The translations under genes and the position numbers were made by a program. The notes below the pieces were generated by a model. The model was not told the DNA's origin and ran no database searches. It saw only the letters and a program-made list of their open reading frames with translations. This document shows positions 1 to 64,000 of a stretch of DNA of 64,000 nt, in pieces; position 1 is the first letter of the stretch, and each line of letters opens with the position of its first letter. Source of the DNA: Paraphaeosphaeria minitans (lineage: Eukaryota > Ascomycota > Dothideomycetes > Pleosporales > Didymosphaeriaceae); NCBI GenBank assembly GCA_015832175.1, contig WJXW01000001.1, forward strand, positions 248,001 to 312,000, given 5' to 3'.

Positions 1-313
1 CCTTCGAGACTGATGACTTCACTTGTGCCAGTTGCAGTTGAAAAAGAGATCCCGTGAGTGTGCAATACCTTTTGTCATTATTAATACAAGTCGTGAAGGT
101 ATCCTCGCGTCTGACGCCGCCCTACGCTTAGAAGAGCTCTAAAATGTACACCTAAAATGCTCACATACCCGATACCTACTCCGCGCTACCCATGTTCGAA
201 AAGAAAGTAACGCAAAACGTCCAAGCCCAAGGCAACTTTTCCCCGTAAAACATACCCCGGTGTACGCTGTCTTTTCCCAGCGCTGCTGGATCTCAAAAGT
301 AATGTCATAATCA
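1..313. other. gene-free flank
   Basis: This is the 3' side of the LRR scaffold gene that ends at 314 on the minus strand. It probably contains that gene's 3' untranslated region. I see no coding region, RNA gene or repeat. Confidence 0.5.
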
Positions 314-3300
314 TTAGTCGGTAATTTCGTTAGTAATGTCCGGCTGCTTCCGCTGAATAACTCCAAGGTAAAGTAGCCGCTCCCAGACATCGTCTTTCAC
401 TAGGACACGGGCTTTGTCAAAGGGAAGCCCATCCAGATGGCGTAGATTTCTGCAGAAGTTTGCGAGCATCATCTCCGTTACACGTCGCCTAATACGTGTC
501 TCATAGTCCAATCGCGAAAGGTATTGGTCGTCTTCCTTTACGTCGCCCGGTGGAAGCACGAAACGATCTGTGGTTTGTTCGTCCGAGGGCTCTCGTCGCA
601 ATGACATGATGCGGTTCTCAGAAGCTGGGGCGTAGAAGCGAACGGTGAGAGGGTTGTCACGCCAATCCAGCTTGGTCAAGGTAGTGAGCTTTCCTAGGAC
701 CATCGCATTCGTCCGCAGGCGCGCCAGTTTGTTGCCAGCGAGTAGAAGCTCGTTCAGCCTCTTGATGTTCAACAATGGTCGCAGGTCTTTGATGGAGTTG
801 AAGTTGAGATTGATGGACCGAAGATTGGGCGTTAGCTGCCCAAAGTCGTCTGGTAGTTCTGTGAGGCTCATGGAAGCTAGTTCCAGCCGCTGAAGATTGA
901 GCAGATGTTGCGAAAGCTCGATACCTCTAGTCATGTTGAGCGATAAGTATAAGTTGCGAACATCCGGGTTCCTCAAAAAGCTGCCAACAGAGGTTACCGC
1001 GTTCGGATCGGCCCGCGAAGATTGGTGGCGTGCTGAAAATGTCCGCAGGTGGTGGATATGCTCTAGACCATCCACGTTCCTAAGCGAGTTGCGATCGGCA
1101 TAGAGCGACTCTAATCTGGGGAAGTAATCGTTCACATCAAGCAACCTCATCCCGTTCCCGCAAATGCGAAGCGAGCGTAGCGCCATGCAGCGTCCAGATG
1201 TCTCATCGAAGATTGGAAACTCTTGAATACCATTGTCATCTACAATTTGTTAATCAGGACCGGCGAGTTTTGATCTTAAGCACTGTACCTAGATCGAGAT
1301 GCTGCAACTGGGGCAAGCGGTGCACGTTTCGTACTTCTTCCAGCTTATTCCCACGCAGATTGAGGTCTGTCAGAGATTTGCTGATAATCAATTAGTACAA
1401 GTCATGTTGTGTTCGCATTATAGTAACTTACAGATTCGCTTGCGCAAAGTCCACGAATCCGATCTCATTCCTCGCTACACTCAGCTCCATCAGACCGTCC
1501 AGATAGCTGATACCTTGGAGCGATTTTATCTTGTTGTCATCAACCTTGAGGATTCGAAGATGGACCAGGTCGCTGAGGCCGTCTAGACTGTCAATGTCGT
1601 TACCTGAGATGTCTAGATGCTGCAGGTTCGAAAGATCCACCCACGAGGTCAAACCAGTAAGACTATTGTTCTGTGCCCAGAGTCTACGTATTGTGTACGG
1701 GATACCCTTCACTTGGTTAATTTTGTTGTCCGACACGTTCAGCTCCTCCAGTCGGTAGCAGAAATCATCTAGGCGGTGAAGGTTCTCGATACCCTTCCCG
1801 TGTAGGTCGACCTCTCGAAGGTCCTCCCAGTATGGCTCGTTTGGTTCGGCATCTTGTAGTGCCTTGACTAAATCTGCGGTTCCGAGTGCATATCGATCTT
1901 CGAGCGCTTTGGAGAACTTGTAGCCATCATGTTTGATCACTACCCTATCTGGTACCTCACACTCGTCGACCTGGTTGAGCGTGAACTCAGGCAGGTCGCT
2001 GAGCATGAAGGTTACGTCTCCTTTTATCGGAGATGATGGTGCAGGCATCAGCGCATCGTTCTTGCTCAACACTGGGGCTGACACGCTCATCGATAGTTGC
2101 ATGCGGTAGTTCTTTGGTGGCCGCTCATCAAGAATGGGAAACTCGTCTGCGTCTTCAAACATGGAATTTGGAGTGGGACGATGGGGGAGTGTCTGTGCGC
2201 CCTTGTTGCGCCAGAACGTTTTCGGTGGGGAAGATTGTTGACGGTGGTTAGTTGCGCTCCATGTACGAGCAGACTGTTTTGGCGGACTAGCAGTGTGGTC
2301 CGCATGCCTACGCAGATTGTTGAAGTTTTGCTCTGCGATCGAGATGGTGACATTCCGGACTCGAGCCTCCCGCGCAGGCGACTGTGCTGCGCGACCCTCG
2401 AAGTATTTGATCTCGTGCTCTATGTCGTCTTCGTCAGATTCGGGGATCGTGTAGGTCATTGGAGGGAGCTGCTGAATCTTCTGCGTGCCGCCTTTGACTG
2501 TCTCCTGATCACTGTAGGATGTCGCGCGCGTTTCGGTCTTGGGAAAGCTCCATTGGAAGTTGGAAACCTTGGAAGGGGCCGAGCTGCTGTCAGTCATGAC
2601 AGTGGCTGCACCATCTCGAGTGACTGGACGCGCCTTATCGTCGAATGCCCGCGGTGTCTCTTCTGTATCCTCGAGGAAGGTCTCTGCTGTAGGCTGTGGT
2701 CGTGCCGGTGAGGGCTTGTCCATCATCCGCTCCGCAGTCTCATCCACGGTGAGGTCCGGAATATTGCCGAAGGGGTCCTCCTCGCTTTCATTGGTTCCAC
2801 TATGCTCCTCCACGAAGCGGTGCTCTCGGGAAGGACTCTTTTGACGGATCCATATGTTCTTCTCTGGATCGAAACTCATGCCGGCTACCTCTTGTGGGAT
2901 CAAGTGTGCTACAGCTTGAGGTGCCAGGATGTTCACATGGTCAGATTTTCGCGAAGTGCTCGTAGCAACCGTATTTCCCATTGATGACATCATGGTGTGA
3001 TTCGGCCTTCCTTGAGAGTTGGCATGGTTGCTTTCCGGGGCCGGGTACATATTCCTGTTAAGATTGTCGGTGATGCGAATGCCGTCTTGCTCCACGATAA
3101 CACTATCTTCTTCCTGTCCCGACACACCTCGCATGCGTGAGACCCTGAAAGAGTGGAATGGAGAACCAGCAAACTCATCAGACTCCTTTTCTTGATACTT
3201 GCGAAGATGGCTCATCTTCTGAGAGTCCAGCTCAGGCTTGTTGGGATCTTTCCAAGCTGACTCGCGACCTTCTCGGCTAGGGGGCCTGTCGAATGTGAAC

Positions 3301-5804
3301 GAGCTTGACGGGTAGTCGGGCTTATCGAAGGCTGCAGGGTTCTCAGATTCGGACTCTTCAAGGCTACCCAATCCATTTGCTGGCTTCCCCTTTGCGCGTA
3401 TGAAATCCATGATCTTGACGGCTTCCGCTAGAAAATCCTGGGTTGTGACAGAGCGCTTCCGGCTCTCGTCCCGCATCACTTGCTGCCTTTCGAGGCTGAA
3501 AGCGGCCACTTCTTCGGCGACGATGACTGCGCGATCCTCATCCGCTAGCGCATCCTGTTCGTTCGCAGGCTCTATATGCTCCCGAATGGTGTTCATCTTG
3601 GGCGATGAGTGTATGAAAGCTTCAGTCGCCTCAAGGATATCGGCTTGGAGTTCTTCCAGTCGCCGCTGACTAGGGGTGGGATTCCGAGGTCTCAGGATGT
3701 GTCGACGTGCAAGGATATGTGGATCTGCGACATTATTTGAGGTGTCGTTGCGATCATCTTTGTGTCTTTGCCCCATAAGTGACGGAGTTGCGGCGCGAAG
3801 ATCATGCATGGGCTGAAGGCCAATGTCCGGAAGGAAGTCTTCGTCATCTTTTTGAATCGTTCTCCGGCGTTTGGGAGTAGGATTCTTGAACGGCGATGTA
3901 GGGCCTCGTTTACCTTCAGCATACTCGCGAAACACTTCCTCGAATTCCTCCGGGCTGGTATTGCTTGATGTCTGGCGAACTATCTGGGGTATTGAACGAC
4001 TCGGTGCTCGGTAGTGGCTCGCCACACGGGCCGATACAAGCCTTCGACCCTGGGATGGCTCTCGCGAGATGGGAGAGGCGTCGTATTCGAAGGTGAGCGC
4101 TGCCCGACTGCCTGGTGGTGCCACGTCCATAAAGGGAGACTCGTCAGGTGCACTGTCTTCGCTATCATTCGACGACATGATTGAGAAGTCGCCAGAGAAT
4201 TGGTACTGGTTCAAATTACCTTCACCGAACGTACTGACGCGGCGTCGTTGCGGATAGGCCGGGCTCGTGGCGTCATATTGCATGCTGACTTCTTCTACTG
4301 ATGTTAAGCGCACCTCCTTGTGGACCTTGGTGGCCTCGATTTTGTTCGTCCGCACGCTGCTGGTGACAGATCCATCAAGCTTGTCGGGTTTGTACTCCAA
4401 TTGACTCAGTCGTCTTTGTAAGCGATTGCTTGTAAAGGTATCGTGGGCGTCGAAGAGCTTCAAAGGGCTACCAGAACCTTTTGTTCGTTCTGGACTTAGA
4501 TTGTTGGACGGAGCATGGCGTCGTGGTGTTTTTGGTGACACAGCGTCTTCTTCGATGGGGCACTCAGGCGCTGCGCTTGCGCTCACACTGACTATTGGGA
4601 TTGTTTCAATGCGCAGTCCACTTTGTTGTTTGGTTTTCTCTGGAGAAGGGCTCAAGGCCCGTCTGCGGAACGAACCGTCTCTTGAATAACCCCCGCGTTT
4701 CATCTCGACAAAGCGCCCCACGCCGTCTGTTATGTCCGCGATACTAGGCGTCCCAGCTGGCAGATCTTCGGGGAGCGAGTCGTCTTGGATCCGCGAAAAA
4801 GATGAATCTTGGTGGCTTTGCATGAGAGATTCCTCCTCGGGCACCGACAAATTGTGCTTCTCAGGCGGTGAGCCAAGGTGTCGCAACCGATTGGCAAGCT
4901 CCGATACTCTGAAATTGGGAATAGGGTCCCGTGGAGCGCTGACTCCAAAATGCTGGCTCAAATAGACTGGACTGAAGTTCTCGTTTTCATATTCGATCTG
5001 GCCGCTTACGGTGCGAGGCGGGCCCTGGTCAAATTGGAGCGAGTCCGCCGACAGCTCACTATCCCTCAAAACCGAGTCTTCAACGATGGAATCGGAACGC
5101 TCCTGTGCGGGTGCTTCAGGCGCATCATCTCGAGCTGGACCAGCGTGTTGGATGACAGAGCCGTCCTGCACGGAGCTGTCCTGCACCGAGTCTTCCTCCT
5201 GCGCAGACCATGGCGGCGGACTTGAGGGCATAGCACTGAGGCCTTTGAGCATATCGCCTCTTCGTTTGGGCGTCTTCTCCTTTGATGCCGGGCCGTTGGG
5301 CTTTTGGAAGATGTTTTCGAGGCCCATAGGACTGAATAGGTCCTTCTGGTCACCGTATCCGATTTTGCCCTCCAGCAGCCTCCGCCTCCATTCCGGTGTA
5401 TCGTGGGAGGACTTGTCGTTGGACGATGATTTGAATACCGGCTTTTGTGCTACCGTGCCCTCGCAGGCAAACGAATCGAGCGAGGCGGCGGAGAAGGAAT
5501 GTGACGCGCCGCGGACGGAGGCAATGTAGGACGCGTCGGCGGATGGGATGTTGTTGTCACTAAGGCTCCGCTCGACCAGCGCGCTCCTTCGTTTCGGCGG
5601 GCGCAGATCATTGGCGACATTTCGGACGCGAATCTCGGAGAACGAGCCGGACGATTGTCGCATGCGGGGAAGGCGACTCTGTAGCTTTGCGGGCACGCTT
5701 TGCGATGTTTGTGGGGATGGTGCGTCTTGCGCATCAGGCGCACTGGTCGGTGTGGGCTGTGCGATCCACTCCTCAGAGAGATCTTCGAGCCACGGCTGGG
5801 TCAT
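314..5804 (-). CDS. SIN/MEN scaffold protein, Nud1/Cdc11-like, LRR C-terminus
   Basis: Predicted 1796-residue protein in three exons: 5804-1432, 1380-1289 and 1239-314. Both introns have GT-AG ends (donors GTAAGT and GTACAG), and joining them gives one continuous leucine-rich repeat series. The N-terminus reads MTQPWLEDLSEEWI, the short acidic/Trp block typical of fungal Nud1/Cdc11 (SnaD in Aspergillus). A long disordered Ser/Pro-rich region of about 1300 residues follows. LRRs then fill about the last 450 residues, with motifs such as LEELNVSDNKI, LQHLDISGNDI and LRSINLNFNSI. In the family this protein sits at the spindle pole body outer plaque and recruits kinases of the septation initiation / mitotic exit network. 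Family assignment rests on the architecture and N-terminal block; length is in the range expected for filamentous fungi. It is divergent from the gene starting at 6446. Confidence 0.85.
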
Positions 5805-6445
5805 GTTGGCGGTCGACGGTGTGCCACTTGGCGGGGAAGATGCGCGTGTGGTTGTTGACGATTGTGTTGATGTGGAAAAGACGCGTGGGGGGAGGAATTA
5901 CGCGAGCGCATGCATCTTCATGTGCGCGTTGGGAGCCAGAATGGCAGTGTTGAGCGAGCAACGCGAGGTCAGCTCAAAATACTTGGTTGTATTAACACAC
6001 AAGGGTGCGACCAAGTTCCCCGTTAGTGATGTCTGATTAGAGGTCACGTGGTGCTATCGATGCTATCGATTTCCCCGATGTCTCGTCGCTAGAGCAACGA
6101 GACGACGGCTCTGCGCAGGCACGGTTCACAGACGACCACGGGCCAAACCTTCCCCACCACTAGGGCCGTCACCAAACGCTATCACGCGGTCGTCTAGGGG
6201 TCTGAGCAAAATCGACCGCCTTCTGCTTCATCGGACCGTTACTCCTCGCCGTGCGCGGAAGCTGCCACTGTCGAGCGCGATGCGAGACCAACACCAACGC
6301 CGGCCCCCCTCACACAACCTAACTGCCGCAGGGATTCTCATGACTCTGCCCAGACCGCGCGCCAACCTTTTGCTCAGCCTAGAATAACACTTGCGCCACC
6401 TCGCGCGCGTCCACGACCGACCGGGGCGGCACACGAGCACCCACA
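5805..6445. promoter_or_regulatory. divergent intergenic promoter region
   Basis: About 640 bases lie between the start codons of two divergently transcribed genes (Nud1/Cdc11-like on minus, serine/proline-rich unknown on plus). It must hold both promoters. A short direct repeat, tgctatcga, occurs twice at 6052-6069. I see no further gene in it. Confidence 0.45.
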
Positions 6446-8674
6446 ATGCCCAGAGTCCATGCGCAGCTCAGACGTGTGACTGACATCGACCCTGTATTCA
6501 TACAACCCGAAGACATTATAGAGCCAGAGCCCGACGAGAATGAGAACGAGAATGCTGGACGGAGAGCCCGGAAACGTCGGCGGATCGAGACCATTGCCAA
6601 TCAATACCTCAAGCTTGGGAGGGTGCCGCTCATCGTGTCTGCGGGACTGCGTGGTCCCTTCAGTAATGGGTGGAAGAATCCTTGGGTGAAGGCGCCATCA
6701 CAGACGACCAAGGAAGCTGTGCAATCGGAAGCGAAAGTGACAGCTGCACAGGAGGACCAAACTGCGAATCCTGCTCGCGCAAGGACAAGACGTGCCAAAT
6801 CGGATAACCCCCCACCGGCGTCATCTGTTCCGTCCCCAGAGGCCTCGCGCGCTCCCGATATCGCTCAGGACAGCGTTTTGCCCTCAGTAGACCTTCCAGA
6901 TGAAGACTATAGTCCACCAGATGCGTCAACGGCTCAGCATGATGATTCGGGTGCTACGGAATCCTTCAGCGCGGACCTAGGCCCTTCCGTCACTTTTGAT
7001 AATTCCGGGGGCAATCCTTTCTGGTTGAAACGCCCACAGTTGAAGTCGGCGGCCTTTCGCGACTCCGTTAACGGCGGCCACGATCCTTCGCCGACACGTG
7101 CTCGTCTGGGGCATAGGCCAGTAGATCGGAATGGACGACTACTACTTGTCACACCAAGACAGCCTGTCAGCATGTTGCAGTCTGACCCTGGAGCAAACCC
7201 GAGCCCAGAGCCAGACTGGATGTCGGCCGCTTCTGCCTCGATGATTGGAACATCACCTGCAAAACCCACCAATATCATCCAAGAGAACACATCTTCTGTG
7301 CCCTCGACGAGGAGGAAGCGGACCTACTCCAAGTTTGAAAGAAACAATACCAGAGGAGACCAAAGTGCAAACGGCGCAGCTGGGGACATCTCACCGCCAG
7401 AACAGATCACCAGACGAAATACATCGAGGGATCCTTCGCAACATTCCGGGGATGCCGAGGACCGCAGAGCGCCCACCGACAATGAAAACACGGCTTATAA
7501 TACCTCGGGATTCACTCCAATCAATAGGCCATCGCGAAGTGCCAAGCCCTCTCAATTCAAAGAGAAAGAGCTCTATGCATTGCAGGGGCAGAAGATTGTT
7601 GCGCAACAAATGTTCCTGTCAGCTCCGAATACCGAAACGCGCAATCCGAACAAAGACATTCAAAATTCTGCAGAACCACATCTTGCAACATCTCCGTCCC
7701 GCTCGGCACGCACCGCCCAGACGAAGAAGAATGTCGAGGGAGCTACGCCTTCTCTACGCCACGATCACATCACATCACCGACATTGGCTGCTTCGATTGG
7801 CTTCATTTACAGAAAAGTTGGAGAGGCAAAACGAATGAAGACTAATAACAAGCAGAAGGGACGGCCTATAACATTCAGCTTCCCGGCTATCATAAACCAA
7901 CCGCCTGTGGAGATAGCTGAACACGAGACTGAGCCCGTTAATGAGGCCACCGAGCACGAATCTGTCGCTACAGCAGACAGTCGAACCGAACGACCAGACA
8001 TTTGGGACGTACCGGGGAGCCCACCACAACGGGAGCAACAGAGCTACAAATCGAGCCGTACTCCAGGCCTCTCAACACAGGCCGCGTTTATGATGGCCCA
8101 GATGGAATTTCAAGACGGCACGATGCCTACTGTAGCTGAAGATGCCCCAACGCCATGGCCCCCTAGCACGGCGAACGAGGACCCTATCGTACCCAGTCCG
8201 GCATTCACCCCATTTCACAAATTCAATGCAACACTAGAGGAGCACTACGCATCCGAATCCACTATGCCAGACATGCCCATCAGTACACAGGATCTTTTCG
8301 CGACAATATCTCCTTTCGCTAACAGCACGGTAAAAAAATCTACGAGGGTTCCGGCAACTAACTTGAAATTTTCGGTCTTTGAGAACAGAAAGCAAGATAG
8401 TCCCAGCCACAATGGTCGTCGATATCGCACTCGGAGCCCTGCGTCTCCTCAGCGCAAACCACTACAAGAGAAGAACAGCCGGGTGTCTCTGCTTGGATCG
8501 CAGTCGGACAAGGGATCGCAGGGCGACAGAGCATCTCAGGAGTCTGTCACGCCCCGACCATCCAAGGCTCCCGTGGTACAATCTACGGGGCTCCCGCAGC
8601 TGGAATTTTGCACTTCAAATGGCGATCTCGATTTCACAGATCGCTTCTTGATCAACATGAACGAGACGACCTGA
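6446..8674 (+). CDS. conserved-looking fungal protein of unknown function, disordered
   Basis: Single-exon frame of 742 codons starting at an ATG in the context cacaATGCC. I do not recognise a catalytic family. The most ordered part is the N-terminus: an acidic stretch (residues about 18-35), a basic KRRR cluster that could be a nuclear localisation signal, then IANQYLKLGRVPLIVSAGLR followed by GPFSNGWKNPW, which looks like a conserved core motif. The rest is Ser/Pro/Thr-rich and low in hydrophobics, with no signal peptide or membrane segment. A second short conserved-looking segment is near residues 450-475 (IGFIYRKVGEAKRMK). Nuclear location is an inference from the basic cluster only. That the frame stays open over 2.2 kb supports a real gene. 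Confidence 0.7.
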   Translation: MPRVHAQLRRVTDIDPVFIQPEDIIEPEPDENENENAGRRARKRRRIETIANQYLKLGRVPLIVSAGLRGPFSNGWKNPWVKAPSQTTKEAVQSEAKVTAAQEDQTANPARARTRRAKSDNPPPASSVPSPEASRAPDIAQDSVLPSVDLPDEDYSPPDASTAQHDDSGATESFSADLGPSVTFDNSGGNPFWLKRPQLKSAAFRDSVNGGHDPSPTRARLGHRPVDRNGRLLLVTPRQPVSMLQSDPGANPSPEPDWMSAASASMIGTSPAKPTNIIQENTSSVPSTRRKRTYSKFERNNTRGDQSANGAAGDISPPEQITRRNTSRDPSQHSGDAEDRRAPTDNENTAYNTSGFTPINRPSRSAKPSQFKEKELYALQGQKIVAQQMFLSAPNTETRNPNKDIQNSAEPHLATSPSRSARTAQTKKNVEGATPSLRHDHITSPTLAASIGFIYRKVGEAKRMKTNNKQKGRPITFSFPAIINQPPVEIAEHETEPVNEATEHESVATADSRTERPDIWDVPGSPPQREQQSYKSSRTPGLSTQAAFMMAQMEFQDGTMPTVAEDAPTPWPPSTANEDPIVPSPAFTPFHKFNATLEEHYASESTMPDMPISTQDLFATISPFANSTVKKSTRVPATNLKFSVFENRKQDSPSHNGRRYRTRSPASPQRKPLQEKNSRVSLLGSQSDKGSQGDRASQESVTPRPSKAPVVQSTGLPQLEFCTSNGDLDFTDRFLINMNETT

Positions 8675-10049
8675 ACATTCAAGCCGCATACGACTGGGCT
8701 CTTCGTGGCCACGAAATTGGCAAATCATGCAAACGTGGTCTTGTGCTATTATGCGGTTCTACAGGTCTACTTGGGTCACCATATGGATATGGATAGCAGG
8801 ACCGGCAAGCACAGGCTCCCTGCATAGTCCTACTGTCACGGGAGCAATATAGCTCAAGGAGAATGGATATTGACGGCACAAACGACAAAGATCTGACGGT
8901 CATGGAATGCAGTTCTATTTGGCATTTGCTGTTTTCCTTCTTACCCAACGTTGCCTCTGATAACGGCATAATGAGCAACTTCCGTCCCCTTTGTCCATGC
9001 AGAGACCTAGCACACGCCCCCCCCCTAGGAGAAACCACCGCCAGGCCTCCGATGGACTACCATTTAGATCGTTCATCGAGGTGGCGAGGTTGTAAGACAC
9101 CATGGAAACACGAGATACACAGCATGTTCAGACATGTCACAGCAAAGACTTCGTAGTAGAGCCCAATCACTAATGTAGGTGACGGAGAGGGCATAGGTAC
9201 TGCGGGAAGTGATCGTGAAGATCGCGGAAGAGCACGAATCAGAGATAAACGACCAGGATTCCTCTCACAGGTACGGGACCATGGCAAAAGTGGCAGGGCC
9301 GTACTTTGAAATTTGAAATGACAGCGAGCCTAATGACCCGAGGCAGCATAGATACCAAATATGGGCGTTCGAGACCGCGTTTCGGAAGAGGTATTTTGAT
9401 GCATTTCGTTTCCGCCATAGACCAGCCGAGTACGTGCGGTTGGACAGGATGGGAGGCAATCGTTCTGATGTCAACCATGCTGGTCCGTAGTTTAGGAATT
9501 GCCTATATATGGGAGCGCCTAGCAGTACTATGGAGATCTAGTCTCTGAAGCACTTTCTTGACCTAGCGTCTCTGTTTCTCCATCAGGACAGACACGCAAA
9601 TAGGTCACAAGGTAAGAAATTTAATTTGCACTATCTTAGAGTTCCTAGAAACGAGCTAGCCTACCAACTAGGCCTGGAACTAGCTGTACTTTATTCATGC
9701 CGACTGCCTTAACTGATTCTCCCAAAAGCTCCTTTTCGTGTTGTGGTATAGAGGTGACCGCAGCTTCAGCTTCTCGATTGGTATGAGGCTTTGGCCATCT
9801 GCGATATCCTGTGCGGTCTACATGCTTCAAGTCGTTGTTTTGAGCTTTGCTATTCAGCAATTTGACACTCTGGTATTGATTGCGTATTGCTGTGCTCAAC
9901 TCACCACGAAGGTCGAGTGAATCGGGCGGAACATCGTTTTTCCCGCTTGGCATTTGGCGGGGTGTGACTGACTCCCCCACCAAATTTATTTCGCCCAAAG
10001 AGTCAAAGAGGAGGCACACGACAGCAACACAAATCCAGCCGTCGCAACT
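8675..10049. other. intergenic, no gene seen
   Basis: About 1.4 kb between the stop of the 742-residue unknown and the start of the lysyl-tRNA synthetase, both on plus. Short frames on both strands have no recognisable motif and no splice logic joining them. It presumably contains the upstream 3'UTR and the KRS promoter. A run of eight C lies at about 9018-9025. Confidence 0.4.
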
Positions 10050-12214
<2,165 letters not shown>

Positions 12215-12889
12215 ACGCTGGACGAGGTGCAAACTCGCAAGGAGGACTAGACAGCTAGGGGCGCGATATCAGATGCAGGTGTGTGTGAGAGTCAGGCAAA
12301 TGTGAGGGATTGAATCATCGTCTTGTCACTTGCGTAACGAAAGCGCTTTGAAAAGATTCAAAAGGTTTCAATGTTCAAGATGACATGCTTTAAATGCGCT
12401 GCATGATTTTGCTCGGATCTGCAACTTTCGCGACCAGCAAGCTACCATGTGAACTCCCACCCTCGCAGTCCCATCCCATAGCCAAACCTCGCCCGTTTCC
12501 TATGCATCCTCAAAGCAGCACAGCTCCTCTGCCACAGACGGTTGCCACGCCGATCACCCCCCTACTGACTCCGACCGTTCGTTCGACCTGCACCCATTCG
12601 GCCTCTGCGTAGAAACTTCTCGCGCCGTTGACAAACATCCCACTATCCCTGCGCTGTGCCTGCCATGTCGAACGCGCGACACAGCAAGAGGCAACAAAAT
12701 CACCGGCTTTCTCAGGCATACCCTTTCAGGCTCGTTGTATCGCTTGGACGCTTCACATTCCCAACCCGCGCATTATTCTATTTGGTCGTGTCGTCTTCCG
12801 AGTCCAGCACGGCTGCCCTGCACCGAGGACTAGTGTGGCAAAAACACCTCTCTCTTTCCCAACACATCTCCGCCCCCACCCCCACTCCC
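12215..12889. other. convergent intergenic region
   Basis: About 675 bases between two converging genes, KRS on plus and the SDR on minus. It should contain both 3'UTRs and terminators. Short frames here are C/A-rich and have no recognisable motif. Nothing else seen. Confidence 0.4.
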
Positions 12890-13946
12890 TTACGCCAGCT
12901 TCCCCGGCACAAAGGGATGGCCCGCGCTCAACCCCCCGTCCACAGCCCACGCCTGCCCGTTGACATAGCTCGCCTCCTCGCTCCCGAGGAACAAGACCGC
13001 GCGCGCAATCTCATCCGCCACCCCGCCGCGCCTCAGCGGATTCAGCTGCCCAATCTTGCCCGCGCTGCCCCGCGCCCGCGCCGCGTCGTACGTGACCTTT
13101 GTCATGCCCGTCTCGATCAACCCGGGACACACGGCGTTGCACCTGATGCCCGACCCCGCGAGCTGGAACGCACACGTCTGCATGAGCGAGACGACGGCAG
13201 CCTTGGAGGCGGAGTAGTCGGTGGGCCCGGCGTTGGAGCGCAGGCCCGCGACCGAGGCGGTTGCGATGATGGAGCCGCGGGGGTAGGGTTTCGTTTCGCT
13301 GGTCTTGAGCATGGCGCGGGACGCGTATTTGGCGGCGAGGAAGACGGATAGCGTGTTGACGCGCAGCATCTTCATGAAGTCGGCCGTGTCTGCGTCCCAG
13401 AAGACTTTGGCGCTGCTGATGCCTGCGTTGGCGAAGAAGATGTCCAGGCGTCCATAGGTGGCGAGTGCGTCGTTGACGACGGCTTTGACCGAGGCCTCGT
13501 CCGCGGCGTCGAAGACGCGCGTGTGGATTTCTACAGACGGGTAGAGGGAGGCGAGCTCGCGCTTGTGCGTGGGGAGGTGGGCGTCGGCGAAATCGCAGAT
13601 GTAGATTGCGCGAGCGCCGTTGCGGGCGAATTGGTGGGCCGAGGCGCGCCCGATGCCGATGGGGGAGTTGCAGCCCGTTATGATGATCACTTTGTCTTTT
13701 ACGCGTCTGGGGTATGGTCAGCGGTTATGTGGGTTGCGCGAGAGGCTGGCTGGGGTTGGGGCTTTGTTGCTGGGAGAGGGCCGGCGGTGGAAAGGATGAG
13801 AGAGTAGAGGGAGAAACGTACTGGGAACCCAGATCCCCGGCTATTTCTCGCACGCGTGGTATGTCTTCAAACGTCCCTGGGTCTTGCGGGCCTTCTGAGA
13901 GCTCTCTGCTGAGGCCCTGCTGTTTTGCTTTGGGATCGGCTGGCAT
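12890..13946 (-). CDS. short-chain dehydrogenase/reductase (classical SDR)
   Basis: Predicted 313-residue protein from exons 13946-13822 and 13706-12890. The 115-nt intron has a GTACGT donor and a CCCCAG acceptor; the join gives Gly-Ser-Gln-Arg-Val-Lys-Asp before the Rossmann core. The nucleotide-binding motif is IIITGCNSPIGIG (residues about 49-61), there is an NAG motif (FFANAGIS), and the catalytic Ser (ATASVAG), Tyr and Lys (DYSASKAAV, Tyr about 206, Lys about 210) are all present. It ends with the usual GQAWAVDGG segment. It should be an NAD(P)H-dependent oxidoreductase. The aspartate after beta-strand 2 (IYICDFAD) hints at NAD(H) preference. The substrate cannot be told from sequence. 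The first 40 residues are a non-core extension. Confidence 0.9.
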
Positions 13947-14806
13947 TGTTGCTTGCTATTTCCTATTTTCACTTTCGGGTATGCGAAGAGGAGTTCTTAA
14001 TTGATGGAATCAGAGGAGAGTAAGAAGGGAAGAAGACTACGGAGAGAGTATGCGTGGGTGAGAATGGGGAGGATTGCGGAGTTGGAGCTGCGGAGATTCC
14101 TAGTGCGGTGGAATATGGGGTAGATGCCGAGGTTCATATTGGCGGGAGCCGAGCGTGACGTTGATGGTTTGCGCCGCGACTACTGAACAGTACTCATCGG
14201 CGTCCCCGAGTCCATAAGTTGCGGTTTGCTATTACATTCTTACCACACGTACTTCCCCCATGCAGTTTCCCACGATAGGCTTACCTCTCTTAGTCCATTA
14301 TTGTATACTCCACTGAGTCCACTCGGGCTACGCTATGATGCTCCGCCTTGGCTATGGTACCTTACGCTGTTGCTAGATAAGCACGGAAGCCCTGCGCCTT
14401 CGATTGCAAGCTTTGTGTCATCGAGTGCATGGAAATTTGCGAGTTTGGATATGTACGACTTCTTCGTACGAATTGTAGCATTTCTTCGCCCAAGATACTA
14501 CATGATCTTGCTCTTCTGCTGCCCACGGCACTTTGGATGGCTGTTGCAAGGCCGCTCGATACGGCAGCATCTCCACCTGCGCTTGAATTATCGCTAGCTC
14601 TCCCTTTGTCGACTTCATGCTGGATGCCTCGTCCTCTTGATCTGCGGATCGACAGTGTGGCTGGCGTTGGGCGCCGCCTTTTGACGGAACCTGTCGCGCA
14701 GAGCGACAATGGCCTCAACGATCGCCTCGTGACGCAGGCACTGTCCCCCAGCAGAGTGTCTTCCGTCGGAGATGTGGTGAATGCAGGCTTACAGGGCCAC
14801 GCCACT
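13947..14806. other. intergenic, no gene seen
   Basis: About 860 bases between the SDR start (minus) and the Sen54 stop (minus). It must contain the SDR promoter and the Sen54 3'UTR. Frames on plus that run from here into the next gene are antisense shadows. No repeat or RNA gene noticed. Confidence 0.4.
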
Positions 14807-16155
14807 TCATTTTCCCCGCCCCCTTCCCCTTCCCCTACCTCTTCCACCTCTTCCTCGGCCTCCCTTTCCACCTCGAGGCGCGGTCCGCTCATACACCTTC
14901 TCCCTCCCAAAATCCACATCCGCCACGCGAATGTAACTCGGGATCCCATTGTCCACTACCGCGAGCAGCACGTTCCTGTTCCCATGCTTGAGTTTCTGCA
15001 TGATGTGCACGTTCTCCTTCGGCCCATTGTCCGGCACCGTCGCCAGCAAGTCGTTCAACTCCGCAGCAGTTGGAAACGACGTGGAGCGCGCATCGATGAC
15101 ACAGATGCGGAAGTCGGGTGGTGGACGCGCAGACTTGCGGAAGCGCTGGGAGCCGGATGTCTTCCAGACGTCAAAGTGGAGGCGGAACGGGTTGTTGGGG
15201 TCGGGCGGGAGCGTGAAGGCGGGGGGCTGTGTGCGTTCGTGCAAGGGGATGAGGGCGAGCGCGCGGTAGATGTCTGCATAGGAGCGGTAGAGCCCGGGGC
15301 GTACCAGCGGGCCGTATGCCAGACTCTCTGGGGACGCGGCATATGAAGGCTGGGATATGCGGCGCCAGACGTCGCTCCAGAAGCTGCTCCAGTATCCTGC
15401 CTTGTTTGCGTTTTGGTCGGGGGAGTTCGATGTGAGGGGCTGCACAGGCGCGCGCGCATCGTCCCAGCTGCCATGCCGGAAGACGACGTAGCCTGAACGC
15501 TTGAGCCCAGCGTACACGGTGTACATCTCCATGGTGAGTTTCCCGCCCACGCCAGCCTCGTAGCCTAGGAACGCTGCATACGCGGCTTGCAGACTCATCG
15601 GCGCACCCTCCAGCATCTTCCCGTCGTGTTTTTCGTCCTTTACGGGCCACCGACAGTCCACACTCCCTCTCTCGATCAAGAACAGCGCCTCTTCGGGCAG
15701 CAGCCACTCCTTTCCACCCTTGCTCCTCCCCATGGTCAAAAACATGCTGGACTTGGGCTTGGGAACGTAAGCCATGTTCGTGTCTGGGTCGTACATGGCG
15801 GGGATATGGCCCTTCTGCGTGTGCGTGCGCTGCCACGACAAAACATTGTGCATGGCAAGGCGCGAGGCATCGAGCTTGGAGAGCTGCAGGTTCGTCTCGT
15901 GCGATTCAAAGTCTTTTTCACCGCGCTTTGGGAGGTGGAGCGCATTGTCGCTGTTTCTGAAGGTATATCAGCACCACTGCGACAACTGCGATCCCATGCG
16001 CTTTGCGTTACAAGTAAAGTGAGAGAGAAAGATGCATACGCTAGTTTCGCAAAAGCGGCGCCATAGTCGAGCGTTTCTTCTTCTGCGTCTTCGTCTGCAG
16101 CAGGGTCCGGGTTCGGATTGCGCAGGCGCGACAGGTCTTCATCTTCGTCGGCCAT
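14807..16155 (-). CDS. SEN54: tRNA-splicing endonuclease subunit Sen54
   Basis: Predicted 421-residue protein from exons 16155-16040 and 15956-14807; the 83-nt intron begins GTATGC and ends TTCAG. Joining gives the Sen54 signature LPKRGEKDFE followed by SRLAMHNVLSW (residues about 45-80). The N-terminal Sen54 domain (GKEWLLPEEALFLIERG, about 120-140, and SLQAAYAAFLG) and the YTVYAGLKRSGYVVFRHG segment follow. Sen54 is a non-catalytic structural subunit of the heterotetramer that cuts introns from nuclear pre-tRNAs. The C-terminus is unusual: an RG-rich tail of about 22 residues (GGKGGRGRGGRGRGR...), which could bind RNA. The acidic N-terminus is normal for fungi. Confidence 0.9.
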
Positions 16156-16265
16156 GGTGGAAGGCGGGGTGCGCGCGTCTCAATGCGTCGTGGGCGACGG
16201 TTTGGCGAGAGGAATCGAGGCAAGAAGGTTTGGAGCTATGACATGACTCTTCACGCTCTCCTCGG

Positions 16266-19033
16266 CTAAACTTGCCTGGGTGGCTTCGCGTCACAAAGCG
16301 ATGCATGATGAGTATGTAGAGACAGTACAAACCACAAGACAATCAATTCGTGAGAATACCTGCCCCCTACTCTCACCCAGCGCCATGCCTCCAACCACTC
16401 TCTAGTACAAATTATTCCCACCGCCAGCACCCCACTGCCTTCCGCCACCCTCACTCTGTTGACCATGCTGACCGTGCTGACCATACACCCCTCCCCCATA
16501 CCCACCGCCCTGCTGCTGCTGCTGCTGCGCACCCTCATACCCCTGCTGATATGCCGTCGGCACGGTATAACTCGGCTCCGCGCCCTGCCCCCATGATACT
16601 GTCCCTGAGCACCCCAACCACCGACATTGCCGTTGTACTCTGGCGCGCCGTGAGCCTGGCCGCCCGCGTAGGAAGACTGGTACGGCTGGAATGAGCCCCA
16701 ATCGTGCGTGGGGCCTGGAGAGGGAGACGGCTGGTACGCCGATTGGGAATGGCCGTACGAAGACTGCGGTGCGGACCCGTCGAAATCTTCAACCTCGCGC
16801 TTCCCGCTTCCGCCGAACATGTTGAGCGCGGGGCTGAGCTTGTTGCCCAGGCCACCGGGGAGGTTGCCCACGAGGCTACCGAGGAGGCCTCCGCCGCTGC
16901 TGGAGCTCGCGTGCGACTGCTGCCCGTAGCCGCTGGAGTGTGACTGCTGCTGTGCGTGTCCGCCTCCATGACCGTGACTCATGAACGACGAGACACCCGC
17001 GGCGCCGTGGCCGGAGCCGTGGCTGTGGTCGTTGCCGCCGCTATGGTTCTTGCCTGCGCGGACGCTCTCAGAGCTGAGGATGTGGTTGAGGTCGCCGCCG
17101 CGGTAACTCTGTGTCCACTTCTCGACGACGGAGAACATGTTCCTGTGGATTTCGCTGTCGTGGTTTCGGACGGCCGGGTGGTGGAAGACTTGCATGCAAT
17201 CGTTGAGGACCTGGTCGATAGGGACATCCGGGTGGTCGAAAGCGTAGACTACGCGGGGCGCTACGAATTGCAGGATTGCGACTGCGATTTGACCGGCGGG
17301 TGCGTTGAGGACGTTAGAGAAGTGGTCCTTGGAGAGCATGCTGTGGGTGGGGTCAGAGGAATGCGGGTGTGTCCAGACTTCGAATTGGTGCTTCGCCGCC
17401 GAGTCAATGACGGTAGAGGAGCCCTGCTTGAGAGACTCGGACGCCTGCTGGATGATTGGCATGACGAATGGAGCAAGCAAGGACAGCACGAAGAGGGTCA
17501 CGCGCTCGGTGATCGTCTCAATGAGCTTCTCCAGACCAGGTATCTTCTCGATGATCGCGGAGATGCTCCTGACCACCTTATCGCGGAACTCCAGGATTGG
17601 ATAAATCTTAGGGATGATGGTCGCCGGGTCAGTATTTGTGCCTGGGATGTTAGGTCCTGGTGGCCCACCGACAGACCCAGGAGGCGCGTCAAAGGTAGGG
17701 TCCCCTTGGCCAGGACCAACAGCTCTCGAGCTGCTGTAATCGTTATAACCTCCGCTTCGGTACCCGTGTCCTGAGATGGCGGCAGCTTGCGCATCAGACT
17801 GTGCCTGAAGCTGCTGAGCTTCTTTGACCAACCCACTGGTTCCTGGAACCCTCCCCAGGACATCCGTAAGAGCCGAGCAGCTGCCTCCACTTCCTTTCGT
17901 ATTGTTCGTCAATGCATCTGACAGTGTTGTGTTCATCTCGTCAACTTCAGATTGCGTGATGTGGTCCGTCGCTTCGCCTAGCACAGAATGGAAGAAATCA
18001 ACACCTCCAAAGGTTCCGGTTACGAGAGGGTACACATGCTTGCCGTGGAGGTTGATCTGGGTCTGGGTTCCTGTATGCGCGAAAACGTTTGAGTATCCTA
18101 GTTCTCGTAACGCAAGCTCGGTATAGTTGGTGTGTGCACCGAAATCTTCCAGGCAATGGAGGCCTTGTCCGAGACACCGCAATGCTTCCGCAAGATTTGC
18201 TTCGTTTCCGCGCTCTCCATTGGGTCCGTGAGTATACATGCGGCCGTAGTGGATCGCTCGGGAGAAAGAAAACTTGACATAGCCTGCCGAAGTCGCCCAA
18301 TTGCCTCTCTCGTTGGCGATATAGTTCTTCATTCCAGTCTCCGGATCGACCGCAAGCTCGATATCTGTGACGGGTCCGCGCAGACGGGGGTCGAATTTCC
18401 TGGCATCCTGGTTGTCGGCATAGTCTTTCGGGTTGTCGATGTGCTCTTCTGGCCTGTAAACACCAAGTCGGTCGGCGGTGACCTCAAATTCGCCAGTCGC
18501 ATACCCGAATGACATAAAAGACAGGATCCACACAAGCACGCGAATGGTGTCACCCTTGGCGGCTGTTAGTTTAGATACGCGGCACACTGGCAGATTGGGG
18601 ACTCACTTGGACTTTGCTCAGAGTTGCGGTATCTACGGCCTGTAAATCATTAGTATGGTCCACGATTGAGCAGAAGGTATCGTCGTCCCTGGGAGTAGTC
18701 TCGGAGCCAGTTGCCAAAGTACACGCGCTGCCATAGATTAGTCCGTACGCTTTGCTATGCGCATCATGTAGAGCACACCTTGATCATCATAGACTTCCAC
18801 TTGTGACCTTTCAAGCACGCGACCGTAGCGAGCATGTCCTCGATGTCTCCATGGCGCCAGTTCTTTCCTTCGATAGCAGATATCGATCTACGCCATTCAT
18901 CAGCACGTGTATCTGCCTTTGTTTTAGTGATAGCTCACGCAATGTTGCCCGCACCAAAAGCGTGCGCCTTCGCTGGTAGCAGCACCAGCACCGCGAGCAC
19001 GATCAGCAGCACGTATTTCGCTTGAATTCCCAT
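16266..19033 (-). CDS. het-c: HET-C heterokaryon incompatibility protein, with two apparent lesions
   Basis: Exons on minus: 19033-18939, 18887-18779, 18727-18689, 18639-18607, 18554 onward. The start encodes a signal peptide (MGIQAKYVLLIVLAVLVLL...). The spliced product matches the Het-C family: NWRHGDIEDML, VYFGNWLRDYSQ, TIRVLVWILSFM, HCLEDFGAHTNY, VYPLVTGTFGG, then a Gly/Ser/His-rich C-terminal region. The family affects heterokaryon compatibility; a glycolipid-transfer-like role is suggested for some members. Two oddities. The intron after DYSQ (18688-18640, 49 nt, good branch site TACTAAT and TTTACAG) begins GG instead of GT; retention would give an early stop. At a run of five G near 16596-16600 the Gly/Gln-rich tail shifts frame: the literal frame ends at 16266 with an atypical Arg/Val-rich tail, while the glycine-rich tail continues in another frame to 16402. 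Either a decayed allele or sequence errors. Confidence 0.85.
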
Positions 19034-20927
19034 AGCGAGCGAGTAGTGAGAGAGGGAGAGAGAGAGAGTGTGTGTGTGTGGAGGAGAAGCAAGACGGAGC
19101 TCTTACTAATAAAGCTATAGGTAGGTAAGTCATTTGCGCCTGCCGTCAGTGCAGCGGTAGGTAGGTACGAGAAGGGTTAGGCTCATAGGACTATGACGCC
19201 ACAGGGCTTCCACGCTGCATGCATCCTTTGCCAGTCAAATGATTCTCCCTTACATTGACTGCAAGCTACAATGCCACCAGGCTATCCTCTCTCTGACACA
19301 CGACTGCTCAACGATTTAATTTTGCCAGGCTGTGTGATCGGAGGTTTGTCTGCGCCACGCTTTGCCCCACCTAGCGGGGGCCATCGCAGCTGAGAATCCC
19401 CGTCATGTTGGAGCAGAGCCCAAGGCGGGGCAGTGCTAGAACGGTGATACTTCGTACACTATGTTACGGACAGGCACGTTATCTCGAGAGGGACGTATGC
19501 GACTGCTCGTTGCATGACTGCCTGACTGCCTGACTGCATGACCGGAAGGGCCGTTTGCGTTTGGAGATGCGAGGGCAAGACAGTGTTCGACGAGATCAAC
19601 GTGTTCCAACAGAAGGCTAAAAGAGCCAACTGACAAGTTGAGTTCGCACCAGAAGAAGACGTTATACCTAATGGCAGGGAGGCAGTAGTCATTCACAGGG
19701 CCATGGATGCCCCACCCATTGTCGAACAACATATCCATATCTCCGTACGGCGGGTTCAGTGGGTATTTCCATTGTGCGATGAAACTCTGAAATTCCGAAA
19801 AAAGCCTTGTTCTCGTGCCTACCCGAGCCTACCCGAGCCTCGCTCAGTAGGTTGCTGCCTCTTCCATTGACGCCGTGGATGCAGACATGACACTATGCGG
19901 ACGCACAGCGGCAAGGATGCGGTAGAGTTTTCGGCAGTATACTTGGTCTGGTCTACTCACGAAGGTTATTTCTATCGATGGACATACGATGTGAAGAGGA
20001 AAAAGGGGGGTTTGCTTCATGAAGCGGAGTCGGCAGTTGCACGGGGGCGACACGAACAGAGGAATCATAACTTTTTGTAAACACGGACTAGAAAAACAGA
20101 AAATATTCAGCTAGGTATCCCAGCCGAGATTGACTACTCACTGGAGATAGCATGCGTCCATTTTCTGGTTCATTTGCTTGTCGCAGGGTTCTCAGGAGCT
20201 ACCTAGGAGCGACGGACGACATATGAGGGGTGAGGGGCCACAAATTGGGAAATAGGCTGCCCAGTGCAACGGACACGGGATCTACTAGGTATGTGGGGCT
20301 GCCTACAAACCGGCCCTCTCCAGCGATTTTGCCCTAATCCACAACTGGAATCAGTGCGTGTCTACTCGAACGTCGAGATCGCCATGGCTCACTTCCCCCC
20401 AGCCGCCTCACGAACGGCGTCTACACCCCGTGTGAAACAGTTACCACTGAGCATGTACGGAAACTCGACGGAGAATTTCGCTTTCTCAGCGGAGGTGCCA
20501 AGTGCCATATTTTACTACAATAGCCTACTGGATCCAGACGGAGCCCAACAGGTCGAGAACTGTCTTACAGTCTAGGGATTCACCGCCAGCGAAAGAGATA
20601 TCGAGGACCATGTAGGAGGCTTCGGTGGTAGCGGACACTTTGAAGTTACCCATAGGGCCATATAGGTAATCTGTTAGCTTTGGTTACATTTGATTTATTA
20701 GGGTTACACTCAATAACCTTTGCATACAGGATGGAGGCTTGGATTACCGTAGTATATAGAATGGTTGGTGCACTATTCCGTCACGTGTTAGCTCGGCCAT
20801 TCACAGATTAATTGGTGACTCAATTAGATATCTGAGTGGCTTCTCATCGTCACCCTTGGGTACAATAACCTGATGGCCGAAAGTCAACATCTTACTTCGA
20901 TCCTAAAACGTTTGATTTGCCCACTTT
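19034..20927. other. intergenic, possible degraded coding remnant
   Basis: About 1.9 kb between het-C and the UstYa-family gene. A CT/GT-rich tract lies at 19047-19080, just upstream of the het-C start. A tandem cctacccgag pair is at 19821-19840. On minus, 19833-19665 reads as an unusually protein-like stretch (SEFQSFIAQWKYPLNPPYG, then GWGIHGPVNDYCLPAI) that I cannot assign. A plus frame at 20264-20575 has no motif. No confident gene. Confidence 0.35.
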
Positions 20928-22034
20928 CTACAAGTTCGAGTCTTGCTCCAACGGCAGCCCCAGGCCGCCCTCCGAAACCGGCTTGTGATTCGGATTGTCG
21001 TAGCCCCAGTACTCATAATACTTGTCCGCAGCCGGTAGCTGCTTAATGCCCGGCTTGTCGCCCTCTGGCTGCTTCATCACTTCGACGTACTTGTCCATAT
21101 CGATGCTGTTTTCCCTGCGCCAGTCGGTGAACTTGTCAAAGTTGTGGCACTTCTTGTTGATAGACCTAATCCACGGTGTCAGCGACAAACGATACAATCC
21201 GTGGGAGGGGACCTGCGACGTACATGTCTGCGAAGGGATACGCTTGTGTGTACATCCAAACGAGCGGGATCATGTCCAAGTTGCCGGAGCACTGGATCGA
21301 TTGGAGCAGGATATCGAAGCAGTGGTTCATGTGCAACTCCCGCTGCATAACCTTGTCCGCGCGAGCCTGGCTCATGTTGTCTGTCGGGGCACGTTAGTCA
21401 AGAGTCGCCCTCAAAGCTGGCAAGCCAACGCGGCCAACTCACAATAACCCCCATACACGACCTTGCGCAACGAGTTCAGGCAGTGCAGCTGATGGTAAAC
21501 ATCAAAGATGGCAGCGTACGCGTTGTCGCCCAAGCCCCAGTCTTTGTCCTCCAGCTTGGCTACAGTTGTGTAGTCCTTGCCCATCTTGGTGAGCTCTTCG
21601 CGCGTGACGGGATACACGCGTGTCAACTCCCACTCCTCCCAGATTTTGTCGTCAGCAGGGTTGGGCTGGTGCCGCATGATACTGCCGCCTTCCTTGGGCG
21701 GGAAGAACGTTCCGTTGATGGTCGTATCCTCGAAATCAACAGCATATTTGTCGTATATGGGACTGTACCCGGATACTCTTCGAAGAGCTGCGTTACGCAC
21801 GAGATAGTGGCTGTAGAACCAGGTTCCGAAAAAGCTGATGGAAATGAGGAGGGCAGAGAGGTTGATGATAGAAACAAGTATGAGTGCTCGACGGCTTATA
21901 AGGAATTGCCGCTGGTCTTTTGTGTGCACACCGCTGATGAAGCCTTTTGTCTCATATTCGTCTGATTCTGAAGTTGAGTCTCGGCTACTGCCTGAGGCAA
22001 CCGGTTTGTATTCAAGCTTCTCTAACCACTTCAT
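20928..22034 (-). CDS. UstYa-family (DUF3328) oxidase-like membrane protein
   Basis: Predicted 328-residue protein from exons 22034-21443, 21380-21224 and 21165-20928. Introns have GTGAGT and GTACGT donors and ACAG and TTAG acceptors, and all phases fit. A cytosolic Ser-rich N-terminus is followed by one membrane segment (residues about 50-75). The lumenal domain carries both hallmark HxxHC motifs, YHQLHCLNSLR (His181 to Cys185) and HMNHCFDILLQ (His214 to Cys218). In ustiloxin, asperipin, phomopsin and epichloecyclin pathways, such proteins are needed for oxidative cyclisation of Kex2-released peptides. An upstream in-frame Met at 22097 would add 21 residues; I prefer 22034 because MKWLEKLEY fits family N-termini. 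It is divergent from the precursor gene at 23239, with about 1.2 kb between start codons, suggesting co-regulation. It contributes to the putative RiPP pathway. Confidence 0.92.
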
Positions 22035-23238
22035 GACGGCGATGAAGAGCGTAATGAAGAGAGGGTGTAAGCTTGCACATGTGCAGTCGAAAAGCAAGCT
22101 TACATGCGGAGCTGATTGATGCGTCAGTCAGGACGGTTTGGGGCTCACCAAGCTTAGTATCGCCTCATCTATCACCACACATCGCTGCTTCTCCGCGATC
22201 ACGACGTAGATAAGACTAGTGCTGTCGAGCTGCATCAAGGTGATTCCTCCGGATCCTAAAATGATGCTCGTCTTCTGATTGGTCAGCTCGGATCCTGCGT
22301 ACGTCTTGCTACATTCTCGCTAACATGATGCTACATGTTCACCGAGATCTTGCCAAGTCAAACGTTGTCACACCTTCCTAGCCAGGTAAAAGCGGTTGAG
22401 CTAGCTCTGACGAGTGCGGTGTAAGCGCACAAACCACCTGCCTCGTTCGGTCAGGTTGCAGCATATCAGAGTGTAGGATTCTACATACATCATATACTGT
22501 AGCTGCTGGAATGTTAGGCCCAATTTCGATCGGAACTAATAAAAGTCGGTTGATCAATCTATGGATGCTCTAAGTGGTGCGGTCCGTAACGGGAAGATCA
22601 ACTTCAGCAGCGTCCCTTAACCTTCAAGATCCAACTCGTCTGGAGAGCAGGCTGAGCTGCATGCCAGTGTATGATCCCTCAAGCGGATCTCGAGACCACC
22701 GAGCGATGAGTGAATGTGTGAGAGATATTACTGTGCAGGCATTCTTCATAGGGTGACAGGCATCCACTCCTTTGAAAGATCCGATTGAAACGCACTCACA
22801 GGTTCTAGCCCTCGCAGTCACCAATGCTGCTGATCACCGGACGTGTTATGACTATGGTGGCGACCGCGTGCCTCTCGGTGCCCGGGGGCAGTATTCCCTC
22901 GCATACTGCATACTTGCGATTATTTGGGGGTCTGTAGACACCGATTGGCACAGCTCGTTCAGCTGATATTAAGGCAATGCTGCGTCTCCGTCCGTAAGTG
23001 GTAGATGCTGCGAGCCGTCCCCACAATGGCAACATAATCCTTCGATGTAAGAGGAAAGGCTGTCATGTGGACGATCATTCTGCGGGAAGATAACGAACTC
23101 GAGTGAATACCGCCGAATGTACCTGATTTGTACGCTCTACTATGTATATAATTGAATTGGCACCCTCTGACCACACGTTAGACACCAGGTCCCGTCACAT
23201 TACGTTTATTGAGCATTTACCCTATTTTCTCTTCCAAA
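22035..23238. promoter_or_regulatory. bidirectional promoter region of the putative RiPP pair
   Basis: This 1.2-kb region separates two divergently transcribed genes, the UstYa-family gene (minus) and the KR-repeat precursor (plus). The layout would allow common control. I see no convincing gene inside it; short frames have no motif. A TATA-like element near the precursor is listed separately. No cluster-specific binding site is identified. Confidence 0.5.
23145..23150 (+). promoter_or_regulatory. TATA-like element upstream of peptide precursor
   Basis: The sequence tatata, within ctatgtatataattg, lies 89 bases before the precursor start codon. This fits a TATA box with a 5'UTR of roughly 60 bases. 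It is assigned on position and sequence only. Confidence 0.4.
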
Positions 23239-23683
23239 ATGCGTCTCATCGAAGCTCTCAGCGCTGCGGCGCTCTTCTCCACGCTTGGAGCTGCTGCTCC
23301 TGTTGCGAAGAGCGAGAAGAGGACCGAGTTCGCCCCTTGGTACCGTGCGACAAACATCTTGCCCGTCAGCGATGACAAGCGCTCCGTCGACAAGGTAAGT
23401 CAGCTCAAAAATTCCAACCGATATGCTGTATGCTGAAGCCGAGAAGCGCACTGAGTTCTCTCCTTGGTACCGCGCGACCAACATCCTTCCGGCCAGCGAT
23501 GACAAGCGTGACATTCAAGCACCTGAGGAGAAGCGCACCGAGTTCGCACCCTGGTACCGTGCGACCAACATCCTTCCGGCCAGCGATGACAAGCGTGACA
23601 TTCAAGCACCTGAGGAGAAGCGCACCGAGTTCGCGCCCTGGTATCGCGCGACCAACATTCTCCCCGCCAGCGACGACAAGTGA
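23239..23683 (+). CDS. secreted Kex2-processed repeat peptide precursor (putative RiPP precursor)
   Basis: Predicted 131-residue protein from exons 23239-23394 and 23444-23683. The 49-nt intron has a perfect GTAAGT donor. Read without splicing, the frame stops inside the intron, so splicing is needed. Residues 1-20 form a signal peptide (MRLIEALSAAALFSTLGAAA). Four copies of an 18-residue peptide, TEF[A/S]PWYRATNILP[A/V]SDD, occupy residues 29-46, 55-72, 84-101 and 113-130. Each is preceded by Lys-Arg and followed by Lys-Arg, or by a final Lys and stop. Repeats 2/3 and 3/4 are separated by DIQAPEE. This is the architecture of fungal Kex2-processed repeat precursors such as UstA, PhomA and GigA. 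Trp and Tyr in the core are the type of aromatic residues that UstYa-family enzymes cross-link. The neighbouring divergent DUF3328 gene supports this role. An alpha-type mating pheromone is the alternative, but the core lacks the usual features. The product itself is unknown. Confidence 0.88.
23323..23677 (+). repeat. four 54-bp core-peptide repeats
   Basis: Core coding units lie at 23323-23376, 23450-23503, 23537-23590 and 23624-23677. Units 2 to 4 recur at an exact 87-bp spacing. Linker DNA between 2/3 and 3/4 is identical over its length, indicating recent tandem duplication. Unit 1 sits in the first exon and differs at one residue (Val for Ala); unit 2 has Ser for Ala at position 4. The first unit is separated from the rest by the intron. 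Confidence 0.9.
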
Positions 23684-24727
23684 ACCCGGGAAAACTCCCG
23701 TCCTAGCCTGGATTCTCGCACGACTGGATTGCTGATCATCAAGCGACCTATTGAGTTTGCGGTGGCCAAGGAGATTATGCAGCCTTCAACTTTCGTGAAG
23801 AGACTGTCAGCAGAGATATATCGGTCTTGTGTGTGTGTAGGCTGTCGCAAATGTGAGCGTTCTCTGTCCAGGATCAACCCGAGCTTGCTCCTCACATCTC
23901 TTTCTGCAAATTTCAAAGCCACTCGTTTTGCACCTGCTGCTTTGCACACTGTTGGTAAGAATCGGGGGATGGGCTGAGGCTGACGAGGGATGGAATGTTC
24001 CACACCGCGTTGGTATGGCAATGATACATCAGCTTAGCTTAATCGAACCGATTCCCAAGTAGAGTGCAAGAATTCACGACGCAAATTCAAGCGTCAAGCG
24101 TGACTCGGCATCGTCAAGCCCCAGTGCCCCACTATGCCCTATGGAGGGTGTGCGCAAAGGATTCGCTTCCGGGGCTTGCTACGGCCTCGGCAGGTTGCGA
24201 GAAGGCTTGTGTACCCATGTGTAGCGCGAGTCTAACGTGAACGTGAACACCGGCGATACAGTAGGTATCGGATCCAAGGTTTAGACACTTAAAGTAACTC
24301 AAGTCACCTCAAGCTTAGCTATTAGCATCCGTCTAGGCCTCACCTTCAAATGGTGTTTTTACTCCACGGGAGGGCGGCTAAAGGCCGTGTTCGTTGCAGG
24401 TTTTCAGCCCCCAAATGTCAGAAGTTGGTGTCCTAGTGCCGGACTGGTGGTTGGTGTGTCCGCTGGAAGAACCATTGGTGCCAACGCCGAAGCTGCCACG
24501 GTACACCTCGAATGTAGCATCAGATAAGAGGGCCGAGATCACTGACGCACGTCCGGGAGACTGAAGAGTTGTCGTACACGAGAAAGATGGAGACCGAGGA
24601 AGTCTCGGGAGAGATGTGGTGACGTCGGGTCTTTGAGGTCCGTGCTGACCTCGGCAGGGAAATCGCATGACAGTGCGCACGAGATATTGACCTCAAACTT
24701 CCTCATTATACATCTTCATCTTCATTC
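23684..24727. other. intergenic; in-frame KR-containing tail after the precursor stop
   Basis: About 1 kb between the precursor stop and the SLC25 carrier. Directly after the stop the same frame stays open for about 98 codons to 23977 and includes IKRPIEFAVAKE and FVKR, which faintly recall the KR-TEFAP repeat boundary. This may be a decayed fifth unit or chance. The rest shows no gene. It also holds the carrier promoter. Confidence 0.35.
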
Positions 24728-25880
24728 ATGTCCGGCAACACCAACAGCGACATCCTACTGGCCGGCGCAGTCGCAGCGTTCACTGTTGATCTCCTTGTGT
24801 ATCCACTAGATACTCTGAAAACGCGATTACAGTCCCCCAACTATGCAAAACTATACACCAATGCCGCGACTCAAAAGCCGAACGCGGCCATGTTTCGCGG
24901 CTTGTACCAAGGGGTGGGAAGTGTTATCATAGCGACGCTACCTTCATGTGAGAAACCATATTTTTATGTAGTAAAATCCATCGAAAACGGCGATTGTAAT
25001 AATGATTGTGGTTGCTAACATACGCGCAGCGGGAGCGTTCTTTACGACGTATGAGCGAACGAAGGCTTTCTTCAATCATATCAACCCCCCAACATCATCA
25101 CATCCCAATGGTCTCATTCCAACACCTATCGTGCATGCGGGCGCTTCTTCAATCGCTGAGCTGGTTTCCTGTGCGATACTTACCCCAGCTGAGGTCATCA
25201 AGCAAAACGCGCAAATGGTATCTGCAGGCTCGAAGACTAATGCCACCGTTCAGACCCTTGCCAAATTCAAGTCGAGTCCACTAGCGCTATGGAGAGGCTA
25301 CACCGCGCTCGCAGGAAGGAATCTTCCTTTTACAGCTATGCAGTTTCCCATGTTCGAAAAGATGAAAGAGACCATCAAAGACTACCGTGAGCGCAAGGAT
25401 GAAAGAACAGGTACAATCATTGAGAGTGCATGGATCACGGCCGTCAGTGCTGGTACCGCAGGCTCAGTTGCCGCAGTCATCACAACGCCGATCGATGTAG
25501 TCAAAACCAGAATCATGCTCTCAGCCGTCAACGACGCAGCGCATGAGGTTTCGTCCCAGCAGAAAAATGCAAAAGCTAGCTCAGCGGGTCTTGTGGATGC
25601 CCTTGGCAAAACTGTGCAATCTCCCAAGGCTACAGCGAAGAGCGCCGTGAAAACCTTGAATCCCTTGATTAGTCCAGAGCAGAAGGGAAAGAAAAGTGCC
25701 TGGAAGATTGGTCAAGAGATTGTACATGATAAAGGCCTTACAGGGCTGTGGAGAGGTGGTGCCTTAAGAGGAGTGTGGACCTTTATCGGAAGTGGGCTGT
25801 ATCTAGGGGTTTACGAGAGCGGCAGAGTCTACCTGGCGAGGCGGAGAGGAGAAGAGGTGGACGAGGCGGACTTGACTTGA
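24728..25880 (+). CDS. mitochondrial carrier (SLC25), S-adenosylmethionine carrier-like
   Basis: Predicted 356-residue protein from exons 24728-24947 and 25030-25880; the 82-nt intron (GTGAGA...CGCAG) restores PSSGAFFTTYE. Three carrier signatures are clear: YPLDTLKTRLQ (first repeat), TPAEVIKQNAQM (second) and TPIDVVKTRIM (third). Segments such as FRGLYQGVGSVIIA, SIAELVSCAILTPAEVIKQ, RNLPFTAMQFPMFE and LWRGGALRGVWTFIGSGLYLG resemble Pet8/SLC25A26, which imports S-adenosylmethionine into mitochondria in exchange for S-adenosylhomocysteine. The third repeat has an insertion of about 70 Lys/Ala/Ser-rich residues between its helices, which is longer than in yeast Pet8. Substrate assignment is by resemblance; another SLC25 substrate is possible. 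Confidence 0.85.
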
Positions 25881-26242
25881 CGCAGAAATGTAAGTTGCTG
25901 CCACGCCCTCTTCCAGCCATCTTTTCTCCTGACCCATGGGGATTACACGACGAGCATTGTATAACGCGACATGAGAGCTACTTAGATTTCATGCCGTGGG
26001 GAGCTCGACTTCGCCTGGTCAGTCACTCGCGATTCGAAATGCTTCCTTCACTTCCGCACGCGATCCACGGCGTCTTCACCTGTTATCGCGCTGCAACGAA
26101 GGTCACCTAGACAACAATGCAAAAAACGACGAGCGCGTTTGCAGTGCGTTTGTCACAACACAGCCTTACGTGTCTTGAATCTCTTCAATTCAACCTTCGA
26201 CTACACTCACACCAACTGAAATTGTCTCGTCTCGCGTTCCAA
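25881..26242. other. short intergenic region
   Basis: Region between the SLC25 carrier stop and the chosen start of the next gene. The next frame is open upstream to 26117, so a longer N-terminus is possible, but that part is not protein-like. Nothing else seen. Confidence 0.4.
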
Positions 26243-27868
26243 ATGGCACCGTTCAATCCTAATAAGCATCATAGGTCAATACTGTTGCCAGCGGGCTTGC
26301 CACCAGGCTATCCACCGGGCGAAGAGGATCAAGATCGCGCAATGGAGGCATCGTGGTTGCAGGTGCTGGACGATTTCCAGGACTCTCCGGGCTACCAGCT
26401 TCTTTTCAGCGATGGCGGCTCCAAACCTCCTCGTCCCAATAAAGGCAACCCAGTTACGAGTGCACCCGCCAGCAATCAACATGCACACGAGCGCAGCGAG
26501 GCGAGCTCGCCCAATTCAGACACCACGATCAAGCTGGGAGATGTCCTCGAGTCTGGCGGTATCGCATGCACGCCAACGCGACCGGAGCCTCAACCAGATA
26601 GGTCCACGTCCCCAGTTGAGAAGACGGAGTGCACTTTGGTACCGCAACCCAGGCCCCATGCTCTCGTCTTCGACCCCGCGCCTCGTCCGGTCAGCGTTGC
26701 TGCTCAAAGCCTTCCGGGCACGCCCCAGAAAAACCGCATCGCATCTCGCACTGCTGTCTCAACCCCGCGATCGTACGCAGCGGCGCTTTGCTCCATCCCC
26801 GAGAGTGATTTTGAGTCGTCCTCTTCGGACGCAGTTGGAGTCTCCGAGATGGCATCTCCCCTCAAGAACCCGCCCGTGGGAGACACAATGGGCCGCTTCC
26901 ATCTTGCTTCACCCGCCCAAACCACGCCCCCCGCCCGAGCCCCTCATCACCTCCGACGGACCTCCAGCAAATTCGCCTTCGTCCCCGTGCTCCCATCTCC
27001 TCTTGGACCAAGGCAATATACAAACGACCTAAGCTCCGATGTGTCCGGACTGGTGACTCCCGTGCCGAAGACAGCGCCGTCGCCAACGACACGCAGCGCT
27101 CGACGGGCCAGTATCAATGCCACGGCCTCAGCTCCAGGATCAGCCGTGCCGTGCGCGTGGACTCGAAGCACCCCGGGTCTAGGTATCTACGCTCCCTTCG
27201 ATACAAGTCCCGCCAGCGACCCGTTCGTCGAGCGCAGCATCCCAGGTCCACCGACATCAGTTGGCTTCGCACCAATCCCAAGCAGCACCCAAGTGCCAAA
27301 CACACCCGCAGGCTTCACTCCTCTCGGGCCCAAACCCGGCACGCCGACGACACGGCACTTTGCCCGCCCATCGGCCAACGCCGACGCGCTCCGACACCCA
27401 GTGACCGGCCTCTACCCACTCCAGACGCCCGTCTCATTCCCACTCCCTTCTCTCGCTGCCAATCTCGGCGTCACCGCCCCTCCCGTCTCCCCCACCCGCT
27501 TCGCCGCACGTATGGAATGGTTCGACCGCAACAGCACGCGCATGGTGGCCACAGGCCGCGCCTTCGCCCTCGCCAAGGAGAAGTACGACAACTCCGGCCA
27601 GCCCGCAGACTGCACCGCCATGCTCGCCGCGCAGAAGGCTATGCTGGAGGCGTGGGACGGCGATGCGCTGCAACTAGAGAGACGGGAATTGACGATGCCG
27701 GCAGGCATGCATGCGCTGCGAGCTGAGCACGCTCAGGATGGCATGGGTGGCGAGGAGGGCAAGATTCTGGGTGGGGATATGGCGATTTTGGAGAGGATTT
27801 CTGCGAATATGCAGGGCTGGGAGGGACAGGGTGCGCCGGCTGATGAGTTGGATGAAGCTGATGGTTAG
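26243..27868 (+). CDS. proline/serine-rich fungal protein of unknown function
   Basis: Predicted 541 residues, single exon. I start it at MAPFNPNKHHR (context ccaaATGGC) rather than at the in-frame Met at 26117, because the 42 extra residues look like translated leader. The N-terminus has a compact block (LLPAGLPPGYPPGEEDQDRA, then WLQVLDDFQDSPGYQLLFSDG). The middle is disordered and Pro/Ser/Thr-rich. The C-terminal 120 residues (about 425-541) are more ordered and probably helical: RFAARMEWFDRNSTRMVATG, then RAFALAKEKYDNSG and ILERISANMQGW. No family recognised, no signal peptide and no membrane segment. It is likely real, given a 1.6-kb open frame and an ordered C-terminus. Confidence 0.65.
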   Translation: MAPFNPNKHHRSILLPAGLPPGYPPGEEDQDRAMEASWLQVLDDFQDSPGYQLLFSDGGSKPPRPNKGNPVTSAPASNQHAHERSEASSPNSDTTIKLGDVLESGGIACTPTRPEPQPDRSTSPVEKTECTLVPQPRPHALVFDPAPRPVSVAAQSLPGTPQKNRIASRTAVSTPRSYAAALCSIPESDFESSSSDAVGVSEMASPLKNPPVGDTMGRFHLASPAQTTPPARAPHHLRRTSSKFAFVPVLPSPLGPRQYTNDLSSDVSGLVTPVPKTAPSPTTRSARRASINATASAPGSAVPCAWTRSTPGLGIYAPFDTSPASDPFVERSIPGPPTSVGFAPIPSSTQVPNTPAGFTPLGPKPGTPTTRHFARPSANADALRHPVTGLYPLQTPVSFPLPSLAANLGVTAPPVSPTRFAARMEWFDRNSTRMVATGRAFALAKEKYDNSGQPADCTAMLAAQKAMLEAWDGDALQLERRELTMPAGMHALRAEHAQDGMGGEEGKILGGDMAILERISANMQGWEGQGAPADELDEADG

Positions 27869-28624
27869 TGAGACTGTGATACGGGATGTCGAGGGGACGG
27901 CTGAGAGGAGAGGGTGTGTGGGTGTGCTGAGGGGTATCGAGGTTGAGGTTGCGGATGAGAGAGAAGATGAACAAACACTAGCTAGCTATAGCTACAAGAA
28001 AAGTACAATAACATGGAAATTTTGTTTCAGCATTCCCTGTGATCATGGGCTGTGTTGAGCCGGCACGTGTGGATCACCATGATACCGTGCTGTGTCTGGC
28101 CAGGCATATCCAAAATCTCGCGAGACAACTGCGACTGAAGACTGGTTTTGGAGGAGTAGTCACACCGCCCATGTCGAGCATCCAGCACCGTCATTCGTTG
28201 ATAGCTCAACCAGCGAGGAGTGCCAGCCTCAGCCATGCCGCTGAACTCCAAAGGTCGTAGAGCATACTAGCAACCCTGGTATCGTCTTTGGTCACAGGTG
28301 TACTCGCAAGCATTTCATCGAGCAGAGATGGCTGTTCGTATTACCAACTACTATACATACCGCTTCCCCGTCCCGGCTATCCTTTGTCGTAACTACACAT
28401 AGAGAACGGAAGATGTCGCTTCAAAGACTCAATTCAAATACAATGCCCGTGTGGCAACCAAAATAACCGGTCCTTCCCTTGCTACCAGATGAACGCCGGC
28501 TGGCATGCTAGGCGAGCGTGAAGGGCGGTGCGGTGTTGTGGGGCGGGCGTGGTGGTGGTACAGTACAATAGGTTACAATGCCAGACAGGAGACCGGTCAA
28601 TGCATCATGGCGAGAAAGGCTGCT
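27869..28624. other. convergent intergenic region
   Basis: About 750 bases between the unknown on plus and Hsp10 on minus. It should contain both 3'UTRs. Short frames here carry no motif, and no RNA gene or repeat was noticed. Confidence 0.4.
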
Positions 28625-29307
28625 TTACTCGTTGATCTTGGCGAGCAGCTCGTGGTCGCGGAAGAGCGAGTACTCGTCCTCGCCGACCTTGAGGGGCGAA
28701 CCGCCGAACTGTTGCGGGTTAGCAATAGTCTCGCTGGTGGCTATAAAGCACCATGTAAAGAGTGGCAGAGCGGTCGCATCAGTCCCGAAAGATGGTTAAC
28801 GGTTCGACAGCATAGACGTGTCTAGTCGATGGTGTTGGTGGGTATCATCATCGTGCCGCTCTACCTTCTCCTCTTTCCTTGGGCGGCAACGTACCTGGGG
28901 AATCAAGACCTTGTCGCCGGGCTGGACGCTAACGGCAACGCGCTTGCCCTCCTTGTCGTAGGCGCCGGGGCCGACGGCGAGCACCTTGGCCTCGTTGAGC
29001 TCCTTGACGGCGCTGTCGGGCAGAAAGATGCCCGTTGCCGTCTTGGTCTCGGGCTTGATGCGCTGCACGAGGATGCGGTCGAGGAGCGGCGCGATGCTGC
29101 GAATGGACTTGATGGCAGACTGTAGCATGCATTAGCCATGTGCGATTGAGTGAGGTGGGGATGATGGGTGCTATAGCTGTCCGGTGCAGAATGGGTGCTG
29201 TGGGTGCTATAGCTGTTCGGTGAAGGATGGGTGCTATGGGTGCTACAACTGTCCGGTGCAGGATGATTGCTGTAGCTGTCCGCTACACCAGGGAGTACAC
29301 TTACCAT
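28625..29307 (-). CDS. HSP10: mitochondrial 10 kDa heat shock protein (chaperonin 10)
   Basis: Predicted 103 residues from exons 29307-29305, 29119-28895 and 28708-28625. Exon 1 codes only for the start Met: ATG is followed directly by GTAAGT. Exon 2 gives SAIKSIRSIAPLLDRILVQR, IFLPDSAVKELNEAKVLAVG and VQPGDKVLIPQ. Exon 3 gives FGGSPLKVGEDEYSLFRDHE and ends LLAKINE. This is the full GroES fold: the mobile loop lies around residues 23-35 and the last strand carries FRDHE. Hsp10 caps Hsp60 in the matrix and assists folding of imported proteins. The two introns are long for this window (185 and 186 nt), and intron 1 contains degenerate tandem repeats. A heat-shock-element-like site lies about 100 bases upstream of the start. 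Confidence 0.95.
29160..29280. repeat. degenerate tandem repeat in Hsp10 intron 1
   Basis: Imperfect units built from gggtgctatagctgtccggt, and variants with ctgttcggt or caactgtccggt, repeat about three times, giving a Ser/Thr/His/Pro-rich antisense pseudo-frame. It lies within the first intron of Hsp10. Confidence 0.6.
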
Positions 29308-29402
29308 TGTGAAGACGGGCGCGAGGGATAAAAGGGGGTATCTAGAAAGCGTGCTGGAAAAAGTGAAGCCGAGTGAGGACGGAGAAATGGGTTGCAGCTC
29401 TG

Positions 29403-29415
29403 GAAAATTCTAGAT
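29403..29415. promoter_or_regulatory. heat shock element-like site
   Basis: The sequence gaaaattctagat gives GAA at 29403-29405, TTC at 29408-29410 and an imperfect GAT at 29413-29415. The units are 5 bp apart in alternating orientation, as in an Hsf1 site. It lies 96 bases upstream of the Hsp10 start, a sensible place, and also upstream of the divergent TilS gene. Assigned on sequence only. Confidence 0.45.
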
Positions 29416-29565
29416 GGATGGAATTCATAAGAAGCGTCGGGGCCCGTGCGCTTTCCGAAGCTCCCCAGACCTCGGAATTGCATCGCGTCGTCCTTGGCTT
29501 GCATGTCCTTGTACATTATTTCGTCTTCTGTTTTGCGCCTCGATGCTGCGGCTCAGGTCTCGTTT

Positions 29566-31689
29566 ATGTGGAAGCGAAATGCCGTCTGCCTCTGCTTGAG
29601 GACATACTCTTCTGCTCTTGCTAGCCGTGGATGGGCGCGGAAAGCAGATGGACCCAGAAGACACGTCCGCGACGCCATCGGGTCCTCATATGCCATACTT
29701 GGACGCCATGCACATACACAGTACGGACCGGTGAAGGCCGCCGGTGCCATTGCAGACGATGAATTTCTTGAAGCCCTGCGCCGGGTGCTGCCCGTGGAAA
29801 AGCTCCAGCCAGCGTCCCCCCCCGTTGGCCTTGCTGTCAGCGGAGGTGTCGATTCCATGGCGATTGCGACACTGTATTCGAGATGCAGGCAGTCCCACCA
29901 GCTACCCGAACTGCATGGAATCATTGTCGATCACAAGGCGAGGCCGGCCAGTGGCGAAGAAGCGCAATGGGTTGCAGAGCAGCTCTTGACCCGTAAGATA
30001 TCCCCTCAATACTTTGCCGCCCTCTTACTCTGCTAACTTGATGCAGTGGGCGTGGAATCCACCATTGTCCCATTGGTCTGGCCCCAAGGCTTTGATCTTC
30101 TTACATCCACCAGATTCGAAGCTGAGGCACGCAAATGGCGACATGAAGCGCTGGGCAAGACATGTAGAGACAAAGGCATCACGTCCTTGATAATGGGCCA
30201 GCACAAAGACGACCAAGCAGAGACCATCTTGATGCGGTTGTTCTCGAACCGCCACAGGTCCGGGCTCGCGGCCACGACTCGCATCGGATGGATACCAGAG
30301 TGCTTTGGTGTCTACGGCGTGCACCACAGTGGCAGTCCCGCATCGGACAAGAGCTCTGTAGCCTCGCTCTTTGAACATGGCGGCATGCGTGTTCTGCGAC
30401 CGATGCTGGACTTTGAGAAGAGCAGGCTGATCGCGACATGCGAGATGCACGCCACCCGTTGGGCAGAAGACGCAACAAACAAAGACAAAACACTCACAGC
30501 TCGCAACGCCGTCCGCCATATCCTGCAAAATCATAAGCTTCCCGAGGCCCTCTCAAAAGGGTCGGTCGTATCGCTTGGCCAGAACGTCCAGTCTCGGTTA
30601 GAGAAGCACAAGGCCGCCGCCGCAGCGCTTTACAGCGCCTGCTCCTTCAAGTTGGACATCCAGACCGGCGCCCTCGTCATACGCTTTCCACCCGTAGAGG
30701 CCTTCTTCCCAGGCTCAGATCCCGACCATGTCCCGTCGCCATCAGAGAAGCTGCAAGCCCGCGCCACAGCTCAATACCTCGTCCAAGCCATCATCAGACT
30801 TGTTTCCCCAAGAGAACACCTCGTCCTCGAAACCATCGCCAACTCCGTAATCTGGTTCTGGCCATCCCTCCGCCCCGATAACCTTCCACCCATCTCGTAC
30901 CAGTACAACTCCACCAACGACTGCTACTTCTCCCAACTCCACCAGAACCAGCAACGGCAGACCGACGACCCAGGCACCGGACACCTCGGCCCCTGGTGCA
31001 TCTCCCGCCAGCCCCCCTCAGAGCCCAAATTCGCAAACATCCGCATCGACTTCCCACCCGGCCAGACCTCAGACTGGCGCCTCTTCGACGGCCGCTACTG
31101 GATCCGCGTACAAAACCACACCGCTCGCTCCATCTCCCTGGGCTTCCTCACAGACAGGAAGCTGGAAGCACTGATGCAACTCGACCCCGCCGCCAAGGGC
31201 TACCGGAACCTGCTCGACTCAGGCTTCGACGCGCGCGCCTCCGACCGAAGAAAACAGCTGCGCGCCGCCCTCGAGGCCGTCAAACCGCACCGCCTCCGGC
31301 GCCACCTCCCCGCACTCTTCTTGGAGCCAGAGCTCCAAGGCGGCGACCCCGAGCTCCTTGCGCTCCCCACTTTGCAAGCCAGCCCCGACGACCCCAGCGA
31401 CCACTGGGAGTGCCGCTGGGAAATCAAATACAAGAAAGTAGATCCCGGGGCGGGCCGCACGCTGAACGACATCGTCACTCGCCCCGTGTTTCACCCACTC
31501 GAAACCGACGCCCTGACGCTCGAGCAAGAAGCCACCAAAGCGCAGCTCGATGCGCTGGGGCTTTTCGACCCTGTCCCCGCGCCCAAGGATTTGGCGCAAG
31601 AAAAGAGGGACAAGAAAAAGAAATATCGAGAGCGCCTAAAACTCCGCAAAAAGCAAGAGCAAGACGGCGAACCTCAGCACCCGGCGTAA
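29566..31689 (+). CDS. tRNA(Ile)-lysidine synthase, TilS/MesJ family, probably mitochondrial
   Basis: Predicted 689 residues from exons 29566-29992 and 30047-31689 (54-nt intron, GTAAGA...TGCAG; join Leu-Thr-Leu-Gly-Val-Glu). The PP-loop ATPase motif GLAVSGGVDSMA (about residues 88-99) is intact. It is followed by MGQHKDDQAETILMRL and the MLDFEKSRL block, as in TilS. TilS converts cytidine 34 of tRNA-Ile(CAU) to lysidine, changing decoding from Met to Ile. In fungi a nuclear copy would serve the mitochondrial tRNA. The N-terminus from Met at 29566 (MWKRNAVCLCLRTYSSALA) is basic and hydroxylated, as a mitochondrial presequence. In-frame Met codons at 29446 and 29503 are alternatives. The C-terminal 250 residues are long and end in a Lys/Arg-rich tail. 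It is divergent from Hsp10. Confidence 0.88.
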
Positions 31690-32788
31690 GAGCAAGGCGT
31701 GGTCTTGACCCACGATATGCGTAAGTTGCTGCAGATGTCTCTTACTACTACGGAGGTGGCGGGCGAGCCGAAGTCGATAACGTGGGACGTGCACGTGGGG
31801 CTGGTCAAAGAGCGTGACGATAACGGCGACCTTAATATACGGTGGAAGGGATCACTACCCCCGGTCACGGTCAAGAAGCTGGATCCGACAAGACTGTGGA
31901 GGAGGACGTGGCGCGGACCAGGATCATGATGAATCAATTGGTCATTGCCGTGGCTGCGCGCACGAGATGTCGCCCCGAGTGTCGTGTCGATTTTGTGAGA
32001 CGACTAGTACACTGGTTCCCGCATCATATTCTCGATGTGTGTCTTCAGTGTCCGAATGGGAGGCTCGGAGCGTGCCATCGTCAACTCCGACGGATGGATA
32101 GCGCGTTCCGAATATATATCCCATCAAACATCCCATCAAACATCTCATCAAACATCTCATCAAACATCTCATCAAACATCTCATCAAACATCTCATCAAA
32201 CATCTCATCAAAGATTATTATTCCCTATGAAGATTAAGCACGTAGCAAGACTCGAATTGTTACTGGATGGATTTCACAAGCTCCTTGAAGAACATGGAAA
32301 AAAGGAGACAGAGAATTGGGACTGTGATGGGGACAGGTAGAGAAGAGTGTTCTCGCCCCCACGTGGTGCAGGTGATTTGCGGGAGTTTGGGGTAGAATGA
32401 GCGGTGGTGCAGGGGAGATCTTGCGGTGAAAAGACCTACTTCGTAGAGCTTCCGCTTGGTTCTCATTGGCATTGTTCTCATGGTACGCATTCTAGCGTCT
32501 ACGTATATCAATCTCTACTCGCATCCCCGTAGCAGGTGATGACTTGGCCAGCAAAAGGCTCACGCTGATACATTTACGTGCCGAAGTCATAGATCCGCTT
32601 TCGCAGTTTCAGACAAGTGCCATAATTGATTCATTCAAGAGCCCGTGGCTCGCGCCGTCCCTATGGGCCGTCCCAATCGTTCGGTTCAGCAGCTTTTGGC
32701 AGAAACCCAGACCACCCCAACGCCGGTCCCATGCCATGACGAAGAAAGCATTATCATCTCATTTCATCACACTACGCCAGACGGCGCT
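31690..32788. other. convergent intergenic region with minisatellite
   Basis: About 1.1 kb between TilS (plus) and eIF3h (minus). It contains the 12-bp repeat array listed separately. Small frames overlapping that array are repeat products. No gene recognised. Confidence 0.4.
32118..32213. repeat. 12-bp minisatellite, eight units
   Basis: The unit atc[c/t]catcaaac is repeated eight times head to tail, the first two units with ccc and the remaining six with ctc. It is perfectly periodic at 12 bp, so it reads as a tetrapeptide repeat in every frame (for example Ser-Asn-Ile-Ser). No start context suggests translation. Confidence 0.9.
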
Positions 32789-34002
32789 CTATGACTCCCC
32801 ATGCAGCAGGTTGTTCTTGACCGCGAACATCTTGGTGGTCACGCCCGCTGTGAAGCCGTCGACCTGTCGCGCGTACTGCTCGACCTGCCGTGAGTTGAGC
32901 AGCGTCTCCAGCCTACTGGGCTCCTGCGGCAGCTTGAACAGCCTCTGCCACTCGTCCTCTGGGAGCAGCGGCTGCTTGGATGCCGTTCTGGCCGCGTTCT
33001 CGGCTTTGCGCTTCTGCTGCCACGCTGTGATCTTGGTCTGCTCGCGCGCAAGCGAGCGCTGGTAGTACTGGTGGTTGTTGAGCTCCGTGTGGTGGTTATC
33101 GATGCTCTCGAGCAGGAGGTCGCACGTCTTTTCAAGGAAGGGGTCGATGGCGAGGTCGAGAGAGTCGTAGTTGGGGAAGAAAGGCGGTTCGGGGGTGTTG
33201 GGGTCTTGCAGAAGGGCGGCAAGGTTGGGCGGGAAGGAGAGCTCTTCTTTGGGAGCGTCCGAGGGGAGCTGGTGGAGGAGCGAGGTGAGGAGGTGGGAGT
33301 TGTGGATGGTGACAGGGATCTCGACGAGAATGTCGTGGTAGCGGAGGCCGCTCTTTTGCAGGCTGCAGTTGTTAGCTTGTTTCCCAAACATGGGAGACTA
33401 TCCATACTTGTCGGTAGTGAATTTGCCCTCCTTGTACGCCGCAACGAAAGCGGGCGAGAGCCTGTAGGCGCGCAGGCTCAAGCTGCCCTGCGAGCTCCTG
33501 CTCACATCGTGCACCAAGGCGATGGCCTTCTCGTTGGGGTCTTTCTGGTAGAAGAACTGGTTCTCGATGGTGTTGAGGTTGATGAAGTTGCCCATGCTGG
33601 TGCTCGTGTACCAGCCGATGTTGTTGGCGTCGACGTTGACATCCCGCAGGAACTTGATCATCTCGTTCTGGTAGGCGACGTTCGCCTTGGCGCGGGGTGC
33701 TGCCGCAGCGAGATCTTTGTGGTTGTGGTTGTCGCGGTGGTCATCGCTAGCGGGGACATCGACGTTGGGGAAGGGGAAGCATGAGGTGACTTCGAGGAGT
33801 CCGGGCTGGTCGAGCGACTCCATGCCCACGAGCGAGCCAGTCGCGACGGTGGGGAACGTCTTCGCGGCATGGTTGATGAGCTTCATCACAACCTGCGGAA
33901 GTCAGAGGGGCTGGTGGGGCAGCGGCAGAGGGTGCGCGGGCGGCATACCAGGGCTTCGACCTGCACCGCCTTGATGGGCGAGTCCTTCAGAGCGTCGGCC
34001 AT
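32789..34002 (-). CDS. eukaryotic translation initiation factor 3 subunit H
   Basis: Predicted 370 residues from exons 34002-33949, 33892-33408 and 33362-32789. Donors are GTATGC and GTATGG, acceptors CCGCAG and CTGCAG; phases join cleanly (GKFTTDN, then [10 protein letters not shown]). It begins [20 protein letters not shown], the start of the MPN domain. The MPN fold continues through [21 protein letters not shown] and [20 protein letters not shown], where the metalloprotease His-x-His and downstream Asp are absent, as is normal for eIF3h. The C-terminal part is helical and includes [20 protein letters not shown]. eIF3h is a non-catalytic subunit of the eIF3 complex that assists 40S recruitment and reinitiation. 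It is conserved in filamentous fungi and fission yeast but not in budding yeast. Confidence 0.93.
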
Positions 34003-34550
34003 GTTGTCGGTCGTCGGGAAGGAGAGAGTCGTTGTGGTGGGGCTGCGCACTTTGGGCGTGTTGGAGTCGTCGCGAATTTCGCTGCGTGCGAACAGTGTGC
34101 CAAGATGTTCGGAGTGATGCTAGACTAAACTAGGACTAGCCTCTAAATCATGTGTTGACCTCTAGTGCTCATCTTCACCACGGCAATCTCGGACAGCACT
34201 CGCGTACTACCTATTTGGGAAGTTTGTGCGACTCGACGGGACTTTTCAATTTCCTAGTTAGGAAGTATGTCATGCGGCTCAGAAGGAAGCCACCTACACA
34301 GCCTTTAGGCCGATAGTGATGCAGACATTCGGTCGAAACTTGCTTTGAGCAGCCCAGGAGTAGGTATGCAAATTCAGACGTATACGTGAACAAGATGCTT
34401 TATTCATGTCCACGGAAAAAGAAGCCCCCTCAAAGACCCACGGGGTTACAAGGCTTCCATACCCATCCGACCCCTTCAACGCCGCCCAATGCAATCGCTG
34501 ATACACCCAAGCGCCATGAATGCCTCCCTATATCATAAGATCATCTACGC
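34003..34550. other. intergenic between eIF3h and PRP31
   Basis: About 550 bases between eIF3h start and PRP31 stop, both on minus. It carries the eIF3h promoter and the PRP31 3'UTR. No gene or repeat was noticed. Confidence 0.4.
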
Positions 34551-36260
34551 CTACTTCTGTTTCTTCACCGGCAGCGCAGGCACCTTAAAACCCCCGCTGT
34601 CCACCTGCGCGGTGCTCGTTCCATTCAGCTGCGTGAACGTTCCGCCCTTGAACCACCTGTCTTCCTCTGCTTTCCGCTTCCGGCTCATCTCCTCCCTACT
34701 CTTCGGATCCACAAGCTCAAGCCCTTGCACAGGTGTGAATGCAATAGAGCTGGTTCCCGCACCGGGGAGCCCTACGCCGCCTGTCCGCAGACCGGAAGCG
34801 CGCATACTGGTTGCCGTACCACCGGCGCCAAAGCCTCTCAGTGACGTGTTTGCGCCGTTGAGCGAAGTATCGCCGCCCCAGCCGGGGTTCTTCTTCGAGA
34901 GTTTGGCACGTGTCTTGGGGTCAATTTGGTGCGCGCGGAGACGGCCTGTGTCTGTCGCGCCGATCATGCCCATGCCCTTCGTAGAGTCGCCTGCGCCGTA
35001 CCCGACCTCCTTCTCTTCCTTGCCGAACGCCATGCGGTTTTGCGCTTTGCGGATCTCCGTCATGGCGGTAGCTTCCTTGGCCTTCCTCGCGCGACGTCCA
35101 CCACGTTTACGGGCGGGCTTATCATCAGGGGCGGGGAGCGCTCTTACACCCTGGTTCTTGGGTGGCTCAGTGAGCTTGTCGAGGCGGCGCTCGCACTCGT
35201 CTTTGAGTTCCCGGCCGGTGGAGCCGTCCGGGGATTGATGCACCATGTCTACACGGGCGGCGAGAATGAGCTTCCCTGAAACGATGCGCATGGCTTGTTT
35301 CTTGAGGTCCTGGCGAACGGTCTGGAGTAGGGGGCTGTGGTAGAGAAAACCTTGGTGGCGGATGCCAACGTTGGTTGCGAAGCCAAGGCCAGTAGCTTTG
35401 TTGGAGCCGAGAGGTGGGATGTTGCAGGCGGGAGTTTTGGCAAGACCAGCGAGACCTCCGGCGTAGTTGATGAGTTGAGCAGCGGTCAGGGAGCCGATTA
35501 GGATGGTGAGGTTGGGAGCGAAGGCGGCCATGCGCGATTGGACGTATTCAGTGAGGATGCCTTTGGCTTTGTCGAGGTGCAGAAGCATTATGCAAGCATC
35601 CAAGATGGCTTGGAGCTCTGCGTCGTTAAGGTCTCGGCCTGCTGCCCGTGAAGCTTCGACGGTAACGACCATGAGTTGCGGGCCTTCCAAGATAGTCCTT
35701 AAAGGTACACCGACCAGATTGTCCGTACTCTGAGCAATCTCTTTGATATTGTCCAGAGGGCCGTTCTTGATGATGGCGACAGTCTTCGCGTAGTCGATGG
35801 GGTTCTTGATGAGCTCTTCTAGGTACGGGAACCGCAGCGAATAGTGGTCGCGAATGAACTTGTGCACAAGCATGATTTCGTCGTCAATCAGGGTTGAATT
35901 CTCGTTGGCATCCTTGAGCAGCTGGTACTCGGGGTTGTCTTCGATCGACTCTCCGTCCATGACCTCCTCCATCTTGTCCTTGACCGCGTCAATCTGCTCC
36001 AGAATTGGCTTCAGTTTCGCAATCAGATTCGCAGCACCCCGGATATCCGCTGGCCCCTTTTGTTTCTTTTGCTTGGCCACGTACTCAGCCTCCTCGTCTA
36101 CCATGTCCTCGTCCCCATCTTCGTCAGCCGATGCGCCGCCACCAAAGTCGTTCTCCAGGTCGGCCAGGTCGTCGCCAAAATCCCCTCCCATGTCCACCTG
36201 CTCTTCATCGGACCCCACGTCCGCGAAATCCGCAAGAAGCTCCTGTTCCAAGGTCGCCAT
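34551..36260 (-). CDS. PRP31: U4/U6 snRNP splicing factor Prp31
   Basis: Single-exon frame of 569 codons. It begins MATLEQELLADFADVGSDEE and an acidic region. The NOSIC/coiled-coil part follows (LIAKLKPILEQIDAVKDKM, about residues 80-100). The Nop domain contains INYAGGLAGLAKTPACNIPP, LGSNKATGLGFATNVGIRHQ and GFLYHSPLLQTVRQDLKKQA. The Prp31 C-terminal region follows (TGRLRAHQIDPKTRAKLSKK). Prp31 binds the U4 snRNA 15.5K complex and is needed for tri-snRNP formation. It is head-to-head with CLF1, another spliceosome gene, separated by about 410 bases. Confidence 0.95.
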   Translation of the reverse strand: MATLEQELLADFADVGSDEEQVDMGGDFGDDLADLENDFGGGASADEDGDEDMVDEEAEYVAKQKKQKGPADIRGAANLIAKLKPILEQIDAVKDKMEEVMDGESIEDNPEYQLLKDANENSTLIDDEIMLVHKFIRDHYSLRFPYLEELIKNPIDYAKTVAIIKNGPLDNIKEIAQSTDNLVGVPLRTILEGPQLMVVTVEASRAAGRDLNDAELQAILDACIMLLHLDKAKGILTEYVQSRMAAFAPNLTILIGSLTAAQLINYAGGLAGLAKTPACNIPPLGSNKATGLGFATNVGIRHQGFLYHSPLLQTVRQDLKKQAMRIVSGKLILAARVDMVHQSPDGSTGRELKDECERRLDKLTEPPKNQGVRALPAPDDKPARKRGGRRARKAKEATAMTEIRKAQNRMAFGKEEKEVGYGAGDSTKGMGMIGATDTGRLRAHQIDPKTRAKLSKKNPGWGGDTSLNGANTSLRGFGAGGTATSMRASGLRTGGVGLPGAGTSSIAFTPVQGLELVDPKSREEMSRKRKAEEDRWFKGGTFTQLNGTSTAQVDSGGFKVPALPVKKQK

Positions 36261-36671
36261 ATTTGCAACACTTCTTTCTGGGCCGTGGAATGTGGCGGCT
36301 GCCTATACGTCGCAAAGATGGCGGCACAGATTACCGGCCGGAGGAAACCCTCCTAGTGAAAAGCGGTTGAGTGGGTGGCGTCGCAAAGCTGCAGCAGTAA
36401 CGTACCTCTGGCGCGGTGTGGCCGCAGAAGTGAAGTCGGTCGTGTTGGTGTTTGGCGATGGAGAAATGAGAAGTTGTGCCCGAGGTGACGGAGGGCTACT
36501 TTCTTAGCGTCGGCCATTCTGCCACGCGACACCGCCGAGTCCAGTGAATTTCGCGCCCCGTCCAACGCCCGTCACTCCACCGACTTCGCAGCGCCACGAG
36601 CGCGTCGACGGCCACACGTGTTCCCGCCCTCCCGAATACAACCTCCATACACGCCTCCAGCACATCCCACC
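36261..36671. promoter_or_regulatory. shared PRP31/CLF1 divergent promoter region
   Basis: A 411-bp gap separates the start codons of two divergent spliceosomal genes. It must hold both promoters and could allow co-regulation. A minus frame at 36565-36353 ([18 protein letters not shown]) has no family match that I know and is probably leader sequence of PRP31. No defined site is assigned. Confidence 0.5.
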
Positions 36672-38732
36672 ATGGAGTCATCCCGAGGTCCGCCGCGGGT
36701 CAAAAACAAGGCCGCAGCGCCCATCCAGATCAGCGCAGAACAACTCCTTCGCGAAGCCGTCGACCGCCAGGATGAGAAGCTCAAGGCGCCGACGCAGCGC
36801 TTCGCGGATATGGAGGAGCTGCACGAATTCCAGGGCCGCAAGCGCAAGGAGTTTGAGGACTACGTCCGCCGCAACCGCATAAATATGAACAACTGGATGC
36901 GCTATGCCCAGTGGGAGCTCGAGCAGAAGGAGTTTCGCCGCGCGCGCAGCATCTTCGAGAGAGCATTGGATGTGGACAGCACGAGTGTTGCGCTGTGGAT
37001 ACGGTACTGCGAGGCGGAGATGCGGAACAGAAACATCAACCATGCGAGGAACGTTTTTGATCGCGCGGTCACGATTCTGCCGCGCGTGGATAAGCTGTGG
37101 TATAAGTACGTGTACATGGAAGAGACGCTGGGGAACATTGAGGGTGCAAGATCAGTGTTTGAGCGGTGGATGCAATGGGAACCCGAAGAGGCGGCGTGGT
37201 CAGCATATATCAAGTTGGAGAAGAGACACGGCGAGTTCGAAAAGGCACGCGCCATCTTCGAGCGCTTCACCGTCGTGCATCCCGAGCCAAAGAACTGGAT
37301 CAAATGGGCCAAATTCGAGGAAGAGAACGGCACAAGCGACCTCGTCCGCGATGTCTTCGGCACGGCCGTTGAGACGCTGGGCGACGAGTTCATGGACGAG
37401 AAGCTCTTCATGGCGTACGCCCGCTTCGAAGCCAAACTCAAGGAGCTCGAGCGCGCCCGCGCTATCTACAAATTCGCTCTCGACCGCATGCCTCGCTCCA
37501 AAGCCGCAATACTCCACAAAGCATTCACACAGTTCGAGAAGCAGTACGGCGACCGCGACGGAATCGAGGACGTCATCCTCTCCAAGCGCCGCGTCCACTA
37601 CGAGGAGCAGATCAAAGAGAACCCCAAAAACTACGACGCGTGGATAGACTTTGCGCGGCTCGAAGAAGCATCCAGCAACACGGACCGCGTGCGCGATGTC
37701 TACGAGCGCGCCATCGCGCAGATCCCGCCGACGCAGGAGAAGCGCCACTGGCGGCGCTACATCTACCTGTGGCTGTTCTACGCCGTCTTCGAGGAAACCG
37801 TCTCCCGCGACGTCGAGCGCACACGCCAGATTTACACCGAATGCATCCGCCTCCTCCCCCACAAGCGCTTCACCTTTGCCAAAGTCTGGCTCATGGCCGC
37901 GCACTTTGAGCTCCGGCAAAACGCCCTCCCCAGGGCGCGCAAGCTGCTCGGCCAGGCAATCGGCCTGTGTCCCAAAGACAAGCTGTTCAAGGGGTACATC
38001 GAGCTCGAGATGAAGCTCTTCGAGTTCGGGCGCTGCCGCACGCTCTACGCAAAATACATCGAGTTCAACGGCGCCAACACGTCCACGTGGATCCGATTCG
38101 CCGAGCTCGAGCGCGGCCTCGACGACCTCGAGCGCGCCCGCGCCATCTTCGAGCTCGCCGTCCAAGAGCCCCTGCTCGACATGCCCGAGCTCCTCTGGAA
38201 GGCCTACATCGACTTTGAAGAAGGCGAGGCCCAGTACGACCGCACGCGCGCCCTGTACGAGCGCCTCCTCGAGAAAACCGACCACGTCAAGGTCTGGACT
38301 TCGTGGGCGCAGTTCGAGCTCAGCGTGCCCGACGATGATGCCGCCGACGCGCCACCCCCGGACGACGACGCCCCGCCGTCCCACGCGGCCATTGCGCGCG
38401 CCCGCGCCGTCTTCGCCGCCGCGCACGCGCGCCTCCGGGACCGCGAGCTCAAGGAGGAGCGCGTGGCGCTGCTCGCGGCGTGGAAGTCGTTCGAGGACGA
38501 GGTCGGGTCGCCCGACGACCGCGCCCGCATCGACAAGCAGATGCCGCGTAAGGTCAAGAAGCGCAGGAAGCTCGACGACGACAGCTTCGAGGAGTACGTC
38601 GACTACGTGTTCCCCGCCGACGACCAGAGCGCGGCGAACATGGCTCGCCTGCTGGCGAACGCGGCGAGGTGGAAGCAGGAGAAGGAGGCACAGGCGCAGG
38701 CGCAGGCGCAAGGTCAGACAGCGGAGGAGTAG
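36672..38732 (+). CDS. CLF1: pre-mRNA-splicing factor Clf1/Syf3 (crooked-neck), HAT repeats
   Basis: Single-exon frame of 686 residues starting at ccaccATGG, a strong context; the open frame reaches further upstream but [20 protein letters not shown] is the expected family start. Residues about 60-610 form consecutive HAT (half-TPR) repeats, such as [30 protein letters not shown] and [20 protein letters not shown]. The C-terminus has a basic block ([20 protein letters not shown]) shared by the family. Clf1 is a scaffold of the Prp19-associated complex and helps tri-snRNP join the spliceosome. The C-terminal 25 residues are a Gln/Ala repeat ([11 protein letters not shown]). Confidence 0.95.
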
Positions 38733-39668
38733 GAAGGACGGACGGACGGACGGACGGACGGCCGGGGCAGTGGCGGGAAATGATTTGTACTATACCATGT
38801 GGATACTGGAGACTGAGCGCCCCTTCTTTTCTTTTCCCTCTCTTTCGGGGAGCGGATCGTACGTTTTTGCGCGGCACCATCTGCGCCCAACCTGCAATCA
38901 ACAGCCCTCGCCGACAACTGCTGCTCCTGAATTTGTTCCCGACCTTGACCCCCAATGCTACCTAACTCTCTAGCCCGTGCGCCCGACCTGCACGCGACGG
39001 GATTTCCTACTAGTGCTCGGACAAGATACATACGCATCTAGCAAGGAAGAGGCAGCACGTTGCGAAACCACATCACAATGGTCCATTTGGAGGTAGGTAG
39101 ACTAGGCTAGACTAGACCAGACTTGTCGCGAACGGTCCGGAAAGCATCTACCAAAGATAAAACATGAAGAATTAAACGCCGTGTGCAAAAAAGTCGACCA
39201 ACAGAGTGGTATCGTAAACGGCACATGATTCAAGCTTTGACGAAGTATCCAAAATCCAAGATCCCCCAAAAACAAAGGGGACAAATAGCGTTTACAACGA
39301 GACGAAGAAGCCGCCAGTGTGAGTTGCGGAGCGCAAAAAGCTTTTTCGGGTCCAAAGAAAGAAGAGTGAAATATGTACGCCTGAGAACGCCGATATAGTA
39401 CAGCGAAGTTGCTCTCTGTTGGGGGGGGGGGGGGGGTGGAGAGGCAACGCTCGGTGGCGGCGATCCAAGGTTTGAAACGAGGCATGGAAGCCCGGTATGA
39501 GAAAAACTACGCATATGGATGCCTGACTGCGTATGCGTATGCGTGAGCGTTGGGCGTGGGGCTACTGGTTGGCGATTCGCTTGGTGGACGCAGTACCATC
39601 TGTGCTTCGACGTCAGGTATCGTCCACTGCACATCCATCTTTCCTGTGTGTCCACGCCCTGGTGATTG
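38733..39668. other. convergent intergenic region with simple repeats
   Basis: About 940 bases between CLF1 (plus) and the unknown on minus. It includes a ggac tetranucleotide repeat at about 38737-38762 just after the CLF1 stop, and a run of 16 G at 39421-39436. No gene seen. Confidence 0.45.
39421..39436 (+). repeat. G homopolymer of 16
   Basis: An uninterrupted run of 16 G on plus, preceded by ctctgtt. It could adopt a quadruplex structure; its exact length is also the kind that sequencing often gets wrong. Confidence 0.8.
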
Positions 39669-41237
39669 TCATCGGTCCGGCCTGCTGTATGGATGTTCTT
39701 GCACGGGTGATCCTCGCGGTGAGCGTCGGAGGGGTGGCGACCGGCGAAGGTTGGGAGAGGTTCGGGCGGCGTCCAACGCGCGCACCGCAGCTGCGTTGGG
39801 TGATATAGGTACCGGCTTTCCTGTTACCGGCGTGCCCTTTGCTGGGCCACTGCCATGCTGCTTTACTGTTCGTACAGTTGACGGTGTCGCAGGAGACCGT
39901 CCTCCTTGGGGTGCGCGCGGAGTTGTGTTGGCTCCGCTCTCGATACTGATATGCTTCGTACGTGGAGTGGTGTCTTGCTGGGTCCCGCTTGTGAAACGTT
40001 GTGCACCAGAACGTGGCGTGCCCTCGTGGCTGCCACCTTCCTTGCGCCTCGGCGTCTTGGTCGCGGAGCTCGACCGACTACGAACAGGAGCTGGCGGAGC
40101 CTCTGTGGCTGGGTAGGCGGTCGAAGGGGCATCGACAGGTCTACGAGTGGTTTCCGGGTTTCCTTGGCTAGGCAAATTCGATCTATCGCTCCTCTGAACA
40201 CCATCACCGCCTGGTTGTACGCCACCGGGAGTGACAGCCGATGTTGGTTCAGGGGTTGCCATACCTCCAACGCGTGGTGTAGCTTCCCAGCTCTTGCGCT
40301 TCATCATGCGGCCCAGTATGCCCACCAATTCAGCCGCGTCCTCGAAATCGCCGTCGTCCATTGCCTCTTGCGCGCGGTATACATCTTTGATCGCATGTCT
40401 AGCTATGCGGCGAGACTCTTCGTGATCGTGCACACAGTCCCACAGAAAGGCACTGTGCTCCAGAGCCACTGACAGTTTGAGCGGGTGCGATCCGGGAAGG
40501 TATTGTGTGGCGTAGCCGCTGGCCGTTGCAAAGTATCCACCAGCTAGTGGCACAAAGTTCAAAGGTGGCAAGATAAACGACGAGGGTTGAGGGATAGGGA
40601 CATGATGAAAGCCTGGAGGAGCGCCTGGAGGAGCGCCTGGAGGAGCAGGTGACGGTGTACCGACTGGACCACCCGTTGCATACGGATTTGTGACGAAGGA
40701 GGTCTCTGAGACGATGGAGTCGATGGGCTCGCGTAGCATGGGCTGCTTCCCGGCGCGCTTCGACGCGGGCGAAAGGTTTGATGCGTCGCTGGGGCGCTGC
40801 GCGTTACCATTCCGCTCGGACAGGGGTAGTGAAGGCATGCCGAGTGTTCTAGAATCGGTAGTCGTCATATTTGTTTGCGTGACGGGTGGCTGGTTGTGGA
40901 ACAAGCAGAAGATGTGGTAGAAGCTCGCTCGCAGCTTGACGCTGAGGACTCTACACTCTGGTCCATGTTGGTTGTCCTGGGCATAGGGCAGGACGCAAAG
41001 CTCAAGGATGGAGAGACCCTCGCGCGACAGCCAAAGGATGTGTTGGTAGAGGGCGAGAGATGGCGTGTCGCGACTGGTGTCGAGCTTCCGTAGCTTCCTG
41101 GCTCGAACGAGTCGACGTGCGAGGAGGACTGACAGGCCGAGAATCTGGTAAAGCGAAGCGGAGAGGAGCGGATGGCTGTCTGCTGTCTGCTTGGCGATCC
41201 GACCCAGGAATTTCTGGTCGAAGTCCAAGGTAGCCAT
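39669..41237 (-). CDS. conserved-looking fungal protein with helical N-terminal domain, function unknown
   Basis: Single-exon frame of 522 codons beginning MATLDFDQKFLGRIAKQTAD. The first 120 residues are densely helical: LLSASLYQILGLSVLLARRL, TPSLALYQHILWLSREGLSI and VKLRASFYHIFCLFHNQPPV. A second helical segment lies at about 250-320, after a Pro/Gly-rich linker with a tandem PPGAPPGAPPG: LKLSVALEHSAFLWDCVHDH, then AIKDVYRAQEAMDDGDFEDA. The C-terminal 200 residues are disordered and Ser/Thr/Pro/Arg-rich. The helical spacing faintly recalls a 14-3-3 or MIT-like helical bundle, but I cannot assign it. It has no catalytic motif and no membrane segment. Confidence 0.7.
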   Translation of the reverse strand: MATLDFDQKFLGRIAKQTADSHPLLSASLYQILGLSVLLARRLVRARKLRKLDTSRDTPSLALYQHILWLSREGLSILELCVLPYAQDNQHGPECRVLSVKLRASFYHIFCLFHNQPPVTQTNMTTTDSRTLGMPSLPLSERNGNAQRPSDASNLSPASKRAGKQPMLREPIDSIVSETSFVTNPYATGGPVGTPSPAPPGAPPGAPPGFHHVPIPQPSSFILPPLNFVPLAGGYFATASGYATQYLPGSHPLKLSVALEHSAFLWDCVHDHEESRRIARHAIKDVYRAQEAMDDGDFEDAAELVGILGRMMKRKSWEATPRVGGMATPEPTSAVTPGGVQPGGDGVQRSDRSNLPSQGNPETTRRPVDAPSTAYPATEAPPAPVRSRSSSATKTPRRKEGGSHEGTPRSGAQRFTSGTQQDTTPRTKHISIESGANTTPRAPQGGRSPATPSTVRTVKQHGSGPAKGTPVTGKPVPISPNAAAVRALDAARTSPNLRRSPPLRRSPRGSPVQEHPYSRPDR

Positions 41238-42077
41238 GATCAGGCAGCTGTCGGGCAGTCAGCGTTGGCGATGGTGGAAGGAGCGATGCCAAGCGATGTT
41301 GTGGAGAGAACAGCTGGTGCTGGGCAGGTTAGATGGGCACGCTCGGAGCACCCTTCTCTCCGATGATGGTGGGTCTTCCACTCTTCTCACTTTTTTCTCT
41401 GAGATGAAATGGGATGGTTGCGATGATGTCGGGATGAGTGTGGATAGGAGGGATGTTCACATCTAACCAACAGAAAGGAGCACTCACCATCAACAAGTCG
41501 CTGGACCGCCGCGCCGTATCTCGAAAGCGACACAGCGACTTGGCCCAAGCTGAGCAACCAGCTTCGACAGACGTTGCAGGAGCAATGAGCGTCAAAGCTG
41601 GGAGATGTTGCAGCCAATTGATTCGTTTCAGGCGAAGCACCGTGCGCAGAAGGCGGCGGTGAATGGCTGTTCTCGTGACCAGTCTTCGTTCGACGTTGGA
41701 TGTTGCAGGGGCGATATGTTCAACTTTCGGGGCGGGTTGGAAACTCTGAAATGGGTGGTAACAATGGGATTGTTATGGTACAGGGTATGGATATGTTGAT
41801 GCGGACGGGCCCAAGCTGGGCTGGTATGATACAGACGGCCGTTGCAACGCCGGGGATTCCAATGGGACTGCAGAGCTGTCAGCACCGGGGCCAGAGAATG
41901 AAGCACTTGGCTGCGTGGGTTCGGGCGTACGGTAGTCCAGATTACCCCAAACGGGACAAGGCAGAATGGTGTGGATGCTCGAGTGGGCGAGCGGTAGGTA
42001 TGACGTGGGAGCCAATGGGGATGCGCTGGTGGTGAGGCGCGACTCGGGACGAGGTGAGTTGCGGCGGGCTCAGCAGG

Positions 42078-42136
42078 CGTCAAGCGTCAAGCGTCCAGCG
42101 TCAATCGTCAATCGTCAATCGTCAATCGTCAATCGT
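42078..42136. repeat. 7-bp tandem repeat
   Basis: Units cgtcaag / cgtcaat repeat about eight times; the last five are exact gtcaatc copies and the earlier copies are degenerate (one cgtccag). Confidence 0.8.
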
Positions 42137-42743
42137 TACTCGTGAGGCGGGAGGAGGTGCAGGAGGCTGGCAGGTCGGATTCGAGAGCCTCGGACAGCGC
42201 ATGGCGACGTCGTCTGGCCTCGTTGGTCGCCCGGGCGAAGAGCTGCGACGGTACCTAGGTAGGTATAGGTAGGTAACTTGAAAAGCGCGAGGACCGGCAG
42301 GCGGTGTGGAGCGGTCAATGCTCGTGTTTGGAAGCTCGGCACACACAACCAGGGAAGTGTGCAATGCTGGAGCCGCAGCGGGGCTTCCTCCTTTGGTCTT
42401 GTGATGGTAGGTTTGGTGTTGAGTAGGTGACAGCAGACTTGGTGTTGAGAAGGCGACAACAGTCTACGGTACGAGGGGGAGAAAGCGGCGCAGAGGCAAT
42501 CGGTGCTACTATACCTACCTACCTATACCTCCCTATACCTACCGCACGGCAATGCTCCCTCTGGGCGCCAGTCGAGTGGGAGTCCGGACTGCAGGTCCTG
42601 GGTCCATGTTGCAGCGGCGACAGCACTGCGTTGGTTGACGTGTCAAGCGGCGACGTCTCGACTAACCGCGTCCGTCTTCTGCATAGATGCCCGCTTGCCC
42701 TCCAGCCGTGCAAGAATGGGGCGTCGTTGCCAGCTGGCAGGGA

Positions 42744-42840
42744 GGCGATGAGGGCGATGAGGGCGATGGAGGCGGTGGAGGCGATGGAGGCGATGAGGGC
42801 GATGGAGGCGATGGAGGCGATGGAGGCGATGGAGGCGCGA
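42744..42840. repeat. 9-bp tandem repeat
   Basis: Unit gcgatg[gag/agg] repeats about eleven times with one gcggtggag variant. Its 9-bp length keeps all frames open (for example Met-Glu-Ala repeats on plus), which explains the long frame there. Confidence 0.85.
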
Positions 42841-43221
42841 TGCCAGCTTGAGCTTCTCCAGACGGCCGTCCATGTCGCCCTACCTACCCAGGTGCCGGTA
42901 GGTAGACTGCCTCCCGTCTTGCCAGCACGCAGTGACGGGCCAACGACGCCACCCCCATCCGAACCATGGCCACGCCGCCCTGCAACGTCTGGCTGTCGGT
43001 GTCTCTTTTGCCGGGGGCGTCGGTATGAGATGGTCTACCTAGCTGGGGCAGCCACATGGCCAACACACCGACGGACCAGGTAGATATTCACTAGACCATC
43101 TGGACCCCACAGCGCGGCCATCGGATCGAGGACCTGACGATGGGTAGACTATGTGCCCACGTCTCTGGTCAGTCGGTTCCGCGCAGACCTTCGCCGGACG
43201 CTCGGAGCATGGTCAAGTCGG

Positions 43222-43255
43222 CCAGCGTGCAGCGTGCAGCGTGCAGCGTGCAGCG
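43222..43255. repeat. 8-bp tandem repeat
   Basis: Unit gcgtgcag occurs four times in a row. Confidence 0.8.
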
Positions 43256-43466
43256 GTTCGCATCAGAGGTTGGAAGTGTGCGTCAACCTCAAGCAGCGGT
43301 GAGAGGTTGCGTGCGATTAGCCACGGCACGGCACGCCACCAAGGGCTCGCAAACACACACATTTCCATCTGGGGAGACCATGTCCAGCTATTTTGCGAGT
43401 CGTCTCCCCAAGGTCCTGTAGCTGTGTGTCTACACGTCCGCTCGTGCAGGTAGAACTACGACGTGG

Positions 43467-44385
43467 CACTGCTGTCCTCTGTCCTCTGCCCACTGCCCAC
43501 CGCCCATGGCCTATTGCTGTCCTCTGCCCGCTACCTACAGCTAAGCAGCCCTGTTGCTGTCCTCTGTCCTCTGCCCACTGCCTACCACCCATGGCCTGTT
43601 GCTGTCCTCTGCCCGCTACCTACAGCTAAGCAACCCTATTGTTGTCCTCTGCCCACTACCCACCGCCCATGGCCTGTTGCTGTCCTCTGCCCGCTACCCA
43701 CAGCTAAGCAGCCCTGTTGCTGTCCTCTGTCCTCTGCCCACTGCCCACCGCCCATGGCCTGTTGCTGTCCTCTGCCCGCTACCCACAGCTAAGCAGCCCT
43801 GTTGCTGTCCTCTGTCCTCTGCCCACTGCCCACCGCCCATGGCCTATTGCTGTCCTCTGCCCGCTACCCACAGCTAAGCAGCCCTGTTGCTGTCCTCTGT
43901 CCTCTGCCCACTGCCCACCACCCATGGCCTGTTGCTGTCCTCTGCCCGCTACCCACAGCTAAGCAACCCTGTTGTTGTCCTCTGCCTACTGCCCACTGCC
44001 CACAGCCTGTTGCTGTCCTCTACCCACTGCCTACTGCCTACTACCTACCGCCTGTTGCTGTCCTCTGCTACTGCCCACTGCCTATAGCCTGTTGCTATCT
44101 TCTGCCCGCTAGGCTACCCACAGCCTAGTTGTTGTCTTCTACCTGCTACCCACAGCTAAGCAGCCCTGTTGTTGTCCTCTGCCTACTGCCCACTGCCCAC
44201 AGCCTATTGCTGTCCTCTGCCCACTGCCTACTGCCCACTACCTACCGCCCACTACCTACCGCCTGTTGCTGTCCTCTACCACTGCCTACCGCCCACTACC
44301 TACCGCCTGTTGCTGTCCTCTGCCACTGCCCACTGCCCACTGCCCACTGCCCTGCTGTTGTCCTCTGCCCACTGCCAACTCGCTA
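43467..44385. repeat. 85-bp minisatellite merging into 7-bp degenerate array
   Basis: The phrase ccatggcct[a/g]ttgctg recurs with its ggcc at 43508, 43593, 43671, 43756, 43841 and 43926, giving an 85-bp period with one 78-bp unit. Each unit contains tgttgctgtcctctg and cccactgcccaccg. Beyond 43970 the order breaks down into variants of the 7-mer actgccc and tgctgtcctctg up to about 44385. Because 85 is not a multiple of three and the unit lacks stops on plus, all three forward frames remain open and produce rotating versions of the same peptide. Confidence 0.9.
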
Positions 44386-44550
44386 GCCGGAAGCAGACGC
44401 CTTTGACCTGCTTCTACGTCATCCCTCTACGGTGGCCAGCGAGGCAAGTCAACAGCTGTCTAGGGAGAGCGCATGTCAAGAAGGCGAACCTCCCTCGTGA
44501 CATGTGCGAAGATCCTTTTCCATGAACGAACCAAACTCTGGTTCAGGCTC

Positions 44551-44705
44551 AGCAATGCGTACCTACTCGAATCAACTGCAGTCTGGTTTAGCGACAGCAA
44601 TGCGTACCTACTCGGATCAACTGCAGTCTGGTTTAGCAACAGCAATGCGTACCTATTCGAATCAACCATCTACAGTCTGATCAAGCGACAGCAATGCGTA
44701 CCTAG
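44551..44705. repeat. 45-bp tandem repeat
   Basis: Units starting agcaatgcgtacct begin at 44551, 44596, 44641 and 44690 (spacing 45, 45, 49). Each contains gaatcaactgcagtctg or a near variant. This array is distinct from the 85-bp array just upstream. Confidence 0.9.
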
Positions 44706-45680
44706 TAGTGCTCTTGAGGTGACGCCATCCCGGACAAACTCCATCGACGGTAATCGCGACTTCATCCGCGAGGTTGGGGAGACTGACATCTGAGGCGACT
44801 GCACTCACCAGCGGCCAATTCCATGCTCCCAACATTCACCGGCGCCGCGGCTGTTACTCGACGTCAAGATGCATACGCGGAATCTTCTGTCGCATGCCGG
44901 CGGTGACGGGAACCTTATGCAGGAGCGAAACTCATCACAGCACTGCACAGGCAGCAGCAGCAGCAGCAGCCGCAGCCGAGGAAGAACAAACATGTCTCAA
45001 CTACACAATAATTGTTTCCGACTGCCCTTCCAGGATCGTGCTGGACTTCGCAGCTACCAGTTAGGAATCCAGGTCCAGATGCACATGCGACCAACCGAGC
45101 CACCACGCGATCGTGTCACTCGAGTGCCAGCGACGCGCATTGTGCCTCATCGACAAGCCTGCCGAAGCCGCGGTTTGCCATTGCATTCCTCGCCAATGGG
45201 GAAATGTCCAGAACGGCGCAATCAGCCTTCTGCGACACCGTAGCTAAGATTCGAACCGGAAAGCACATACCAGCCGGCCTTGGGATTCAACGATTGCCTC
45301 TGTAGCTCTGCTGCAGCGCAGTAACGCAGACCCACGATGGGGGCCTATCGCCGCCAGCTATCGTGCGCGGTGCAATCAAACATGAAAGAAGCTCTGCACC
45401 GGAGCGTCACCCAGGAACCCCCATATAAGAAGCTGGTGTGAGATGAGGACCCCATCACACGACCAGAACTGCACTCCGAGCGCCTCTCACCTGGCCATCC
45501 TGACGACTCGCCCTCGTATCAGACCTAAAGTGCGTGTCCGGGCCGCATCTGCCCACCTCCACCGCACCACACCTAGCCAGCGACGCAGGTACGCTGCCAC
45601 GTTCTGCCCTTGCTTACCCTACCCCGAACACGTCGGTGAAGAAGAAGAACGGGCTCCCTGACCATGTCCCAGCTCCGTCC

Positions 45681-45738
45681 ACCCTATCCCATCCTATCCC
45701 ATCCTATCCCATCCTGTCCCATCCTATCCCATCCTGTC
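45681..45738. repeat. 10-bp tandem repeat
   Basis: The unit atccc-atcct[a/g]tccc repeats about six times just upstream of the small Cys/His gene, so it may lie in its 5' leader or promoter. Confidence 0.8.
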
Positions 45739-45793
45739 ACGAAGCACCCCACAAACCACACCACCGACCGACCGCCAATCACCCATCGCAACC

Positions 45794-46069
45794 ATGTGCT
45801 TCTACCACGCATACGCCCACCGCTGCGGCCACACCGAGATGATCTTCATCCAGATGTGTGCCGCCGCGCAGATGATACAGCGCAAGTGTCCGCGCGGCCA
45901 GGAGGGCGTCATCCTGACCACCGTCAAGGTCGAGCATCCGTGCAGTGCGTGTCCGAACAAGGTAAAAACCGAGAAATCCCCATCGAGATGCAGTGACGAG
46001 GGGCTGATGGGGTGTAGTGAAACTTTGCTGCGGAGAGGGTATCGTATCGGGAAGGGGGGTTCGTGGTAG
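45794..46069 (+). CDS. small Cys/His-rich fungal protein, function unknown
   Basis: The frame starts MCFYHAYAHRCGHTEMIF. The spacing of Cys and His (Cys2, His5, His9, Cys11, His13, then Cys22, Cys32, and Cys50, Cys53) suggests a small metal-binding fold. Proteins with this MC(F/Y)xHxYxHxCGH start are, to my knowledge, common in Dothideomycetes and uncharacterised. Read unspliced it has 91 residues. However, a GTAAAA donor at 45962, a GCTGAT branch-like site and a TGTAG acceptor at 46017 would remove 56 nt and place a stop straight after Lys56, giving a 56-residue protein. The shorter form is more likely because all Cys/His lie before the donor. No signal peptide is visible. Confidence 0.6.
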   Translation: MCFYHAYAHRCGHTEMIFIQMCAAAQMIQRKCPRGQEGVILTTVKVEHPCSACPNKVKTEKSPSRCSDEGLMGCSETLLRRGYRIGKGGSW

Positions 46070-46559
46070 AGAGGAAGCTGGGTTGATGGTTGTGTGGGCG
46101 GGAAGGGGGAAGGTGGGAGGTGGAGATGGTTTCCTTCTTGTGCCCTTTTTTTTCTTTTCTTTTCTTCTTCTTCTTTCTTGTTTCATTCAATTATGTTTCG
46201 CGGTCGTGTTGCATGTCTCGACGTACTAGATCTTTTACCGTGCTCAGGTACATGCCCATTCTTGCTCGCCTTACTAGAAATCAAGCGTCAAGGGAAGATG
46301 TATGCGCATACTCCCTGTTCCTCCAGATATCTATTAGATTTAGAAACCAAACAACTTTCGCAGCGGTACCTACATGCTCGCGTCCAGCCCTCTAGAGTCT
46401 ATTCCATACACCTGCATCCCCTCAAACCCCCGGCGTAAACACAAACAGGCCAATATAACCACTCCCTAGGTAACTACAGCAGCAGAACCAGGAACCCTCA
46501 CACCGACGACATGACCCCTATCCCCCCAACCTACCATGCCACGGTTTCCGTGCCAGAAA

Positions 46560-46635
<76 letters not shown>

Positions 46636-47300
46636 AAACTTCCAACGCTCACGACGTGCACAGTGTTCGTATAGACGCCACAGTCACTCACTCTGACGAG
46701 GATGGAGGAGACTCTGTCAACGCGTCATGAAAAACAGTGTCGAGGATGGTCTTGATATCTACCCATCTGGTTGTGGGTGGATTCTTCGTTCATCGGGAGC
46801 TCGTGCTATTAGACTTCTTCCACAACACTCGCCTACCTACAGGGCGTGCTACCAACGCAGACATTTCCCGAGCCGAACGAGGTGAACCTTAGGACTTTGG
46901 CGACGGATATAGCCGTACGCATCTGGACCTAGTCTGCGCGAGGCAGCGGGTGCGGGTGCGGGTGTAAGGGATTGGTTGCGCGTGTTTCGAGCGGGAGTGA
47001 CGTTTTTAGGTATCCGGAGCGTCGTTTCTGCCGACGCGGTGTGCACCCGGTCGGTGTGACGGCGCGCAGAGGAGACGGGGACGAATAGGTAGCCTCTCGA
47101 CACTGGAGGGGACAAGCAGACAGTGGGCGACGATAGGTAAGCAAACCCCAGCGAGAGAGGAAGTGTCCAACGGGAGGATAGAAAGGGAAGACGAGGCTGA
47201 AGCGGTGACGGAGCCGACTCTACTGCGAAGTGATCGGAGGAAACAGCAGTAACTGGGACTGCACAAGAAGGAGAGAAAGCGCCTGCGCAAGCGGAAGCAG
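46070..47300. other. intergenic with microsatellite
   Basis: No gene supported. It contains a pyrimidine-rich tract at about 46146-46178 and the GAAA microsatellite listed separately. A minus frame over 47550-46849 is opposite the MFS remnant and has no motif. Confidence 0.4.
46557..46636 (+). repeat. GAAA microsatellite
   Basis: About 18 copies of gaaa followed by a short gaga tract. Strong purine strand asymmetry. Confidence 0.9.
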
Positions 47301-47305
47301 ACCAA

Positions 47306-47797
47306 GTGCCGGAAGAATCGGAAGACGGGTCGCAATGCTTGTCTGGATTCAAGCTCGGCGTCCTGTCTTTGGGCCTCTTTCTGACAACCTTCCTCGTCGG
47401 CCTGGACAATACCATCATCGCCACGGCCATTCCCAAGATTACGACCGTGTTCAACTCCCTTGACGATGTGGGCTGGTACGGATCCTCGTAGTTGCTGACC
47501 ACCTGCTCACTGCAACCGAGCTTTGGAGAGGTTAGACTTACCTTTCTCACTGTCCCTATGCGAAATCGGCTCGATCATATGTGCTGTAGCGACCATCAGT
47601 CCGATGTTCATTGTTGGTCGGGCGGTCGCTGGATCTGGTGTCGCAGCGCCTTTCTCGGGAGACTTGACGATCACTGGCCATTCTGTACGGTAGCTCTGCG
47701 CAGCGTCCTATAGATTGCAGCGTTATACTCTATGTTTGGCTTCGCCAGTTCAATAGTTCCTACCACAGTGTTCAAGCGAGCACCAGTGCAACCGTGA
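47306..47797 (+). pseudogene. degraded MFS transporter remnant (14-TM drug/toxin efflux type)
   Basis: Three pieces in different frames line up with the N-terminal third of a fungal DHA2/TRI12-like MFS transporter. Piece 1 (47306-47491): [40 protein letters not shown] and VGWYGSS, then a stop, followed in frame by LLTTCSLQPSFG. Piece 2 (from about 47560): EIGSIICAVATISPMFIVGR and AVAGSGVAAPFSGDLTITGH, ending in a stop at a Val-Arg. Piece 3 (from about 47709): IAALYSMFGFASSIVP. Motifs [11 protein letters not shown] and VGRAVAGSG are diagnostic of the family. The remaining two thirds, with the later membrane segments, are missing. Premature stops and frame changes make a functional product unlikely. 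Confidence 0.85.
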
Positions 47798-48975
47798 AGG
47801 AAAGTACCTACGAGCCAATCCATCGTACCTGAAGCGTGCCACCTGTAGATCAGCTACTGGTTAGGACTCCCTGCACATATACTGCTTACAAGTATATTGT
47901 GTACTGAGTATCCGTGTCCCAGATTACCCGAGTTGATAGATACCTCGAGTCATGGGCTGCAGAGAAGACGTAATTGTGCAGGGCCGTGTATGAGAGCCTC
48001 TGAGAGTGCCCCGAAAAGGCATAGCGCCTGTCGGAGGAGGCTGAAATTCTCTCGATTTGCCCAATCACGGTAACCATGACGCCGATCGATGGCAGAGTTA
48101 GAACCCTGAATGCGACTGCAGGTGGGCCAACAGATGCGGCCAGAACGCCAGAACGCACGCCTCGACTACCGCTTATACACTTCCATCATCGGCTTGTTGC
48201 ACTGCCGCCGTGTTGCAATCGCACACACATCAGCTGCTTCTCAAAATTGACAATCGAGATCACTCGCGAGACTCTGCTCCACAGTGGGGGTTTTCGCCGC
48301 AACTCTCCGAACTATCTTGGGGCTGTGGGGGTGAATCGAGGGGGCTGTGGATCATAAACAGAGACAGAACCGTTTCGTTCGCCCACATGCACATGGACAT
48401 GCACATTGCACTGCCATCGATGCCCCTCCATGCCCCTCCTACGGCGTAGGATGGAGTCTAACCGCAGGCAGAACGTCCCACGCCAACAACAATGAATTGT
48501 CGTCGGTGGTGGATCAGCCGCATACGGCGGCCTTGCAGCAGAGCCCCACTAGATATCGAAATCACTCCGAACAGGCCAGAACTCGCGTTCTGAAGAGTTC
48601 CATCAGTGACGTCGATGTGCATTGTCCTGCGCTATCCTGGTATCAGCGCCAATCACAACACCCAGCTCGCGCACCACCTCCTGAAGCCCCCAGAAGTACC
48701 TCAGGTGTGCCGCTATCGCACTATCCGCGGCCGAGTAGCGTGGGACGATGCCGTTGCTATCGTGGAAGTTGTTGAGTACGAATGTCGCTTGGTAAACGTT
48801 CACGATGTCATAGTAGTGGAGAAGGCTTAGGGCGGTACGGCCCCGTACAAGTCTTGCTATAAAGAGCTGTGACCCAAAGTGACCTCGTCGGCACTTGTGA
48901 TACTACATAAACTACTACAGCGCATAGTCTTCGCTATTTCCTCGCACCGTCAAAGAAAAACCCACAACAATCGCC
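47798..48975. other. intergenic, no gene seen
   Basis: About 1.2 kb between the MFS remnant and the HAD phosphatase. Short frames have no motif. It should contain the phosphatase promoter. Confidence 0.4.
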
Positions 48976-50032
48976 ATGGCCCCTATCGCGATTACCCCTC
49001 CCGCCGTTGAGGCCAAATCCCAGCCCACCTTCCCGACTTCACAGGCTGCTCCTGTCGATCCATCAAATATCGGCACCAAGCGAAAGATCATCTGCTTCTC
49101 AGGTATGGTGCAATTAACCCGGCTATTTACATCAACCGCATTGGAGGACGAGCGCTGATTGTGGTCTAGATTTCGATGGAACAATCTTCATGCAGGACAC
49201 CGGCCATATCCTCTTCAACGCTTTCGGCTGCGGCACCGAACGACGACAGCAGCTCGACGAGCAGATCCACACTGGCGAGCGCTCTTTCCGTGATGTGTCG
49301 GAAGAGATGTGGGGCTCTCTTGATGTGCCCTTCGACGACGGTTTCGAAGTGATGAAGACGGCGCTCGACATCGACGTCGACTTCAAGACCTTCCACGAGT
49401 TCTGTATCAACAACGAAATCCCCTTCAACGTCATCTCCGCCGGTCTCAAGCCCGTCCTCCGAAGGGTCCTCGATCATTTCCTCGGCGAGGAGAACTCCAA
49501 GCACATCGACATCGTCGCCAACGACGCCACCATCTCCTCCGACGGCAGCCAGTGGAAGCCCGTCTGGCTCCACGACACCGAACTCGGCCACGACAAGGCC
49601 AAGTCCATCAACGACTTCAAGGACTCGGCCCGCCTCGAGAGCGACGACGGCACCATCCCCATGATCATCTTCATCGGCGACGGCGTTTCCGACCTCCCCG
49701 CCGCCCGCGAAGCCGACGTCCTCTTCGCCCGCCGCGGCCTCCGCCTCGAGGAGTACTGCAAAGAGAACAACCTGCCCTACATCCCCTTCGACACCTTCGC
49801 CGAGATCCAGCGCGAGGTCATCAAGATCGCCAAGATCGACGACGAGAAGACGAAGGGCAAGGGCCTGCCGTCCAACTTCAACCCCCGCGCCAACATGTGG
49901 CGCCGCGCCAGCAGCAAGAAGAACGTTCCTCTGTTTGCTGCCATGACCCCCAAGGAGGAGAAGGTGTTCATCTGGCCAGAGACATTTTCCGAGCTGAAGC
50001 CCGTCGCTGAGAATGTTCCCGTGGCGGCATGA
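48976..50032 (+). CDS. HAD-superfamily phosphatase (phosphoserine phosphatase-like)
   Basis: Predicted 329 residues from exons 48976-49102 and 49170-50032 (67-nt intron, GTATGG...GTCTAG). The intron splits the catalytic motif, and joining gives CFSDFDGTIF with the nucleophile Asp at about 43. Motif II is VISAGLKPVLRR (Ser in VISAG). Motif III/IV is IFIGDGVSDLPAAREADVLF with the metal-binding Asp pair. The lid domain between about 60 and 140 fits class I HAD. It should remove phosphate from a small metabolite or a polyol phosphate in the cytosol; the substrate is not evident. Fungal homologues are annotated generically as phosphatases. It is intact although flanked by decayed genes on both sides. 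Confidence 0.9.
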
Positions 50033-50540
50033 TGAGCTTTGCGGCCGGCCCCGCGCTTATACTTTCTTTCCTCGTCGGCGTTGCGGTACTCTCTTCGTCA
50101 GCGCTGCTTCACTTGTTTCCATTGCATATTGTAGGCGCAAAAGGACTTCCCATCGGATGCCAGGATCCTCGTATTTCTGTTTAATTTTGTTTTTGTTTGT
50201 GGCATGGCCAAGGAGGAAAACTATCCATGCATTTCGGCGTTCTGGGTATGATTCCGGAGATCGAGGAGGCACGCCTCCGATATGGATCAGAAGGCGTACT
50301 AGATGAAGATATCAGCACTCGCCTGCATCTAGATTACAAGTAGTCTGCTAGAGAAGCAAACACATTTTCCTGAGGTCGTTGTGGTGTGAACATTGAAAAG
50401 TACATGTGGTGAGACTATCCAGGAAAAGGGTTGTACGCACGTAGGTACTTGCCACGGACGGCATCCTCTTTGACTTCTGCACCTCCAACTTAGATGCAAT
50501 CGTCCACCGGAACCGACGGAACCGGTAGCAATGTGATTGG
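50033..50540. other. intergenic, no gene seen
   Basis: About 500 bases after the HAD phosphatase, containing its 3'UTR. No motif or repeat seen. Confidence 0.4.
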
Positions 50541-50870
50541 ATTCTCGAATGCGGGCTTTGGGGGCTTCCCGGTCGTGTCTTCGTGGGAGCACCCAGGTAC
50601 AAGGGGTCGTTCTATGTCTATGGCAGCCTGGACACCGATATCACCGTCTGTTTGACTTCCCCGGGCAACGAAACGTACACCCAGGCAGATGTTGAAGTGA
50701 GTCAACTTCCTCAGAATGGACACTGCTACTACACGGTTCAGCCAACTGTTGATGCGCCCAGCAGCACCGCGACACTCGAGTGTTTCCTGGCGTCGGATAC
50801 GAGTTGTGGGTCAACTTCAATCTGCTCACACATCCCGGCTGGAACCAGCAGCAGTGGCTGTTAGAAAGCA
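50541..50870 (+). pseudogene. possible GH51 arabinofuranosidase fragment
   Basis: In one frame 50537-50572 reads IGFSNAGFGGFPV. After a shift the next piece reads RYKGSFYVYGSLDTDITVCL and PTVDAPSSTATLECFL. A third frame continues ELWVNFNLLT. This order resembles the N-terminal carbohydrate-binding beta-sandwich of fungal GH51 alpha-L-arabinofuranosidases. That part has an NxGxxGIPV-like block, an SFYxKG-like block and a strand ending in a FNLxxLFPP-like motif. No catalytic domain is nearby. Two frame changes in about 300 bases mark it as a remnant. The family assignment is from remembered pattern and is tentative. Confidence 0.35.
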
Positions 50871-51278
50871 GGATGCCATCTTCTCTGGCAATCTGGAACA
50901 GACCCGGTGCACGCGCCATGCGTGTAGGTACGGTATACGACGCGATGCGCCAGTCCTCGGCGCCAACTCCCCACCGAGCCCCCGCGGCATTTGGGGGCGC
51001 AAGCGCGCGGCGCATCCCACGCTGCGGACCCGATCGACGCTCGGGACCGAGACTCCACGTCCAAACATGAATGCGTGCGGTGGGCGAGGCTGAGAGCTGC
51101 TCACGCGCGGGCGGGCTGCACGGCGTAGGGCCGATGTGAGTAGAGGAGTATATAAGAGGGCGAGAGTGAAGTAGTGAATAAGCATCACGACTCCGGTCAA
51201 CAAGTCTCTGGATACCATTGCGATCTTCCCACCTCTCCGCCGCTAGTGGATTATCAAAAACCCAGCTCACATACAGCA

Positions 51279-51944
51279 ATGATGGCATCCGCAACCCACT
51301 TTCTCGCTGCCGTCGCTGACCGCCGCTCTGTCTACGCCCTCTCGAAAGAAATTCCCGTTTCGAACGAGCGAATCCTAGAGCTCGTCACCGAAGCGCTCAA
51401 ACATGCGCCCTCGCCCTTCAATGTGCGCAGCACGCGTGCTATCGTGCTGTTTGGCGCCGAGCACGAGGCGCTCTGAGAGCACGCGTACAAGTTGACAGAG
51501 GAGAGCACGCCCGCTGCGATTGGGATACTGAGACCGAAGATCAAGGGTTTCGTTGCTGCGAAAGGGACTGTACGTCTTTCCTCCCCCCACCCCAAGTTCA
51601 AATGGAGGATGATTGCATGACCTGGTCCTCTTCTTTAACGACCCCTCTGCCTACTCCCTCCTCTCCCCGCACTTCCAGGCCCACGCAAAGCTGTATCCCG
51701 AGTGGGAGGAGCACTCCTCAAGCATGAACCAGTTGATCGCGTGGACGGCGCTGAGCGCCGAGAGTGTGGGCGCGAATCTGCAACACTACCAGCCGGGAAT
51801 CACGCCGTATCTGCAGGAGAAGTACGGTGTGGATAAGAGCTGGAGACTGAAGGCGCAGATGGTGTTTGGGGTGTGACCGGGGAGATGCCAGGCGAGAAGG
51901 AGAAGACGCATTTGGAGAACAGTTTGGCGGTGTATGGGGAGTAG
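51279..51944 (+). pseudogene. nitroreductase-like gene (Frm2/Hbn1 type) with three lesions
   Basis: The translated pieces form a nearly complete fungal nitroreductase-like protein of about 200 residues: MMASATHFLAAVADRRSVYA, ILELVTEALKHAPSPFNVRS, HAYKLTEESTPAAIGILRPK, VLFFNDPSAYSLLSPHFQAH and WTALSAESVGANLQHYQPGI. These proteins bind FMN and reduce nitro or quinone compounds; yeast Frm2/Hbn1 affect fatty-acid signalling and oxidative stress. Lesions: (1) TGA at 51474-51476 after HEAL, where the family has Trp; (2) the intron starting at 51570 (GTACGT) meets the next exon (Val-Leu-Phe-Phe at 51625) at cctg rather than an AG; (3) a stop at 51874-51876 with the rest (TGEMPGEKEKTHLENSLAVY) in another frame, implying a one-base loss. 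Probably non-functional. Confidence 0.85.
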
Positions 51945-52040
51945 AGTGGTGCCATTTAGAGCATTGAGAGATCGTGGTACGTTGCTTTTGAGCGTTTAGC
52001 GTTGTCGTGTGCAGATATTCTTCCATAATCCAGAGAGTCT

Positions 52041-53990
52041 TCACCATATATCGATGACTTGCGTTACGATTGGCCATGCCTCAAGCTTGCACCCACAGCA
52101 TGTGCACAAGGCATGCCTTAACGCCCTGTACAAGAAGCATTCTCCCACGAGTACGTAATGTTCGCCCACTTGCCTGAGGACGAAGGGCACGTCGGCACCG
52201 TCCAACGCGAAGATCTCGTCTGTCACCTGCACATCTGCTCGCGCAACGCCAGCTGATCGCTTCGTCTCGAACATGGTTTTTCCCTCGCCAAGAACCCTTT
52301 TCATGTCTCGATCGAACTCTTTAGATATCGCATGGGGTATGGTAGGTGTGTGTTGGCAGATGGGGGTTACTACGAAATGCTCTGAACAGGGCGCACAGAG
52401 CCGACGACGCTCAAGGACGTGTGGGACATTGCGCCCGCGATGATGGATCAGATTGTATGAACGGAAACCAACAACCTTCTGGATGGTGTCGAGCAAATGC
52501 GCGCGCACCCTTAAGCACGGTATCCTTGTTGAAGGAGACGTGCCAAAAACACCCTCATCCCAACGGTGCAAATTCGGTTCACCCTGAATTATAGCAGAGT
52601 GAAAACCTGGAGAATTGATCTGGGTAATTGATAGTGATATACCTTCGATATCCGGGTTTACCCCGTTCGACGTTCGCTTTTCTCGTGTCGGACATGTTTT
52701 CCCACTGTAATCAACCCATCGATCGAATGACCGCAACCACGCGTTCGATGACAAAGGTTGCTGATCCTCGGGAAGATCCTTCAGGAACCCCTGCAACAGT
52801 TCCTTCGATAGATCCGTCTCGGGCGGCTGACTTTGCAATGGCAGCCTACACCAGGTCGAGGCAAGAGCGTCCAGGTCGTCAGCGTGGAATTGCGCCGGTA
52901 GAGGGTCGTAGCCGGATTTCATGTCCCATTGTGGAACCCAGCTGGGTATGTCGCGCAGTTCCTGCGAAGCTTCTATTTGGCCGCTGGCATACGCCAAAAA
53001 CCGCAAATCTCTCTCGACGTAGAAGAGGTGTATAATAAGCTGGGTGTAAACTTCTTCCGTGGTCAAGGAGTAATTGACTGGAAAGCTTTTTTGGAAGTCT
53101 TCGTTCGCCAAACCAAGCACCGCAAATACTTTGTCTCTAGGGTCGGTCGAAGTACAATTTCTGCTCTTGTGAAGAACAGACAGAAAATCGCGTTCGGGTT
53201 GGCTTGCAGGCAGCCAGCGCAACGCACTCGGCGGTTCTCTATTTGTACATAATCTGAGGACTTTATTGATGGTCTCCAAAGTCCAATGGATAGTCTTCTC
53301 GCCCACTACCATGGTCGCAAGTTTTGCTAGGGCAATTTCCTGGAGGACCCATACTCGATCAAACCAACGGTGGTCCAGAAAGTCACTGATGACACTGTGG
53401 ATAATGATGCGTTTGTCGGTCTCGGTCTCGTTGCCATTGAGGTAGTTGAGCAGTCTGTCGGTCGCCGGAGTGCCAGGGCCAAGATATATGACTACTTGAG
53501 AGGCGTTTGCATATATGGTGCCCATGAATCCAACCTGATGGTTCCGTTCTTCGACGTTGGTCTGGTCGATGCAGACGGCGTCCACCCAAAGGTACCTGTT
53601 GCGACCCGGCAAACGAAGGCGTCGTAGGGCCGCTTCGCATGTCTTTGTTACTAGAATGGTTCCACCATGACAGTCGACTGTCTTTGATAGCGAATCATCG
53701 CCATCTTGGGTTGCCCACGAATAGCTGATCGCCTCATATGATGGATGGTTTCGAACGTTGACGTGCATGAGATCAACCACCACGTCATCTGGAGTTCGCC
53801 CAGGGAACAGCACACATATCCGGATTTCTTGTCCCCGCGAATAGTTGAGATGGGCGTATTTGTACGGCGTGTTCCTTGAGCGGGGTAACTCGGGCGTGGG
53901 GTTGGTCACAATATCGAAAATTGTCTCCCCGCAGGCTAAGCAGCACCGCAGGCCATCGAATACCTGGATATCATGATGTCTACACGGCAT
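52041..53990 (-). CDS. HET-domain heterokaryon incompatibility protein
   Basis: Single-exon frame of 649 codons starting MPCRHHDIQVF. The HET domain (about residues 84-225) shows its three signature blocks: YEAISYSWA, LWVDAVCIDQTN and WFDRVWVLQEIALA. A Cys-rich N-terminus (CCLACGETIFD) precedes it. The middle continues with DPRDKVFAVLGLAN and WVPQWD, common to this large family, and the C-terminal half is variable. HET-domain proteins trigger cell death when incompatible nuclei share cytoplasm, usually with a partner allele; this one has no NACHT or repeat domain. The only other incompatibility-type gene here, het-C, is about 33 kb away. The frame is intact. Confidence 0.92.
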   Translation of the reverse strand: MPCRHHDIQVFDGLRCCLACGETIFDIVTNPTPELPRSRNTPYKYAHLNYSRGQEIRICVLFPGRTPDDVVVDLMHVNVRNHPSYEAISYSWATQDGDDSLSKTVDCHGGTILVTKTCEAALRRLRLPGRNRYLWVDAVCIDQTNVEERNHQVGFMGTIYANASQVVIYLGPGTPATDRLLNYLNGNETETDKRIIIHSVISDFLDHRWFDRVWVLQEIALAKLATMVVGEKTIHWTLETINKVLRLCTNREPPSALRWLPASQPERDFLSVLHKSRNCTSTDPRDKVFAVLGLANEDFQKSFPVNYSLTTEEVYTQLIIHLFYVERDLRFLAYASGQIEASQELRDIPSWVPQWDMKSGYDPLPAQFHADDLDALASTWCRLPLQSQPPETDLSKELLQGFLKDLPEDQQPLSSNAWLRSFDRWVDYSGKTCPTREKRTSNGVNPDIEGISLSITQINSPGFHSAIIQGEPNLHRWDEGVFGTSPSTRIPCLRVRAHLLDTIQKVVGFRSYNLIHHRGRNVPHVLERRRLCAPCSEHFVVTPICQHTPTIPHAISKEFDRDMKRVLGEGKTMFETKRSAGVARADVQVTDEIFALDGADVPFVLRQVGEHYVLVGECFLYRALRHALCTCCGCKLEAWPIVTQVIDIW

Positions 53991-54472
53991 TTCGTATTGC
54001 TTTGTCGTTGCAAGAGAGACAGCTGAGTCTCAATGTATGAAGGCTGAGGGCTAAGAAACCTCGGCATATTTTCTGAGTTAGCCAATCAGGCGTGGTAAGT
54101 CTCGTATTTCGCATTCAGATCATGTTTTTTCCTTCTTCGCTTCAGCTCCCATCTGTGAATTGTGTGGTTCTTGGATGCATGGGCAGAGGGCACTGCGGTC
54201 TTGAGGCAGCATAGCAACCAGCAATGAAGGCTGCTCGACGCGAGCGACTCATGATTTTCGCAGTAAACAACAATTTATAGATCATGTCTTATTGTACGAT
54301 GTCGATGTCGAAGATGTGCGGATAAGCAAACAAGGTTGGTGGTGTGCGGAAGTAAGGGTGAATGGCCCACGTTCGGCATCACCCGCTCCATCGCCAAGCT
54401 GTCAACACCGTTATTCCAGCGCTGCTTTAAGCCTCGGAGCCCGTCTCCCCACGCGACACCATCCTCGGAAAC
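53991..54472. promoter_or_regulatory. divergent intergenic region
   Basis: About 480 bases between the HET-domain gene start (minus) and the next gene start (plus). It should carry both promoters. No site assigned. Confidence 0.4.
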
Positions 54473-55741
54473 ATGAACTCGTCCCAGCTGCCGCTACACC
54501 ACTTGCCACCCCAAGCACTGCAGCTGCACCAGATCCCGCCGGGGCTACAGTCTCTCGACGAGCTCTCGCCTCAGGCCAACGATGCTTTCTTTCAGCACCG
54601 ATATGCTCAGCAGCTACATGCACAGGCACAGGCACAGGCACAAACTGCCAATCCGCACGCGCTACACTTCCATGGCTTGCCACAAAACCCTCAGCCGCCG
54701 TTCGAAGGCTTCGCCGGCGGATATGCGAGATTCGACATGAACACGCCAAACCCACCTCAGCCAGCGCCACAACACCACATCCAGGCCCCACCCCCGCCGC
54801 CGAGGGTCCAAGCTGCTGCTCACATACGGCGACCGCTGCCGCAATTACAAGAGCTGGAGCACAGGAGCTCCTTTGTGCATACTCGGGAACAGCCTGTTTT
54901 GCAGGAGCCAGCAGCGGACGTGGACGTGGCACCCGTCCAGAACCATGGCCAGATCGAAGGCTTGCGGTTGATCGCTAACCCGCCAGACCTGGACGCGTGG
55001 AGGGAAAAGCTGTTCCACGTGGACGATACCATCACGCTGACTGAGGAGGAGTATGGTGCACCGCAGCCAATCTGCACCATGTTCTTCGCTAACAGAGGTG
55101 CTGCAGGTTCCAGACCTACTTTCCGCACGTCGACAACGTCTACTCGCACCGCTCCACGCAACGCCACAAGCGCCGACGTTTTGTCTCACACTACTGGGAC
55201 TGCAGGCTCAAGGGACGACCGCCCGGCACCAAGAAGTCCACCGACCCGGAGAAGAAGAAGCGGAAGCGTGTGGCTCGCGAGCGCGATCTCTGCGATGTGA
55301 AGATCAAAATCACGGAATACTTCGATGGCGCTGAGCTTACCGAGCAAACGGGGCTACAGCCACCTGCCGAGACTCACACCGCTTTCGATGCGTCGGGCAG
55401 TGGAAGTCAGTTCTTTGGTCAAACCCACGGCGGCATGTCGTGGCCCGTCACGCCAACCTTGAATGCGAATGGACAACCTAAAAAGTTCTACACCCTGCAA
55501 AGGGTGAACGGTAATGGTGGGAACGGAAAGGGCGACGGCGTGGCAGGTCCGCACAAGCATACGCTCGAGGATAGTGACCGGGTGAAGAAGAACAGCGTGC
55601 AGAGGTGGCTGATGAAGAATGAACGCGAGAAGAAAAGGGCGCAGGTACGTCAAATCTCCATGCTATATTTTCTCATTCTGTGTCGTCGTGCAGCAGAGCT
55701 TCCTGCTTGGCTGTTCCCTGTTACACTCAGGCGCTTTATAG
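54473..55741 (+). CDS. conserved-looking basic fungal protein, possibly DNA-binding, unknown function
   Basis: Predicted 387 residues from exons 54473-55050, 55107-55644 and 55694-55741. Introns are 56 and 49 nt, with GTATGG and GTACGT donors and TGCAG and GTGCAG acceptors. The first 170 residues are Gln/Pro/His-rich and disordered. The central block (about 185-265) is the conserved-looking part: FQTYFPHVDNVYSHRS, then RFVSHYWDCRLKGRPPGTKK and KKKRKRVARERDLCDVKIKI. It contains two Cys and His residues between basic clusters, which could form a small zinc-binding DNA-contact fold; this is inference. The C-terminal part ends with DRVKKNSVQRWLMKNEREKK. The terminal exon is the least certain part. 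It lies 113 bases upstream of the GST gene on the same strand. Confidence 0.65.
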
Positions 55742-55854
55742 CAGCGCTGAGGCACGGCATGGCGCCCGCGCGAACGACTACCCATGATGACCAACACGTC
55801 ATGGACCCTCTTCGCCACGGCTCCTGTAACCTGTGTAGCTCCTTCCTTGCAGTC

Positions 55855-56883
55855 ATGTCTCGCACTTTCCTCTCTGCATTTGCACGGACCGCGCCTTCCG
55901 CAAACCGTTGTTGCACATATCCCCTCTTTCCACCTAAGCATCCGATAACTTCAATCTTTGTCCCAACACATCCAAGATACTTCAGTGTTTCTGCGCGCAA
56001 GAAGATGACTGATACCAACCAGGGTGGCGATCCTACCAAGAAGACATACTACAAGAAGGCGACTGGCAACGCCCTGGTCACTGTCAAGAACCGCTCCAAA
56101 GAAGAAGATCTCAAGCTATTCGGCAGCTGCTTTTGGTGGGTTATCTCAATTCCTCCATAACCTCCAGCTTCAGCGTCGCTACACCATGTAACGTCACCCA
56201 CTAACCCACCCAGTCCCTTCGTTCAACGCGTCTGGATCTCCCTCGAGCACAAGAAAATTCCCTACCAGTACATCGAGGTAGATCCCTACAAGAAACCCCA
56301 ATCCCTGCTCGATGTCAACCCGCGCGGCCTCGTCCCAGCCCTCCGCCACGGTCCGACATGGTCCACGCACGAGTCCACGGTCATAATGGAGTACCTCGAG
56401 GATCTCCAGGCGGGCCCCGCCCTCCTTCCTCCCCACCCGCAAATCCGCGCAACATGCCGTCTCTGGACTGACCATGTGAATCGCCACATCGTACCCGGGT
56501 TCTACCGCCTCATCCAGGCACAGGAGCCGCACGACCAGATCAAGCACGCTGAAGAGCTGCGCGAGCAGCTCGGGAAGCTGGTCGATGCTGCGGATCCCGT
56601 GGGTCCGTTCTTCCTTGGTCAAGACTTTGGCTTTGTCGACGCGCAGATAGCGCCGTGGGTGGTGCGGCTGAGGAAGGTGCTGGGGCCGTATCGCGGGTGG
56701 CCGGAGCCGGAGGAGGGGAGTCGCTGGGGCGCGTGGGTGGATGCGATCGAGCGGGAGCCGAGCGTGAGGGCGACGACGAGCGACGACCAGCTGTATCTGG
56801 ATAGCTATGAGCGGTATGCGGAGAACCGGCCTGGGACGAGCGAGGTCGCGAATGCGGTGAATGCGGGGAGGGGGCTGCCGTAG
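55855..56883 (+). CDS. glutathione S-transferase, omega-like, possible mitochondrial presequence
   Basis: Predicted 316 residues from exons 55855-56135 and 56214-56883 (78-nt intron, GTGGGT...CCCAG). The intron splits the active-site Cys codon, and the join reads GSCFCPFVQRVW with Cys about 94. Omega-type GSTs use such a Cys in a CPF(V/A)xR motif. The thioredoxin-like domain continues with IEVDPYKKPQSLLDVNPRGL and STVIMEYLEDL, and the helical C-terminal domain holds GQDFGFVDAQIAPWVVRLRK. Met at 55855 starts MSRTFLSAFARTAPSANRCC, a basic amphipathic stretch followed by RYFSVSARKK, resembling a mitochondrial presequence. Met at 56005 (MTDTNQGG) would give a cytosolic form of 266 residues. Likely activities are deglutathionylation or dehydroascorbate reduction. 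Confidence 0.88.
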
Positions 56884-57742
56884 AGGGGGCAGCGACTGTC
56901 TTGACTACTCTGGATGATGATGGAGGATGCTGGGGAGAAGCGAGACGAGATGTAGCCCGGGCGGCCACGTACGCGTACCGAGCCGCGGTTGTACATGATG
57001 TATACCGATGTACACTTTCTAACGCCGCTGCATCGACAGCTGGAACCGTCATTCTCGAAATCTCATCTCTCAGCCTCCATCAACCGACCTGGTCAGACTG
57101 ACTTGACTGACGACCTAGGCGTAGCATCCACGATACGATGTACCACCAGCCACCTGCACCCTTCCTTTCCCATGCGACCCAACGACGCCGAGGCACCGCC
57201 CACCTACATACCTCGTCGTTTCCACCGGCTCCCCTCAACAGGATAAAAAACCACCCCAGCAACGACCCCGGACCGCGGGGATGGGGAGGTGTAGGTGGGA
57301 TGCGCATCCCGGCACGTCCGACGCTGTATGCGCGTGGGCGGAGCGGGGCGAGTCGAGGGTGGTGCGGCCGTAGAGGAGCGCGGTGCGGTGCCAGAAGGCG
57401 TAGGAGGACATGTACTCCGAGGGGAAAGGGGATGGGTCGTGCGAATTAGGATGAGGGCAGAGCGTGGGCCATGGGTTTGGGTGTCGATGAAGTGCGGGAG
57501 GGGGAGCACGGTTTGAGGGGTGAAGGGATGGATGGATGGGGCGGAAGGATTGATCGCCTAGAGGTGTGACGGGTGGGTGTTGCTATCGACATATTGGATC
57601 AGCTCCCGTGGTGCTTTGTAGTGAGTGTGTAGTTCGTGAGTGTGCGTTGGGGTCGTTAGTCACACCTGCGATGTGTGATGCGGGTGAGCAGACAGTAGTG
57701 TGCCGCATCAACTAGAGACATACTTGCGACGACGATCAAGCG
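56884..57742. other. intergenic, doubtful coding traces
   Basis: About 860 bases. On minus, 57440-57310 reads FPSEYMSSYAFWHRTALLYG, which looks protein-like, but it has no start and ends in unremarkable sequence. No family recognised. A ggatggatgg tract lies near 57530. Confidence 0.35.
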
Positions 57743-57953
57743 ATGATGTTCCAACAAGGGCAGTTCAACGTCGAAGCTGACGCGGTATATCCTGAGCAGC
57801 TGCTCTACGGGATCGAGTATGCATCCCGCCCCATCCTCCAGCAGTTTGTGCCCGCGCGTTACTTCGCCGAGAACGGCTTGTTACCCATCGAAAAACCCAC
57901 CGAGAAGCCCACCGAGATATGCTCAACTCGACCCAGCTCACCTACACGTAAGC
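57743..57953 (+). other. possible first exon or remnant of an unidentified gene
   Basis: A frame beginning MMFQQGQFNVEADAVYPEQL continues LYGIEYASRPILQQFVPARY and a tandem EKPTEKPTE. The composition is protein-like up to about 57915. A GTAAGC donor at 57954 could end an exon, but I find no convincing second exon. A neighbouring frame shift near 57917 cannot be excluded. No family is recognised; it is listed only as a lead. Confidence 0.25.
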
Positions 57954-60933
57954 ATCACGCGCACCAGCCAGTTCCCATGTCCCCCTGCCTTTTATCAACC
58001 ACATATCTGCCCATCCCTCCTCCGCATCCTCGTCGTCCGCGCCCGTTCGCCTCGTTAAGCGACTCAAGCGCCCCCTCGCTGCTCGCCTCTCCCCACGCAC
58101 CCACCCAGGTGCCGCGCCATCCTGGTGATTATACCGCCATCCCTGCCGTTACCGCGGCCAAGCGACGGACCGCGTGTGTATGTGACGGATGCGCTGGCAG
58201 TGTCGCGGCAAGAGCGGAACTGTGGCCGTGCGTAGGTCGGGGTGTTGAGCCGGTGTGAGGCTTGAGAAGGGACGTGGGTGGGAAGGGAGCGTTGGATGGG
58301 GAACAGGGAATGGATTTGACGGGGTTGGTGGTGGTGATTGGAGCGTGCACTATTGCAGATGCCATCGATGTTTCTTCCACGGTGGGAATATCGAGAGGGG
58401 GAAGGGCTTCGTGCCGACTATTGCTGTGGCGTGTTGTGTTCGGGTGGAGACGGTGAGACGGAAGATCACCAGCGAAGGGCCATGGCGCGGTGCGGTATTG
58501 TTCCCACGATGTGAGCGGAATCGGATGTTGGTTGACATGCAGTGTACGTTGTATTACTGGATGCGATAAAAAGTCCATATGTTCGTATGCCCGCGTGTTC
58601 AAGTTCTCAAATGATCATCTACATGTGAGTAGACCTCAAGAGCTATGGGAAGCAGGCAGCACATTCTACCAGCGCAAAAGGGAAAAGCACAGGCGACGGA
58701 TCGACCGTGTTCAAGATATGTGAGATGGGACTGTTAGCCTGTGGTGTGGGATTGGCTTTTCCCTTGCTCTTTGCCGTTGGTAAAACCTTAGGTACCCATG
58801 TTTTAGCATGTCATGGAGCCGGAGTCTGACGGTCGGTGCAGCTGCTATTTCGGCCCGACAAGGTATCGAGATGCTCACAAAGAAGCAATTGTGTAGGAAC
58901 ACCCACATTACAGTGGGATTCGCAACATGATGTTGTCTTCTTGATGCTGTTGGTCAACGACCAGGTTGCATGCGTTCGATGAAATCCTTGTGGCTGTGCC
59001 TCGGTTACTGCCGGGCGGACATTAGGTAAGCCCTAGGGTGGTGCGGTTTCTCCACGCGGACAATGTCAGCACACTGTACAGTGTCGAGTAGATGTTTCCG
59101 CCTTGCTGACCGGCGTTATCCGGAGGCCAGGCTTCGCATGCAGTGTTCAGGGGCCAGCTACACGAGGATGACTGTCAATTGAACGTGTTGACGGACGATG
59201 CTTCTTCACGCCCATGCAAGCAGGTGGCTACGCGAAGTGAACGCTTTGAGGGATTGCACTTTTGCTCCTTCCCAATCCGACCCGCACATCCAGTCGAGAA
59301 GGAAGGAGCGAGTAGCATGGCAAAGGACGGGTGGAGAAGGCTGTGTCTAGAAGTCGCGGCGTCGACGCTAATTACAAGTCGTCGGTGTTTTGCGTCTCGT
59401 AATTCATCTCGTTCGATGTGCCCACCAGGATGGCTTGTCTTGGGGTCGAGAGACGGGACGCGGGCGGATAGTTGGCCAGAGATCAGCACATTTGCGACGG
59501 TAGCGAGGAGAGAGGAGAGAGGAAACGTGTGACAGTGACTGCTCTGCCTCTTTTCTGTCTGTCCTGCGCTTGTAGATGGATGGATCCAAAATAAAATAAG
59601 ATGAGGACTCTCGGACTCTCGCAGGTGCTCAAGAGTCAATACCAAAGCGTTTGATGCTATCGCCATTCAGCTAGGCGCCCAAGCAATGCTTCGGTAGAGC
59701 TGCAAAGGGATCTTTGAGCCTCCGCCACAACGCGCAGCATCTTTCCGCAGCCTGCCGTGCATGTCGAGCATTTCTCGCGGTAGCAACGGTCAGGCGAGCG
59801 GCTGGCTGACGACTGCCGGAACCGGTCGTGTCCAGCAGCCTGCATGTGTACGGCGTGCAATACTTGCGAGACTCCTCCATGCCATGCCCCCAGCACAGGT
59901 GTGAGCTCGGGCGGTGATGACGAGACAACATAGCGGGAATGGGTCAGCCCCGAGCAACTAGACCGTGGTTGTGTTTCTACGTAATTGTGCGACACGCTCC
60001 ACGGCGTGAACATGGGCACATGGCGAAGCGTCGGATTCAACACGGGTCTTTGCAAATGAGACCGTGGCCGTAGAAGTCTGAAGAGCAATGTCAGGTCGTG
60101 ATGGGTAGGTAGGTAGGCGGCCTTGGCCGCGGGTTGCTTCCAGAACCCTTCGGTGCCTCCAGCATTCGCGTGCGTGAGCAAGGGTGTCCCAGCAGGCACA
60201 TCCGCCATATCGACGTTCGAAGCTATAACAGAGGTTGTATAGATTGCTCGTCAAGCTGTCGCCGTGGTACAAAGGTGGAGAAACAGAGCGCCTCCTGCGC
60301 CGAAGGGCTGTCACCGTCCTATTTGATACCTGCTCCGACAACGTCAAGCTCACAGGCCGCCACGTAGGTACGTGTTGAGCCCCTGCAGCAGACATTTCAG
60401 TACTGCATGTATCAATTAGGAGCCTTTCGTGCGAAGAACGGCTCCGATGGCCGGATTCCCAACCATGCATGCACTCTGGCCGTGTCGTATCTCCCTTGTG
60501 CCGCCGGCTGAGCGAGCTCCAGGCCATTGTGTGCTGCAGCGTCCATGTCGCACATGGCCATCAGGCAACGGGCTCGTCTTGGAACACAGGCTACCGTCCT
60601 GAGCACTCAGCCTGATGAGTGCACCCCAGGAGGCAACGGGTGGTCCGCTCATGCGCCGGCTCGCCCATTCTCACGCGGCTGGTCGAGGAAGGCGGATTCC
60701 AGAAGAGGCATGGACGGGTAAATGGCATGCGCAAGTGGAAATTTACGTCCCAGCACCGCGTCGGTATTTCCCAGGTCCCACCGCACGGGATGCGCGGGCC
60801 GACAGAGGCGATTGCGAAGCGCCTGATGGCTCTCGGCCCAATCACTCCATGTCTGGGAGCAAATCCAGACACGGCGGAAGAGGTGAATGTGTGATCCGGG
60901 AGCCATCGATGGACGCGCCTCGGAAGCGAAGCA

Positions 60934-60999
60934 GAGCGTAGCGTAGCATAGCGTGGCATAGCATAGCATAGCATACCTAGCATACCTAGCATACCTAGC
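60934..60999. repeat. short tandem repeat (gcgta / gcata, then cctagcata)
   Basis: Units gcgta and gcata repeat about nine times, followed by three copies of cctagcata. Confidence 0.8.
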
Positions 61000-61701
61000 A
61001 GTGTGGCCGCTCCCCGCCCAGCGTCTGGGGACAGTTGGAAAGACCCACGCGGGCAGGACAGTTATGGGTAGCGGGCGCACGCATGTCGGACGTGGGCTAC
61101 GGCGCTGCATGCACGCAGAGGCTCGCCCGGGACTGCCAGCGAATGCGGCATGGCATGGTTGATATCATGGTGAGCACCGAGCAGTCGACAGCCGCCACGG
61201 GCCCCTACGAGGGCATTAGCCTGTCCGGCGGGGGCGCGCCAGGACTGTGTTGGTCCTGCTAGAGGATGCGACCGCGGTGTGGGTTAGCATTGGGCGCTGG
61301 GCCGGTGAAGCACAGGACGAGAGCGCTGCACGTGACGGGGCGCGCTTTCGGGCCTAGCGCTTGCGTGGCAGCAGGTGATTCTTCATTTCCTCCCAGCGCA
61401 GCGTCTGTCCTCGCGCCTCGATTCACCGCACCGCACCGCACCGCACCGCCCAGCACCGCACACCACCCTCCGCATCTGGATCGGCCCTGAATCTGAAAGA
61501 GCCCGGGACGGTGCAGCCAGCGCGCCGCGACAGAACGCCCAAACACCCGCCCACCACGCCTGCTAGGCCTAGCGAGCGAGCGAGCGAGCGACGGGTTAAG
61601 GGCATATCCCAGTAGCGCAAGGTTGGCCCGCGGCGGCAGCACACATTTTCGCGCACCGCCACGGCACTCTCACGTCGGTAGGCCTGCTGCTGTCTGCGCG
61701 C

Positions 61702-61745
61702 CGTGTCTCTCTGTCTCTCTCTCTCTCTCTCTCGCTCTCTCTCGC
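61702..61745 (+). repeat. CT microsatellite
   Basis: A pyrimidine-rich tract with about 16 ct units and a few interruptions, about 270 bases upstream of the Zn2Cys6 start. Pyrimidine tracts are common in fungal promoters. Confidence 0.8.
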
Positions 61746-62012
61746 GCGCGCCCGCCCTTTCTCCTCCCCAAACCACCCCAGCACGACGCCGCTCCATCCA
61801 TCGCCAGCCTCCTCGCGCAGTACTACAGCACCTGCAGACGCCGGCGCGCAACCGAGGCACCCCCCCTGGCCTCGCCTCCTAGCTCGATTCGCCAAATCCA
61901 TCACGCCTCGTCTGTTGGCGTCCGAAGTCTTAACTCTCGCTTGAGCTGTGCCCTTTCGCAGAGGCAGCACAGCTTCGCAGGGTCGTGCCTGCCCAGCAGC
62001 CGTGGCACTTCG

Positions 62013-64000
62013 ATGTCCTTTCCACAGCCTTACCCGCAGGCGCCCTCGCACGCAAACATGTCCAATAACATGGCCGACCACCACCAGCGACAAAATCCAT
62101 CCTACCCGTCGCCCAGCCATTCCTACCCTTCACCGCAGATGCCCGCCTACACCTACCCCCCGCCCCAGGGCCAGCCGGGCGCGGAGCCCTACCGCTCGCC
62201 GCAGGGCGCCAACATGAATCTGCCGCCGCTCAACCTGCCGCCGATACGTGTCGATGGCCAGCAGCAGCAGCAGCAGCACATGCCCCATCAGCAGCATCAT
62301 CAGGGCCCGCCCATGGGCTCGCCGCTCCCCCAGCAGCACCAAGGCGTGCCGCAGTACTACGCGCACCCAGGGCACCCGCCGCCCGGCCAGATGCAAATGG
62401 GCTCGCAGCACCTCGCCATGCGATACCAGCTGCCGCCGCAGCCCGGGGAGCAGAGGATACTGTCGGGCGGGCGCCACAAGAAGGAGATCAAGCGGCGCAC
62501 AAAGACGGGCTGCCTGACGTGTCGCAAGCGTCGGATAAAGGTACGTACGCATGGGATGGAGCGCAATGGTGCGCGATCAAAAGACGCGCTGCGGTGCGCG
62601 CGAAACGTGGAGGAGGTGCGGGCACGCACCTTCGAGGCCGCCGTGTCGTCTATAACCGAGCCACCATGAAGCGAGCGATCCAAACTATTTCGCTCCTCTA
62701 ATCCAACCTCACCTCTTCGTGCATTCCGCTAACTCTGCTGCCCACAGTGCGACGAAGCGCACCCCGTGTGTCGCAACTGCCAGAAGAGCAAGCGCGAGTG
62801 TCTGGGCTACGACCCCATCTTCAAACAACAACCAGGCCCCGCCAATCTCCAGCCTGCGCCCAACACGACGCAGCACCAGCCCTCCGTGCCGGCAACTTCT
62901 CCACCGGCCTCCGCATCGTCGCAGTACAGCCCGCAGGTGCCGCAAGGGTACGCGCCCGCATCCACCGTCGGCTACGCACCGGCCGCGTCGACGGCGAGCT
63001 CGACGCCCTCCCACCACGACAACTTCAACAACTCCGCCATTGACCCTGCACTTGCAGCCACGGACCCCGCGATGAATGGTCAGCCGGCCTACAATGGCGC
63101 GCATGCGCTTCAGGCCGGGCTTCGTGGCAGTCCCTACTCGTCGGCCGCACCGGAAGCACCACTCCTCAAAGGTGAGACATCCAACTTGTGGCTTGCAGCG
63201 CAGTTTTACGGGCACCAGTATTGACTGTCTGTTTAGGTCGACCCCTACGGATTGAAGAGATATTTTCCATTTGCGGCTACAACCCACCAGAGGTCCCCCC
63301 GCGTCACGGAGGCTTCCCTCACGAACTGGACGACGAGTTCTCTTTCATGTTCAGCAAGGACTACTGCATAGGACTCGATGCGATGTTGGAGACGAACTGG
63401 TTCTCCTCCAACAACAACGCCATAACGCGTGTACTGAGCGATCACAATGTCCACGAGGAGGCCCATTTCTTCGTCGAAACGGTCAGGACCAAGACCGGTG
63501 CTGCGGATGTGAGCCAGGTGTTCAGCCAAGAGGCTCGTCTCATCTGGCATCTGCTAGGCACGTGTCGCATACCGTCCAATGGCGCTCACGTCACCGCCAC
63601 GAACTCTGAACATGACGATCCATCACTGAAGGAAGCCCGGGCTCGATTTGAAGTTCTGGAGGCGCTTCTGACCAACCAGACCTTGGACGCGAACCCAATA
63701 CGCCAGCTCTCGTACCCTGGTGGGCTTTCGGAAGAAGAAAATGACAAGTTCGTTTTCTGGGATTCGGTCGGAGAATTCGTAGTGCATGCCAATACCGACG
63801 CTGCGATAGACGGGAACGCTGAAGTAGCGCTCACCAGGATGCGGAATGTTCTCAGAGCCCGAGAGGTCCGCGATGCTCTTTACTCAATTGCTCTGGCACG
63901 ACAAATCGGCAACCGCGTCCGCGGCTTCCCTGATGCGGTTGCCCACCCCAACACGCACGACCCCGAAAACGACGTAAATAAGCTCACCGTCGCGATGTCG
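62013..64000 (+). CDS. Zn2Cys6 fungal-specific transcription factor (truncated by window end)
   Basis: Exons 62013-62540, 62748-63171 and 63237 to beyond 64000. The first intron (207 nt) splits the zinc cluster. The joined motif is GCLTCRKRRIK then CDEAHPVCRNCQKSKREC, with six Cys at about 167, 170, 177, 184, 187 and 194 in the Cx2Cx6Cx6Cx2Cx6C spacing. It is preceded by KKEIKRRTKT and followed by LGYDPIFKQQ. Residues 1-150 are Gln/Pro/Tyr/His-rich with polyglutamine. After exon 2 comes a Pro/Ser/Ala-rich linker, then a helical region (RPLRIEEIFSICGYNPPEVP, FSFMFSKDYCIGLDAMLETN) that would start the fungal regulatory domain. It should bind CGG-type sites. Targets are unknown. Start chosen at MSFPQPYPQ; the open frame upstream is a leader artefact. 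The 3' end lies outside the window. Confidence 0.9.

Follow-up and report, generated by a model that had tools for sequence, protein, structure and literature searches.

The window, i.e. the whole 64-kb stretch of DNA that was analysed, comes from Paraphaeosphaeria minitans, a pleosporalean dothideomycete, and carries a UstYa-family gene and a repeat-bearing precursor gene that are transcribed divergently. The features of this locus are listed below by their positions in the window.

20928..22034, minus strand: UstYa-family gene with exons 22034-21443, 21380-21224 and 21165-20928; 328 aa
22035..23238, no strand: spacer of 1204 bp between the two start codons of the divergent genes
23239-23394 + 23444-23683, plus strand: precursor gene, two exons, encoding 131 residues
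23239..23394, plus strand: precursor exon 1, with a signal-type N-terminus (MRLIEALSAAALFSTLGAAAP), KR, core unit 1 and KRSVDK
23323..23376, plus strand: core unit 1, TEFAPWYRATNILPVSDD, directly after KR
23395..23443, plus strand: precursor intron of 49 nt, GTAAGT...GAG, with a second in-frame acceptor at 23446
23444..23683, plus strand: precursor exon 2, with core units 2-4, KR-DIQAPEE-KR spacers and the stop
23450..23503, plus strand: core unit 2, TEFSPWYRATNILPASDD, directly after KR
23537..23590, plus strand: core unit 3, TEFAPWYRATNILPASDD, directly after KR
23624..23677, plus strand: core unit 4, TEFAPWYRATNILPASDD, directly after KR

The spacer is presumed to be a shared promoter region. 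Along its full length the UstYa protein shows 100% identity to the public P. minitans record PMIN03_007070 (P0011). It matches the Pfam family PF11807 with residues 48-269 (E 2.4e-43; 59 residues lie beyond the domain), and it carries two HxxHC motifs, HQLHC at 181 and HMNHC at 214, as well as one strong membrane segment, i.e. all of the top five 19-residue windows by hydrophobicity begin at 49-53. The description given in the initial annotation, a 328-residue protein with two HxxHC motifs and a single membrane segment, divergent from the precursor, is thereby confirmed. The H, H and C of both motifs are invariant across 30 aligned UstYa proteins, and the second motif is at least 90% conserved in 36. 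Identity to five full-length relatives of its tree group (Melanomma, Clathrospora, Ascochyta, Neocucurbitaria and Neodidymelliopsis) is 58-65%, and the best-scoring paralogue in the P. minitans genome shares 31% identity over 213 columns. The predicted structure is only moderately confident (mean pLDDT 71); searched against the PDB it gave 25 matches at E up to 10 and none at 0.001, i.e. no solved fold was matched, and the sequence itself had no match among the PDB sequences.

The precursor units are four 18-mers of the form TEF[AS]PWYRATNILP[AV]SDD, each preceded by Lys-Arg. The splice junctions, which are predicted from the sequence (donor GTAAGT at 23395, acceptor AG at 23443), and the coordinates bear out the earlier reading of a 131-residue precursor with a signal-type start and four KR-preceded 18-mers; if the acceptor at 23446 is used instead, the precursor is one residue shorter and the four units are unchanged. 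The best precursor match in the databases is the public model PMIN03_007071 (P0001), with 99% identity over 78% of the query, and its junction VDKRTEF corresponds to the acceptor at 23446. The annotated PMIN03_007071 has three units and the window precursor four; the strains may vary in their number of units, or the assemblies or gene models may differ. With residues 3-14 hydrophobic and positions -3/-1 occupied by small residues at 17-20, the N-terminus would qualify as a signal peptide.

At the DNA level the precursor repeat is 87 nt long and present in four copies, and compared with unit 2 as the reference the identities are 69%, 94% (units 2 vs 3) and 71%; the two low values arise because the 87 nt extend into the intron or beyond the stop. 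Summed over all pairs of the four cores there are 35 synonymous vs 6 nonsynonymous codon differences, which argues that selection has kept the core peptide across the units. The core DNA pattern TGGTAYMGNGCNACNAAYAT has four occurrences in the 47.45-Mb genome, all of them at the precursor, and the reversed control pattern has none. When the window precursor was used as a genome query for a second copy it matched its own locus only, and a single-core relative gave three weak matches at the locus and one at E 0.7 on C10.

The window has 63 stop-to-stop ORFs of 180 residues or more, antisense frames included, and 25 of these were scanned besides the two genes. Pfam recognised a class II (D, K, N) tRNA synthetase in two pieces, Sen54, Prp31, eIF3h, a HAT-repeat splicing-type protein, a PP-loop protein in two pieces, a mitochondrial carrier, SDR, GST, HAD and LRR proteins, a sub-threshold 14-3-3, Het-C and a HET-domain protein; eight of the 25 had no match. 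There was no tyrosinase, methyltransferase, peptidase or secondary-metabolite transporter among the 25 scanned ORFs, and none of the 23 tyrosinase matches in the genome lies on the contig of the window, so the claim that the locus consists of two genes, with none of the first three enzymes next door, is supported. An SDR gene at 12890-13717 is separated from the UstYa gene by 7 kb that contain other genes, and it was not counted into the locus. The genome contains one Kex2-type P-domain gene. No RNA families were found in the 64-kb window.

A database search for the core, as proposed in the initial annotation, was carried out at the protein level: the single precursor sequence gave 10 matches, and a profile built from these 10 together with the window protein extended the list to 60 (E up to 10), of which three (P0178-P0180) have an E above 0.01. 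The motif Y[RK][AS]TN is found in 56 of the 60 listed precursors (once in 46, twice in 4 and three times in 6), and the core is therefore not the orphan that it had seemed to be. Among the four proteins that lack the motif, P0178-P0180 have WYRG at the place of the core and then end early in an intron-like manner, and P0165 from Ascochyta rabiei is cut short ahead of the core. It is the presence of the motif at all in 56 of the 60 matches that is the informative fact about conservation. The Tyr, Thr and Asn are required by the pattern with which the rows were picked, i.e. their constancy is not a result, and core conservation is partly built in, as the search gathers proteins with words identical to those of the queries. 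In the 56 rows Arg occurs 56, Ala 54 and Ile 55 times; the core Tyr is preceded by Trp in 50, by Ile in 5 and by Thr in 1, and four residues before it there is Tyr in 51 and Phe in 5. In 54 rows WYRATNI has a mean pairwise identity of 0.96, an upper value since the search favours proteins with those words; the leader reaches 0.70 and the first 22 residues 0.53. The constant part of the family is roughly [YF]xxWYRATNI, shorter than the full 18-mer.

The repeats do not characterise the family, since the core occurs only once in 46 of the 60 matches. The usual single-core layout is a signal, in most cases a leader MPTPEEF bounded by KR, the core and the stop; in 37 of the 46 the stop follows the 18-residue core directly or with 1 residue between, so the single-core form is mostly not a truncated gene model, and 45 of the 56 precursors end 11 or 12 residues beyond the last core Tyr. 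The other nine single-core proteins extend further (P0007-P0010, P0156, P0161, P0162, P0166 and P0169), and here P0169 is an exception as it resembles exon 1 of a repeat gene like the window precursor. P0141, one of the 37, has an extra divergent unit ahead of the core. Such divergent later or extra units, found in P0141, P0151, P0155 and P0161 (WYRPVQF, YRPFEF, YPVHTL, YPVRTL), have kept the Tyr. Most of the relatives begin with an MR...AAP-type start, and the PTPEEF leader is present in 40 of 54 comparable rows; it is absent from P0001, P0002, P0003, P0169 and the window protein. The Cytospora-type members have EAR-K, without KR, ahead of the core, so Kex2 cutting is doubtful there.

The named sources of the precursors include Byssothecium, Clathrospora, Setomelanomma, Pyrenophora, Alternaria, Pleomassaria and Ascochyta, which we take to be Pleosporales, as well as Lophium, Mytilinidion and Cytospora; Lophium belongs to the Mytilinidiales and Cytospora to the Sordariomycetes. 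Pyrenophora tritici-repentis has a WYRATN precursor (P0159). No relatives were found in viral contigs or prokaryotic genome contigs (searched with an alignment of 18 precursors) or in plasmids (protein search), and the viral and prokaryotic collections say nothing on fungal distribution. The core and leader strings had no match in the collection of open PMC papers that was searched. Taken from sequence, these results suggest an undescribed, conserved family of modified peptides. The supplementary tables of the surveys of Kex2-processed repeat proteins (KEPs) cited below may list a repeat-bearing member of the family.

In the relatives, linkage was judged by equal contig sizes and locus tags only, i.e. 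by precursor and UstYa matches on contigs of exactly equal bp, with 120 UstYa proteins listed. Such an exact coincidence was found for 6 of the 60 precursors (contigs of 100935, 12498, 12735, 4275, 5980 and 1396774 bp). For contigs over 3 kb 6 of 36 precursors coincide, vs a mean of 0.03 (at most 1) when the sizes are shifted by 1-200 bp, and for all contigs the shifted mean is 0.34 (at most 3) vs the 6 observed. In addition, locus tags are consecutive in P. minitans (007070/007071; P0011/P0001) and in Ascochyta rabiei (0010178/0010179; P0165/P0019), and in both of these pairs the contig sizes are equal. Physical linkage of precursor and UstYa is thus shown in some relatives; 54 of the 60 precursors have no UstYa link by the contig-size test. 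In two species the listed precursor and the listed UstYa are on contigs of unequal size, with 50315 vs 131752 bp in Clathrospora elynae and 187045 vs 784365 bp in Cytospora mali. A tree was built from 36 UstYa proteins, chosen out of the 120 listed; in it the six linked proteins fall within one group of 16 (support 98/99), which Cytospora schulzeri joins at 100/99. The tree adds little to the linkage, as 47 of 500 label shuffles were as clustered and the clustering of the linked labels by itself is not striking.

As for the core, the window precursor differs from the known UstYa-linked peptides: asperipin-2a has FYYTGY with three Tyr, and phomopsin has YVIP, vs WYRATNI in the window precursor, where Tyr is present in all four units (the asperipin-2a and window precursors are set apart by description only). 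The ustiloxin cores are YAIG and YVIG, the epichloecyclin and victorin cores are not known to be related to that of the window precursor, and the known dikaritin products are trimmed cores. Of the two products foreseen in the initial annotation, a cyclised 18-mer or a trimmed core, the intact 18-mer is consequently only one option. The asperipin-2a locus of Aspergillus flavus (aprA/aprY) resembles the window locus in its Kex2-type precursor and single UstYa and, as described in PMC6514808 and PMC7329392, in having no tyrosinase; its cluster of four genes includes a transporter and a reductase, and neither was seen beside the window pair. Ustiloxin (UstA/UstYa/UstYb) and phomopsin share with the window locus the signal peptide, the KR-bounded repeats, the UstYa and the core Tyr (as outlined in PMC7329392), but they are described as needing a tyrosinase and as having two and five UstYa genes, whereas the window locus has one UstYa and no tyrosinase. 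Asperipin-2a shows that a tyrosinase is not required for the dikaritins, the class of RiPPs made from a KEP precursor and modified by UstYa. According to PMC10512285 only five dikaritins had been reported by 2022, the epichloecyclins (gigA) and victorin among them.

The window precursor reaches the published count for KEPs, i.e. at least three repeats of at least eight residues each between Kex2 sites, as given in PMC7329392 and PMC6339444. The largest survey of dikaritin precursors, as summarised in PMC7329392, covered 1461 strains and required at least three tandem repeats; the 46 of 60 relatives with the core once fall below this, so the survey could not list them as the databases show them. 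The window locus adds a new member to the KEP/UstYa loci of dikaritin type, and the family is a variant, mostly single-core, strongly constrained and outside the three-repeat criterion. Its commonest listed form of a UstYa-linked precursor is without repeats and has a core that hardly changes, so it offers a fixed substrate for learning what a single UstYa does.

We consider it probable that this is a dikaritin-type RiPP locus, in which the Kex2-released core is oxidised by the adjoining UstYa, most likely through Tyr, and, jointly with this, that its precursor represents a family as yet without a name, whose core is close to [YF]xxWYRATNI. Judging by its signal-type N-terminus, the precursor would enter the secretory pathway, and Kex2 would cut after Lys-Arg. 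The membrane-anchored UstYa with its two HxxHC motifs would then oxidise the core by analogy with ustiloxin, phomopsin and asperipin-2a, for which UstYa/DUF3328 proteins are reported to be needed for cyclisation of the core via a Tyr ring (PMC7329392, PMC6514808, PMC10512285), and peptidases may shorten the 18-mer. The MPTPEEF leader of most listed relatives may be a recognition element and so may the acidic tail of the core; in the window lineage the leader is absent, and the core-plus-KR unit would have been multiplied. We favour Tyr as the modified residue because the Trp before it is not universal. From the Trp/Tyr cross-link that had been proposed, Tyr remains as the better candidate, whereas a bond requiring Trp would not be general (Trp in 50 of 56).

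It is rather unlikely that the released peptide is a linear signal, i.e. a pheromone or hormone, and that the UstYa gene adjoins it by chance or has another target, even though so constant a core would be unusual in a toxin. Alpha-pheromone precursors, too, are built of KR-bounded repeats (PMC6339444), but the window core has no Cys and no PYGxPxG, while alpha-pheromones of Pleosporales are described in PMC6339444 as PYG[LM]P[IV]G, including that of Pyrenophora tritici-repentis, which also has P0159. The genome has a Ste2-type receptor gene, and searches with three patterns, which cover the two known types of alpha-pheromone, did not uncover its pheromone precursor (the first PYG pattern gave one match, not precursor-like, the second none, and the two-Cys pattern 14 matches at scattered places with 3 for the reversed control); yet there is no Ste13-kind X-Ala/X-Pro run between KR and core. 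An alpha-pheromone gene should have no DUF3328 nearby, and 98.6% of 216 putative fungal pheromone KEPs have no such neighbour according to PMC7329392, whereas a UstYa adjoins the window precursor and five further contig pairs are linked, bringing the exact contig-size links to six. The pheromone explanation is weakened by this, not closed.

We regard it as unlikely, too, that the UstYa modifies the core otherwise than by macrocyclisation, e.g. by desaturation or hydroxylation, which would give a linear modified peptide. UstYa proteins are reported to desaturate residues of phomopsin and to hydroxylate and chlorinate in cyclochlorotine (PMC10512285, PMC12048977), and they also work outside RiPP pathways (PMC12048977); the constant Tyr, on the other hand, resembles the cross-linked residue of the known members, and nothing in the sequence tells the two readings apart. 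That the locus is decayed or silent, with the repeats a leftover and without a product, is highly improbable: the window UstYa has a long branch in its group (0.58) and the family leader is absent from its precursor, but both frames are open, the splice sites fit and the differences between the units are mostly synonymous.

Returning to the dikaritin-type reading, KEP cores are described as highly diverse across fungi (PMC7329392), unlike the present core, which is nearly identical in Pleosporales, Mytilinidiales and Cytospora. Such constancy argues for a conserved target or signal over a diversifying toxin. A near-constant WYRATNI, a single-core precursor and a dedicated UstYa would fit a cross-linked peptide that serves filamentous ascomycetes as a hormone or as a conserved-target effector, and we put this forward tentatively, as a possibility short of an even chance. 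Such a peptide would be kept in Pleosporales and Mytilinidiales, present in Cytospora, and repeat-amplified in a few lineages including P. minitans; if true, it would represent a dikaritin-like system with a constant function that is invisible to repeat-based surveys. P. minitans is described as a mycoparasite of Sclerotinia (PMC7026392), so the product may, speculatively, bear on mycoparasitism.

Chance pairing was addressed with a script for KR-bounded repeats, whose counts are not taken as a sign of enrichment. It found none in five 10-kb stretches, two of which overlap, from the rest of the window. Applied to 10-kb stretches around 18 other UstYa genes, it gave a doubtful two-copy match in L021, four copies in L016 at the two-copy setting only (the low-complexity filter probably dropped L016 at the three-copy setting), and four copies in L018 at the three-copy setting.

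Further repeat precursors accompanied by UstYa genes are found in the same genome, in 10-kb stretches around other UstYa matches:

G000:C16:656000-665999 (L016), about 4872-5548 of the stretch, minus strand: precursor with repeated QWYD[IT]TYVD-KR units
G000:C1:76400-86399 (L018), about 6250-6850 of the stretch, plus strand: precursor with five SASVDQAFYNAAYYGLK units

The L016 precursor, which is weakly similar to the window precursor (E 0.012, tblastn), is adjoined by two UstYa matches, and its neighbour is the best-scoring paralogue of the window UstYa in this genome (31%). A UstYa gene also adjoins the L018 precursor.

Among database relatives of the window precursor, the multi-unit members P0141, P0151, P0155 and P0161 contain some units that diverge from YRATN while the Tyr is kept, i.e. 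WYRPVQF, YRPFEF, YPVHTL and YPVRTL. The public model of P0165 (Ascochyta rabiei EKO05_0010179) stops or splices immediately upstream of the core and ends in KRELADSNLAV; it probably hides the core peptide, and annotation errors seem to arise easily in the family's small precursors.

Cytospora, a sordariomycete genus, contributes P0035, P0170, P0171 and P0174 to the precursor/UstYa set. Precursors are present in C. chrysosperma and C. mali, and C. schulzeri has a UstYa near the dothideomycete group. This occurrence may reflect either horizontal transfer or an old origin followed by losses.

The window also carries genes of the heterokaryon-incompatibility type:

16266-18602, minus strand: Het-C gene
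52041-54029, minus strand: HET-domain gene
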